Part shown: positions 1 through 38,932 of the stretch, one piece after another
Layout of the letters: every line of letters begins with the position of its first letter
Numbering within the stretch: the first letter of the stretch is position 1
IMG/VR virus record: IMGVR_UViG_3300032560_000054
Location: 1-38,932 of that record
Strand: one strand, 5' to 3'
DNA length: 38,932 bases
DNA from: a virus
Program-made: the position numbers and the translations under genes
Notes under the pieces: generated by a model
The model's input: only the letters and a program-made list of their open reading frames with translations
Database searches by the model: none
What the model was told of the DNA's origin: nothing

Positions 1-127
1 CCCGGCGAGCCATGCACATATTGGAGTCTCGCCGCTCTCGTCGGCGTCGTCTGCATTCTGCTGCGCCGTCGCCCGGTTTACCTGCGGGACGAGAGGAGAA
101 GGAGAGATCCCGAAGGCGAAGAGGATG
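1..127. repeat. Terminal direct repeat, left copy (assembly overlap of a circular map)
   Basis: Bases 1-127 are identical to 38806-38932. The repeat lies inside the portal gene, and the reading frame is preserved when the two ends are joined. A length of 127 equals a common assembler k-mer, so this is best read as the overlap of a circular or circularly permuted genome and not as a biological terminal repeat. The unique genome length is therefore 38,805 bp. Confidence 0.95.
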
Positions 128-1119
128 AAGCGATTAAGCATCTCGTCCATCTTGTCCGTAAGATCGGACGCCTTCATCTGGACAGGCTCTTTACCTGTCC
201 ACGGCATCCACCATATCTTTCTCTTCTGCTCGCTCTTCCCGGAGATCTTCTTCTGAAACTCTGCATCCCACTTCTGCGCCTCTTCGACGCTCGTACCTTC
301 AGGGAGGAAGCCGAAGACGTCGGGGACGCTTCCTTCCGTGTAGTAATTGCTTTGATGGATCAGGCGATTCAGGCCGAGTAAGGCCCACTGAAGAACCTGC
401 TCGACGCGCGAGTATCCGTAAATCCGATCCGTCTCGATGTTCTCGGCGCAGTATTGGAGATCCTCGACGGTAAGATCGATCGCCGGGAGTCCCTTCACGC
501 GCTGCTGATAGGCCGGAGGGAGCTTCCCTGTCGCCGGATCCGGAGTCCTCGGCGTCATTCCCTGAATGTCGATCAGGCGCGTGATCGTCGAGCCATCGAC
601 GGCGAGGCAGCGATAGATCTTCCCGTTCTTCTTCCGCTCCTTCACGATGCAGGCCGCATCGATTACGAGCAGATCGTTCAGGAGCTTCCGGCTCCATTTT
701 CTCCATGAACTCTCGAGATCCGGCTTCTGAAGGAACTTCGTTACCTCGGGGATGCGCGGATCCGCGGCGACGCGCGCCGCGTGATCCTGCGAGGACTCGC
801 CGGGGAGCCTGTCGAGCTTGATGATCCATCGCTTCGTAACGATGCGATCCTTCATCCGTTCGATCGCGACGCGGATCAGGGGATAGTTACGGGAGAACTC
901 GCGCAGCGTCTTCCACGGTATCGGCTCGCCGGGCCGCGTGGTATTCATGTTCACGCCGTACGGGAAGTCGAATACCCGAGGCGTCGTATCCGGAGGCGCG
1001 ACGGGAGGAAGCGGCGAGCCGGGGGAGAACCATCCGGCGATCGCATTCCCGACGGCCTGCCCGAAGCGAGCGATCGCGCCTGCTTCGACTTGGACGCCTT
1101 CATTCATGGGATCAGCCAT
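1..1119 (-). CDS. Portal protein, N-terminal part of a portal-MuF fusion (continues at 38805)
   Basis: The portal protein forms the dodecameric ring at the unique capsid vertex through which DNA enters. This part encodes 373 codons from ATG 1119 (preceded by GAGG at about 7 nt) to the window edge with no stop. The same frame resumes at 38805 and ends at 37510, giving one 804-aa protein. The N-terminal portion reads like the portal family, with a PPDTTPRVFDFPYG-type lead-in, then IPWKTLREFSRNYPLIRVAIERMK-like helices and a conserved AQKWDAEFQKKISG region. It lies directly downstream of the terminase block on the same strand, the usual order. The split is only a linearisation artefact. No frameshift or internal stop is seen. 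Confidence 0.9.
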   Translation of the reverse strand, partial: MADPMNEGVQVEAGAIARFGQAVGNAIAGWFSPGSPLPPVAPPDTTPRVFDFPYGVNMNTTRPGEPIPWKTLREFSRNYPLIRVAIERMKDRIVTKRWIIKLDRLPGESSQDHAARVAADPRIPEVTKFLQKPDLESSWRKWSRKLLNDLLVIDAACIVKERKKNGKIYRCLAVDGSTITRLIDIQGMTPRTPDPATGKLPPAYQQRVKGLPAIDLTVEDLQYCAENIETDRIYGYSRVEQVLQWALLGLNRLIHQSNYYTEGSVPDVFGFLPEGTSVEEAQKWDAEFQKKISGKSEQKRKIWWMPWTGKEPVQMKASDLTDKMDEMLNRFILFAFGISPSPLVPQVNRATAQQNADDADESGETPICAWLAG

Positions 1120-1158
1120 TCGTTACCTCGCTCGAGCGGTTTATGAGAGGTTGTCAGA

Positions 1159-1206
1159 GCCGGAGCCTTCAGTCCGAGGAGCAGCCATACTCCCGGAGGC
1201 TCCGGC
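1159..1206. other. Long hairpin between the acidic-protein gene and the portal gene
   Basis: Perfect 10-bp arms GCCGGAGCCT (1159-1168) and AGGCTCCGGC (1197-1206) enclose a 28-nt loop, which has its own short GGAG/CTCC pairing. The hairpin lies in a 105-bp gap of the leftward operon, about 40 nt upstream of the portal start. There is no T-run, so a classical intrinsic terminator is unlikely. An mRNA-processing or stabilising role is inferred. Confidence 0.6.
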
Positions 1207-1224
1207 CCTGATAGCGTCGGCGCG

Positions 1225-1983
1225 CTAGTTCCCTTCTGGCGCGCCGGGATCGGCCTGCTTCGCGTCCGTCGTCGCAGGAGCAGCCGAGATATCGTCCGAG
1301 GCCGGGGGATCGCTCTCCGGGCCTGCCTCGCTTACGGGAGCCGGATCTGCGGCCTCGGCCGGGCCGGGATCGACGACTTCCGCCTCGGCCGGAGCCGGGG
1401 AGTCGTCCTGCGCGCCGTCTGCGGCCGCGGGAGCGGCCTCCTCCGCGGGAGCAGCTTCCTCCGCAGGCGCAGGCTCCTCGCCCAGTCCGTGATTGTTCTC
1501 CGCGTCGAGGACTTCGGGATCGGCTTCCTGCTCCGTCTCCTCGAGTTCCTCGTCGTCGCCCTGATCGCCGTCGGCCTGCGGTACGGCCGCGGGAGCCGGG
1601 ACAGGAGCCGGGAGGTTAGGATCTCCCCCGGTCGTCTTCGAGTTTGCGGCGATCCCGGCCTCGATCGACGCCGAAGCCTCGGCGACGATCTGATCCGGGG
1701 ACTTCGCCGGGACTGGATCGGGAGCCGGGACGATTACCGGGATGGGGAGAGCCGCGTCGTCCTCGGCCGTACGCTCGCGAGCCGGAGGCGCAGGCTTGAA
1801 GAGTTCCGCGGCGACGCCGAGAGCCATATCTGCATCGCTCGAGAGATCAAAGGCAAGCTCGCGAGCATGCTCCTGCTGTTCATCGTTGAAGTTGTCGATC
1901 GCGACGTCGCAGAGGGCGTCGATCTCGGCGAGCTTTGTACGGACAGGCTCGAATGCTTTGCGGAACTGCTTTACGATCTCCAT
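1225..1983 (-). CDS. Acidic Pro/Ala/Glu-rich protein of unknown function between terminase and portal
   Basis: The product is 252 aa with two parts. Residues 1-65 look like a folded helical domain. From about residue 70 to the end the sequence is low-complexity and strongly acidic, rich in Pro, Ala, Glu and Asp, with repeated PAEEAAPAEE-like units, and is probably disordered. ATG 1983 has AAGGAGA upstream (rc of 1988-1994), and the terminase stop is only 12 bp away. I do not recognise a family. The position between large terminase and portal suggests a packaging- or portal-associated role, but that is context only. The repeat-rich tail could vary in length between relatives. Confidence 0.75.
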   Translation of the reverse strand: MEIVKQFRKAFEPVRTKLAEIDALCDVAIDNFNDEQQEHARELAFDLSSDADMALGVAAELFKPAPPARERTAEDDAALPIPVIVPAPDPVPAKSPDQIVAEASASIEAGIAANSKTTGGDPNLPAPVPAPAAVPQADGDQGDDEELEETEQEADPEVLDAENNHGLGEEPAPAEEAAPAEEAAPAAADGAQDDSPAPAEAEVVDPGPAEAADPAPVSEAGPESDPPASDDISAAPATTDAKQADPGAPEGN

Positions 1984-1995
1984 CTGGCTCTCCTT

Positions 1996-3588
1996 TTATT
2001 CGAACTGCTCGAAAATTGTGCGGATCGGATTCATCTCCGCTTCCCGCTCGTTCTGCTGCTCGTACATCGCGAGGATTCCCGATCCCGGCGTCTTCATCTT
2101 TAGAATCGCCTGCGAGAAGGCGTCTACGTCGTCGTCGTTTATCGGGCCGGGGAAGGCGCAGAGGATATCGAGGAAGCTGTTAATCCACGGCGCAAGCTCC
2201 GGACAGGGGAGAAAGACGTTCCCGCTTTCCACGTTCGCCGAGGATGCGTCGGCTCGAGCTTCCTTCGATCCCATCGGCTCGACTGCGATAATCCCCGAGA
2301 TCCGCTCCTTCAGGACGTCGATCACGGCCGGGCCGTTCGCCTTGTCCTCGATATAGATCCGGCGCGCCTTCGGCCATTTCGCGCGCATCGCGATGATCGC
2401 CTTAATCGTCTCCGTAAAGGTGAGCTGCTCCGTCCGGCGATCGAGGAGGTACGTATCCGGCCCCTTGCGGCCGTAAACGTGTCCGGCGACTTGATCGGAG
2501 TCTTCCTTCTTCTTAAACGCGAGATCCCACGATTGACAGATCTCGTCGAACTTCTCCGGGAGTTGCGGATACTCCGATCCCTTCGGCCCGTAGAAGCGAA
2601 ACCATTCGCGCTTAAACGTCTTCCCGCCCTTCGCGAGCGGCTTCCCCTGATACTGCGTCGAGAAGATTCGCATCCGGAGCTTAAGTCCGGCGATCACTTC
2701 AGGAGTAAAAGCTCCCGGAAGCAGGACGTCCCCGGCCTCGCGAACGTGTACCCGGCCGGATATCGGGAAGCGGTACTCCCTGCGCTCCTCCTCGATCAGA
2801 GGGATATTTATATGAACAACCTTCTCCGCGGGAAGCGTCTTAAGGAGATGGTACGTCGCATCCTTCTCGCCGACGCGCTGCTCGATCAGCGCGAAGGGAG
2901 AGCGGGAGAGATCGTTCCTCCGCTGCATAAATGTCTCGTCGATCCAGTCGAAGACGGTCTGCGAGATCTGCGGCGAGTCCACCTTCGAAGGAGGGAGGAT
3001 ATCGTCCATAATCGCGAAGTCGCCTCCACGTCCCGTTATATTCGCATCCGGGGAGGTTACGAGCATCTCTCCCCCGTTGATATTGGCGAAGTCGTCCTTC
3101 TCGTTCGAGCCGCGTACGAGGCGCAGCCTGTGACCGAATAGCCTCTGAAATTGATGCGAGAGAAGTACCTTCCTCCGCATTACGTTGATCTTCGTCGAGA
3201 GGCCCATATCGAACGAAGCGAAAATGAAGCTCGGAACCTGATCCTTAATCCAAACCCATGTGGGGAAGGCGACGGAGAGATGAACGGTCTTCAGCGTCCG
3301 GGGAGGTACGTTCGCGATGAAATACAGGATCTTCCGCTCGTAAACGAGTTGAAGATATTCCGACAAATATTCGTAATGCCATGACCACTGAAGCGGCTGC
3401 GAAGGCTTCAGGATCGACCATACGAAGCGGAGATACGCTGCGAGATCCTTCTCGAGCGGCTCCCGCTCCCCGTTTAGAGCGCGCTCTTCTTCTGTCTGCT
3501 CTTCGAGGAGCTTCCGTCGCCTCGCCCGGTCTGCGAGGAGGACTTCGAATCGCTCCCGCTTTGCTTCGAGTCCTGCATCGTCTCGCAT
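1996..3588 (-). CDS. terL: Terminase large subunit (ATPase-nuclease packaging motor)
   Basis: The 530-aa packaging motor docks on the portal, translocates DNA by ATP hydrolysis and cuts it. A Walker A variant, NVPPRTLKT, lies at residues 93-101, and Walker B FAIMDD at 191-196, where the expected acidic pair is present. The C-terminal RNase H-like nuclease shows its three acidic positions in SWDLAF (D355), YIEDK (E414/D415) and DDDVDAF (about 486-490). Length is normal for the family. ATG 3588 is the first possible start, because TAA lies three codons upstream in frame. No strong Shine-Dalgarno is present, so translation is probably coupled to the overlapping upstream gene (3474-3707). The gene is followed 12 bp later by the acidic-protein gene. 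Confidence 0.96.
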   Translation of the reverse strand: MRDDAGLEAKRERFEVLLADRARRRKLLEEQTEEERALNGEREPLEKDLAAYLRFVWSILKPSQPLQWSWHYEYLSEYLQLVYERKILYFIANVPPRTLKTVHLSVAFPTWVWIKDQVPSFIFASFDMGLSTKINVMRRKVLLSHQFQRLFGHRLRLVRGSNEKDDFANINGGEMLVTSPDANITGRGGDFAIMDDILPPSKVDSPQISQTVFDWIDETFMQRRNDLSRSPFALIEQRVGEKDATYHLLKTLPAEKVVHINIPLIEEERREYRFPISGRVHVREAGDVLLPGAFTPEVIAGLKLRMRIFSTQYQGKPLAKGGKTFKREWFRFYGPKGSEYPQLPEKFDEICQSWDLAFKKKEDSDQVAGHVYGRKGPDTYLLDRRTEQLTFTETIKAIIAMRAKWPKARRIYIEDKANGPAVIDVLKERISGIIAVEPMGSKEARADASSANVESGNVFLPCPELAPWINSFLDILCAFPGPINDDDVDAFSQAILKMKTPGSGILAMYEQQNEREAEMNPIRTIFEQFE

Positions 3589-3707
3589 TCCGTTTTAGCC
3601 TCGCGCGCTAGTTTATCGACGAGACGTATCCGGGCCTCTTCACGCCCGGCGACGACTCGCTCCTGAAATAGACCGTTAAACTCCTGCTCTACCGTCTGCG
3701 CCGTCAT
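3474..3707 (-). CDS. Small protein overlapping the terminase start; unknown function
   Basis: A 77-aa reading frame starts at ATG 3707, overlapping the upstream stop as ATGA, with CGAAAGG about 12 nt before the start. Residues 1-50 are charged and look helical. The tail is Ser/Gln/Lys-rich (SKSSSQTGRGDGSSSKSR). Its last 115 nt overlap the start of the large terminase in another frame. This is a long overlap, so either the tail is genuinely dual-coding or the two are linked by coupled translation. A role near DNA packaging is inferred from position only. No family is recognised. Confidence 0.6.
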   Translation of the reverse strand: MTAQTVEQEFNGLFQERVVAGREEARIRLVDKLAREAKTECETMQDSKQSGSDSKSSSQTGRGDGSSSKSRQKKSAL

Positions 3708-3931
3708 AGGGAATACATCCTTTCGAGATCTTCGACCTGAACTCTCTCCGCTTCGCCGCGCGCTTTGCGGAATACCCGGATCAGTTCCGAGAGATCGTAT
3801 ATCTCGCAGGCGACGCGCTCCGATACCGGGATTCTATACTGCCTAATCTCCGCGGATCTCCGCGTAAGGTGAAAGTATGCGATGGATACCCGGCCCTCGA
3901 TCTCGACGACGACGAGATACGGGCCGCGCAT
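3704..3931 (-). CDS. Hypothetical 75-aa protein of the packaging region
   Basis: A 75-aa protein starts at ATG 3931, where it overlaps the stop of the DUF5681 gene as TAATG, and ends in an ATGA overlap with the next gene. The N-terminal half (PYLVVVEIEGRVSIAYFHL) predicts beta strands and the C-terminal half is helical and charged. No known domain is recognised. The tight overlaps on both sides indicate a real member of the packaging operon, expressed together with the terminase genes. Confidence 0.7.
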   Translation of the reverse strand: MRGPYLVVVEIEGRVSIAYFHLTRRSAEIRQYRIPVSERVACEIYDLSELIRVFRKARGEAERVQVEDLERMYSL

Positions 3932-4395
3932 TATTTCTTCCCCCCGTAAAGCTCTTCCATGAGGATTTTCAACTCCTGATCCCGCTCCTCCGGAGTGAGA
4001 TTCGAGATATCGACCGGGCCTCCGTTCGGCCCCGAGATCTCCGTCCGGGCGACGCTCTTCCCTTCGACGCGATCCGTAACTTCGATGATGAGATGATGAT
4101 TACCCTTCAGAGCCTTCGCGATCCCGGCCATCGCTATTACTTCGGCGTACGTCCTCTTCTGCTTATCGCCGGGGAAGCGAAGCGAGAGGATACGCTTATA
4201 CGCTTCCGTGAGAGGAGCCGTCTTCGGACGGCCGGAAGGGTTGCCCGATTGTCCCTTCTTAAACTGGTATTTCTTCAGCCTGTCGGCCGGACTGCTTTGC
4301 GCGCTGATAGCAGCCGGAACGGGAGCCTTCTTCGGAGCCTTCTTATTCTGCGGCTTCTTCGCGACTGTCTTCTTCTTCCCGCGCGCCGTCGCCAT
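3931..4395 (-). CDS. DUF5681-type protein, candidate terminase small subunit
   Basis: The 154-aa protein begins with a Lys/Ala-rich basic stretch (residues 5-30) and then carries the DUF5681 signature FKKGQSGNPSGRPK at 45-58. DUF5681 proteins are commonly encoded just upstream of phage large terminases and are thought to bind DNA, so a small-terminase (pac-site recognition) role is likely but not proven. The C-terminal half (TPEERDQELKILMEELYGGKK) is helical and acidic, and could contact the large subunit. It directly follows the coiled-coil membrane gene with no gap (4396) and overlaps the next gene as TAATG. No other small-terminase candidate in this block fits better. Confidence 0.75.
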   Translation of the reverse strand: MATARGKKKTVAKKPQNKKAPKKAPVPAAISAQSSPADRLKKYQFKKGQSGNPSGRPKTAPLTEAYKRILSLRFPGDKQKRTYAEVIAMAGIAKALKGNHHLIIEVTDRVEGKSVARTEISGPNGGPVDISNLTPEERDQELKILMEELYGGKK

Positions 4396-4836
4396 CTATC
4401 GAACTCCTCCGGGAAGGTGAAGCATCGAAGCGATAAAATAGTGGTAAACCGTCGCGACGGCGACGACGACTGCGGAGCAGCCGACGAGGAACTTCCATAG
4501 ATCTTTACCGTCATTCGTTACCCGGACGATCCAGTTCAGGACGCCGAGGCGCGTCCGGATCGCTGCGCTCTCACTTGAGAGAGAGAGGAACTTCTGATCC
4601 GTCTCCCGGCGAGCGGCGAGAGCGGCCTTATTCGCTTCGCGCTGCTCTGCGATGAACTCGAGGAGGGTACGGCTTATCCGCGGGAGTTCTCCCTCGAAGT
4701 GTCCATCGCCGACGATCCGGGTAACGTCTGCTTTGATCGCCGAGATTTGTATATTCTGGGCGTCGAGTTGCGCCGTGATCTCGTTCTTCAATTTGAGCGA
4801 CTCCCTGAGGACGTAAAGCTCCGTCTCTGGATCCAT
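4396..4836 (-). CDS. Coiled-coil protein with a C-terminal membrane segment
   Basis: The start chosen is ATG 4836 because GAGGAGG lies 8 nt upstream and it leaves a 16-bp gap after the previous stop. An earlier in-frame ATG at 4911 would overlap that gene by about 60 nt. The 146-aa product has long charged helices (residues 1-100, coiled-coil-like with many Gln/Glu/Lys) followed by one strongly hydrophobic segment near 112-133 (FLVGCSAVVVAVATVYHYFI). It resembles short phage membrane proteins of unknown function. A holin- or exclusion-type role is possible, but its place beside terminase genes, far from the lysis cassette, argues for caution. Confidence 0.7.
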   Translation of the reverse strand: MDPETELYVLRESLKLKNEITAQLDAQNIQISAIKADVTRIVGDGHFEGELPRISRTLLEFIAEQREANKAALAARRETDQKFLSLSSESAAIRTRLGVLNWIVRVTNDGKDLWKFLVGCSAVVVAVATVYHYFIASMLHLPGGVR

Positions 4837-4852
4837 GCGAGCAGCCTCCTCG

Positions 4853-5182
4853 TTAAGTTGAAGCTGCGAAGGACTCGGGGACAATGGGGAGAGGGAATCG
4901 GACGATCCCATATTCGCGCACCTTGCGCCGAGCGGCCCTTACTGCGCCGATCGGAGCGGCTCCTGCATTCGCCTTCATCTCGGCCGGAGTAATCGAGGCC
5001 GGAGTAGGATTCGACTTTGAAGGTTCGATTTTAGGATTCAAGCGGATTACGTACTGCTTCGTCTTCCGGACGTATACGCGCCGGGCCTCTTTCGACTCGA
5101 GCATCTCGTTTGCTTCCCGGCGACAGAGCATACGCGAGAAGGATCCGTCTTCGTTCAGGAGCCGGATCGTCATTTTATACAC
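4853..5182 (-). CDS. Hypothetical 109-aa basic protein
   Basis: The product begins with a beta-rich domain (TIRLLNEDGSFSRMLCRREA) and ends with a Pro/Ala-rich, basic tail. The likely start is GTG 5182, because GGAAGG lies 8 nt before it; an ATG three codons later (5173) is too far from that site. It is the first gene downstream of the leftward promoter at 5311-5339, so it probably opens the terminase transcript. I recognise no domain. The N-terminal pattern of short strands with a Cys could be a small nucleic-acid-binding fold, but nothing proves this. Confidence 0.65.
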   Translation of the reverse strand: MYKMTIRLLNEDGSFSRMLCRREANEMLESKEARRVYVRKTKQYVIRLNPKIEPSKSNPTPASITPAEMKANAGAAPIGAVRAARRKVREYGIVRFPLPIVPESFAAST

Positions 5183-5260
5183 TGGCGAAGCCTTCCGGAG
5201 ATGGACGTTCCCTTACCCGTAATGCGAGCCAATGTCGTAGGCTTACCCGTCCCGGTAACG

Positions 5261-5279
5261 CCGGGAGGCGAACTCCCGG
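5261..5279. other. Perfect hairpin, 7-bp arms with GCGAA loop
   Basis: CCGGGAG (5261-5267) pairs with CTCCCGG (5273-5279) around the loop GCGAA, in the untranslated leader downstream of the leftward promoter at 5311-5339. No T-run follows on the minus strand. It would fold in the leader RNA about 80 nt before the first start codon. Confidence 0.6.
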
Positions 5280-5288
5280 AAAGATTTG

Positions 5289-5313
5289 AACGGACGGAGG
5301 TTGCAAGTCCGTT
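5289..5313. other. Second hairpin, at the 5' end of the leader RNA
   Basis: AACGGAC (5289-5295) pairs with GTCCGTT (5307-5313), enclosing 11 nt. On the minus-strand transcript the loop contains CCTCC, the same as the core anti-Shine-Dalgarno. The arm overlaps the -10 box of the leftward promoter, so only transcripts starting at or upstream of about 5313 would contain the full stem. Confidence 0.5.
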
Positions 5314-5339
5314 ATATGGAAAGACGGATATTCAGGCAA
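5311..5339 (-). promoter_or_regulatory. Predicted sigma70 promoter for the packaging genes
   Basis: On the minus strand the -35 box TTGCCT (5334-5339) and -10 box TATAAC (5311-5316) are separated by exactly 17 bp. The site lies in the largest gap of this part of the leftward operon (5183-5372) and points at 5182 and the terminase genes. Three GGATATT repeats overlap or lie just upstream of it, which suggests regulated use. Confidence 0.6.
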
Positions 5340-5361
5340 GGGATATTATTTTACGGATATT
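5326..5361. repeat. Three GGATATT iterons at the leftward promoter
   Basis: GGATATT occurs at 5326-5332, 5341-5347 and 5355-5361, with start-to-start distances of 15 and 14 bp. One copy lies in the promoter spacer and two lie upstream of the -35 box. Such spacing is typical of binding sites for a phage activator or repressor. It could alternatively be part of an origin. Confidence 0.55.
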
Positions 5362-5372
5362 TATCAGCGCGA

Positions 5373-5645
5373 TTACCTGCCGGCCGGATACTCGAGAGTC
5401 TCCTCGATCGTCATAGTCTGGGGAGCGCGAGAGGCGTCTGATCCCTCCCGCTCCCGAGCCGCGGAGAGGAGGGCGAGCTTCATCCGTTGCCGGATCGCTC
5501 TGCGCTCGCGCCGGGCCGCGCATCTCGCGCGAAGGAGTCGCCGGGCGAAGACGACTCCCTCCCGAAGCGCGCAGAGGATAGCGAGAAGGACGAAGCCGAC
5601 GAAGTACATCGCCGCGCGAGCCGGGGAGATGTGACGGGGAATCAC
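5373..5645 (-). CDS. Small single-pass membrane protein, basic tail
   Basis: A 90-aa protein starts at GTG 5645, overlapping the HNH gene stop as GTGA; AGGGGG lies about 10 nt upstream. It has one hydrophobic segment near residues 12-28 (AMYFVGFVLLAILCAL), followed by a strongly Arg-rich region (about 30-65), so a C-terminus-in-cytoplasm topology is expected. An ATG at codon 13 is a possible alternative start but lacks a ribosome-binding site. Function is unknown. Size and topology could fit a class III holin or a membrane-bound exclusion factor, which the position does not confirm. Confidence 0.6.
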   Translation of the reverse strand: MIPRHISPARAAMYFVGFVLLAILCALREGVVFARRLLRARCAARRERRAIRQRMKLALLSAAREREGSDASRAPQTMTIEETLEYPAGR

Positions 5646-5965
5646 GCGAATAATACCCCCTGTCCTCTATGCTTTGAAGCTCGGCGCGTCTCGTTCCGAT
5701 GCGCGCGATCATATCGGTTATGGCATCTCTGGCAAGCTGCGAGAAGATTCGAGTCTGCGTTATTCGTCGGATCGTGATCAAGGTGCATCGTCGTAAGAAT
5801 TACCTTCGAGCCTGTTATGGGATGCTCCTTACCGTGACGAGCCGAGCATCTCTTCCCGTCGATCTTCATCTCGCAGCGTCCCTTCGCCCGGCCGAAGCGA
5901 ATGCGCGAGGAGATCTGCTTCCAGTCCTGCGGATAGAGAGCGCGCTGCTCGGGATGGATAGGCAT
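5642..5965 (-). CDS. HNH endonuclease of the packaging module
   Basis: The 107-aa protein has an HNH fold: MHLDHDPTNN places the catalytic His/Asp-His at residues 61-64, Asn lies at 73, and a CQRCH motif at 78-82 completes a zinc site with C31 and C40. HNH nucleases encoded beside terminases (for example gp74 of HK97) stimulate cleavage of concatemers by the terminase, so a packaging role is likely. It starts at ATG 5965, overlapping the previous stop as TAATG, and ends in a GTGA overlap. Length is typical of this compact phage class. Confidence 0.88.
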   Translation of the reverse strand: MPIHPEQRALYPQDWKQISSRIRFGRAKGRCEMKIDGKRCSARHGKEHPITGSKVILTTMHLDHDPTNNADSNLLAACQRCHNRYDRAHRNETRRASKHRGQGVLFA

Positions 5966-6372
5966 TACGCCTTCTTCGTATTCCCTGTCGGCTTCGCCGA
6001 GAAGAGCGAGCGAAGCTGCATCATCATCGACGGACGCTTCGCCGGATCTGCGTAACGATGATCCATCTCGCGCAGAGCGCGCGCGAGCCGATTCTTCGTA
6101 CGGCCGCGGCCGGGAGTCCGGCCGAGCGTCGAGGCGAGAGCCGAGGAAGTGAGCATCCCGCGATTATCGCGGATCAGCGAGCGGAGCTTCTTCCGGGAGA
6201 GCGGCCGAGGACAGGGCGTATTCGTTCCGATGCTCGTATCCATCGAGGAGCGGCCCTTCAGTTCCGCATGAATGAAGGGAAGACTCCCATTCCAGATCGA
6301 GCGCAGGTTATAGGAACGGGCCGACGCGCTCGGCCGACGGCTGCGCGGTTTGTGCTTCTTATCGAGTGGCAT
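5965..6372 (-). CDS. Basic helix-turn-helix-like protein, unknown
   Basis: The 135-aa product is very basic throughout (Arg/Lys/Ser-rich N-terminus). A helical region at about 60-105 (LRSLIRDNRGMLTSSALAST followed by LARALREM) looks like a winged-helix or HTH unit. AGGAGA lies 7 nt upstream of ATG 6372. It is encoded between the XRE/6520 genes and the HNH nuclease. A DNA-binding role in control of late genes or in packaging is inferred. The family is not recognised. Confidence 0.65.
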   Translation of the reverse strand: MPLDKKHKPRSRRPSASARSYNLRSIWNGSLPFIHAELKGRSSMDTSIGTNTPCPRPLSRKKLRSLIRDNRGMLTSSALASTLGRTPGRGRTKNRLARALREMDHRYADPAKRPSMMMQLRSLFSAKPTGNTKKA

Positions 6373-6519
6373 TCTGTCTTCTCCTGAAGGTTCGCGATGC
6401 GTATCTCCTGCGCTCGTCGTCTGCTCTGAAGCCGTCTCTCCGCTTTACCGCTGAAACGGGATCGAGCATCTATCGAGCGCAGGAGGCGCGCATCGCGCCG
6501 AGGCTGCGCGCCTTCCCGG

Positions 6520-6921
6520 TTAGGCCGGGAGTTCCGCTTCGATCTCCTCGATCGTCGTAACGATGAGAGAGACGACGCCCGAGACTTTCGCCTGCGTCTC
6601 GGGATTCTTGATCTGCGCGATGCTCTCGATCGAGCCGAGATTCGCCTTCACATCCGAGAGGATGCTCGGGAGACTCGGATCCGTTCCACCTGCGGCGAGC
6701 AGCTTCGAGGCGTCGGCGAGATCGGTCTGAATCTTCCCGATCACCATCCCGGCTTCCGTGGCTGCTTCACCTTCGCCGCAGAGCGTAAGCGTCGTCTCGA
6801 GGAGCGGCGCGACGACGGCGAGCGAGGCCGTCGCAGTCTTCTCGATCCCCGGCGCGTCCTTCTCGACGACGCCGAATACTTTCGCGAATGCTGCTTTAAT
6901 GTGACTGAAAATACCCTTCAT
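6520..6921 (-). CDS. Hypothetical alanine-rich helical protein
   Basis: The 133-aa product has an N-terminal amphipathic helix (MKGIFSHIKAAFAKVFGVVE) and then long helical stretches, with no obvious transmembrane span and no catalytic motif. CGAAAGG stands 8 nt before ATG 6921. The gene directly follows the XRE regulator on the same strand with a 34-bp gap, so it is probably transcribed from the same leftward promoter at 7186-7214. A repressor-linked or lysogeny/exclusion function is conceivable, but nothing in the sequence decides it. The 147 bp downstream (6373-6519) hold no convincing gene. Confidence 0.7.
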   Translation of the reverse strand: MKGIFSHIKAAFAKVFGVVEKDAPGIEKTATASLAVVAPLLETTLTLCGEGEAATEAGMVIGKIQTDLADASKLLAAGGTDPSLPSILSDVKANLGSIESIAQIKNPETQAKVSGVVSLIVTTIEEIEAELPA

Positions 6922-6955
6922 CGGATTGTCCTTTCGGTTGTATAGCGTTGATGGA

Positions 6956-7153
6956 TTACTTCAGACGGTAAACGAGTTCGACTCCGAGCTTCTCCCGGAC
7001 TGCCTTCGACAGTTGCCTCCGGCCGTTGATGATATTCGACAGATTGACTCGGGACGTTCCGAGCTTCTCCGCGAACTGCTCGATCGTGAGATTCCGCTTC
7101 TGTCGTATCCGCTCGATCTCGAAGCCGATCCGGGACTGCTGAATGATTCGCAT
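6956..7153 (-). CDS. XRE/Cro-family repressor-type regulator
   Basis: The 65-aa protein is almost entirely one HTH_XRE domain: IRQKRNLTIEQFAEKLGTSR followed by VNLSNIINGRR gives helices 1-4, with the recognition helix near residues 34-46. It starts at ATG 7153 with AGGA 8 nt upstream. It is the first leftward gene of the divergent switch region, as in cI/Cro-type modules. No dimerisation or cleavage domain is present, so it is Cro-sized and not CI-sized. The repeated word GATTTGAAACAGTT next to two promoters (7170 and 15362) is the best candidate operator. Confidence 0.9.
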   Translation of the reverse strand: MRIIQQSRIGFEIERIRQKRNLTIEQFAEKLGTSRVNLSNIINGRRQLSKAVREKLGVELVYRLK

Positions 7154-7169
7154 GGGGAAATCCTAACAC

Positions 7170-7183
7170 GATTTGAAACAGTT
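7170..7183. promoter_or_regulatory. Operator candidate, 14-bp word, copy 1
   Basis: GATTTGAAACAGTT at this site is repeated exactly at 15362-15375. Here it lies 2 bp downstream of the -10 box of the leftward promoter, in reverse orientation. At copy 2 it lies 1 bp downstream of the -10 box of a rightward promoter. A repressor bound there would block open-complex formation. The XRE protein is the obvious candidate ligand. Confidence 0.55.
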
Positions 7184-7201
7184 ACAAAATACGATACAGT
7201 T
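7174..7201 (+). promoter_or_regulatory. Possible rightward promoter
   Basis: TTGAAA (7174-7179) and TACAGT (7196-7201) are 16 bp apart on the plus strand, about 155 bp upstream of the first rightward gene. The -10 box is weak and the site overlaps the leftward promoter face to face, so use of the two would be mutually exclusive. Confidence 0.4.
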
Positions 7202-7214
7202 CTTTTATTATCAA
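7186..7214 (-). promoter_or_regulatory. Leftward sigma70 promoter for the XRE gene and following genes
   Basis: On the minus strand TTGATA (7209-7214) and TATTTT (7186-7191) have a 17-bp spacer. The start point would fall near 7180, inside the operator candidate and about 25 nt upstream of the XRE start codon, which suggests autoregulation. Confidence 0.6.
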
Positions 7215-7301
7215 TGGTTTACGCGGATTTTACGCTTACACGGCCGGGAGAGCCGGATCCGGGACGGGGACGAAAATAAATGTAAAAAAGGTGTGCATTG
7301 T

Positions 7302-7326
7302 GTTTCATTTAGCGTTACATTGTTCT
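7302..7326 (+). promoter_or_regulatory. 25-bp conserved element, copy 1
   Basis: This element shares GTTTCAT, five variable bases, GTTACA, one variable base and TGTTCT with the copy at 9136-9160 (same spacing). It lies 30 bp upstream of the 42-aa gene. The half-site ATGAAACA (reverse strand) resembles the 14-bp operator candidate. It is either an activator/repressor site or an unusual early promoter. Confidence 0.5.
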
Positions 7327-7356
7327 TAGTCCCATCCGGGGACTTAGGAGCCTCAA

Positions 7357-7485
7357 ATGAAGAAAACGACGTTTACGGTTACTTCCGACGGTCGAAGGGC
7401 CGTCCGAGTACAAGGGCCGGAAGCAGACGAAGATCTCCCGGCCGAAGATGATCTCTCAAATACTATAAAAAGGAGAACTAAATGA
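7357..7485 (+). CDS. Small leader protein, 42 aa, first rightward gene
   Basis: ATG 7357 is preceded by TAGGAG at about 6 nt, and the stop overlaps the methylase start as ATGA, a strong sign of a translated, coupled gene. The product begins MKKTTFTVTSDGRRAVRVQG and has an acidic middle (EADEDLPAEDD) and a basic end. No domain is recognised. As the first gene after the switch region it may be an immediate-early host-takeover or regulatory peptide, but this is only positional inference. Confidence 0.65.
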   Translation: MKKTTFTVTSDGRRAVRVQGPEADEDLPAEDDLSNTIKRRTK

Positions 7486-8039
7486 ACGATAAAGACTTCA
7501 CCTTAACCGAAGAGCAGAAGAAGGCGCGGCCGAATAAAGGCTTCGGCCATGAAAGAGGATTCGAGGGAGATACAAACGTTTGGTTAACTCCTCCTTCCAT
7601 CCTCGAGCATCTCGGCGACTTCGATCTCGATCCCTGCGCGGCTCCGCTCCCGCGGCCGTGGAATATCGCGGAGAAGCACTACACGCTCTCGGAAGGACAG
7701 GACGGACTCCTTCTTCCGTGGAGCGGTCGCGTCTTCTGTAATCCTCCCTATGGGCCACACGTTGGACTTTGGATGCGGAAGATGATCTCTCACGGTAACG
7801 GGATCGCCCTGATCTTCGCGCGCGTCGAGACGAATGTATGGCAGCGAATTATCTGGCCCGGCGCGAAGGGGATTCTTTTTCCCGATCGCCGGATCGCCTT
7901 CTGTCGCCCGGATGGGACGCCCGGCTCTACCGCAGGCGCGCCGAGCGCGCTTGTCGCCTTCTCTGAAGCAGACGCCGAGATTCTTCGCCGGGGAAGCATT
8001 GGAGGAATCTTCACTCGTTCCATTTCACGAAAGGAGTAA
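7482..8039 (+). CDS. dam: Phage N6-adenine DNA methyltransferase (Dam family)
   Basis: The enzyme transfers a methyl group from S-adenosylmethionine to adenine N6 in DNA. The 185-aa product matches the phage Dam family (PF05869 type): WLTPPSI at 34-40, DLDPCAAP at 48-55, and the catalytic NPPY at 87-90 within RVFCNPPYGP. The family is commonly GATC-specific, and GATC is strikingly frequent in this genome. AAGGAG stands upstream of ATG 7482, and the start overlaps the leader gene stop. Likely roles are protection from restriction or marking of replication and packaging sites. No partner restriction gene is seen. Confidence 0.93.
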   Translation: MNDKDFTLTEEQKKARPNKGFGHERGFEGDTNVWLTPPSILEHLGDFDLDPCAAPLPRPWNIAEKHYTLSEGQDGLLLPWSGRVFCNPPYGPHVGLWMRKMISHGNGIALIFARVETNVWQRIIWPGAKGILFPDRRIAFCRPDGTPGSTAGAPSALVAFSEADAEILRRGSIGGIFTRSISRKE

Positions 8040-8042
8040 TTT

Positions 8043-8279
8043 ATGCGGAAGCCTATAAACGCCGAAGACGATAGGAGCCGATTCGTCGGCCATATCTCGA
8101 CGGAGGGAATGATGGAGACGGCGAAGAACAAGTACGGAATGTCCTTCGAAGCCTTCTCCGTAGATCGGGAGCTTCATTTCGAGGCGACTGATAAGCGCGG
8201 GATCAAGACCGGCCCAATGATCGAGACAGAGCTTTACTGGTATCTTTCGGGATACCTTCAGGGAAAGGGGATACTTTGA
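8043..8279 (+). CDS. Hypothetical 78-aa early protein
   Basis: ATG 8043 follows the methylase stop by 3 bp and has CGAAAGGAG at about 7 nt. The product is mixed alpha/beta, and its C-terminal half (ETELYWYLSGYLQGKGIL) is aromatic and hydrophobic but not a clear membrane span. No family is recognised. It ends in a TTGA overlap with the next gene, so the two are translationally coupled. Confidence 0.7.
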   Translation: MRKPINAEDDRSRFVGHISTEGMMETAKNKYGMSFEAFSVDRELHFEATDKRGIKTGPMIETELYWYLSGYLQGKGIL

Positions 8280-8692
8280 GCGTCCATGAATCCATTCCGC
8301 TAAACGAGGATATCCAGATCGAGCAGGCTCTAGCCGTCTGGATTAGCTATAAACAACAACCTGCGAACGATGCAGATTATCCACTTCTTATGGTGAAGGG
8401 ATACGACGGCGACGAGGAGAATTGGACGGAGATCGATTACGACGAAGATGATCCGAGTAACTTTCTCGATGGTACATGGACGGCCGCGCAGCTTTGGAGC
8501 CATAATCCGCTAGAGCGCGGAGAGGCCGAACTCGAGGATATTAAGCGAACCTTCAATATCTTCCTCGATGCTGTATGCGCCTTCGACCGTGTACTCGGAA
8601 CGGACTGCGATCCGGAGCAGGACTGGAATCAATACTCTACCGTCTCGGACTTCTGCGAGAAGAACAATATCGCGAAGCCTGCGAACTCGTAA
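8276..8692 (+). CDS. Hypothetical acidic early protein
   Basis: The 138-aa protein is markedly acidic (about one residue in five is Asp or Glu), with a GYDGDEENWTEIDYDEDD-like stretch near residues 40-60. The best start is TTG 8276, which overlaps the previous stop as TTGA and has AAAGGGG upstream; no in-frame ATG is close. Small acidic early proteins of phages are sometimes DNA mimics that inhibit host nucleases or other DNA-binding proteins. That is an untested possibility here. Confidence 0.65.
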   Translation: MSVHESIPLNEDIQIEQALAVWISYKQQPANDADYPLLMVKGYDGDEENWTEIDYDEDDPSNFLDGTWTAAQLWSHNPLERGEAELEDIKRTFNIFLDAVCAFDRVLGTDCDPEQDWNQYSTVSDFCEKNNIAKPANS

Positions 8693-8769
8693 GGCATTCG
8701 CCGCGCGGCTCCTACCGTAAGCGGATCGTCCGGAGTGGAATCCGGAGCCGGGTACGTAACCTCGGCGAA

Positions 8770-8796
8770 GCCGGGGGAAGGTTAGCTTCCCCCGGC
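8770..8796. other. Perfect 11-bp hairpin at a gene boundary
   Basis: GCCGGGGGAAG (8770-8780) pairs with CTTCCCCCGGC (8786-8796) around GTTAG. An outer CTCG/CGAG pairing (8761-8764 with 8797-8800) extends it. It ends about 10 nt before the AAGGAGG ribosome-binding site of the next gene and has no T-run. Confidence 0.7.
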
Positions 8797-8814
8797 CGAG
8801 ATTGAAGGAGGTAA

Positions 8815-9144
8815 ATGATGGATCATCGCGCCGACTGGATCGCCCGGAGCGTCCGTATCGATTCCGTCGAAGGGATCGTTCTCGCTCTTCGCCTCTTCTC
8901 CCTCTCCCGCTCCCGGCTCGAGGAAGTCGTCGGCGTCTATCGCTCCGGCCCTCGGAAGGGACGGCTCCGCGGCGAGATCCGATTCAAGCTCTGTACGAAG
9001 AAGGGACAGATCTTCGACGCTGCGAAGCGGAAGATCCGCTCCGTATGGCCGGGATACATCTTCGAGGCCCGGATCTGCGATATTACGACCGGAGATACGC
9101 TCTTTCGTCCGAATCCGCAAGTAATCCCCCGAATTGTTTCATAA
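8815..9144 (+). CDS. Hypothetical basic protein, 109 aa
   Basis: Two ATGs occur in tandem (8815 and 8818). AAGGAGG lies 3 nt from the first and 6 nt from the second, so the second may be the true start. The product is basic, with beta-rich stretches (SVEGIVLALRLFSLSRSRLE, then RGEIRFKLCTKKG), and resembles small DNA- or RNA-binding proteins without matching a family I can name. It stands alone between two hairpins, with the second 25-bp control element just after its stop. Confidence 0.65.
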   Translation: MMDHRADWIARSVRIDSVEGIVLALRLFSLSRSRLEEVVGVYRSGPRKGRLRGEIRFKLCTKKGQIFDAAKRKIRSVWPGYIFEARICDITTGDTLFRPNPQVIPRIVS

Positions 9145-9160
9145 CCTGTTACAGTGTTCT
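9136..9160 (+). promoter_or_regulatory. 25-bp conserved element, copy 2
   Basis: This copy matches 7302-7326 at 19 or more of 25 positions, with identical spacing of GTTTCAT, GTTACA and TGTTCT. It spans the end of the previous gene and lies about 40 bp upstream of the 52-aa/RecT gene pair, so it probably controls the recombination genes. Confidence 0.5.
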
Positions 9161-9162
9161 CG

Positions 9163-9185
9163 GCTCCCGGATCGCATCCGGGAGC
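9163..9185. other. Perfect 10-bp hairpin before the recombination genes
   Basis: GCTCCCGGAT (9163-9172) and ATCCGGGAGC (9176-9185) are separated by only CGC. The stem directly abuts the GGAAGGAAG ribosome-binding region of the 52-aa gene. Confidence 0.7.
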
Positions 9186-9199
9186 GGAAGGAAGAAAAG

Positions 9200-9358
9200 A
9201 TGAAATACCTCGCAGGCAGGATTTACCAGTTCCCCCGCTTTGTACGCTTCACGCGCGCGGAGAGTATTCTCTGCGCGCTCCGTCACGCTTTGCGGCCGCG
9301 GGATGTTTACGCGATCGCGAAGCCTCATCTCACCACTAACCGAAAGGATGGCAAGTAA
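9200..9358 (+). CDS. Small basic protein upstream of RecT
   Basis: The 52-aa product starts at ATG 9200, chosen because GGAAGG lies just upstream and the hairpin occupies the region of earlier possible starts. It is basic and aromatic at the N-terminus (MKYLAGRIYQFPRFVRF). The stop overlaps the RecT start as TAATG, so expression is coupled to the recombinase. Function is unknown; a recombination accessory role is only inferred from position. Confidence 0.6.
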   Translation: MKYLAGRIYQFPRFVRFTRAESILCALRHALRPRDVYAIAKPHLTTNRKDGK

Positions 9359-10380
9359 TGGAATCTCCCTCGACTGCTTTAACCGCGCCTGCTCCCGCTC
9401 GCGCGGCTCTCTCCGATCCCTTCATGCCTTCGTCCATGTCCGAGCTTAAATCGTTCGGCGAGATGATCGCGAAGAGTGCCTTCGCTCCCGCTTCGTACAA
9501 GGGGAAGCCGGAGGACTGCATGATCGCTATCCTCTATGGCCGGGAACTCGGCGTATCGCCGCTTCAGGCTCTTCAGGGCGTCGCCGTGATCAACGGACGG
9601 CCCGGAGTCTTCGGCGATCTCCTGTGGGCCTTAGTCTGCGGCCATCCTGATTTCGAGGACTGTCGCGAGGAAGTCGTCGCCGATCGCGCCTCCGTCACGC
9701 TGAAGAGGAAGAAGAGGACGGCGTATACCGTCTCCTTCTCGATCGACGACGCGAAGAAGGCTGGACTATGGGGGAAGGCAGGCCCGTGGACTCAATACCC
9801 CTCGAGGATGATGCTCTGGCGCGCTCGCACCTTCGCCGCTCGCTTCGTCTTCGCCGACGCCCTGAAGGGACTTACCTCGATTGAGGAGCTTCAGGATACC
9901 GTAATCGACGCTCCGCTCGAACTCGCGTCTCGGGAGTCTCTCCCGGCTCCGGCTCCGACCGCGGCCGCGCCTGCGGCTCCGGCGACGATCGGCGAGGAGG
10001 AAGTGAAGCAGCTTACCGCGTCCTATCGAAAGAGCGGATACAAGTCCGACGAGGTTCGCGCGAAGATGGTCGAACTCTTCGGCGAGTCCTGTACCCGCTC
10101 CGGCCTGATCCCGAAGGAGGGATTCGACAAGATCCTCGCATGGGCCTCGAAGCCGAAGGACGCTCCCACGGCCGCGGCCGAGGCGAAGCCTGCGGATCCT
10201 GTCCCGGCCGCGCAGCCGAGCCGCGCCGAGCTTGCCTGTCGCGAAGCCTTCGGCCTGCTCGATCTGGATCTCTTCGGGAAGCAGAAGGAGATCGACGACC
10301 ATACGATCGACGGAGTAACGGACTGGAAGAAGCTCTTCGAGCGTCTCTCCTCTCTCGTCGATCAGAAGGCGCAGAAGTAA
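9358..10380 (+). CDS. RecT-family single-strand annealing protein
   Basis: The 340-aa protein fits the RecT family, which anneals complementary single strands during phage recombination and replication. The core at about 40-190 holds the typical GRELGVSPLQALQGVAVING segment, followed by a LWALV region and RMMLWRARTFAARFVFADAL. The C-terminal third is Pro/Ala-rich and then helical. The next gene is a PD-(D/E)XK exonuclease, the expected partner of a two-component exo/annealase system. CGAAAGG precedes ATG 9358, and the start overlaps the previous stop. Confidence 0.9.
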   Translation: MESPSTALTAPAPARAALSDPFMPSSMSELKSFGEMIAKSAFAPASYKGKPEDCMIAILYGRELGVSPLQALQGVAVINGRPGVFGDLLWALVCGHPDFEDCREEVVADRASVTLKRKKRTAYTVSFSIDDAKKAGLWGKAGPWTQYPSRMMLWRARTFAARFVFADALKGLTSIEELQDTVIDAPLELASRESLPAPAPTAAAPAAPATIGEEEVKQLTASYRKSGYKSDEVRAKMVELFGESCTRSGLIPKEGFDKILAWASKPKDAPTAAAEAKPADPVPAAQPSRAELACREAFGLLDLDLFGKQKEIDDHTIDGVTDWKKLFERLSSLVDQKAQK

Positions 10381-10390
10381 CCGGGATCGA

Positions 10391-10433
10391 CCGGGGAGGA
10401 TGTTTCGTTATACGATACGGAGCATCCCCCCGG
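10391..10433. other. Bulged hairpin between annealase and exonuclease genes
   Basis: CCGGGG-A-GGATG (10391-10402) pairs with CATCC-CCCCGG (10423-10433), with a single bulged A and a 20-nt loop rich in TTATACGATAC. No T-run follows. The exonuclease start codon lies about 22 nt further on. Confidence 0.55.
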
Positions 10434-10455
10434 CCGGGCCGGGAAAGAAGGGAAT

Positions 10456-11103
10456 ATGAACTTCGAACCGGACTTAGACTTTACCTTCGAAGATACGTCG
10501 CACCTTTACCGCAAAGCGAGCGGAGAGACAGTTCGCAGCGTGACGCAGGCTCTAGGCGTATCCGGAATCTTCGACTGGACAGGCGTCCCCGTCGGCGTCC
10601 TTCAGGCCGCGCAGGAGCGCGGGAAGCGCGTCCATTCATGGACGGCCGTATACGATCGCGAGGGCGACGCCGATCCGCTCCTCGTCGAGCAGGAGGAGAT
10701 CGGCTTCTGCGAGGGATGGAGAGGCTTCTGCGATACATACCGTCCAGAGATGATCAAGATCGAGGAGCCGATGCTCCGGCGCGTCGCCGGGATCGAAGTC
10801 GCCGGGACGCCGGATCGCGTCCTGAAGATCGGCTCCCGGATCTGGATCGTCGATATAAAGACAGGCTCGACGAAGCATCCCGGATGGGCCTTACAGACTG
10901 CGCTTTACGAGATGCTCTATACGCGGCGATCCATCGTCGGGAACCTCGGCCGAATGTCCGTTCGCGTCACGCGAGACGGACGCTTCTTCCCGAACGTGTA
11001 CGAGGAGATCTGCGACGGCGACGCTGCGATCGCCTGCCTCGATCCCTCTTCTCCTGAATCCGTCCTCGTCGTCGAAAATTGGCGACGTAACCATAACCTC
11101 TAA
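10456..11103 (+). CDS. PD-(D/E)XK exonuclease, partner of the RecT-like protein
   Basis: The 215-aa protein has the RecB/Cas4/PDDEXK_1 pattern: an HSW motif with H60, E104, then GTPD with D120, IVDIKTG giving D133 and K135, and QTALYE with Q147 and Y151. These residues form the metal-binding nuclease centre that resects double-strand ends. The protein supplies single-stranded substrate for the annealing protein encoded just upstream. AAGAAGGG precedes ATG 10456. The length suits a single-domain nuclease without a helicase part. Confidence 0.9.
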   Translation: MNFEPDLDFTFEDTSHLYRKASGETVRSVTQALGVSGIFDWTGVPVGVLQAAQERGKRVHSWTAVYDREGDADPLLVEQEEIGFCEGWRGFCDTYRPEMIKIEEPMLRRVAGIEVAGTPDRVLKIGSRIWIVDIKTGSTKHPGWALQTALYEMLYTRRSIVGNLGRMSVRVTRDGRFFPNVYEEICDGDAAIACLDPSSPESVLVVENWRRNHNL

Positions 11104-11121
11104 CCTCGAAAGGAATCAGCC

Positions 11122-12111
11122 ATGAATGTAACGATGCAGGTAGTAAGCAGTTCGAAAATTAAGGCTATCGGATACGACGAGAAGGAGATGATCCTTTATA
11201 TCGAGTTCCCGACTGGATCGACTTACAGGTACTTCGCCGTCGAGCCGGACGTCTTCGAATCCTTCCAGAAGGCCGAGTCGAAGGGGAAGTTCTTCGGCGC
11301 GTACATCGCCGGGCCGGATCGGAAGAATCCGATCTATCGCTTCGAGCGCGTCCCGGCGAAGGTGGAAGCCGGGCGTATCGTCGAGGCTGCTCCCGCGGCC
11401 CCGGCCGTCACGGATACGATCCCCGAGCTTCCGGCCGACGTTCAGGAGCTTCCGCAGCGCGCTCTCGCAGTTCAGAAGCAGGCGCAGGAGATCCAGATCC
11501 GGACGGACGCGGAGAATACGCAGGCCGCGAATACCCTGAAGACGCTGAAGGCCGAGCGCGCCATCGTTCAGGCGCGTGTCGATGCCTTTAAGCGTCCGGC
11601 CGTCGAAGCATGGAAGGCCGCGAATGCGCTCGAGCGCGAGGCGATCGGGCCTTACGAGGAGGCCGAGAAGATGATTAAGGCCGCGATGCTCTCCTTCTCG
11701 CGCGCCGAGGAGGAGAAGCGTCGCCGGGCCGAGGCCGAGGAGCGCAGGATCCTCGAGCAGAAGGCGCGGGAAGAGGCCGAGCAGCGCAGCCGGGACGAAG
11801 CGGAGCGCGAGGCTTCCTACGCGGCCGCGCAGGGAGCGTCGAAGGTGGAAGTCGAGGAGATCCGCGCGAATCCCCTCCCGGTTGCTCCCGTCCCGATCGC
11901 GCCTGTCGTCCTTCCCTCGACCGTGACGAAGACGGCCGGAGTCTCGCGCCGGGAGAAGTGGAGCTTCCGGATCGTGGACGAGCGGCTTATCCCGCGGGAA
12001 TATCTCATGGTGAACGAGTCGGCGATCCGGGCCGTCGCGACGACGCAGAAGAAGCTCGCGAAGATCCCCGGCGTCGAGTTCTTCGACGAGGGAACCGTCG
12101 TCGTCCGATAA
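11122..12111 (+). CDS. KTSC-domain protein with coiled coil and conserved phage C-terminal domain
   Basis: The 329-aa product has three parts. Residues 1-75 form a KTSC domain (SSKIKAIGYDEKEMILYIEF, then YRYFAVEPDVFESFQKAESKG). Residues 100-240 are a long charged coiled coil (about 165-235 rich in EEEKRRRAEAEE). Residues 270-329 match a domain common beside phage recombination genes (REKWSFRIVDERLIPREYLM, ending with IPGVEFFDEGTVVVR). KTSC is implicated in nucleic-acid-associated functions, but its activity is unknown. The gene follows the exonuclease by 18 bp and probably assists recombination. The leader TAACCTCGAAAGGAATC is repeated at 17485. Confidence 0.8.
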   Translation: MNVTMQVVSSSKIKAIGYDEKEMILYIEFPTGSTYRYFAVEPDVFESFQKAESKGKFFGAYIAGPDRKNPIYRFERVPAKVEAGRIVEAAPAAPAVTDTIPELPADVQELPQRALAVQKQAQEIQIRTDAENTQAANTLKTLKAERAIVQARVDAFKRPAVEAWKAANALEREAIGPYEEAEKMIKAAMLSFSRAEEEKRRRAEAEERRILEQKAREEAEQRSRDEAEREASYAAAQGASKVEVEEIRANPLPVAPVPIAPVVLPSTVTKTAGVSRREKWSFRIVDERLIPREYLMVNESAIRAVATTQKKLAKIPGVEFFDEGTVVVR

Positions 12112-12121
12112 TGTATCCGCA

Positions 12122-12146
12122 GGGCCGGGGATCGCTTCCCCGGCCC
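12122..12146. other. Perfect 10-bp hairpin at a gene boundary
   Basis: GGGCCGGGGA (12122-12131) pairs with TCCCCGGCCC (12137-12146) around TCGCT. It starts 10 nt after the KTSC gene stop and ends next to the GGAAAGG ribosome-binding site of the following gene. Confidence 0.7.
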
Positions 12147-12161
12147 GGAAAGGTTCCTCGT

Positions 12162-12470
12162 ATGTCCGATCCCGCCCTTATTCAGTGGAACGATGCTCGA
12201 GAGGTAGAACTCGAGCGGCTTCTCTCTATGGCTTCCGCGCTCTCCCGTCACATCGACGAAGCCTGCGCGCAGATTGTCAAAGCGGAGAAGAATCTCCCCA
12301 TGATTCAGGCGATCTCGATCGAATCCTTTCAGCGCATACTCGCGACGGCGAAGCAGATTTACCCGGAAGGATCTGAGACGATGCGCCTTCAGACGGCCGA
12401 TCTCGTCGCAGCCTTCGGATATCGGATCGATCTCTATCGCGTCGATCCGGGAACCACGACAGTCCAATAA
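12162..12470 (+). CDS. Hypothetical helical early protein, 102 aa
   Basis: ATG 12162 was chosen because GGAAAGG lies 8 nt upstream and the region before it is a hairpin. The product is helical throughout (EVELERLLSMASALSRHIDE, then QTADLVAAFGYRIDL). No domain is recognised. It lies between the KTSC gene and a zinc-ribbon/HTH gene in the rightward operon. Confidence 0.65.
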   Translation: MSDPALIQWNDAREVELERLLSMASALSRHIDEACAQIVKAEKNLPMIQAISIESFQRILATAKQIYPEGSETMRLQTADLVAAFGYRIDLYRVDPGTTTVQ

Positions 12471-12490
12471 ACCGAAAGGGAACGAGGAAT

Positions 12491-13090
12491 ATGCGAGACT
12501 TCGACTTCGATAATATCCGGATCGACTATACTCCCGCGGATTATGCTCCGCGGAAGTCTTCAGTAAAAAGGAAGTGTGAACGATGCGGCCATTCCCTCGC
12601 CGCGATGAATGGCGATACTCTCTGCTTCGTCTGCCAGAGGAAGAAAGAGGAGAGCGAGTTTAAGCAGAAGGCTCTCGGGAGCGGAATCAGGAAGGAGCTT
12701 CTCCCGGCTTCTTCTCCGCAAGCGATTCCGCTCCCGCGCCGTATGCAGAAGAAGAAGAGGACGGCTCCGCGGAAGTCCGTTCAGCATCCCGGCGTCGGCC
12801 GGGGAATGAACGGACGTACTCCCGACGAGAAGATCTATCAGGTACTTCATTACCTTCAGCTTCGAATCCCCCGGAAGGAGATCTGCTTTATGACGGGCCT
12901 TACGTACTCCGTCGTCTCGAAGATCGCGACGGGAGAGCTTCAGCCATTGAAGACGCGGGAGGATACGCCGACGGCTCCCGCGCCTGCGAAGGGCCGGGAC
13001 GTCTGTTACGTGAATATAACGCGCCTCGGGAATACGGATCGAGTATCGAAAGGAGAACTCTATGGCTCGCGAGACGGTCGTAGTCTGTAA
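12491..13090 (+). CDS. Zinc-ribbon plus helix-turn-helix protein, likely early regulator
   Basis: The 199-aa protein has a zinc ribbon near 30-53 (CERCGH and CFVC), a basic linker, and a C-terminal HTH-like segment near 115-150 (DEKIYQVLHYLQLRIPRKEI followed by TGLTYSVVSKIATGEL). This layout suits a transcription regulator or a protein that recruits RNA polymerase. CGAAAGGG stands before ATG 12491. The stop overlaps the next gene by about 29 nt. It may be an activator of the replication or late genes, but the target is unknown. Confidence 0.7.
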   Translation: MRDFDFDNIRIDYTPADYAPRKSSVKRKCERCGHSLAAMNGDTLCFVCQRKKEESEFKQKALGSGIRKELLPASSPQAIPLPRRMQKKKRTAPRKSVQHPGVGRGMNGRTPDEKIYQVLHYLQLRIPRKEICFMTGLTYSVVSKIATGELQPLKTREDTPTAPAPAKGRDVCYVNITRLGNTDRVSKGELYGSRDGRSL

Positions 13091-13334
13091 CGGTTGCAAA
13101 GCGCAGAAGCGCGAGGTAAATCATTGGTGGAGTATTGTCCATCTCCGGATAAATATCCGCTCGTCCGACGCTCTCGCCGTTCCTCCTCCTGTCCTCCTGA
13201 CATTCGAGCAGGCCGAGGATCTCGATCCTTCCTTCGTCGTCTTGCGCGAGGACTTCTGCGGCTCCTCTTGTCTGATTCAGGCCGTGAATACTTGGATGGG
13301 CGAGAAGGCCGAGGAGAGAGGAGTCCGGCCATGA
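13062..13334 (+). CDS. Small zinc-finger-like protein
   Basis: The 90-aa product has CNGC near residues 9-12 and CGSSC near 66-70, spaced to form one zinc site. CGAAAGGAG precedes ATG 13062. It overlaps the preceding gene's end by 29 nt and the next start as ATGA, so the three genes are coupled. The family is unknown; a role as a small zinc adaptor of transcription or replication is inferred. Confidence 0.65.
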   Translation: MARETVVVCNGCKAQKREVNHWWSIVHLRINIRSSDALAVPPPVLLTFEQAEDLDPSFVVLREDFCGSSCLIQAVNTWMGEKAEERGVRP

Positions 13335-13639
13335 TCGAGCAGCTTGATCTCGCATTCCTCGCGACAATTCAGACGGAGTTTGACAAGTATCACGCGAACA
13401 ATCCTCACGTATACGATCTCCTCGTTCAGTTGGCCCGGAAGGTGAAGGCGCGCGGCCGGAAGCATTACTCGATCGCCTCACTCTTCGAACAGGTTCGCTG
13501 GCACTTTAACTTCGAAGTGGATACGGACGACGGCTTTAAGATCTCGAATAATCATCGCTCCCGTTATGCGCGCCTCATCATGGAACGGGAGCCGGATCTG
13601 AAGGGATTCTTCAATACGAAGACGCTCCGATCTGATTAA
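13331..13639 (+). CDS. Hypothetical 102-aa early protein
   Basis: The start ATG 13331 overlaps the preceding stop as ATGA; an upstream in-frame ATG at 13094 would run far into the previous gene. The product is alpha-helical and basic in the middle (LVQLARKVKARGRKHYSIAS), with a conserved-looking FEQVRWHFNFEV segment and the ending EREPDLKGFF. I have a sense of similar phage hypothetical proteins, but no function. The next 135 bp hold three hairpins. Confidence 0.7.
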   Translation: MIEQLDLAFLATIQTEFDKYHANNPHVYDLLVQLARKVKARGRKHYSIASLFEQVRWHFNFEVDTDDGFKISNNHRSRYARLIMEREPDLKGFFNTKTLRSD

Positions 13640-13774
13640 CTTGCTTCCTCTGCGGGATACGTGTACTTTGTGGAACGTATCCCAAAAGATACCCTCCCCC
13701 GGTCGCTCCGGGGGAAGCTGCCCGGCCGGGAGCTTATCCTTTCCTCCCGGCCGGGCCTGAACGAAAGGTGATTC
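13640..13774. other. Three tandem hairpins upstream of the replication initiator
   Basis: The 135-bp gap is filled by three stem-loops: GGGATACG (13654-13661) with CGTATCCC (13676-13683); CCCCCGG (13696-13702) with CCGGGGG (13708-13714); and GCCCGGCCGGGAG (13720-13732) with CTCCCGGCCGGGC (13744-13756). They directly precede the DUF1376 gene. They could be an origin element, an attenuator, or RNA-processing sites. No T-run and no promoter boxes are seen. Confidence 0.7.
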
Positions 13775-14770
13775 ATGACAGACAAGCTCGAACCTCTCCC
13801 CTATTACAAATGGCTATGGCGCGACTGGCGACTCTCGCGCTCCGTCGCCCGGATGCACTATATCGCCCGAGGCTTCTTCCGTGAACTCCTCGATGAACAA
13901 TGGGCCGAGGGATCGATCCCGGACGACGACCGGGAACTCGCCGAGATCTGCGGTTGTCCCGTCGCCGTCCTCCGGGAGTATTGGCCGGAGATCGCTCCCC
14001 GGTTTGAGGTTCGCGAGGACGGCCGACTCGTAAACCTGAAGCTCGAACGGCTCCGTACGGAGCTTGATGAGAAGCGGATTAAGTACGTCGAGTCCGGACG
14101 GCGCAGCGCGGCCTCTAAGTCTATGACTCGAAAGAGGCATTCAACAATCGTTCAGCCATCCCTAGCGATTGCCAATATAGACAGAGGAAGAGACAGAGAA
14201 GAGACAGAGGGAGAGGGAGAGCCAGAGGCGCGCTCCCGCTCGGCTGCTTCTCTCGCCCTAAAACCTTCACAGACGGCCCCAGAAGTCCCGGCGAGCGTTA
14301 CCCGGACGTCTTCCCCTGCCTTGTTGCCTCGGGACGCAGGACGGCCCGGATTCGCCCCGGCGCGGCCTGCTCTCGCCGACGCTCCTACCCTCGAAGCCGT
14401 CTCTAGCCTCCTGCTCGAGATCGTCTGCTCCCATCCCCGATCTGTCCTTCGCTCGCTTCAGCCGATCGACGTCATTCCTCGGGACGCCGGGTACGTCCTC
14501 GACGCCGTACTCGCCGAGGCGCAGATCGCCGGGATCCCCGAGATCAAGGCCGCGGAGATGATCCTCGAACGGATGAAGCTCTTCCAGTCGGCGATCCCTC
14601 GCTCCGAATGGAGGTTCCTGAAGCCTGTCGAGCAGTTCTTCCCGGCGCGCGACTACCGTCTCGAGCCGGAATCATTTAGCAGAATGAACGAAAAAAAGGA
14701 GGCAGTAAATGGAGATCTCACAAACGAAGCGATACGATCGGCTCGCAAAGGAAGCGCAGGACTGCGTTAG
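13775..14770 (+). CDS. Replication initiator-type protein (DUF1376)
   Basis: The 331-aa protein has a DUF1376 domain at about 5-95: YYKWLWRDWRLSRSVARMHY followed by FFRELLDEQW, then IPDDDRELAEICGC. DUF1376 proteins sit at the place of lambda O and are thought to bind origins and recruit helicase factors. The middle (140-200) is Ser/Pro-rich and disordered, and the C-terminal region (205-300) is helical and may bind a helicase partner. CGAAAGG precedes ATG 13775. It overlaps the next gene by 62 nt. No DNA polymerase is present, so replication uses the host's. Confidence 0.85.
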   Translation: MTDKLEPLPYYKWLWRDWRLSRSVARMHYIARGFFRELLDEQWAEGSIPDDDRELAEICGCPVAVLREYWPEIAPRFEVREDGRLVNLKLERLRTELDEKRIKYVESGRRSAASKSMTRKRHSTIVQPSLAIANIDRGRDREETEGEGEPEARSRSAASLALKPSQTAPEVPASVTRTSSPALLPRDAGRPGFAPARPALADAPTLEAVSSLLLEIVCSHPRSVLRSLQPIDVIPRDAGYVLDAVLAEAQIAGIPEIKAAEMILERMKLFQSAIPRSEWRFLKPVEQFFPARDYRLEPESFSRMNEKKEAVNGDLTNEAIRSARKGSAGLR

Positions 14771-15320
14771 GGATTTGACGAATATCGTCTTCCGGAGATG
14801 GGCGTCTCCCTTCGTCACGGCCGAGGGAAAGATAGATTTTATGGACGATCTTTCGGCCGTATACCTCGACTTCGGCTTCTCGATACTCGACGAGGCGATT
14901 ACGGATCTGCGACAGAGTTCCGCGCGTCGGCCGCAGATCGCCGAGATCCGCGCAGCCTGCATCGCCCGGAGGACGAAGGCTTCGGCTCCGGCCGACGGAC
15001 GTTCGGAGAGGACGGCCGCGGCCGCGGAGCGATGGAAGGATATCCGCGCTCATCCCGAGGAATACATCCCCCTCGAGATGGTCGTCCGGGACGGCTTAGA
15101 GCTTGCCCGGCTGATCCGGGAGCATCGCGAGAAGGGAATCCCCATCGACAAGGCTAAAGAGCGGGAATGGCTCGAATGGCGCAGCGAGAAGACGGCGCAG
15201 GAATGGCGCGAGATGCTCCGTACCGGGAAGGCGAACGTCCCCGTCTCCGAGCCTGCCTTCGACGCGAAGCTCGCCGCGGCCGGGCGTGACAGGGACGAGA
15301 TGCTTCCGGGGATGCGTTAA
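14709..15320 (+). CDS. Probable replication accessory protein (helicase-loader position)
   Basis: The 203-aa protein begins inside the end of the initiator gene (62-nt overlap; AAAAAGGAGG upstream). Residues 1-95 are helical (YDRLAKEAQDCVRDLTNIVF, then VYLDFGFSILDEAITDLRQS), similar in layout to helicase-loading proteins that lie after phage initiators. The C-terminal half is rich in Arg/Glu helices. I see no AAA+ motif, so it is not a DnaC-type ATPase; a G39P-like loader is possible. The call rests on layout and position, not on a recognised family. Confidence 0.6.
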   Translation: MEISQTKRYDRLAKEAQDCVRDLTNIVFRRWASPFVTAEGKIDFMDDLSAVYLDFGFSILDEAITDLRQSSARRPQIAEIRAACIARRTKASAPADGRSERTAAAAERWKDIRAHPEEYIPLEMVVRDGLELARLIREHREKGIPIDKAKEREWLEWRSEKTAQEWREMLRTGKANVPVSEPAFDAKLAAAGRDRDEMLPGMR

Positions 15321-15331
15321 AAGATTCCGCT

Positions 15332-15360
15332 TTGCATTCCCCCGGCTCCCGTCGTATAAG
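15332..15360 (+). promoter_or_regulatory. Predicted sigma70 promoter of the small-gene cluster
   Basis: TTGCAT (15332-15337) and TATAAG (15355-15360) are separated by 17 bp in the 72-bp gap after the replication genes. It points at the run of small genes from 15393 onward. The 14-bp operator candidate begins 1 bp after its -10 box. Confidence 0.65.
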
Positions 15361-15361
15361 T

Positions 15362-15375
15362 GATTTGAAACAGTT
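15362..15375. promoter_or_regulatory. Operator candidate, 14-bp word, copy 2
   Basis: This is an exact copy of GATTTGAAACAGTT (7170-7183) covering the predicted start point of the promoter at 15332-15360. Its position relative to the -10 box matches copy 1 in mirror image. It lies 17 nt upstream of the 15393 gene. Confidence 0.55.
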
Positions 15376-15392
15376 CCCCGAAAGGTTACACG

Positions 15393-15677
15393 ATGAACGG
15401 ACTTCCTAAGATCCCGGCCGATTCCGATGCAGGCTTCCGCGTACTTCCGACGGAGGTAATCTGTCGCCATTGTGGGAAGGCTCCGCGCGAGGAGTGTAAG
15501 CTCGTCGTCCACCATGAAGGCTATAAAGCCTCGACGGAGATTCCGGGGATCTTCCATTACGCCCGGATCATCTCGGCCGAGCGGCTTACCCTGCTCTTCT
15601 GGCGCGCCGTGAATCGTCTCGTCGATAAATACCCGGACGGCCCCCGGCCGCTTCGGAATACGGAGGCTCTATGGTAA
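15393..15677 (+). CDS. Small zinc-binding-type early protein
   Basis: The 94-aa product carries CRHCGKAPREEC near residues 24-35 and then HH near 40, a plausible zinc site of Cys3-His type. CGAAAGG stands before ATG 15393. The stop overlaps the next start by 7 nt (ATGGTAA). It is the first gene after the promoter at 15332-15360. Function is unknown. The zinc motif and the small-gene cluster suggest a host-takeover or adaptor protein. Confidence 0.65.
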   Translation: MNGLPKIPADSDAGFRVLPTEVICRHCGKAPREECKLVVHHEGYKASTEIPGIFHYARIISAERLTLLFWRAVNRLVDKYPDGPRPLRNTEALW

Positions 15678-16009
15678 CGAAGGATCCGAAGCTCGTTCAG
15701 ACGGGACAGAGCATCTTCGATGCTCTCGTCGCCGGGAAGACGCTCGCTCGCGCTCGCGCGAAGCATGACTTCGCGGCCGAAGCGATGAAGGAGCCGATCG
15801 CGCGCGGATACCGCGTCGAGGAGCTTGTCTTTATCGAGCAGGAGGCGAAGCCGGGCGTCCCGGACTCGGCTCTCTACGGACTCGGGATCGCGAAGGGGAA
15901 GAAGAAGTCCCGCTTTACGCTCTGGATCCGGCGCGTATGGCGCGCGAAGGTGAAGCCGTACAAGACCGCAGGCTTCACGGATATCGGAGAGAAGGAGGCG
16001 CAGCCGTGA
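15671..16009 (+). CDS. Hypothetical basic protein, 112 aa
   Basis: The product is basic and helical, with an SIFDALVAGKTLARARAKHD segment near residues 14-33 and a Lys/Arg-rich C-terminus. It overlaps both neighbours (7 nt before, GTGA after). I do not recognise a family. The charge suggests nucleic-acid contact. Confidence 0.65.
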   Translation: MVTKDPKLVQTGQSIFDALVAGKTLARARAKHDFAAEAMKEPIARGYRVEELVFIEQEAKPGVPDSALYGLGIAKGKKKSRFTLWIRRVWRAKVKPYKTAGFTDIGEKEAQP

Positions 16010-16245
16010 ACCAATGGATCGAAGGTTTATACGGAGCGCATCGCCGCTCCCTTAGTCCCAGACTGTCCCTCTCTGCGATGTGGGGGACGACTTCAGGAGA
16101 GAACGGATTCGTCGTATACGTCTTCGACGAGAAGATCCGGGAGAAGTTCGAGACGCTCGAGGAGGCGAAGGAGCGCGCCGAGCAGATCGCCCTCCGTTCT
16201 CTAAAGAAGGCAGTCGCCGATCTCGAAAGGAAGGCGAGCGCGTGA
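16006..16245 (+). CDS. Hypothetical 79-aa protein
   Basis: The start is GTG 16006, coupled to the previous stop as GTGA, with AAGGAGG about 9 nt upstream. An earlier in-frame ATG at 15937 lies deep inside the previous gene. The N-terminal half is beta-rich (SAMWGTTSGENGFVVYVFDE) and the C-terminal half is a charged helix (LEEAKERAEQIALRSLKKAV). Function is unknown. Confidence 0.6.
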   Translation: MNQWIEGLYGAHRRSLSPRLSLSAMWGTTSGENGFVVYVFDEKIREKFETLEEAKERAEQIALRSLKKAVADLERKASA

Positions 16246-16466
16246 TCGGACTTTACTCGAACCTCTCGGAAGAGCAGAAGGCGAAGCGTCGGGAGCAGGT
16301 TCGCGCCTCCCTGAAGAAGCGTCGCGAGGCGCAGCGAGCGCGCGGCTTATGCGTAGACTGCGGAGCGTACCGCGGCTTCGACGCTCCCGGCATACTCTGT
16401 GAAGATTGCAAGGGCGACAGGCGTTGCCGGGAAGTGAATCGCAGGGCCGAAAGGAATAACCGATGA
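16242..16466 (+). CDS. Small zinc-ribbon protein
   Basis: The 74-aa product starts at GTG 16242, in a GTGA overlap with the previous stop; CGAAAGG and GGAAGG are upstream. A charged helix (EEQKAKRREQVRASLKKRRE) precedes a compact zinc ribbon, CVDCGAY and CEDCKGDRRC, near 37-60. Such ribbons in small phage proteins often bind RNA polymerase or DNA, but the partner cannot be named from sequence. Confidence 0.65.
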   Translation: MIGLYSNLSEEQKAKRREQVRASLKKRREAQRARGLCVDCGAYRGFDAPGILCEDCKGDRRCREVNRRAERNNR

Positions 16467-16720
16467 AGAAGAATATCTCGCAGCGCGAGGCGAAGAGGCT
16501 TCGCCGTCGCGTATCTGAACTCGAGCGCATGATCTCCGACGCGCGTAACGGATACCGGAGCGATTATCCCGGCGTCGAGATCTGCCGGGAGAACGTCACC
16601 GTCCGGACGGCGACGGCCGTCGATACGGCCCGAAGACTAGAGTACGCCGTCGTCGCCGTTCTATCGGGCGAATATGAACTTCGCTTTTACGCTGCGAAGC
16701 AGCCGAAGGTTTATTCGTAA
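16463..16720 (+). CDS. Hypothetical 85-aa protein
   Basis: ATG 16463 overlaps the previous stop as ATGA and is preceded by CGAAAGG. The N-terminus is a basic coiled-coil-like helix (SQREAKRLRRRVSELERMIS), and the C-terminal part is beta-rich (LEYAVVAVLSGEYELRFYAA). The stop is immediately followed by the next ATG. No family is recognised. Confidence 0.65.
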   Translation: MKKNISQREAKRLRRRVSELERMISDARNGYRSDYPGVEICRENVTVRTATAVDTARRLEYAVVAVLSGEYELRFYAAKQPKVYS

Positions 16721-17004
16721 TGAAGAAGATCTTCATCGTCGAATATCGGCTTCGCAAAGCAGGCCCGGAAGAGGAGTTTCTCCCCGATCCTGCTTCGCCC
16801 GTCTTCTTCTGCTCGCAGTCGTACTCTACGCAGGCCGAGGGAGAGCGCGTCGCGTTTAAGCAGGCGAGGGAAGTCGCCGAGATGTGGAACAAGTCCGAGC
16901 CGGAGTACGAGCATTCTGTGAAGGCGTACATCTCCGGGCCGGACCTTCTCGTTTACGGCGAGAGGAAGCGCAGCGCAGAAGGATCCGACAATGGCTCCCG
17001 ATAA
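16720..17004 (+). CDS. Hypothetical 94-aa protein
   Basis: The gene starts at ATG 16720, overlapping the previous stop by one base (TAATG). The product begins with a short beta strand (MKKIFIVEYRLRKAGPEEEF) and continues with an amphipathic helix. There is no signal peptide despite the MKK start, because the following residues are not a hydrophobic run. The end overlaps the HNH gene by 14 nt. Confidence 0.65.
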   Translation: MKKIFIVEYRLRKAGPEEEFLPDPASPVFFCSQSYSTQAEGERVAFKQAREVAEMWNKSEPEYEHSVKAYISGPDLLVYGERKRSAEGSDNGSR

Positions 17005-17476
17005 GTTCATGTCGGCGACGCGCTCTCGCTATTACGCGATGAAGACTCGCTTCGCGGCGCGCTATTCGAAGGACGGCGCGAAGCTCCTGAAGCCCGGCCG
17101 GGAGATTCCCTTCTCGCTCGAGGAATACCGCGTCTTCATGCAGAATCTATCGGAGAACGGCTTTCAATGCGAATACTGCGGCCGCAGGCTGAAGATCGAG
17201 GACGTCTCCCCGGATCATCGCATCCCGGCGAAGCGCGGAGGATCCCTCGCCCTCGAGAATATCGCCGTCTCCTGCTCCCTCTGTAACCGTCGCAAGGGAG
17301 AACTAACGGGCGAGGAGTTCGACGCGCTCCTGCGCGGCCTGAAGACGTTTCCCGAGTACGCGAGGAACTATATCCTCCGCGCGCTCGGCTCCGCTGCGAT
17401 GGGAGCGCGTATGCGCTTCCATCCTCGGGCGAAGAAGGAAACTCCGTCCGGAGATCCGTCCGATCTCTCCACCTAA
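16991..17476 (+). CDS. HNH endonuclease, early module
   Basis: The 161-aa protein carries a full HNH domain: CEYCGRRL with C60 and C63, PDHRIPAKRGGS with catalytic D75-H76, N90, and CSLCNRRKG with C95, C98 and N99. The two CxxC pairs bind structural zinc. The flanking helical sequence (1-50 and 105-161) is not typical of a homing nuclease with a DNA-binding NUMOD. It may be a stand-alone nicking nuclease for host DNA breakdown or a homing enzyme. It starts within the end of the preceding gene (14-nt overlap). Confidence 0.9.
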   Translation: MAPDKFMSATRSRYYAMKTRFAARYSKDGAKLLKPGREIPFSLEEYRVFMQNLSENGFQCEYCGRRLKIEDVSPDHRIPAKRGGSLALENIAVSCSLCNRRKGELTGEEFDALLRGLKTFPEYARNYILRALGSAAMGARMRFHPRAKKETPSGDPSDLST

Positions 17477-17505
17477 ACGCAGCATAACCTCGAAAGGAAT
17501 CCACC

Positions 17506-18225
17506 ATGAAGAGAAGCAGTAAGGATAAGGTCGCGACGTTCTTCCCGACGGCCCGGAAGGAATGTCGCATGATCGCGAACGGGACAGGGCCGCTCGTAAA
17601 CAAGGCCGGGGAGCGTCGGATCCAGTTGTCGATCGCGATGAATCTCTCCGACGGGAAGCTCGTCGGGATGCCGGACTGGATCGCCATCCCGTACGAGATG
17701 GTCGCGAAGATCTCGAACGGCGTCGATAAGCCGAAGAGCCTCGTTCAACTCGACGGCGTGAACGTCGAGATCTATACGACGCCGCAGACTGCGGAGCCGA
17801 CGATCAAGCTCGATTCCTGTACCCTGCGCGCCTTCGTCATTCAGCGCGCCGGGAAGGAGAAGGCGAACGGAGAACTCGCCGACGTCGAGCTTCACTTTGT
17901 TCTCTACTCCTCCGGATGGGTCCCGGCCCTCTGGAAGTGGATTGGCGACAATCTTAACGCGACGTTCTTCGCGCTCTTCTCGGGTACTCAAATGTCCTTA
18001 TCCTTCGGGAAGCCGAAGTCCGAGGACGAGGAGATCGAGACGGAGGAAGTCGATCCGAAGCCTTCCGATCGCCCGATCATCGTGAAGCCTAAGCAGACTC
18101 CCGTAAAGGAGGCGCAGACGAAGCGGATTTCCATACGGCGGCGGAGGCGGAACGCGCGGAAGTGGATTGGATTCAAAAGTTTCAGCGGGGAGGGGTGGTC
18201 GCTCTGCGCGGTGAAGCCGGCATAA
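17506..18225 (+). CDS. Hypothetical protein, last rightward gene, with foreign-looking end
   Basis: The 239-aa product has a folded region at 1-165 (beta-rich, with [20 protein letters not shown] near 144-163) followed by a Glu/Asp/Lys/Pro-rich tail. CGAAAGGAATC stands before ATG 17506, in a 17-nt leader identical to the one at 11101. The last part (from about 18130: [14 protein letters not shown]) is unlike the rest. Its final codons run antisense through a sulfatase-like fragment, so the native C-terminus was probably replaced. No family is recognised. Confidence 0.65.
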
Positions 18226-18314
18226 ACCTCCATCAGCCGCGCCGCTACTTTCTTCTGCCCCGGTGTCAGCGACTCCCACGCTGGAATCTCCGGCGGCCGC
18301 GGAGATGATTCCGC
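18195..18314 (-). pseudogene. Arylsulfatase-like gene fragment (about 40 codons)
   Basis: In the minus strand, 40 codons read [19 protein letters not shown], then [21 protein letters not shown]. This resembles the conserved region of bacterial arylsulfatases (typically PRPxEIPAWDSLS..QK..ARxMEVYAGF...TDH). The similarity begins and ends abruptly, no start or sulfatase active-site segment is nearby, and the flanks read as phage or low-complexity sequence. It is therefore a remnant of host DNA, a recombination junction, or possibly an assembly chimera. Family identification is from memory of the motif and needs a search. Confidence 0.55.
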
Positions 18315-18519
18315 GGCCGTCCTGCGTCTGCCTCCGAAAATCGTAATTTTATTGTCAAGCGATTTATTTTCGATTGCATCTAAAGAAGATGTAAGCGCGC
18401 CGGGACAATCCTCGGGAAGTGGAAGCGGCGCGTCCGTTATTACGAGCATGCAATAAAGAAGGCCGGATCCCCCGAAGGAGATCCGGCCGTTCTTGCTCTG
18501 GCTTCTGCTTTACCTCCCG
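18226..18519. other. Convergence region of the two transcription units
   Basis: This 294-bp stretch lies between the last rightward and the last leftward gene. It contains most of the sulfatase-like fragment, an AT-rich block near 18335-18385 with a TTGACA on the minus strand but no matching -10 box, and the terminator at 18461-18488. No intact phage gene is convincing here. Confidence 0.6.
18461..18488 (-). terminator. Terminator between the converging operons
   Basis: GGCCGGATC (18461-18469) pairs with GATCCGGCC (18480-18488), and the inner CC/GG closes a tetraloop (TTCG on the minus strand). On the minus strand it is followed by TTCTTTATT, so it ends the leftward late transcript. On the plus strand only GTTCTTGCTC follows, so termination of the rightward transcript would be weaker. 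Confidence 0.75.
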
Positions 18520-18783
18520 TTATGGATTAGGAGCCGGGGAAGTCTTCTCGCTCGAGACGAGCGGAGGGAGAGGCGACTGCTTCAGGATCAGGAAGACGGC
18601 GATCACGCCCGAGATCAGCATCCCCTCGCCGAGCGTGACGAGTCCCGCATGGGTGAAATTGAACTCCTTCGGCGCGACGATCATATTTGAGAACTGCTGC
18701 GCGGCCGCGCCGATGAATGCGCTCGCGAGGCCATACGCCCATCGTCCGATTGCGGAGAGTTCCTTCTTTACAACTTCGTTCAT
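18520..18783 (-). CDS. Holin-like two-segment membrane protein
   Basis: The start ATG 18783 was chosen because upstream in-frame codons overlap the endolysin gene and lack hydrophobic character. The 87-aa product has two hydrophobic stretches, near 13-30 (WAYGLASAFIGAAAQQF) and 48-70 (LVTLGEGMLISGVIAVFLIL), and a Ser/Pro-rich charged tail. Size and topology suit a class II holin, which makes membrane lesions that release or activate the endolysin. It lies 38 bp after the endolysin gene, as the last leftward gene, and ends just before the terminator. Confidence 0.8.
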   Translation of the reverse strand: MNEVVKKELSAIGRWAYGLASAFIGAAAQQFSNMIVAPKEFNFTHAGLVTLGEGMLISGVIAVFLILKQSPLPPLVSSEKTSPAPNP

Positions 18784-18821
18784 ACGTACGTCTCTCTTTC
18801 CTCGCGCCGAGGTTGTAGAGG

Positions 18822-19382
18822 TTACGAGTTCGCGCGATCCTGCATCCCGCGCGCATACTCGGAGAGGCCCGGCTGCGTCGCAGCGAGCATCGCATAGAAG
18901 GCCGTCTGCTCCTGCTTCAGAAGCGCGAGGAAGCTCGCAGGCTCGAGCTCGTTGATCGCCGAGATCGTGACCGGGCCGAAGCATCCGTCCGGCGTCACAC
19001 CTGCTGCGCGCTGCGCCATGACTGCGCCTTGATGGAGTCCCTCGTTTACGGCGAAGGAGAGGATCTCGTCGGCGACGGTCTGATCATCGATCGAGGCGAG
19101 ACGGAGCGGACCGGTATATTCCTTCTCGTATGTCTGCTCTGCGATCGCTTCACCTTCCTCGATGGGGATGGTCGTCGGATTCCATACGAGAGGATTTGTC
19201 GCGCCATCGACGGGATCGCCGTCGAAGAATCCGCTCTCGACGAGATCGGGATGGAAGCGCGAGGCGATTCCGAGCCGCGTCTTCCCGCCCGTATCGCCGC
19301 GAAGCTGCGTTATGAAGCCGGGATATTTATGATCGTCCTCGAGTCCGAGGACGAAGCCGATCGCCTTCTGTACGTCTGCCAT
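18822..19382 (-). CDS. Endolysin, GH108-type muramidase with PG_binding_3 domain
   Basis: The 186-aa enzyme hydrolyses peptidoglycan for host lysis. Residues 1-90 fit GH108 (N-acetylmuramidase): VLGLEDDHKYPG holds the catalytic Glu at 15, and DTGGKTRLGIA follows near 30-40. Residues 95-175 fit PG_binding_3: ILSFAVNEGLHQGAVMAQRA, then DGCFGPVTISAIN. There is no signal peptide, so a holin is needed, and one follows. AAGGAGATC lies 6-8 nt upstream of ATG 19382. The gene comes directly after the secreted protein gene at 19417. Confidence 0.92.
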   Translation of the reverse strand: MADVQKAIGFVLGLEDDHKYPGFITQLRGDTGGKTRLGIASRFHPDLVESGFFDGDPVDGATNPLVWNPTTIPIEEGEAIAEQTYEKEYTGPLRLASIDDQTVADEILSFAVNEGLHQGAVMAQRAAGVTPDGCFGPVTISAINELEPASFLALLKQEQTAFYAMLAATQPGLSEYARGMQDRANS

Positions 19383-19416
19383 GATCTGATCTCCTTCGGG
19401 TTTAGATGTGAATCGA

Positions 19417-20646
19417 CTAGAGACAGGTTATCGGAAGCGTGAAGGCTTCCCCATTACTGTATCCCGTAAGCGTCTCCGGGCCGGGAGTTCCGCTGCATCC
19501 GGACGCGTTATCTATTTCGAGAGACGCATCGGCATCTCCCCACGATAAGACGATCTTCGATGGGGCGATTAAGAATCCATTACTCGGCGAGCTTCCATCG
19601 TGTCCCTGAAGCGCAGAGTTCCCGAGACTAAGCTCGCCGCCCGTTCCGTCTGATATCCCGACTCCCGAGACGCCGACAGAGTACGAGCCTCCGGAATTAT
19701 TGAGATCGTTCCCGCCTGCGCTTCCTGATCCGATCCCGTAAGTGTCGCCGTATTCATCTTGTCCATTTGTCCCGACATCGTTGCCGCTGAAGAAGGCGTT
19801 TAGAGATCCGAACTCGTTCGTAAAGACGCCTCCGCTAGAGGTGATCGAGAAGGATCCCACTGTATCAATAATCCCGGAGACGCCTGCGCTCGTTATGCTC
19901 CATCCTGTCCCGTTTTCCGTCTCTAAGGATCCGGCCGAATTAGGTGTAAGCGTTAGGAACGTCGGTAAGTCTGTATTCCCGTCGCTGAAGATGAACTGTC
20001 CCCCGGCGTCCGTTAGAAGCGGATCGCAGACGATAAGGCCGTCCGTCGTCGAGAAGCGAATGATGGAACCTGTCGCGCAAGTTGCCGCGGCGATATCGAA
20101 GGGATCCGCGGCGAGGACGGCTTCGATCTCCGCGGCCGTTGGCGCGCCTCCTCCCGATCCCGTCTGCTTCCGCCATACTCCCGGCGTCGTCGATGCGTCG
20201 CACCAATAGAAATTAGCTCCCGACTGATCGCCGGGATTGCCATAGATCCAGAAGGCATTATTCGCTCCGCAGGCGATCGTCGGCGCGCCGGATCCTACCT
20301 CGATCCGCGGGATGATCGGCGTGATATAGGGCGCAGGCGCGGCCGACTGAAGCTGCTGCGAGATATCCTGCGAGGCCGCGGCCGTGATCTGGACTTGAGT
20401 CGAGAAGATGGGGAGCGCGGATCCGGACGCAGGCTTCAGCATGAAGCTGTAAAGAGTCCGGGCCGTGAGCGTCGCCGAGAACTGGCCGGATGAATTGAGC
20501 GCGCCGGAATAGGACAGGGAGCCGAAGGCCGACGCGCTGATCGATCCGTTCGCATAGGCCGGGACTGTCCCGGATACCGTCGCCGTCTGCGCGCAGGCGC
20601 AGGCCGCGGCGAGGGCGAATACGGCCGCGATGATTGTCTTCTTCAT
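19417..20646 (-). CDS. Secreted, fibre-like protein with Sec signal peptide
   Basis: The 409-aa protein starts MKKTIIAAVFALAAACACAQ, a textbook Sec signal with a likely cleavage after ACA. The mature part has an N-terminal beta domain (25-110). A tail-fibre-type module follows near 110-170 (GAPTIACGANNAFWIYGN, then GVWRKQTG). The end is a long Gly/Ser-rich, beta-helix-like region (240-380) with repeated GSFSITS and GGSYSVG units. AGGAG precedes ATG 20646. It is third of three consecutive secreted products between tail tip and endolysin, and a strong terminator stands between it and its upstream neighbour. It may be an export-dependent adhesin, exclusion factor, or fibre assembled after lysis. 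Confidence 0.8.
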   Translation of the reverse strand: MKKTIIAAVFALAAACACAQTATVSGTVPAYANGSISASAFGSLSYSGALNSSGQFSATLTARTLYSFMLKPASGSALPIFSTQVQITAAASQDISQQLQSAAPAPYITPIIPRIEVGSGAPTIACGANNAFWIYGNPGDQSGANFYWCDASTTPGVWRKQTGSGGGAPTAAEIEAVLAADPFDIAAATCATGSIIRFSTTDGLIVCDPLLTDAGGQFIFSDGNTDLPTFLTLTPNSAGSLETENGTGWSITSAGVSGIIDTVGSFSITSSGGVFTNEFGSLNAFFSGNDVGTNGQDEYGDTYGIGSGSAGGNDLNNSGGSYSVGVSGVGISDGTGGELSLGNSALQGHDGSSPSNGFLIAPSKIVLSWGDADASLEIDNASGCSGTPGPETLTGYSNGEAFTLPITCL

Positions 20647-20671
20647 GGTGATCTCCTGTCACGTTGCAAGT

Positions 20672-20710
20672 AAAAAAAGAGCCGCGGCCCGAAGCGCAGA
20701 GCCGCGGCTT
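20672..20710 (-). terminator. Rho-independent terminator inside the late operon
   Basis: On the minus strand, AGCCGCGGC (20709-20701) and GCCGCGGCT (20688-20680) form a 9-bp stem followed by CTTTTTTT (20679-20672). It lies between the 126-aa and 409-aa secreted-protein genes and must reduce, or be bypassed for, expression of the 409-aa protein and the lysis genes. No strong promoter fits in the 25 bp that remain before the next start codon. Confidence 0.88.
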
Positions 20711-20722
20711 CAGGATAAGCGG

Positions 20723-21103
20723 TTAGCAGCCGGATCCGGCGAAGGACTTGATCGAGACGATCGAGAATACGAGCGGATTCCCCGGCGTATTGCGGCCGAT
20801 GCGAATGGCGACGGGCGTATGCGGCGCGCTCGCATTGATCGAGGCTAGCTTCTCCGTATAGAGAGTCTTCTCGGCTGACTCGAGAGCAGCCTCGCCCGGA
20901 TCTGCGGCTGCGGCCGTTGCCGCGGCCGTCCATTGTGCGGAGAGGGAGGCGTCGATCGCGGCCGGACAACCGATCCCGGATACCGTCCAAGTGATCAGCG
21001 CGGGAGCCGGAGCCGGAGCCGGAGTGGGAGTGGTAGTTTGTGCCGACGCTGCGAGCGCGAAGGCGAGGAGGCCGAGGCCGAGAGCGAGTGTGATCTTCTT
21101 CAT
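20723..21103 (-). CDS. Small secreted protein with Sec signal peptide
   Basis: The 126-aa protein begins MKKITLALGLGLLAFALAAS, with likely cleavage after ASA, and then has a Thr/Pro/Ala linker (TTTPTPAPAPAPA). The mature domain (about 38-126) is short, with two Cys (one in SGIGC, one at the C-terminal end) that could form a disulfide in the periplasm. AGGAGAAG precedes ATG 21103. It is the middle of three signal-peptide genes and is followed by a terminator. No family is recognised; it could block superinfection or modify the cell envelope. Confidence 0.75.
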   Translation of the reverse strand: MKKITLALGLGLLAFALAASAQTTTPTPAPAPAPALITWTVSGIGCPAAIDASLSAQWTAAATAAAADPGEAALESAEKTLYTEKLASINASAPHTPVAIRIGRNTPGNPLVFSIVSIKSFAGSGC

Positions 21104-21154
21104 GGTGTCTTCTCCTGTATGCTGCGGTTTGATTTTACTGCTGAAGTCTCTTGT

Positions 21155-22081
21155 TTAAGGCGTGTAACTTTCAACGTGGAATCCGGAGGCGTCGATCCAG
21201 AAGTGTTTATTCGTATCGGCGTCGTAAAAGTTGATCCCCGTATAGCTGATCCCGAAGTAATCGTTCGGCGTCTGAGCGTCGAAGATGATCGTCCCTGTCG
21301 CCGTCGAGACTGCGAAGCCGCTGTTACCGTCGTCCCCCTGAACGTTGATCCCGGCCGAGTTGATCGCGAAGCTCCCTCCCCCTCCGTCCGTCTCCTGAAT
21401 GAACGAGGCGACGACCTGCATCTCGCCCGACGTTATGGGATCGACGATATCGACCGTCTGCCCGGAGATCGTGACGTTCGGAGCCGGGAGCCGTTGCCAG
21501 TTTGTGAGATGCACATAGGGAACGGGAGCCGTCGGCGTCGTCGCGTCGTAGTATGTCGAGCCGTCTGCGGCCGGGAATGCAGGCGCGCCCATCCCGGTAT
21601 ACAGTCCGATCGGGTACGCCGGGACTGCGGATCCCCGAGCATTGATCCATCCGAGACGCCCGTTCGACGGCGCGCAGTACCATGTCGAATTAGGCGTAAC
21701 GTCCGTCTCCGTCCCCGTCGCCGTATTCGCGCAGGCTGTATAAGGGAATCCGTAGAAGGAGAACGTCTGTCCGGCCTGAATGACGATCGTATCGTAATCG
21801 AATCCCGTCGAATAGACGACGACGTTCGACAGGCTCCATAGAGTAGAGCCTGCGCCGTTCTTCATCGTTACCGTATACGTCCCCGTTGCCGGGACAGTCG
21901 CCGCAGGATCGATCGCGCCATTCGTCACGGCGAGGGCCGTAAGGTTGAAGTTCAGCGTCCCCGATACGAGAGGTTGTCCTGTCGTCGGATCGATAACCTT
22001 CGTCGCGTGTACGGCGACAGTTGCGAAGGCCGGGGATGCGAGCGCGAGCAGAAGGGCGAGCGCGAGGAATGTCTTCTTCAT
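21155..22081 (-). CDS. Secreted, fibre-like protein with Sec signal peptide
   Basis: The 308-aa protein begins MKKTFLALALLLALASPAFA, a clear Sec signal (cleavage after AFA). The mature part starts with a beta domain (VIDPTTGQPLVSGTLNFNLT). It then has a tail-fibre module near 168-200 (GMGAPAFPAADGSTYYDATT, then YVHLTNWQRL), and a C-terminal beta-helix-like part with repeated GGSFAIN/GNSGFAV/NDYFGIS units. AAGGAG precedes ATG 22081, 11 bp after the tail tip gene. The position is that of a tail fibre, but the signal peptide would send it to the periplasm. Confidence 0.8.
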   Translation of the reverse strand: MKKTFLALALLLALASPAFATVAVHATKVIDPTTGQPLVSGTLNFNLTALAVTNGAIDPAATVPATGTYTVTMKNGAGSTLWSLSNVVVYSTGFDYDTIVIQAGQTFSFYGFPYTACANTATGTETDVTPNSTWYCAPSNGRLGWINARGSAVPAYPIGLYTGMGAPAFPAADGSTYYDATTPTAPVPYVHLTNWQRLPAPNVTISGQTVDIVDPITSGEMQVVASFIQETDGGGGSFAINSAGINVQGDDGNSGFAVSTATGTIIFDAQTPNDYFGISYTGINFYDADTNKHFWIDASGFHVESYTP

Positions 22082-22091
22082 GGACTTCTCC

Positions 22092-25000
22092 TTAAGGGTT
22101 TGTAATTGCGAGGTACGAGATCTCCGCGTCGAGCGTGACTCCCGAGGCGACGATCACAGAAGGAACGGAGACGCCGACGGTAAGGACGACGTTCGAGAAG
22201 TCTGTCCCGGCCGGGACAGTTCCCGTCGCCGTTCCCGAGTACGATCCGTCCGGCTGCTTCTCTGTAAGGAGCGTCGTCGAGGTTGCGCCTCCGTCCGTCG
22301 AGAGCGAGATCGAGAGCGTCCCTTCCGTCGCCGGGCCGGACGTCCCGCTTACTGTGACGTTCCACGGAATATGAATCGTCGAATCCGTCCCGAAGGAGAC
22401 GGAGCCGAATCCGGCGTAATTGATAACGGCCGTATTGTGAGCATAGATCGCGGCGACGGATAGCTCGGCCGAGCCGCTCGTCGGCGTATACGGCCCCGTC
22501 GGATTAGTTATCGTGAAGTTCCCGCTCGTCGTATTCGACGTCGGCGCATACGTCGGGACGGAATGCGCGGCCGGAGTCGTCGTCGATCCGATCGCCACAT
22601 AATCCGGGTTTGACTGATCGGCCTTCCATTGTCCGGCGTCCGTGTAGAGAACGAGCGAGGCCGTCGAGACGCGGTAATTCACGCCGTACCATGTCGAGCA
22701 GTCCTTCGGAGAGTACGATGTCGCCGGGACGACGACGATCGCTCCGTTCGCGAGCGAGGCCGTACCGTTGTCCGTGAGCGATCCCCCGGCGAGATAGACG
22801 TTCACCGTACAGTCTGTCGCGTCGAGGTTCAGGCTGCTCGAGACTGTCATATTCGCAGTCCCGAGAGGCGCGTTAAGCGTGATCGGATACGCCGTCACAT
22901 CGGCAAGTGATTGCTCCTCGAGGCCGTACAGGTTCCGAGAAGTGAACTTGAAGTAAACCGTCTTCCCGAGCAGCGAGGCGTCGAAGGTGTATTTCAGTAC
23001 GCTCTCGTCGAGCCGGATGAACGTCTCGCCGGGCGTATGATTCGCGATTGGCGTCGAGAAGAAGCCGCGGCGAAGATACGAGAGGTTGTAGGAGTTTGTC
23101 GTCCCGGTCGATCCCGTAAGCGTCGCCGTCGCGAAGGCGATCAATTCGTTCCCGATCAGTGAGAGCGTACCTCCGGCGTCTGCATTCGCGTCCGTCGTAC
23201 TCGCGAGCGTCCCGGTCGTCGTAATCGAGGGCGAGTCCGTCGTATCCGGATCCGGGCCTGCGGGAAGGAAGGCCGTTAGCGTCCCGGCGCGCGCTCTCCC
23301 GGTGAAGCCTCCCGGCGTGATACAGGAGTAATCTGTACCGTCGAGCGAAATCCATGCGTTACAGCCTCCCCATTGATCGCCTCCTGTAAGCGCGAGCCAT
23401 AGCTGATAATTGCCTCCCGTTACGCGCTGCGTCGGGAGATAGTGAGCGAGGAGGCTCGTCGCGCCGGGGAGGTTATGCGCGCCGGACTGATTCCCCGCAT
23501 TCGTACCCTTCGGATAGACGTATCCCTGCGCGACTCCGAAGAGGAAGTCTTCGGCGACGATCTTCAGGGAATAATCGTCCTGCTCCTCGACGCTTACGAC
23601 TCGGACGGCGCGATTCGTCGCGCCTGCGATCTTCGGATTCAATACGATTATGTCCATCGGCTCGAGTTCGAAGGCCCACCATTTAAGCGAGAACTCGTAC
23701 TCCCGGAGCGGGACTGCATTCCTCTTGAGGAGCATATTCGCCGCGGCCGAGGCGTACTCCTTCACCTTGAAATGATGCGCCGTAATTGTCTTCGACGGGA
23801 GCAGGCCGTTCATTAAGATCGAGGCTTCGTCGGACTCCCGGATGATATCGATATTGTAATTATCGTCGCGCATCTCGTACTCGAACTCGAGACGGTTATA
23901 GTTATCGGCGAGATCCCGCCACCGCACCTTAACAGGCTCCTCGCCCTTCTTTGATACGAAGTCCGAGTAATCGTACTCGGCGATCGGCTTCGTCGCCGGG
24001 ATGTACGTACGGCCGTTCGCGACGGCCGTCGTATCGCCGTACGGGACGATCTTCAGCGCGTCGCCGCTCCATACAGCCTCCGCATTCGTTAGATCGCAGA
24101 TCTCCTTTATGACTTCCGTCGCCTTCTTCTGACCATCGAAGAAGGGAGAGATCAGGAGATTATTCGCTACGCAGAAGTTCGAGTATCCCGTAACGTCGCC
24201 GAGATATTGCCAGTTGAAGCCGTCGATCGCATCGGCGCAGAGCGCGGCGATCACGGCCGCGGGATCGCAGTCGGCGATCCCTCCCCCGAGGGCGAGTCCC
24301 TTCGCGTTAAGGACTTCGATCGTAAGGTTCGGGGGAGCCGCGCTCGTCCCGAGATCGAAGTTCGAGGCGACGACGCGCGCGAGGCCGTTGTATTGCAGAG
24401 CGCGCTCCGGATGCTTCGATACCATATACGACCACGGGAACTGAGGCCGCGTCCCGTTGATTACGGAGAGGGCGTACTTCGTCGCCGGGGAGATCTCGCT
24501 ATCCGTCGCATGATTCTGATCGTATGCGTACGTTATCGATACGACGAGTCCATGATCGGCCGCGGCGAACTCGTACACGCCGGGAGCCGTAATGCGATAT
24601 TGCTTCGACGTCGGGACAGTCGCAACCTTCTGCATGGGAGCGTCCTGCGTCCCGGTGATCGTAATCGGGCCGTCGGATCCGAAGTCGTCGGCGAACTGCG
24701 TATAAGACGCCTCGTACGTAACTCCCTCGTCATAGAAGAAGGCCGAGGCATTCCCGACAGTGTAGGAGCCTCCGTACAGGGGAATCGTATACGTCTCCGT
24801 CGTCCCGACGAGTGAACTCCCGCCTCCGGCGTCGTAGATATTCCCGATCCCGGCGATCGGCCCGGCGCAGAGAAGGGCGTCGATCGCCGCGTAATATTCG
24901 TAACTCGTAACCGTCGCGCCTCCCTTGCCTCCCTCATTCTGAGTATTGGCGACGTAATAAAAATCGACGTAATCGAGGAGCTTGATCGGAGCCTTAAAAG

Positions 25001-25106
25001 TCCCGGCTCCCCACGGTATGACGACGCCGCGCTCGCTGGTCTGAATCTGGATCGAGCCGAGGACGTTCGGCTGCTTCGCGCGCGATCCAAGTCCGAGGAA
25101 TGCCAT
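22092..25106 (-). CDS. Tail tip / central hub protein (J-like), host recognition
   Basis: The 1004-aa protein forms the tip of the tail and contacts the receptor. The N-terminus is typical of J/TipJ proteins (GSIQIQTSERGVVIPWGAG, then YYAAIDALLCAGPIAGIGNI). An inserted beta domain occurs at about 105-196 and is also found in the tube and connector proteins. The middle (about 310-560) matches the phage-tail_3/GTA g15 hub (KATEVIKEICDLTNAEAVWS, then YNRLEFEYEMRDDNYNIDII). Residues 560-1004 are fibronectin/beta-rich and probably bind the receptor. AGGAG precedes ATG 25106. It follows the NlpC/P60 gene, as in gene transfer agents. Confidence 0.9.
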   Translation of the reverse strand: MAFLGLGSRAKQPNVLGSIQIQTSERGVVIPWGAGTFKAPIKLLDYVDFYYVANTQNEGGKGGATVTSYEYYAAIDALLCAGPIAGIGNIYDAGGGSSLVGTTETYTIPLYGGSYTVGNASAFFYDEGVTYEASYTQFADDFGSDGPITITGTQDAPMQKVATVPTSKQYRITAPGVYEFAAADHGLVVSITYAYDQNHATDSEISPATKYALSVINGTRPQFPWSYMVSKHPERALQYNGLARVVASNFDLGTSAAPPNLTIEVLNAKGLALGGGIADCDPAAVIAALCADAIDGFNWQYLGDVTGYSNFCVANNLLISPFFDGQKKATEVIKEICDLTNAEAVWSGDALKIVPYGDTTAVANGRTYIPATKPIAEYDYSDFVSKKGEEPVKVRWRDLADNYNRLEFEYEMRDDNYNIDIIRESDEASILMNGLLPSKTITAHHFKVKEYASAAANMLLKRNAVPLREYEFSLKWWAFELEPMDIIVLNPKIAGATNRAVRVVSVEEQDDYSLKIVAEDFLFGVAQGYVYPKGTNAGNQSGAHNLPGATSLLAHYLPTQRVTGGNYQLWLALTGGDQWGGCNAWISLDGTDYSCITPGGFTGRARAGTLTAFLPAGPDPDTTDSPSITTTGTLASTTDANADAGGTLSLIGNELIAFATATLTGSTGTTNSYNLSYLRRGFFSTPIANHTPGETFIRLDESVLKYTFDASLLGKTVYFKFTSRNLYGLEEQSLADVTAYPITLNAPLGTANMTVSSSLNLDATDCTVNVYLAGGSLTDNGTASLANGAIVVVPATSYSPKDCSTWYGVNYRVSTASLVLYTDAGQWKADQSNPDYVAIGSTTTPAAHSVPTYAPTSNTTSGNFTITNPTGPYTPTSGSAELSVAAIYAHNTAVINYAGFGSVSFGTDSTIHIPWNVTVSGTSGPATEGTLSISLSTDGGATSTTLLTEKQPDGSYSGTATGTVPAGTDFSNVVLTVGVSVPSVIVASGVTLDAEISYLAITNP

Positions 25107-25116
25107 ACGCAGACTC

Positions 25117-25551
25117 CTATCCGGGGAAAGAGAAGAACTTATGCTCGGCCCGGTCGAGCAGAGCGCAGCGATCGGCGCGATCCCGGATTACTCCATGCCT
25201 GATTACCGCGTGAAGGACTTCCGGCCATGCGAGGACGATCGCGCCATGCGCGAAGGGACGTCCCGGCTTCGTACGGTAGAGCGCGAAGTCGCCCGGCTGC
25301 GGCTCCTGTACCTCGACGGCCCCGAGCTTCAGGACGCATTCGAGGAAGATCTCCTCCGGCTGATTAACCCACCACTGGAAGGCGTACGCCGGGATCTCGA
25401 GAGCCGGGAGCGGGAGAACCTTCCGATAGACCTCTAAGGCCCATAGAGCGCAGTCGGCTCCGCAGCCGATCAGGGCCGCGCGATGGTGATAGGGCGTCCC
25501 CTCCCATCGCTTCGCCTCCTCGAGTACCGCTGCGCGCTGCGTATCGTTCAT
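25117..25551 (-). CDS. NlpC/P60 tail peptidase
   Basis: The 144-aa protein is an NlpC/P60-family peptidase, probably a tail-borne cell-wall hydrolase or assembly factor (GTA g14, lambda K type). GCGADCALWA places the catalytic Cys at residue 34, AHGAIVLAW the catalytic His at 102, and a further His at 114 lies in VLHAVIRHG. AAGGAG stands before ATG 25551. The size equals the minimal domain. It is encoded between the membrane-anchored protein and the tail tip hub. Confidence 0.9.
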   Translation of the reverse strand: MNDTQRAAVLEEAKRWEGTPYHHRAALIGCGADCALWALEVYRKVLPLPALEIPAYAFQWWVNQPEEIFLECVLKLGAVEVQEPQPGDFALYRTKPGRPFAHGAIVLAWPEVLHAVIRHGVIRDRADRCALLDRAEHKFFSFPG

Positions 25552-25561
25552 CTGCGGCTCC

Positions 25562-26251
25562 TTACCAGATCGAGCAGGCGACGACGCCTGCTCCGGCCCC
25601 GACGCCTGCGTACGGGCCGCGGAGGGCCGAGGAGGATACTTCCCCGGCGACGGCTGCGCCTGCGGCCGCGCATCCTGCCAGCTTTGCTACATGGACGAGG
25701 CGACTCCATACCGTCCCGCCCTTTGCAGCCTTCTCCCATGCCTGAATCGTGATCTTCTGCGAACCTATGAGATTCCGTAGATCGGCCCTGTCCTGCGTAC
25801 ATGCGCCGAGTTCGGCCGTCGTACCGTCGCAGATCAGGAGCTTCCGGGCGAGATCTTCGCCCTGCGCGGCCGACAGGACGACCGATCCGGGGGAGTCGGG
25901 AAGCTCGGGAGCCGGGCCGGGAGTATCGGGGACGACGCGGATCGGCGTCTGATCCGGCGCAGGAAGGTATCGGATGATCGTCTGCGCGGCCTGAGAGGGC
26001 GTCCGGACGGCCGCGGCTGCTCGAGCATCGGCCGACGCCTGCGCGCTCGCCCGAGCGTCCCTCTGCTCGATCTGAACGTCCTTCTCGGCGACGAGCCGGG
26101 CCGTCGCCTTCATCTGCTCCTCGGCTGCATTCCTGTACCCGCGCTCGAGATACCATCCCCGGAGGGCGACGGCGCAGACTGCGAGCAGGATCAGGGCGAG
26201 GACGCCTGCGATCTTCCCCATCGGACTCGATTCGCTTACGGTTACGGCCAT
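25562..26251 (-). CDS. Membrane-anchored coiled-coil protein, spanin-like
   Basis: The start ATG 26251 has AAGGAGG 7 nt upstream and an 11-bp gap to the previous stop; an upstream in-frame start at 26338 would extend into the previous gene. The 229-aa protein has one N-terminal membrane segment at about 13-30 (KIAGVLALILLAVCAVAL). A coiled coil follows (40-80, rich in Ala/Glu/Gln). A Pro-rich linker comes next (PAPDQTPIRVVPDTPGPAPE). A Cys-containing helical part (CDGTTAELGACTQDRADLRN) precedes a Gly/Ala-rich hydrophobic end. This N-in membrane plus coiled-coil layout resembles i-spanins (Rz). The position inside the tail genes is unusual, so a baseplate-linked role remains possible. Confidence 0.65.
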   Translation of the reverse strand: MAVTVSESSPMGKIAGVLALILLAVCAVALRGWYLERGYRNAAEEQMKATARLVAEKDVQIEQRDARASAQASADARAAAAVRTPSQAAQTIIRYLPAPDQTPIRVVPDTPGPAPELPDSPGSVVLSAAQGEDLARKLLICDGTTAELGACTQDRADLRNLIGSQKITIQAWEKAAKGGTVWSRLVHVAKLAGCAAAGAAVAGEVSSSALRGPYAGVGAGAGVVACSIW

Positions 26252-26262
26252 CGCGCGCCTCC

Positions 26263-27108
26263 TTAGTAAAGAACTGTCGGATCCGGGACGAATGGCTCGC
26301 CGTAGAAGTTCGCCTGATTCGAGAACTTCGAAGTACAAGTCGCGAGCGTCTTATCGCAGCCGGGGGAGATCTTGAACGAGTCGCCGATCGACGGAGGGAC
26401 GAGGAACGGATAGGCCGGATAGATTGTCGAGCCGACGTTCTCCTTCACGTAATACGAGATCCCGGCGAGCTTCCCGCTGGTAAACGTAATGATCCCCTGC
26501 GCGAAGTATCCCGTCGCCTGCGCAAGAGCCGTCCGGAGCGTATTCACCGTCGAGACGCCGGATACCGTTCCCGGCGTGAGATACGCGGCCCTCGAGAGCG
26601 AGCATCCCGTATCGAAGAGGACGTTCTTACAGTCCGTCTGGACTGTATTCCTCGGGAAGTCGTTATCGAGGATATTCATCATCGATTTAACCGTGATCTT
26701 CGCGTAACTGCGGCCGATCTCGTCGATCGAGGATACCTGTCCGGCGAAGCGAGTTACGGGCGTCGTCCACGGCGAGGACGCATCGGCCGCGAGGATCCGC
26801 TGCATCGTGTAAATGGCGAGGTTGAAATATCCGAGCAGGATCATCTCGATAAATGCGCCGTCGGCTTCCGAGATCTTCAGTTGATGCGAATCGACGGAGA
26901 CTCCCCTCGAGAGCTTTACCCGCCCGGGAGTGATCTTCAGCGCGCTCGCCTGATAGGCCGTCGTCCCGACGGTTATACTCTTCCGCGCATCCGTGAAGCG
27001 GTATGTCTTACCATTTACAAGCTCGAACGTATAGAGGTTCGCCATGAAGACACTCTTCGACCGCGCCTCGATCAAAGCTGATACATCGGAGGGTAAGGGA
27101 ATCGCCAT
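26263..27108 (-). CDS. Tail hub protein, BR0599/DUF2163 family (gpL-like)
   Basis: The 281-aa protein matches the phage BR0599 / DUF2163 family that forms the ring below the tail tube (GTA g13, gpL of lambda). The N-terminus (YTFELVNGKTYRFTD and ITPGRVKLSRG) is typical. Four Cys, C160 and C169 in TDCKNVLFDTGCS, and C251 and C258 in GCDKTLATC, are the ligands of the iron-sulfur cluster known for gpL. AGG-containing sequence precedes ATG 27108. Its order after the DUF2460 gene equals that of GTA baseplates. Confidence 0.9.
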   Translation of the reverse strand: MAIPLPSDVSALIEARSKSVFMANLYTFELVNGKTYRFTDARKSITVGTTAYQASALKITPGRVKLSRGVSVDSHQLKISEADGAFIEMILLGYFNLAIYTMQRILAADASSPWTTPVTRFAGQVSSIDEIGRSYAKITVKSMMNILDNDFPRNTVQTDCKNVLFDTGCSLSRAAYLTPGTVSGVSTVNTLRTALAQATGYFAQGIITFTSGKLAGISYYVKENVGSTIYPAYPFLVPPSIGDSFKISPGCDKTLATCTSKFSNQANFYGEPFVPDPTVLY

Positions 27109-27124
27109 CGTAAACCTCGCGCGG

Positions 27125-28642
27125 TTAGAGCGTCGTCGTCTGAAGAGCTTCGATATCGGGAGCCGAGAGAGCGCGTCCGAAGGCGATCACGGTCGAGATA
27201 TTCCCGGCGAAGAAGGAAGCAGATCCCCCGGCCTCGGCTCCGATGGTGAGAGCGGCCGAGCTTCCAACGGCTCCGGCCGTGAGCGTCGCCGTCGCCACCT
27301 GTATGCCGTCGATCCAGAGCGTGACGACCGTCCCGGCCCGGATCAGGATCACGCGATGCCAGTTCGCATCGGTAAGCAGTCCCCCGGCCGCTGTGACGCT
27401 CGCCGAGCCGTTGTTTATGAATCCCGCGGCCGTCGTCGCCGACGCCGGAATCGAGCATTCGTACCCTGTCCCCCCGGACGTACTCTTCGAGAAGAGATCG
27501 CGCGCCGATCCGCTCGATCCGGCCGCGGCCGTCTTCACCATCGCGACGAGCGAGAAGTCCCCGGCGAAGTCGAGGGCCGCGTTATCGGCCGCGGCGAGGA
27601 AGCCTGTCGCGCCGTCGAACGAGGCGAGCGCGATCGTCGAGAGGCCCGGCTGATTCGCCGTCGTCGCCTGCGTCGCATCCCCGGCCGTCTGCGTCTGATC
27701 GTAGAGCGTGACAAGCGAGAGCGCGGATCCCCCGATCGCTCCGGCGAAGTTCGCGAGGGCGACGGAATCGGCCGCTCCCGTCGCATCCGGGTAAATGTCC
27801 TGAACGGCCCCGTCCGACGCCCGGCGCGCGCGCAGGAGCGGCCCGGTATACCCGGACAGGAGAAGCCGCGTCGAATAGCAGCCGACGCCTCCGGGAATGA
27901 CGTCGAGAGGCGTCGTCGAATAATCGTCGTACGCATCCTCGACGCGAACCTGAAGCAGCTTCAGGGAGTTCCGTTGATAGATCTGGAAGAGGAATTGATC
28001 GAACTCCTCCTCGTCCTCGACGAAGCGTACGCGGTACATCCATTCGAAGGAGGCCGTAATCAGGACGCCGATCGCCGGGGGAGTAAGGAACTGGATCACG
28101 CCGCTCGAGGACAGGCTGAAGGCCGTTGTCTCGACGCCGTTAAGGAATACGTGCATCGTCCCCGGCGTGACGTTCTGAACTTCGTCGTAATACGCGCCGA
28201 CAGTCCGGATCGTCTGGAAGTCCAGCGTCGCGCCGTCGCCCGTCCCGATTGTCCCGGCCGTAACAACACCCTCGTTCGATCGCTTCGTAATGATGGACGG
28301 AGAGAGAAGGAAGCTCTTCAGCTTGCCGGAGCAGGCGCAGAAGAGCGCGACGATCTGCTGAAGCTGCGTATATCCCGTCTCCGGCGAGATCCCGGCTTCG
28401 GCCGCTTCGAGATAGTCCCGGATGTACCCGAAGGAGATTTCAAACTGCCAGAGCGGGAAGGGATCGAGCGAGACGCGAGCCTCGCCCCTGTCCGGCCCGG
28501 TCTGTACGACGGTCGAGAACTGCGCCGTTGTCTTTATGTCCATCGAAATACCCGGAAGGGCCGGGAAGATGTAATCGGATCCGCTTGTCGGGATTCCTCC
28601 GGGGACGATCGTTCCGGCGAGGCTCGAAGGTGTAGAGGCCAT
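27125..28642 (-). CDS. DUF2460 distal tail protein fused to arabinofuranosidase-like and LamG-like domains
   Basis: The 505-aa protein has three parts. Residues 1-235 are a DUF2460 (GTA g12, distal tail) domain, including FEISFGYIRDYLEAAEAG and the RVRFVEDEEEFDQFLFQIYQ ending. Residues 245-345 resemble the N-terminal catalytic-type domain of alpha-L-arabinofuranosidase B (GCYSTRLLLSGYTGPLLRAR, then SLVTLYDQT). Residues 347-505 look like a LamG/concanavalin-type lectin (FSLVAMVKTAAAGSSGSARD, ending in IEALQTTTL). GAGG precedes ATG 28642. The lectin-type part suggests carbohydrate binding at the tail tip. Active-site residues of a true arabinofuranosidase are not confirmed. Confidence 0.88.
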   Translation of the reverse strand: MASTPSSLAGTIVPGGIPTSGSDYIFPALPGISMDIKTTAQFSTVVQTGPDRGEARVSLDPFPLWQFEISFGYIRDYLEAAEAGISPETGYTQLQQIVALFCACSGKLKSFLLSPSIITKRSNEGVVTAGTIGTGDGATLDFQTIRTVGAYYDEVQNVTPGTMHVFLNGVETTAFSLSSSGVIQFLTPPAIGVLITASFEWMYRVRFVEDEEEFDQFLFQIYQRNSLKLLQVRVEDAYDDYSTTPLDVIPGGVGCYSTRLLLSGYTGPLLRARRASDGAVQDIYPDATGAADSVALANFAGAIGGSALSLVTLYDQTQTAGDATQATTANQPGLSTIALASFDGATGFLAAADNAALDFAGDFSLVAMVKTAAAGSSGSARDLFSKSTSGGTGYECSIPASATTAAGFINNGSASVTAAGGLLTDANWHRVILIRAGTVVTLWIDGIQVATATLTAGAVGSSAALTIGAEAGGSASFFAGNISTVIAFGRALSAPDIEALQTTTL

Positions 28643-28645
28643 GAT

Positions 28646-31249
28646 TTAGATCCTCCCGTCGCGTTGAAGGCTCGCGATCTTATACGCGAGACTGTCTTCG
28701 TGTCTGTCGAGCAGCGCGGCGAAGTCCTCGCCGGAGCCGTTGATCGTATTCCCGCCGAACTGATTCGTAATCGTATTCCCGGCCGTCATTTTGCGAATAT
28801 GCCCGGCGAGATCCGAGGGAAGTACCATCTCGTTTTTATGCAGATTCGTAAGTGTATTGTCGGCCGGGACTGCGGCCCATCCTCCCTCGGCCGATGCAAT
28901 GGAACCGATTCCGAGAGTCGTCGCGATCATCGCTGCGCCTGCTTCCGGAGCGAGAGCCGGGCCGACGATGGGGATCGCGGCCGTCGAAGCCGTCGCCGCG
29001 GCTCCAGCGACTCCGGCGAGCGAAGCCACCTGCGCGGTATTCGTCATCGCGGTTACGGCGAGCGTCGTCCCTCGGGCCGAAGCCTGAATCGATGCGAGCG
29101 TCGCCTCGGCCGCGGCCTTCTGCGCTATCTCCTGCGCGTGACTCTGAATGTGGAGCAGGTTTACGAGGACGTAATGCTGCGCGCGCTTCGTTAGCTGCTG
29201 CATTAAGGAGGCTTCGAGATCCATTACCTGACGGAGCAGCATCCGGGAGAAGTCCTTCGCGATATTCGCGTCGCCCTTCGTCCAATCCTGCACCATCGTC
29301 GTAATCCCGGCTCCCACCTGCGCCGTATATTTATCGAAGAGCTTCGCGCGCTCCTGCGTCCCCTTCGACGCGATCTGCGTCAATGCGTCTTGATGCTTCT
29401 GCTCGAGGAGTTGGATTTGATTGTCCGTCCGGGCGACTTCCTCGGCTCCGTTCGGATCCAATGCCTGTAAAGCGCGCAGCCGTTGAAGGGATGCGAGGCG
29501 CATCTGATAGATCGTATTCTCCGTCTGCGTATCGACCGCGGCCTTCTCTCGCCCGGTTAGAACGTGATCGGCGACTTCCTGCCTCGACGCCTCCTGCTCG
29601 GCGCGGAGCATCTCCTCGGCCTTCGAGGACGTCCCCATCTCGCGATCTTCCGCAGGCTTCCGCGCTCGAGCGTCGGCCTCGGCCTTCGCCTTCGCGATCT
29701 CGGCCTGCGCCGCGGCGACTTCCCTTGTCGCCCTCGCGACGTCGCCCTGCGCCTTCATCGCCTCCCTGCTCGTCGGCCCGTATGCGGCCGCGATAGAAGC
29801 GGCGATCTGCTGATAGAAACCGATGATCTGCTCGGATCCCTTGTCCTGCTCCTCAATCTCTTCATGGATCGCGGCGATTGTAGTGTCGAGAGCTTGCTTA
29901 TCGGCCGCATTCCGCGCGGCGAGATACTTCCCGTTGATCTCATGCCGTTCCTGTGCGCCGAGTGTATCCGTGTCGAGGATGTTCTTCCAGTATGCAGCGT
30001 CCTCGGCCGCGCTCTGCTGATAGAAGGCTCCCTCCTCGAGCTTCCGCTCCGTAAGAGCGTCCTCGAATCCGCGAAGCTGCGCGGCCGACGCCTGCTTCTC
30101 GGCCTCCGTCTGCGCGCGAGCGGCCTCCTTCGCCTCGCGAGCCTTCCGCTTCTGATCCTCGACGTCCCGCTTCGCCTGATCGTCCTTTCCCTTCCGCTCT
30201 TCCAGTCCGGCGACTTTGATCGCTAGATTCTGGCGATCGAGAGCGTCCTGAAGCTGCGCCGTCGCGCCTTCAATATTGGCGATCTTCGCCGCGTTACGAG
30301 TCGCGTCGGCCGAGTCTGCTCCTTCGTATGCGGCCGAGGAGTCCTGCTCGTCCTTCAGACGCTTCGCTTCGCGCTTGTACGCCTCGATCTGCGTCTGGAA
30401 GGCTGCGGAGATCGCCCGATCGCGCGCCTCGCCTGCGGCCTTGATTGCGGCCGGATCCGAGGTATTGGCGACGGCATGATCGAAGTCCTGCTTCGCCTTT
30501 ACGACGGAGGCGATTAAGTTCTTCTGATCCTGCTCGAGTTCCTTCTTCTGCTGACCTGTCGCCTCGACGCCGGACAGGACGGACGCGAAGGCCGAGATAT
30601 CGTGCTTCTGAAGAAGCTCGTCGAGAGCCTTCCCGTCCTCCTCGAGCGATACGAGGAGTTGATCGGCCATCTTCCGAGATTCGTCGAGGGCGAGGGCGAC
30701 GCCGTTATCCGGGACGCCTTCGAGCTTGTCGATCTCCTGCTGAAGCCGATCGCTCTGAATGCGGAGATCGTCGTTTACGACCGTCGCCTTAAGGTGCATC
30801 GAATCGAAGGCCGCGGCGATATCCGTCCCGGCTGTGTGTGCATTATGGACGAGCGTATAGAGCTTCTCGCTCATCTTCCCGAGCATCTCGGCGAAGATCA
30901 GTCCTCCGATAACCGGGAAGGCCGCTTGTAGGATCGGCCCCATCCCGAGGACGTTTACGGAGAATCGTTCGATCGCGCGGATCGGGATCCCGCCCTCGAG
31001 GGTACGGAAGGCCGCGCCTGCGGCCTGAACTTCCGAGACGGCGTGACGATGCGAGACGGCCACCATCTCCGCGGAAGCGGCGAGTCCCTTCTCGGCGACG
31101 GACGTCGCCTCGGCTGCGCTCGTCACGTTCCGGAATCCCGCAGCCATCTCCGCGGTACTCTGCGCCGTCACGTTCGCGGCCGCAGGCATTCCCTGAATGA
31201 TGCCCGAGAGATCTATCCGCGCGCCGATCTCGAGAAGTTGATCGCTCAT
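28646..31249 (-). CDS. Tape measure protein
   Basis: The 867-aa protein sets tail length and is ejected with the DNA. It has coiled-coil-rich sequence (about 140-500 and 530-700), a hydrophobic segment near 105-125 (ILQAAFPVIGGLIFAEMLG), and a Gly/Ala-rich membrane-like end near 790-825. At the usual 0.15 nm per residue the tail would be about 130 nm long. Its start lies 10 bp beyond the end of the frameshifted chaperone, the canonical G-GT-H order. GGAG precedes ATG 31249. Confidence 0.95.
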   Translation of the reverse strand: MSDQLLEIGARIDLSGIIQGMPAAANVTAQSTAEMAAGFRNVTSAAEATSVAEKGLAASAEMVAVSHRHAVSEVQAAGAAFRTLEGGIPIRAIERFSVNVLGMGPILQAAFPVIGGLIFAEMLGKMSEKLYTLVHNAHTAGTDIAAAFDSMHLKATVVNDDLRIQSDRLQQEIDKLEGVPDNGVALALDESRKMADQLLVSLEEDGKALDELLQKHDISAFASVLSGVEATGQQKKELEQDQKNLIASVVKAKQDFDHAVANTSDPAAIKAAGEARDRAISAAFQTQIEAYKREAKRLKDEQDSSAAYEGADSADATRNAAKIANIEGATAQLQDALDRQNLAIKVAGLEERKGKDDQAKRDVEDQKRKAREAKEAARAQTEAEKQASAAQLRGFEDALTERKLEEGAFYQQSAAEDAAYWKNILDTDTLGAQERHEINGKYLAARNAADKQALDTTIAAIHEEIEEQDKGSEQIIGFYQQIAASIAAAYGPTSREAMKAQGDVARATREVAAAQAEIAKAKAEADARARKPAEDREMGTSSKAEEMLRAEQEASRQEVADHVLTGREKAAVDTQTENTIYQMRLASLQRLRALQALDPNGAEEVARTDNQIQLLEQKHQDALTQIASKGTQERAKLFDKYTAQVGAGITTMVQDWTKGDANIAKDFSRMLLRQVMDLEASLMQQLTKRAQHYVLVNLLHIQSHAQEIAQKAAAEATLASIQASARGTTLAVTAMTNTAQVASLAGVAGAAATASTAAIPIVGPALAPEAGAAMIATTLGIGSIASAEGGWAAVPADNTLTNLHKNEMVLPSDLAGHIRKMTAGNTITNQFGGNTINGSGEDFAALLDRHEDSLAYKIASLQRDGRI

Positions 31250-31258
31250 TCGTTACTC

Positions 31259-31845
31259 CTAAAATCCGCGATTCATCATTCGCTCGAACTCGAGAAGCTC
31301 GGCGCGAGTCGCAGCCTGCGGCCCTGCTTCCTTACCTTCCGGCTTCGGACTGCGCCGGGCCTGAAGGTAATCGCCGACCATCTCATGCAGGGGAGGATTG
31401 TGCTTCAGGTACTTCAGGAGATCGGAGACGTCGTACAGAGTGAGCGCGTCGATCTCGGGGAGCGTCCATCCGAAGGAAGCGGCGAGCCGTCCATAGACGG
31501 CCCACCATCCGGGAAAGGTTATTCCTTCGGAGGCCCGGCTTCCCCCGGCGATAGAACCTCTACTTTGAAGCCGGAGGCCCGGAGGCAGTTCATTAGCGCG
31601 CGGTTATACGAGAGGAGATCCATCGCCTCGTCGAGCGCGTCGTCGCCGGGATAGTTGTCCGGCATTCCGTTCTTTACGGAGTGATATACGATCCCCATCA
31701 TATCGGGGACGTCGGCGAAGGTTACTCCCCCGGCCGTAATCTTGCGGAGCTTCTCCGCGTTGCGCTTCATAAAGCCGATCTTCATCGGCCCGAAGGTAAG
31801 CTCGAGTCCCTCGAAGCTCTCTTTAACGACTTCCTGCTCTGCCAT
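31259..31845 (-). CDS. Tail assembly chaperone GT, made by -1 frameshift (195 aa)
   Basis: The first 100 codons are those of the G-type protein. At GGGGGAA (31546-31540) a -1 shift opens a second frame reading GGSRASEGITFPGWWAVYG, then LAASFGWTLPEIDALTLYDV and LKYLKHNPPLHEMV, ending at TAG 31259-31261. This frame has no start codon of its own near its beginning, so it can only be made by frameshifting, exactly as in lambda G/GT. The shift gives 196 codons in register. GT links the tape measure to the tube protein during assembly. Confidence 0.9.
31519..31845 (-). CDS. Tail assembly chaperone G (unshifted product, 108 aa)
   Basis: The 108-aa protein is the zero-frame product that ends at TAA 31519-31521. 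It is helical and acidic (PDMMGIVYHSVKNGMPDNYP). It coats the tape measure with GT before the tube is built. GAGGAT precedes ATG 31845. The tube gene upstream is 76 bp away, with a GC hairpin between. Confidence 0.9.
   Translation of the reverse strand: MAEQEVVKESFEGLELTFGPMKIGFMKRNAEKLRKITAGGVTFADVPDMMGIVYHSVKNGMPDNYPGDDALDEAMDLLSYNRALMNCLRASGFKVEVLSPGEAGPPKE
31540..31546 (-). promoter_or_regulatory. Programmed -1 frameshift site GGGGGAA
   Basis: On the minus strand the frame is GGG GAA preceded by G; stepping back one base re-pairs as GGG GGA. It is similar in type to the GGGAAAG slippery sequence of lambda G/GT. It lies eight codons before the zero-frame stop, in the expected place. Confidence 0.85.
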
Positions 31846-31879
31846 GCTGGTATCCTCGCGCGAAAGTTAGGAAGCTCGA

Positions 31880-31903
31880 CGGCCGGGGATCTCTCCCCGG
31901 CCG
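31880..31903. other. Perfect 10-bp hairpin between tube and chaperone genes
   Basis: CGGCCGGGGA (31880-31889) pairs with TCCCCGGCCG (31894-31903) around TCTC, 18 nt after the tail tube stop. No T-run follows on the minus strand, so it probably lowers or processes, and does not end, the transcript. Confidence 0.7.
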
Positions 31904-31921
31904 CTTTGCTTAGGTTGAAAG

Positions 31922-32698
31922 TTACGAGCCGAGCGGTGAGACTGCCTCGTACGACTCGAAGACGCGGCCGAGTGGATCCGCGAGAATGGTGAAGTCCATC
32001 TCCGGAACCATGAAATCGTCGTTTTTCGTCTGCATCGCGAGCTTCTTCGCCTTCACGCGGAAGAACTTCATATTTGACTGAAGTCCCCCGAATGCGTTGT
32101 AGAGGAAGAGGGAGAAGAAGGGCGTCGTCCCGATAAGCTGCTGATTCCGGGAGTACGTCGTCCCCGAAGTCGCCGTCGTCGTCCGATAGTAGTAACGGAG
32201 AATCAGGGCCGCGCCAGAGTCGGCCGCTGCGAAGGTATACACGCCGTTCGAGACAGTGTACTGTCCCTGAGCAGGAGTACCCGTTCCGATGTTCTGAAGG
32301 GGCGTACCCGTCGCCGCATAGGAGACGGAGAGATCCGTCGCCGAGTTCGCGAGGATGCCTGTCCCGCTCGCATACGTCGCCGTCACCGTGTACGGCGAGG
32401 AAGCGGGAACGGACTGCGCCTCGTTAAGCTGAAGCATCATCATCCCGGCCGAGGGCGTCCCGCCGTAATACAGCGCGTTGAAGAGTCCACCCGAGACGAG
32501 GCCGAACTTCGCCTTTACGGACGCCTTCGAGCGGCCGTTCGCGGCGATATCGGGGAAGTCGTTCGAGCCGTACAGCATCTTCTCGTCGCTCTCAAAGTCT
32601 ACCGAAGCGTCTTGAAGAGTGCCGAACGTGAAGGCCGGGCCGCTCCCGCTGAGAGGAGTTGCGAAGAGGAGTCCGGATCCGAAGCGAAAGTTTGCCAT
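31922..32698 (-). CDS. Major tail tube protein with inserted beta domain
   Basis: The 258-aa product is the most likely tail tube subunit: it lies directly before the chaperones and has the mixed tube-type N-terminus (TFGTLQDASVDFESDEKMLY, then SKASVKAKFGLVSGG) and C-terminus (KFFRVKAKKLAMQTKND). Residues 97-172 are an insertion (PYTVTATYASGTGILANSA, then YTVSNGVYTFAAADSGAA) of a beta-rich domain shared with the connector and the tail tip protein. It is probably displayed on the tail surface. GGAGAA precedes ATG 32698. Confidence 0.88.
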   Translation of the reverse strand: MANFRFGSGLLFATPLSGSGPAFTFGTLQDASVDFESDEKMLYGSNDFPDIAANGRSKASVKAKFGLVSGGLFNALYYGGTPSAGMMMLQLNEAQSVPASSPYTVTATYASGTGILANSATDLSVSYAATGTPLQNIGTGTPAQGQYTVSNGVYTFAAADSGAALILRYYYRTTTATSGTTYSRNQQLIGTTPFFSLFLYNAFGGLQSNMKFFRVKAKKLAMQTKNDDFMVPEMDFTILADPLGRVFESYEAVSPLGS

Positions 32699-32713
32699 AT
32701 TATTATTCTCCGT

Positions 32714-33163
32714 TTACTTGAGGTTTGTACTGCGAACGTGAAGCGGTATAGCGAGGAAGCTCGCCGCGCCTGCGAGGTATCCGTATTGAACGTCTATCCG
32801 GCCGGATATCTTCACCCATTCGACGATTCCGCCGAGAGTGCATTTACCCGAGGGATCGTCCGGCGCGAAGAGAGTATCTAGCGCGTCGAGGATCGGATCC
32901 GTGATCGTCTGAGGTTCGACGTCTGGATCGTCCGGATTCTTTACGACGATATAAGCGTCGTACGAGCAGTCGAAGACGTAAGGCATTCCCGGATTCGACT
33001 TCACTTCATACCCGAGATCGACGAGGGTAAGCATCGGGAGAAGCTCCTGCATCGCGGCCGAATCTGCGTCCTTCCAGACGCGCGAGACGGTCGTAAACGC
33101 AGGCTGAAGCGTCTTCAGCTTCGCGATCATCGCTGCGGCAATTACTGCTCGGGGAGTCTTCAT
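32714..33163 (-). CDS. Tail terminator / tail completion protein
   Basis: The start ATG 33163 overlaps the stop of the preceding gene as ATGA; upstream in-frame codons lie inside that gene. The 149-aa product has the layout of a tail terminator (gpU type): a helical N-terminus (AVIAAAMIAKLKTLQPAF), strands in the centre, and a YLAGAASFLAIPLHVRS end. It caps the finished tube and joins it to the head. It lies between the neck protein and the tube gene, as usual. Confidence 0.75.
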   Translation of the reverse strand: MKTPRAVIAAAMIAKLKTLQPAFTTVSRVWKDADSAAMQELLPMLTLVDLGYEVKSNPGMPYVFDCSYDAYIVVKNPDDPDVEPQTITDPILDALDTLFAPDDPSGKCTLGGIVEWVKISGRIDVQYGYLAGAASFLAIPLHVRSTNLK

Positions 33164-33660
33164 GCGGCGAGAGCCTCCTGAATCGCGATCCTGAATCGTT
33201 CGACGATCGCCTGCTTCTTCTCGGCGAGCGCGGGACGCATATACGGACGAGCAGGCATATTCATCTGTCGCGTAAACGGCCGGACGGTAACTTCCCGCGG
33301 AGGATTCATCGGACGGCCCCATGCCTGAACCTGCATCCGGACGAAGCTCCGTACGTCCTCCGGGCCGCTGTATCCGAACTCATGGATCCGCGCATACGAG
33401 AGGATCGTCCCGACGCTCCCGGAGATCGCGAGTCCTCCTTCATTCGTCACCCGGACGTTAAGCGATCCGGCGAGTCCTGCTCCGTTCTTATGCGAGTTCA
33501 GGACTTGGCCCTGAAGTTTCTCCGTCTGTATGTACGTCTTCAGATCGGCCATAACGCGGAGCATCGCGGCTTCGACGGACTTCTCGATCCGGGCCGGGGA
33601 CTGCTCGAAGAAGCTCTTCAGCCGTTCCGCGCTCCCGTTCTCGAAGTCGATGTAAATCAA
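33160..33660 (-). CDS. Neck / head-tail joining protein (gp10-like)
   Basis: The 166-aa protein resembles HK97 gp10-like morphogenesis proteins: an N-terminal helix (RIEKSVEAAMLRVMADLKTY), the YARIHEFG motif near 90-97, and PARPYMRPALAE near 136-147. TTG 33660 is the likely start, because no in-frame ATG is near and the upstream gene ends 3 bp earlier with GGGGGAAC in its last codons. It forms part of the head-tail interface. Confidence 0.82.
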   Translation of the reverse strand: MIYIDFENGSAERLKSFFEQSPARIEKSVEAAMLRVMADLKTYIQTEKLQGQVLNSHKNGAGLAGSLNVRVTNEGGLAISGSVGTILSYARIHEFGYSGPEDVRSFVRMQVQAWGRPMNPPREVTVRPFTRQMNMPARPYMRPALAEKKQAIVERFRIAIQEALAA

Positions 33661-33662
33661 AT

Positions 33663-34481
33663 CTAGTTCCCCCGGAACTGCGCGATCGTCTTATATGTCG
33701 CGATGATCGGCCGCACCATCGGAGGGACGTCGGCCTGCGAGAATGTGACCGTCTCCGTCCCGAGATGCGCGCTCACCTGATCGATCCGCGGGTACTTCGC
33801 CTTCTTAAAGGCGACGATCTGAGCGATCGCGTCCTGTATGTCGAACGGGATCGCCGAATAGTTGTACGAGATCAGGACGGCGACGCCTGCCTGCGCCGCG
33901 TTGAAGGTGTAGACTCCCACGCTCGAGACGGCGTACTGCATCGGCCCCGGCGCGCCTGTCGTCGGCGTAAGAGGCGTCCCATTGGCGAGCGTGACGCCGA
34001 GATCCGAATAGAAGAATTGTCCCTGCGCGGCCGTGAGCGTGTACGGCCCCGGCGAAGCGGGTACAGTGAGCGGATCCGTCTGCGTCGCGCCATATCCCGC
34101 GATGTAGTTGATCAGGACGTTCGCCCGGCCGCAGTTGAAGCGAGGCCCGATCAGCCGGACGGAGAAGCCGTTATCGGGGAGATAGTATCCGGGCGTCGTA
34201 TTCACGCCGAGCGCGGCCGGAACGATGGGGATCCCGTCGATCTTCAGGGAGAGCAGGGAATAGATCGGGGAGTAACGGAGAATGATCGAATCGCTTCCGT
34301 CGCCGTCGCGCGTCTCGAGGAATGTCGCGAGTCCGATCGTCCGGCGATTCGTCGCCGACAGGAAGAATCGCGAAGCGGCCGAGATCAGGTTCGCGAGCAT
34401 CGTATCGCCCGTCGTCGCCGTGATCGAGAGCGCGCTTTTACAGTACGAGAGGGAGATCAGATCGGAGGCCGGAGGCTGCAT
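33663..34481 (-). CDS. Head-tail connector (gp6-like) with inserted beta domain
   Basis: The 272-aa protein has the gp6-like connector fold split in two: residues 1-135 (LISLSYCKSALSITATTGDT, then LLSLKIDGIPIVP) and 210-272 (IPFDIQDAIAQIVAFKKAKY). Between them residues 140-209 hold the same inserted domain as the tail tube (PYTLTAAQGQFFYSDLGVTL, then YAVSSVGVYTFNAAQAGVAV). A gp6-type protein forms the ring under the portal. GAAAGG precedes ATG 34481, and a hairpin separates it from the capsid gene. Confidence 0.85.
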   Translation of the reverse strand: MQPPASDLISLSYCKSALSITATTGDTMLANLISAASRFFLSATNRRTIGLATFLETRDGDGSDSIILRYSPIYSLLSLKIDGIPIVPAALGVNTTPGYYLPDNGFSVRLIGPRFNCGRANVLINYIAGYGATQTDPLTVPASPGPYTLTAAQGQFFYSDLGVTLANGTPLTPTTGAPGPMQYAVSSVGVYTFNAAQAGVAVLISYNYSAIPFDIQDAIAQIVAFKKAKYPRIDQVSAHLGTETVTFSQADVPPMVRPIIATYKTIAQFRGN

Positions 34482-34506
34482 CTGTGATCCTTTCAGGGAG
34501 AAGAGC

Positions 34507-34532
34507 AGGGCCGGGATTTTATCCCCGGCCCT
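34507..34532. other. Hairpin between capsid and connector genes
   Basis: AGGGCCGGG (34507-34515) pairs with CCCGGCCCT (34524-34532), with inner AT/AT pairing and one extra C. It lies about 50 nt after the capsid stop on the minus strand. It may limit read-through so that capsid protein is made in excess of connector. Confidence 0.65.
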
Positions 34533-34584
34533 ACCTCTCGCGAGCGCAGCGTCGGCGCGAGTCTTCGCCGCGCTGCGAGCCTTG

Positions 34585-36042
34585 TTAACCGTTCGCGATG
34601 TTGTCGAGGACGCCGAGCGCGAAGGGAGTGTAAACCTGCATCAGACCGTCGAAATAGACGCCCGTCTGCCGATTCATTGTCACCTGCGGCCAGAGTACTT
34701 GCCAGTAATCGCGGCGACAGAGCTTCCGACGCGCGCCGGGGATGTTCGACAGGGGATACGGGATCGCATCGCAGTCGAAGAAGAGCTTCCCGGCCGGGAG
34801 GTTCGGATGAACCTTCAGGGGAATCTCCGTCGCGCCGTTGGGGGCGAACTTGTTCAGGTACGCCGTCACATACGAGCCTGCGAGCAGCTTCCCTTGTCCA
34901 CCTTCCATCGTATCGAAGCGAATGATTCCGGCTCCGGATCCGCCTGCGCCCTGAAGCGTCTTCTTCGTTATGTCCCATGCCTGCTGCGGATTGCACCAGA
35001 TCGCCGTTGGCGTCACCTTGCGGGTAACGTAGAAGCCGAGCAGGAAGGCGTCGATCTCTACGACTCCACCTGCGCCGTCGGCCGTGAGCGTCGCGCCGTC
35101 GAGGGACGTATACGCGCCGTTATTCGCGGCCTGCGTAACGAGTCCATCGTAAGCGAGAGGATTCGCCGAGTAGTCTGTCGCGGCGAGCGCGCTCGAGAGT
35201 TGCGTCCCGGCTGCATCGGTCGTCTGTTTGAAGACGTTGATCGATGTGACCGCGGCGAACGTGTACGGCCCCGCAGACGGCCCGGTAAACCATGCGTAAC
35301 CGAAGGCTCCCTTCTTCGCGGCCGTTGTCCACGTGACGGAGAGATTCCCGCCTGCGGTTGTCACGGCCCCGGAAGCAGCCGAGACGATGCTCGAGCCTGC
35401 GTTTACGGTTGTCGTCGAGCCGTCGCCGTTCGTCCGGGCGACGGTCTGTACGACCTGTCCGGCTGCGACTGCGCGAGTGTACCCGTCGAGAGTGAGCGCG
35501 ACGCATACGGCCTTCGTCGCCTGCGCCGTCATTGAGCCACCTGCGACAAGGGATCCGGCCGGAGTCGAGGCCGTCCCGAGTGCGAAGGACTGATTCCCGC
35601 CGAGATCGAGGAACTCTTCCGCGATCATCGTCGAGCGGATCAGATTGTCGGCTGCGATTGCGAGGGCGTTGTCGAATCCCTCCGCAGCCATGATCGCCTG
35701 CTCCGTCACGTAGTTCTCGAGGCCGATCGTCGCGAAGTTCTCCGAAAAATCGACTTCGGTCTGGTCGATGTACCCGCCGCGCTTGCCTTCCTGAAGCGTC
35801 GGGGACGTCATACCGGGATTGATCGCCGTGATCGCCTTCCACTTCACGCCCGAGTCGCCGCGATTGCTAACGGCGCGCGGGATGGAGTTACGCAGGGGCG
35901 TGATAACCGGGTAAAGAACCTTTGCGAGAGGTTCGAGGTTGTAATTGATGATCCCCGTCGATTGCGAGATGCCCGTCGTATTGGCCTTTGTGACCATCTG
36001 ACGCGCGCGCTCGATCGCGGCTTTGAAGTTGAGTTCTGGCAT
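34585..36042 (-). CDS. Major capsid protein, HK97 fold, with Ig-like insertion
   Basis: The 485-aa protein forms the icosahedral shell. The N-terminus is an arm and scaffold-like helix. The centre has the classical set: VSNRGDSGVKWKAITAINPG, EVDFSENFATIGLENYVTEQ, and the VTRKVTPTAIWCNPQQAWDI loop. Residues about 160-280 (TNGDGSTTTVNAGSSIVSAA and GGNLSVTWTTAAKK) are a Gly/Ser/Thr-rich Ig-like insertion that is probably exposed on the capsid surface. GAAAGGGG precedes ATG 36042. It follows the protease-scaffold gene, as in HK97-type phages. Confidence 0.92.
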   Translation of the reverse strand: MPELNFKAAIERARQMVTKANTTGISQSTGIINYNLEPLAKVLYPVITPLRNSIPRAVSNRGDSGVKWKAITAINPGMTSPTLQEGKRGGYIDQTEVDFSENFATIGLENYVTEQAIMAAEGFDNALAIAADNLIRSTMIAEEFLDLGGNQSFALGTASTPAGSLVAGGSMTAQATKAVCVALTLDGYTRAVAAGQVVQTVARTNGDGSTTTVNAGSSIVSAASGAVTTAGGNLSVTWTTAAKKGAFGYAWFTGPSAGPYTFAAVTSINVFKQTTDAAGTQLSSALAATDYSANPLAYDGLVTQAANNGAYTSLDGATLTADGAGGVVEIDAFLLGFYVTRKVTPTAIWCNPQQAWDITKKTLQGAGGSGAGIIRFDTMEGGQGKLLAGSYVTAYLNKFAPNGATEIPLKVHPNLPAGKLFFDCDAIPYPLSNIPGARRKLCRRDYWQVLWPQVTMNRQTGVYFDGLMQVYTPFALGVLDNIANG

Positions 36043-36122
36043 TTTCTTATTCCCCTTTCGCGGGAGTTGTAAGTTCGGATTCAGTCTCGCGCAGACTGTT
36101 TACTGCGATGGAGCGGGACTGC

Positions 36123-36500
36123 TTACTTCTGCTCCGCGTAAATCGATTTCAGGACTGCGCGGGAAGCCGGAGCGTCCTTCGCGTAATCCTTATTCGTGTC
36201 GATTGCGACCGGGCCTGCGCCACCGTTCCCGGTATCCGCAGCGCGCTCGACTGCGACGGGAGCCGCGGCCGGATGGACGGTCTTCGAAGAAGTCGGCTCT
36301 TCGCCGAGAGCCTCGAAGAACTTCGCGATCTCTGCGTCGCGCTCCGCGGCCTGCGTCTGCGCTTCCTGAATCGCCTTCAACGTCTCGGCGATCCCGGCGA
36401 GCTTTGTTTCGGTTGCCTCGCGCGCAGACTTCTCCGCGGCGAGAGTTTCGGTAAGAGCCTTAAGCTCGTCCGAGGTTGCGTATTTCGTCACATCTGCCAT
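36123..36500 (-). CDS. Nested scaffold protein (internal in-frame start)
   Basis: Met298 of the protease-scaffold gene is preceded by CAGGGAGA about 6-8 nt upstream, so a separate 125-aa scaffold (MADVTKYATSDELK...) can be made. This is the arrangement of lambda C/Nu3. The product is a Lys/Glu/Ala-rich coiled coil. Making free scaffold in excess of the protease fusion would fit assembly stoichiometry. Confidence 0.65.
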   Translation of the reverse strand: MADVTKYATSDELKALTETLAAEKSAREATETKLAGIAETLKAIQEAQTQAAERDAEIAKFFEALGEEPTSSKTVHPAAAPVAVERAADTGNGGAGPVAIDTNKDYAKDAPASRAVLKSIYAEQK

Positions 36501-37391
36501 ACTATTCTCCCTGTTCGGTTGATTTGATTTCTTACTTCCGGAGCATTTAGCTTCTGCGCTGCATCCGGGACAGTCTCCCGAGATGCAGTTACTACACGCG
36601 CAGCCGCAGGATCCGGAAGCCGACTTATTCGCCGTCCCCCGCGCTGCTTTCCCCGCGGTGATCGCCGCAGCGAACTCTGAAGACTCTTCTTCGGTTAGAT
36701 CTGTGAAGATCTCGACGCCGGACTGCATCCAATCCCGGAGACGTTGCGGGATCTGCGAAGCGTCGCCCTCCCATTCCGCCTCCCAATCAAGATCGGACGC
36801 GAGCCAATAGAGATCGGCGAGGATATCGCCCATCTGTCCGATCGAGTAAATGCTCTTCTTCTTTCCCGGCTCGGCCTGCTTCTGCGAGGCCGCGGCGAAC
36901 TTCCGGATCGCCGTCGTCCCGTCGGCCTTGATCTCAGTAAAGAGCGCAGTCGGGACGCAGGGTACATCGACGAGCGAAGCCTCGACGGGATCGGCGACCC
37001 ACCACTTAACGCCGTCCTCGTACCATGACTTCTCCGCATAGTTCGCGCCGACGGAGTATCCCGTATAAACGCCCTCTTCCACCTTCGCCCATGCTGCATC
37101 GTCTACGATCTTCGCCGTGATGATAAAAGCCTTCAGATCGTCGTCGCAGGTAAGCTCCTTCACGATCCCGGCCGCGCTCGAGGAGTGCATCTCCCGGACG
37201 TTCCCGAAGCTCTTCCCGCCCGACGCCTTCGCCTGATTCGCGCTCCACTTCTCGAAGTATGGCTTCGACTTCTCGTACGAGCAGCATTCCTTCGTCTTAT
37301 CGACGACCTCCTGCATGAGAATCCCGGTAACTTCGCGCTTCGCGACGTCTACCTTCGTTATCTGCGCGAATAAGCTCTTCTGCTTTGCCAT
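36123..37391 (-). CDS. Capsid maturation protease (XkdF-type) with fused scaffold
   Basis: The 422-aa protein starts with an XkdF / S78-type serine protease domain (1-160), where His69 (VREMHSSSA) and Ser113 (YTGYSVGANY) are the likely catalytic pair. A linker follows with an unusual Cys-rich stretch at 262-283 (CGCACSNC and GDCPGC) that could bind zinc or iron. From residue 298 a coiled-coil scaffold (ELKALTETLAAEKSAREATE) runs to the end. The scaffold also has its own start (36500). AGGAT-type sequence precedes ATG 37391. It processes capsid precursors during maturation. Confidence 0.85.
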   Translation of the reverse strand: MAKQKSLFAQITKVDVAKREVTGILMQEVVDKTKECCSYEKSKPYFEKWSANQAKASGGKSFGNVREMHSSSAAGIVKELTCDDDLKAFIITAKIVDDAAWAKVEEGVYTGYSVGANYAEKSWYEDGVKWWVADPVEASLVDVPCVPTALFTEIKADGTTAIRKFAAASQKQAEPGKKKSIYSIGQMGDILADLYWLASDLDWEAEWEGDASQIPQRLRDWMQSGVEIFTDLTEEESSEFAAAITAGKAARGTANKSASGSCGCACSNCISGDCPGCSAEAKCSGSKKSNQPNRENSMADVTKYATSDELKALTETLAAEKSAREATETKLAGIAETLKAIQEAQTQAAERDAEIAKFFEALGEEPTSSKTVHPAAAPVAVERAADTGNGGAGPVAIDTNKDYAKDAPASRAVLKSIYAEQK

Positions 37392-37420
37392 GATCGTATC
37401 CTCTTTCGGATGGGATGGAT

Positions 37421-37507
37421 TTACTTCTTCACCTGCGGCCGGAGGAGCTTGTCCTTCGGAGCTTCTATCGGCTTCGTCTTCTGCGGCTGAATCGGCTTCG
37501 TCTGCAT
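37421..37507 (-). CDS. Possible 28-aa Lys/Pro-rich peptide
   Basis: Between the portal-MuF stop (37510) and the protease start (37391), ATG 37507 is preceded by GGAGGA about 9 nt upstream and opens a frame reading MQTKPIQPQKTKPIEAPKDK and ending in QVKK. It is short and low-complexity, so it may be a real coupled peptide or an untranslated spacer. No function can be given. Confidence 0.4.
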   Translation of the reverse strand: MQTKPIQPQKTKPIEAPKDKLLRPQVKK

Positions 37508-37509
37508 CT

Positions 37510-38932
37510 CTAAAGTTCCTCCCCCGGCGTATATGTCACCGTGAGACAGACGCAGTTCGGATGAAAGGGCGAGTACAGATCGCCGCTCGGGAAGACTTCC
37601 TCGATCCCGACTCCCGCGGCTCCCGTCTCTTCGTCTGTCGCGTCTGCATTCTCGTCGCATTCGTCGTCTATATCGTGATCGCCGGACAATACGCTCCGCT
37701 TGAACGTATGGCCGACGAGCTTCCCGACGTCGAACTGCCCTCCGCTATTGGCGAAGTTTACTTCGGTTGTTGCGATCATCTCGGCGCGCGCCGCGGAGAA
37801 TGCCTGCGAGTCGATGATCGACTGCTTAAGTTCCGCGATGGTCGAGCCATCCTCGAGAGCCGAGACGATCTGCTCGTTTAGCTGCTCCCGCGTCGTATCC
37901 GTGATCGCCCACTTCGCGGAGGGATTAGGAACGAGTTCCCCATCGACGTACTTCATCCCGACAAGCTCGGCCGCGCGATCCTCGGCGTACGAGATCGCCC
38001 ATTCGTTCGACTGCGAGAAGATATCCGGATCGTCGAGATCGAGGGCGAGTCCGGCCATCGTCGAGCCGTCCATCGCCGCGGCCTGAAGCGATCCCTTCAC
38101 GGCCGGGACGACTTCGCCCCATGACGAGAAGGAGAGCGAGTCCGTTATCTTGTCGGCGATCGACTGGATCTGCTCCTCCGTGAGCTTCGCCGCTTTACGC
38201 TTGCTCCCCGTTATCTTTTTTTTTTGACGCGAATACTCCAATCCGATCTGCTTCGCGAGGATCTTCGCCTGCTCCGTAAGCATCGGCTTCAGGACGGCCG
38301 CGATCGCATCCCGAGCCTTCGTCTTCGCGGCCGAGGTTGCGGCCGGATCGATGCGAAGCTCCTTCTTCCGGGCTGCGAGCGTCGAGGCCGTCGGCTTCTC
38401 CTGCGCGGCCTTATGGACGAGGGCCGCGCGCGCCTTCTTCGGGGGAGCCGGAGGCTTTACGCCTCCTTTCCCCTTCCCCTCGCCGGAGCCGTCGTCCTCG
38501 GGAGGCTCGTTATCGCCCTTCCCCTTGTCGCCGGGATCCGGCTCGTTATCGCCGTCGCCCTCTTCGGTCGTATCCGGCTCCGGAAAGCCGGGTTGAAGCT
38601 CGAGAAGCTCCTGAATCTGCGCTTCCGTGAACGGAGCCTTCCCGTTACGCTCGCGAACCTCGCTCGGAACTGTGCATTTCGTCTCGAGATAAATCTGATC
38701 GATCTGCGCCTGAACGAGTTGATCGACTTCCGGCTGATCCTCGAAGGCGAAAGAGAGATCCTCGTAACCGAAGCCTTCCTCGCTCTGGATTAGCTCGTTC
38801 ATCTCCCCGGCGAGCCATGCACATATTGGAGTCTCGCCGCTCTCGTCGGCGTCGTCTGCATTCTGCTGCGCCGTCGCCCGGTTTACCTGCGGGACGAGAG
38901 GAGAAGGAGAGATCCCGAAGGCGAAGAGGATG
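37510..38932 (-). CDS. Portal-MuF fusion, C-terminal part (continues from 1..1119)
   Basis: This is the second part of the 804-aa portal-MuF protein. Codons 374-804 lie between 38805 and 37510, and 38806-38932 repeat the start of the window. Residues 375-450 finish the portal core. A long Asp/Glu/Pro/Gly/Lys-rich linker (about 455-500: EEGDGDNEPDPGDKGKGDNE) follows. Residues 500-680 are helical. The last 120 residues are a MuF / SPP1 gp7-type head morphogenesis domain: ARAEMIATTEVNFANSGGQF, GDHDIDDECD, and LYSPFHPNCVCLTVTYTPG. MuF proteins are usually separate genes present in few copies per virion. Here they are fused to the portal. Confidence 0.9.
   Translation of the reverse strand, partial: ILFAFGISPSPLVPQVNRATAQQNADDADESGETPICAWLAGEMNELIQSEEGFGYEDLSFAFEDQPEVDQLVQAQIDQIYLETKCTVPSEVRERNGKAPFTEAQIQELLELQPGFPEPDTTEEGDGDNEPDPGDKGKGDNEPPEDDGSGEGKGKGGVKPPAPPKKARAALVHKAAQEKPTASTLAARKKELRIDPAATSAAKTKARDAIAAVLKPMLTEQAKILAKQIGLEYSRQKKKITGSKRKAAKLTEEQIQSIADKITDSLSFSSWGEVVPAVKGSLQAAAMDGSTMAGLALDLDDPDIFSQSNEWAISYAEDRAAELVGMKYVDGELVPNPSAKWAITDTTREQLNEQIVSALEDGSTIAELKQSIIDSQAFSAARAEMIATTEVNFANSGGQFDVGKLVGHTFKRSVLSGDHDIDDECDENADATDEETGAAGVGIEEVFPSGDLYSPFHPNCVCLTVTYTPGEEL
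38216..38225 (-). promoter_or_regulatory. A10 slippage tract in the portal-MuF linker
   Basis: On the coding strand ten consecutive A occur within CAA-AAA-AAA-AAG (codons 567-570). A -1 shift reaches TAA after GAT-AAC-GGG-GAG-CAA-GCG, and a +1 shift reaches TAA after AGA. Both end the protein before the MuF domain, so ribosomal or transcriptional slippage would give a portal-only product. Confidence 0.5.
38806..38932. repeat. Terminal direct repeat, right copy
   Basis: Identical to bases 1-127. It contains portal codons and shows that the map closes on itself. Confidence 0.95.

Follow-up and report, generated by a model that had tools for sequence, protein, structure and literature searches.

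The DNA analysed here (38,932 nt, hereafter the window) is the genome of a tailed phage of soil type, complete or nearly so. It begins and ends with a 127-base direct repeat (Table 1), which shows that the record is either circular or circularly permuted; the junction falls within the portal gene. The late genes are found on the minus strand and run from a MuF-like head protein, the capsid protein (phrog_13692), the tail tube and the tape measure to the tail-tip genes, a DUF2460 protein with a Laminin_G domain, DUF2163, NlpC/P60 and an RcGTA-like hub, followed by three genes for predicted exported proteins, the GH108 endolysin and a small membrane protein. A sequence-only reading had proposed three consecutive secreted proteins between the tail tip and the lysis genes. 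All three open reading frames were confirmed, and the neighbours are as claimed, with a tail hub (PF13550, PF23666) upstream and a GH108/PG_binding_3 endolysin downstream. The spacing is 10 bases from the hub stop to P0003, 51 from P0003 to P0002, 76 from P0002 to P0001 and 34 from P0001 to the endolysin. Lying directly after the hub and before the lysis genes, the three occupy the position of tail fibre or tailspike genes.

Table 1. Coordinates of the window features discussed in the text.
Feature	Position	Strand	Details
Direct terminal repeat	1-127 and 38806-38932		127 bases
Head-tail connector	33663-34481
Tail tube	31922-32698	-	beta domain phrog_8234
DUF2460 tail protein	27125-28642	-	C-terminal Laminin_G domain
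Spanin-like protein	25562-26338		single TM segment
Tail hub/tip protein, RcGTA-like	22092-25106	-	1004 aa; PF13550 (E 7e-22), PF23666 (E 9e-14); phrog_1101 tail protein (E 3e-71)
Exported protein 1, P0003 (predicted)	21155-22081	-	308 aa; signal peptide 1-20
Exported protein 2, P0002 (predicted)	20723-21103	-	126 aa; signal peptide 1-21
Intrinsic-terminator-like hairpin	20680-20709	-	between P0002 and P0001 genes; 11 pairs, 9 G-C, then CTTTTTTT
Exported protein 3, P0001 (predicted)	19417-20646	-	409 aa; signal peptide 1-19
Endolysin, GH108 + PG_binding_3	18822-19382	-	PF05838, PF09374; phrog_315 endolysin
Candidate holin, small membrane protein	18520-18786	-	88 aa; position and hydrophobic segments

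The candidate holin had no PHROG match, no integrase was detected among the window genes tested, and no relatives of the window terminase were found. The capsid family is present in 3 of 297 Acidobacteriota and 5 of 299 Pseudomonadota genomes. Further observations concern the tail module. The C-terminal Laminin_G domain makes the DUF2460 protein another receptor-binding candidate, a spanin-like gene with a single TM segment lies between DUF2163 and NlpC/P60, away from the lysis genes, and the tail tube and the hub (residues 149-203) of one and the same virion share the beta domain phrog_8234. By eye, this domain is apparently also found in the head-tail connector.

All three proteins open with MKK, continue with a hydrophobic run of 10-14 residues and then reach an AxA site, with cleavage predicted after MKKTFLALALLLALASPAFA and before TV in P0003, after MKKITLALGLGLLAFALAASA and before QT in P0002, and after MKKTIIAAVFALAAACACA and before QT in P0001. 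Note that signal peptides were called throughout by a simple n-region/h-region/AxA rule and not by SignalP. At the threshold used, the rule called 3 of the 51 window genes, exactly P0003, P0002 and P0001, which by this measure have predicted cleavable signal peptides. None of 143 non-gene open reading frames scored as high, and for shuffled N-termini the rate of reaching the threshold was about 0.0005 per gene. On these two controls coincidence was rejected as the source of three adjacent signal peptides, and the proposal that all three consecutive genes carry Sec signal peptides is borne out. With alternative starts and a lower threshold a single additional call emerged, the spanin-like protein.

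P0003 is beta-rich and contains two cysteines and one GAP...W module (residues 164-195), P0002 consists of a Pro/Ala/Thr-rich linker and a small domain with two cysteines, and P0001 has six cysteines in its mature part and a GAP...C...YWC...W module at residues 119-155, so that the motif is indeed found in two of the three proteins, as had been read from the sequence. All three mature parts hold an even number of cysteines, an outcome that has a chance of 1 in 8 and is weak if taken alone. AlphaFold2 on single sequences yielded pLDDT values of 33 for P0003 and 36.5 for P0001, too low for use in judging the beta-helix-like ends that had been proposed from the sequence. None of the three gave a Pfam or PHROG match, including any to a tail fibre family or a virion-anchoring domain, and no relatives were found in viral contigs or cultured phages, tblastn included, or among 1259 proteins from related loci. 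Matches of P0001 to L193 were discarded as low-complexity (score 11, bias 10.7).

As the trio has neither a family match nor a detectable relative, the trait was studied in other phages, and an alignment of the hub was used to find many related loci. In the Pseudomonas relatives of the hub, the slot that follows it usually holds a long gene of tailspike or fibre type without a signal peptide. In L009, a locus among the nearest hub relatives, two signal-peptide proteins of 472 and 719 aa directly follow the hub; the longer one combines Laminin_G with DUF2341, and the C-terminus of the shorter one matches a virion structural PHROG. Acidobacteriota prophages that share the hub family are mostly devoid of signal-peptide fibres, and the trait therefore does not simply track the hub or the host phylum. 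A search with the L009 protein as query retrieved 15 viral contigs, and a subsequent domain alignment with masked cysteines, in which cysteine could not drive the search, retrieved 47. The gene that bears the domain carries a signal peptide by the rule in 37 of these 47; among the remaining 10, several reveal one once a wrongly called start is allowed for, or are truncated by the contig end. Often one to four more long signal-peptide proteins stand in tandem with the domain-bearing gene. In the genomes that were read more fully, signal peptide calls mainly concern fibre-like genes that follow the hub or the tail genes; the other calls are scattered, small or doubtful. The sequence-only reading had suggested looking for the same trio in related genomes; it is the trait that recurs in other soil phages, and not the proteins themselves.

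The domain by which these contigs were found is present in 2 of 297 Acidobacteriota genomes and in 0 of 299 Pseudomonadota genomes, and one of its two occurrences lies close to a terminase-like gene. This is weak evidence for Acidobacteriota as hosts of the class, and it gives no host evidence for the window. The cassette type is present in at least one prophage-like region of an Acidobacteriota genome (L305). Some class members have domains in common with ordinary secreted host proteins (L255, L306, L307). The L255 protein (6756-8345, reverse-complement coordinates) is encoded in an apparent polysaccharide-synthesis locus of an Acidobacteriota genome, and it is homologous over some 520 residues to a signal-peptide fibre-like protein of phage contig L194. 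In two soil phage genomes a signal-peptide gene directly follows the coat gene (G304 and G305; L204, 3815-4831, minus strand, and L205, 14367-15059, plus strand). Both proteins have even cysteine numbers, and head decorations may share the export trait. Signal-peptide proteins away from the fibre genes were noted in L201 (18642-19835, 397 aa) and L204 (15004-16152, 382 aa), with 12 cysteines each.

An even number of cysteines is favoured among the exported proteins of bacteria (PMC7678975), and cysteines were counted in the dereplicated proteins of the class loci. In their mature parts, 65 of 76 signal-peptide proteins have an even number, against 74 of 154 for the remaining genes in these loci (Fisher p=3e-8). 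When the first 32 residues were dropped, the counts were 75 of 90 and 71 of 149, respectively. The shared domain contains two cysteines that are both present in 41 loci and both absent in 6, and in no locus does one occur alone. A further pair is found in the tailspike N-terminal domain of L189, L279 and L284, at positions where the cultured versions that cover this part have V/I/K and S/T. Given that the bias towards even numbers is accompanied by pairs that are kept or lost jointly, or occur only in the exported form, the signal peptides are real for the class as a whole, and its proteins look disulfide-bonded, as judged from sequence. A regular expression for a cysteine-containing GAP...W motif was weakly enriched in signal-peptide proteins (21 versus 11.7 expected) and was not used as evidence.

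Nine soil proteins (L189, L278, L279, L280, L284, L287, L289, L292 and L293) have a signal peptide directly before the N-terminal domain of cultured tailspikes. In L189, L279 and L287 it can be seen by eye, but the start had been called too far upstream for the rule to detect it. In seven cultured or environmental phages (Xanthomonas PBR31, Rhodoferax P26218, Pseudoalteromonas H6, Shewanella X14, DSL-LC05 and two environmental phages) the same domain begins between residues 2 and 13 and a signal peptide is absent. The L266 protein matches tail-fibre PHROG families at both ends, and cultured homologues have its N-terminal domain from residue 3-6 onwards. L192 combines a GH43 propeller with a tail-protein PHROG, and in the P22-like G304 a signal-peptide tailspike closely follows genes that occupy the place of the ejection proteins. 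Since the signal peptide directly precedes a domain that begins close to residue 1 in cultured phages, some class members are, by their domain content, clearly tailspikes or tail fibres. This sets them apart from the window trio, for which the corresponding matches were not obtained; the trio is linked to the class by architecture and position, because relatives in sequence are lacking.

For the window itself, the support consists of the signal peptides, the position after the hub, the tight co-directional spacing and the even cysteine counts. We infer from these that the trio belongs to the class and would be exported in its real host, and we tentatively consider it, at somewhat less than even confidence, to be a host-binding cassette of fibres or spikes that are made as Sec precursors, fold in the periplasm and join the tails at or after the breach of the inner membrane. 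The three proteins would be synthesised late, at the same time as the tail hub, then exported by Sec and cut by signal peptidase, and the mature proteins would fold and gain their disulfides in the periplasm. Tails would be made in the cytoplasm, and the fibres, as the presumed receptor-binding parts, would attach to them when the holin opens the inner membrane at lysis or later in the lysate. Of the three options that the sequence-only reading had offered, fibres that attach after lysis are favoured by the comparison, as the related cassettes of other phages hold tailspike and tail-fibre domains directly behind the signal peptide, and surface adhesins and exclusion factors keep a smaller place. 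Some features speak against this scheme. The Laminin_G domain of the DUF2460 tail protein is another possible adhesin, the terminator-like hairpin sets the P0001 gene apart from those of P0003 and P0002, and the domains that the class has in common with secreted host proteins would also fit a role at the cell surface.

A surface or secreted role is the main rival to virion attachment. The proteins would be exported and yet never become part of the virion, coating or leaving the cell as receptor decoys, superinfection-exclusion factors or polysaccharide-degrading or adhesive surface proteins, and we regard this as rather unlikely. It accords with the signal peptides and the cysteine pairing, with the homology of the L194 protein to a secreted protein of Acidobacteriota, with lambda Lom, which is exported to the outer membrane and encoded between the tail spike and tail fibre genes (PMC12309495), and with the host-encoded, phage-tail-fibre-like MAT proteins that Bdellovibrio exports (PMC10769870). 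It is difficult to reconcile with G304, in which the signal-peptide protein has a tailspike N-terminal domain at the tailspike position. The profile of this domain matched no second gene there, and a non-virion role would thus leave the phage without a recognisable tailspike. In addition, genes directly after the coat gene are affected as well (G304, G305), as expected of virion decoration. Lysogenic conversion, in which the cassette would be expressed from a prophage and alter the host surface, we consider improbable. The hairpin before the P0001 gene could mark independent expression and the prophage-like region L305 harbours the cassette type, but no integrase was found among the tested window genes, and the trio sits on the late strand between the hub and the endolysin, with successive gaps of 10, 51 and 76 bases from the hub onwards. 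That the hydrophobic N-termini are uncleaved anchors of fibres to the virion or membrane, or that the proteins are never exported, is likewise improbable in spite of cleavage being predicted from a simple rule. The cysteine bias and the paired gain and loss are as expected in an oxidising compartment and are not seen in the remaining genes of these loci, and the signal is added before domains for which cultured phages need no such signal to attach.

Taken together, the occurrence of fibre or tailspike proteins with export signals and paired cysteines in many unrelated soil phages suggests an origin outside the cytoplasm for the host-binding fibres of some tailed phages. In a wider reading, a large and so far unrecognised group of tailed phages, soil phages for the most part and with Acidobacteriota as hosts of at least some, would finish its virions outside the cytoplasm. 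Tail and perhaps head fibres would be exported by Sec, gain disulfides in the periplasm and be added once the inner membrane is breached or later, a reading that we hold at somewhat less than even odds. In the textbook view, the assembly of tailed phages is wholly cytoplasmic, and we know of no assembly route in these phages that involves Sec-exported fibres. The full-text literature searched, with subscription journals largely outside its scope, yielded no description of signal-peptide tail fibres or spikes in tailed phages. The parts, tail fibres and spikes, are known, and the Sec route for fibres is not. Should attachment to the virion hold true, the assembly route itself would be new, and virion completion would gain an extracytoplasmic step if fibres pass through Sec and are oxidised in the periplasm. 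Such fibres could use disulfides that are out of reach of cytoplasmic ones, secreted proteins of the host could be recruited directly as receptor-binding parts, and signal peptides would be a marker for receptor-binding proteins in soil phages without recognisable fibre homologues. Even if the proteins serve at the surface or are secreted, they would represent a widespread class of secreted proteins that are encoded by phages and resemble adhesins, of which we found no description.

Among known systems, the tailspikes and fibres of cultured podophages (Xanthomonas PBR31, Shewanella X14, Pseudoalteromonas H6) are homologous to several class members in their N-terminal domain and resemble the class in genome position and in their enzymatic or lectin domains. 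They differ in that, in the cultured versions checked, the domain starts at residue 2-13 without a signal peptide and, where covered, lacks the cysteine pair, and they show no sequence match to the window trio. Lambda Lom shares with the trio a signal peptide, export and a gene among those of the tail tip, but it is a beta-barrel membrane protein, whereas the trio gave no Pfam match to a Lom/Ail barrel and is a set of three with fibre-like motifs. The mosaic adhesive trimeric (MAT) proteins of Bdellovibrio are tail-fibre-like adhesives behind a signal peptide that act outside the cytoplasm, and 13 of 21 end in an S74 domain (PMC10769870). They are encoded by the bacterium and serve predation, while the trio belongs to a phage late operon, and no Pfam match to S74 was obtained in the window and class proteins tested. 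Signal-peptide endolysins are lytic enzymes and not fibres, and the window endolysin is a separate gene that was not called as exported; with these differences, enzymes such as Lys44 of Oenococcus phage fOg44 provide the case of a late phage protein that passes through Sec before lysis (PMC6116005).

Follow-up and report, generated by a model that had tools for sequence, protein, structure and literature searches.

The tail gene cluster and its three domain copies

The window, by which we mean the whole stretch of DNA analysed, comprises the 38,932 bases of a virus record, with its tail genes clustered on the minus strand. In the order of transcription, the cluster begins with a probable capsid gene (34585-36042; phrog_13692, unknown function) and continues with a gp6-like head-tail connector of 272 amino acids (33663-34481; PF05135, Phage_connect_1, 1.6e-4; phrog_442, 5e-19), small neck genes, the major tail tube protein of 258 amino acids (31922-32698), the tape measure (28646-31249), a DUF2460 protein (27125-28642), a baseplate hub of the phiJL001 Gp84_N/BR0599 type (26263-27108), a small gene that would be an endopeptidase by position (25117-25551), and the tail tip/hub protein P0001 of 1004 amino acids (22092-25106; PF13550, Phage-tail_3, 7e-22; PF23666, Rcc01698_C, 9e-14; phrog_1101, 3e-71), all on the minus strand. 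The tube protein matches phrog_8234 (1e-44), a family of unknown function, and was identified as a tail tube by structure search (Foldseek/VIA), which related it to the solved tubes of SPR, YSD1, Chi, and JBD30.

Three of these proteins carry copies of one beta-domain. The tip copy lies at 24519-24794 on the minus strand (residues 105-196) and consists of a core of 70 positions plus an additional hairpin about 20 residues long; its signature strand pair, YRITAPGVYEFAAADHGLVV, is encoded at 24540-24599 (minus strand, residues about 170-189). The tube copy, with the motif QYTVSNGVYTFAAADSG, occupies 32171-32413 (minus strand, residues about 96-176), and the connector copy, with the motif QYAVSSVGVYTFNAAQAG, occupies 33855-34067 (minus strand, residues about 139-209). 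The initial annotation had named these three motifs and a preceding SYT or PYT strand in each protein, and all of them are present as described. The homologous block exceeds the motif, spanning about 70 profile positions and reaching 90 residues in the tip because of the extra hairpin, and its shared consensus reads (S/T)-V/I-P..PYTVT....F..DLGV...G.PL..V...P..GQY.V..GVYTFAAAD.G..V.I.Y.Y (dots for variable positions).

Homology of the three segments, likewise proposed at the outset, was established by several searches. Apart from the tube, a tblastn search of the window with the tube domain hit just two places, one in the connector (4e-8) and one in the tip (2.6e-6), and phrog_8234 matched, besides the tube, the connector (2e-10) and the tip (4e-8). 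Profiles built from a single class of host protein in other phages (tube, connector, or tip) found the other two window classes at 5e-11 or better: a tube-only profile excluding the window detected the window connector at 3.7e-21 and the tip at 1.5e-11, while the corresponding connector-only profile detected the tube at 1.6e-19 and the tip at 5e-11. Among the 377 open frames of the window, these profiles gave no noteworthy match beyond the three proteins. The real tip scored 39 bits as compared to 8 bits for the best of 1000 shuffled tips, and hhalign comparisons among the tube, connector, and tip domain profiles gave probabilities of 99.6-99.8%. Across classes the copies are about 30-50% identical, and the conserved positions common to all classes are mostly aromatic, glycine, valine, or alanine, as is typical of core-forming residues. 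As had been claimed, the hosts belong to three families without relation to one another: the tip is of the Phage-tail_3/Rcc01698 type, the tube has solved tube relatives, and the connector belongs to Phage_connect_1.

The DUF2460 and hub proteins of the window are without the mobile domain, unlike the DUF2460 proteins of the Brevundimonas phages Polewnik and Strzyga and hubs of the BR0599 class in other phages. At its C-terminus the window DUF2460 protein bears a Laminin_G_3 (ConA-like) domain, and its residues 257-333 match ArabFuran-catal; a class that hosts the mobile domain elsewhere thus holds a different accessory binding domain here. Downstream of the tip, three successive genes at 19417-22081 (minus strand) encode proteins of 409, 126, and 308 amino acids, each with an apparent Sec signal peptide at its N-terminus (MKKTIIAAVFALAAACACAQ, MKKITLALGLGLLAFALAASAQ, and MKKTFLALALLLALASPAFA, respectively), which is odd at the tail-fibre position of a phage; these proteins had no match in Pfam or PHROGs.

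Spread of the domain and evidence for insertion

Copies in virion proteins of other phages, a search for which the initial annotation had suggested, proved numerous. Single-protein searches of the viral collection with the tube and the connector returned no relative, and alignments were too diverse for pattern scans, whereas a degenerate DNA pattern succeeded; together with one genome-contig scan and phage records, this pattern on viral contigs yielded 189 phage and prophage loci with 242 copies in 236 open frames. After masking of the domain, the host proteins of these frames fell into seven clusters, which were named by Pfam and PHROGs as tube (168), connector (48), tip (12), DUF2460 (4), BR0599/Gp84_N hub (2), a phrog_8150-family protein at the place of the tail terminator (1), and a DUF3383/phrog_205 contractile tail sheath (1), the sheath and terminator-like cases being single records. 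The sheath (L039, 5642-7486, minus strand) carries one copy and is the sole myophage case seen; no fibre or capsid protein was seen as a host among the copies found. Whole-record searches added copies in tubes, tips, and one further hub, and 23 of the 30 phage records searched whole held two to three copies each. Copies in tube, connector, and tip occur together at four loci including the window, and Polewnik and Strzyga carry three copies each, in the connector, the tube, and the DUF2460 protein, with none in the tip. Tandem or multiple copies were observed inside one tube (L175, 224-1318, from an archaeal bin) and inside tips (L182, 4661-6325; L079, 3-1223).

Relatives without the domain were found in every class but the single sheath case. 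In the enlarged set, the exact block was missing from nine of 290 tubes (two of these nine being intact), 103 of 179 connectors, and 80 of 98 tips, leaving 281, 76, and 18 with it, and the ratios with and without the domain were 5 to 139 for DUF2460 proteins, 2 to 119 for hubs, and 1 to 224 for terminator-like proteins; the counts without are upper bounds, two seemingly empty tips (L132 and L149) holding diverged copies, and the figures are not population frequencies, since the loci were mostly found via the domain motif. The tube sample was checked by a pattern restricted to the flanks, run on viral contigs in place of a search for domainless tubes in about 650 bacterial genomes that yielded too few prophages. 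Seven tubes without the domain from new loci were mostly cut by contig ends, while two short tubes, L280 (159 residues) and L203 (155 residues), are intact. Close pairs delimit the insert well: tubes L277 and L280 differ by an 82-residue insert, with 57-59% identity on either flank, and tip L187 is about 62% identical to L121 and L177 on both flanks of a clean insert of about 90 residues, located in the ...IPYGD...TFTPN.TP.Y loop.

Projected on the domain-free tip L006, the tip copies follow residue 108 (the window and six others), residue 137 (L188, and L079 with two in tandem), residues about 181-208 (L080, L115, and L035), or residue about 270 (L187, L142, L163, and L051). At least four different tip loops thus hold the domain, and a single ancestral insertion followed by losses cannot account for this. 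Taken together, the unrelated hosts, the empty relatives, the number of tip loops, the tandem copies, and the four further host classes indicate an inserted mobile domain and not a core element of these proteins, in agreement with the mobility first proposed. A second kind of insert was seen in the same tip family, where the tip of L010 (6926-10600, plus strand) carries an intein-like (Hint) insertion in a glycine-rich KGGGG loop (CVAGETLVAMPGGAKRIDQLAPGD ... HNFFAEGVLLHNG).

An unrooted connector tree, computed with the domain left out, requires at least ten changes between presence and absence, at least five of them forced by supported branches, and the closest supported neighbour of the window connector is empty. 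The domain tree (119 copies, 77 columns), which is poorly resolved and unrooted, shows 15 changes of host class, and copies tend to cluster by host class. Two copies in one phage resemble each other no more than copies from different phages do (p 0.075), and spread within one genome must therefore be old or rare. A recent duplication inside the window was rejected, the longest DNA shared between its copies being 10 bases, and was also disfavoured by its tube and connector copies being no more alike than random pairs. From the clustering by class and the lack of likeness within phages, the usual history, as read from sequence comparison, would be an insertion made long ago, passed on together with its gene and reassorted between phages, rather than a fresh duplication inside one genome.

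Predicted fold, structural matches, and database status

The AlphaFold2 model of the tube (78 sequences) has a mean pLDDT of 87.8, rising to about 97 over residues 121-170, and places the insert after a helix at residues 70-78, with strands at 86-96, 104-106, 121-127, 146-150, 153-156, and 164-173. The tip copy modelled alone (residues 97-206) reached a pLDDT of 91.6 and a pTM of 0.78, with a strand, a short strand, a long strand, a further strand, a strand pair, a short helix, and a last strand in that order. The two confident models have the same strand order, as expected from the common fold postulated initially, and the tip copy and the tube copy are each predicted to fold independently; since the alignment used for the tip copy includes copies of other classes, its model tests the fold of the family and not that of the tip by itself.

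Over residues 1-257, including the insert, the tube model aligns to 8YGM, 8XKN, 6XGR, and 8RK3, and comparison to the solved tubes of SPR, Chi, YSD1, and JBD30 gave Z scores of 12.5-14.3 over 207-239 residues. The highest of these was obtained with the SPR tail tube protein (226 residues at 4.1 A, Z 14.3), and the full-length VIA scores for the YSD1/Chi tubes (6XGR, 8VHX) were 12.5 to 13.2. These tubes hold a beta-domain between the same tube core elements, and the inserts of the JBD30 and SPR tubes (8RK3, 8YGM, 8XKN) occupy the same place in the tube as the mobile domain. Domain 2 of YSD1 has been described as a beta-sandwich latch with a DE-variant Ig-like fold, which wraps adjacent subunits, burying 950 square angstroms, and as distinctive of Chi relatives rather than shared with other virion proteins (PMC7385642), while residues 88-175 of the JBD30 tube form a decoration domain that protrudes tangentially (PMC11445458). 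The comparison thus supports an outward-facing insertion of the tube domain, at the position of the extra domain seen by cryo-EM in other phages. The initial annotation had spoken of a decoration domain on all three proteins; this is supported by position in the tube, where the domain lies at the site of YSD1 domain 2 and of the decoration domain in JBD30, and is extended to the connector, the tip, and other hosts by inference only.

An hmmsearch found no sequence match to the mobile domain among solved PDB chains, the YSD1/Chi tubes included, and an hhalign comparison of the domain profile to the tube of JBD18 (JBD30-type, single sequence) detected no homology (0.8%). A Foldseek search with the domain gave no close match among solved structures, none having an E-value below 0.001, and a search of BFVD returned two phage proteins without a useful name. 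The domain-only model best resembles the beta-domains of neck adaptor and stopper proteins (T5/DT57C, 812, KHP30, and crAss001; Z 7.7-8.4), including the T5/DT57C neck (Z 8.4, 71 residues at 2.6 A) and the phage 812 stopper (Z 8.2, 68 residues at 1.6 A); these matches, which span 67-80 residues with Z scores as high as 8.4 and mostly 1.5-2.6 A, are just at a level where chance arrangements are common. The GTA neck (Z 5.8) was also among the best fold matches of the isolated domain, and domain 2 of the YSD1/Chi tubes (Z 5.8 to 6.2; YSD1, Z 5.8) and the YSD1 and SPR inserts (Z 5.0-5.8) scored below the best adaptor beta-domains. In contrast to the mobile domain, which is an extra insert, the adaptor/stopper beta-domain is the connector's own core.

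The domain has no family in Pfam; a search of Pfam-A with 87 copies matched no Ig family at an E-value of 0.01 and gave weak DUF11 matches for nine copies (best 0.002). PHROGs covers the domain essentially only via its tube family phrog_8234, which matches 86 of the 87 copies (tip copy, 3e-8); that family describes the whole tube, and the domain is neither delimited nor named in it. No paper on the domain across these virion classes was found in the open-licence literature searched.

A mobile domain of virion proteins and its possible roles

We conclude, with a probability of roughly 85%, that the segment is a compact all-beta mobile insertion module of 70-90 residues in virion proteins of tailed phages. 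Promiscuous Ig-like domains have reportedly been known on phages since Fraser et al. 2006. They are exchanged between unrelated virion proteins of five classes, including fibres, baseplate, tube, capsid, and Hoc, are in many cases dispensable for assembly, and have been proposed to bind carbohydrates (PMC9022992). Like them, the present domain is an accessory beta-domain with empty relatives in several unrelated virion classes, here seven. Unlike them, it is one sequence family across neck, tube, tip, hub, and sheath, lies inside loops rather than at C-termini, and matches no Ig family of Pfam (Big_1, Big_2, I-set, or FN3). The carbohydrate-binding modules of 936 lactococcal phages similarly place one kind of module on several virion proteins, namely the neck, the major tail (tube) protein, and Dit, and their binding to host cells has been shown (PMC6669499); in contrast to the mobile domain, they are of CBM type with tested binding. 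Additional domains on phage tail sheaths (PMC9230969) and domain shuffling in general (PMC10684548) are also known. The domain is thus a new family of a known phenomenon, promiscuous accessory virion domains, and the open-licence literature searched gave no report of its having spread as an internal insert through seven classes of virion protein.

Two explanations do without mobility. A short beta sequence rich in T, V, A, and G might mimic the motif by chance, but this is refuted by cross-class E-values down to 4e-21, by shuffled sequences reaching at most 8 of the 39 bits, and by the restriction of matches to three proteins. Descent of all copies from an ancient beta-fold common to neck and tail proteins would agree with the resemblance of the domain-only model to the T5/DT57C neck and the 812 stopper and with a weak, only suggestive profile resemblance to the native DUF2460 hairpin (E 0.0013; reversed control 0.15). 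However, copies about 30-50% identical across classes and empty sites in close relatives speak against such descent, as does the lack of profile similarity between the insert and the connector's own beta-domain (hhalign E at least 0.1, no better than with the reversed control), for which reason the latter was rejected as a source of the domain; we consider the ancient-fold explanation, already disfavoured, very improbable. A further proposal, that the domain descends from a neck-adaptor beta-domain, colonised the whole tail, and now touches its counterparts in neighbouring rings, from the connector through the first and last tube rings to the tip, to form a continuous girdle from head to tip, seems unlikely.

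As for function, the domain may act only as a latch, packing on neighbouring subunits as a staple in each class with no outward role, or its main selective reason may be adhesion, whereby weak binding of host surface glycans or proteins would gain avidity from hundreds of tube copies together with those of neck and tip, any exposed loop being sufficient. Near-fixation in tubes and a tube position equal to that of YSD1 domain 2 (PMC7385642) favour a putative latch, yet a latch would need a matched partner surface, which is difficult to reconcile with hosts of seven unrelated classes and with more than one loop in use within a single host, and the JBD30 counterpart protrudes tangentially (PMC11445458). 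We regard a purely latching domain as plausible, if short of an even chance. Putative adhesion, which we hold a little more tentatively, fits the optional presence of the domain in many unrelated positions and has precedents in the Ig-like domains, with their proposed carbohydrate binding, and in the 936-phage modules (PMC6669499). On the other hand, a domain present in 281 of 290 tubes is unlike a dispensable adhesin, its conserved positions are core-building and common to all classes, and no binding-module family was matched.

For the mobile module itself, we propose that it moves by recombination between phages and would be kept because it folds by itself and has ends suited to a loop. By analogy to its position in the tube, the domain would sit outside the rings, as an outward clip on ring-forming proteins that packs against the neighbouring subunit and so may stiffen tube, neck, and tip, like the YSD1 latch. 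From its near-fixation in tubes and the YSD1 precedent, we infer that its first role would be to clamp neighbouring subunits in a non-contractile tail; in a second role, its exposed face might be displayed outward and attach weakly to the cell surface. In the connector, the tip, the hub, and one sheath the domain is optional, as expected for an add-on, and this, set beside its near-fixation in tubes, suggests that it is established in the tube and may have spread from there to other virion proteins.

For promiscuous phage domains such as the Ig-like ones, the mobile domain offers natural pairs with and without it by which their role can be probed. Such pairs, for example the tips at 62% identity, also address how a domain enters tightly packed virion proteins. 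With three copies apiece in the isolated Brevundimonas phages Polewnik and Strzyga, the domain is testable at the bench. One sequence family, not represented in Pfam, recurs in neck, tube, tip, hub, terminator-like, and sheath proteins, and relatives with an empty site are plentiful; phages thus appear to possess a surface module that can be clipped on and passes from one virion gene to another.
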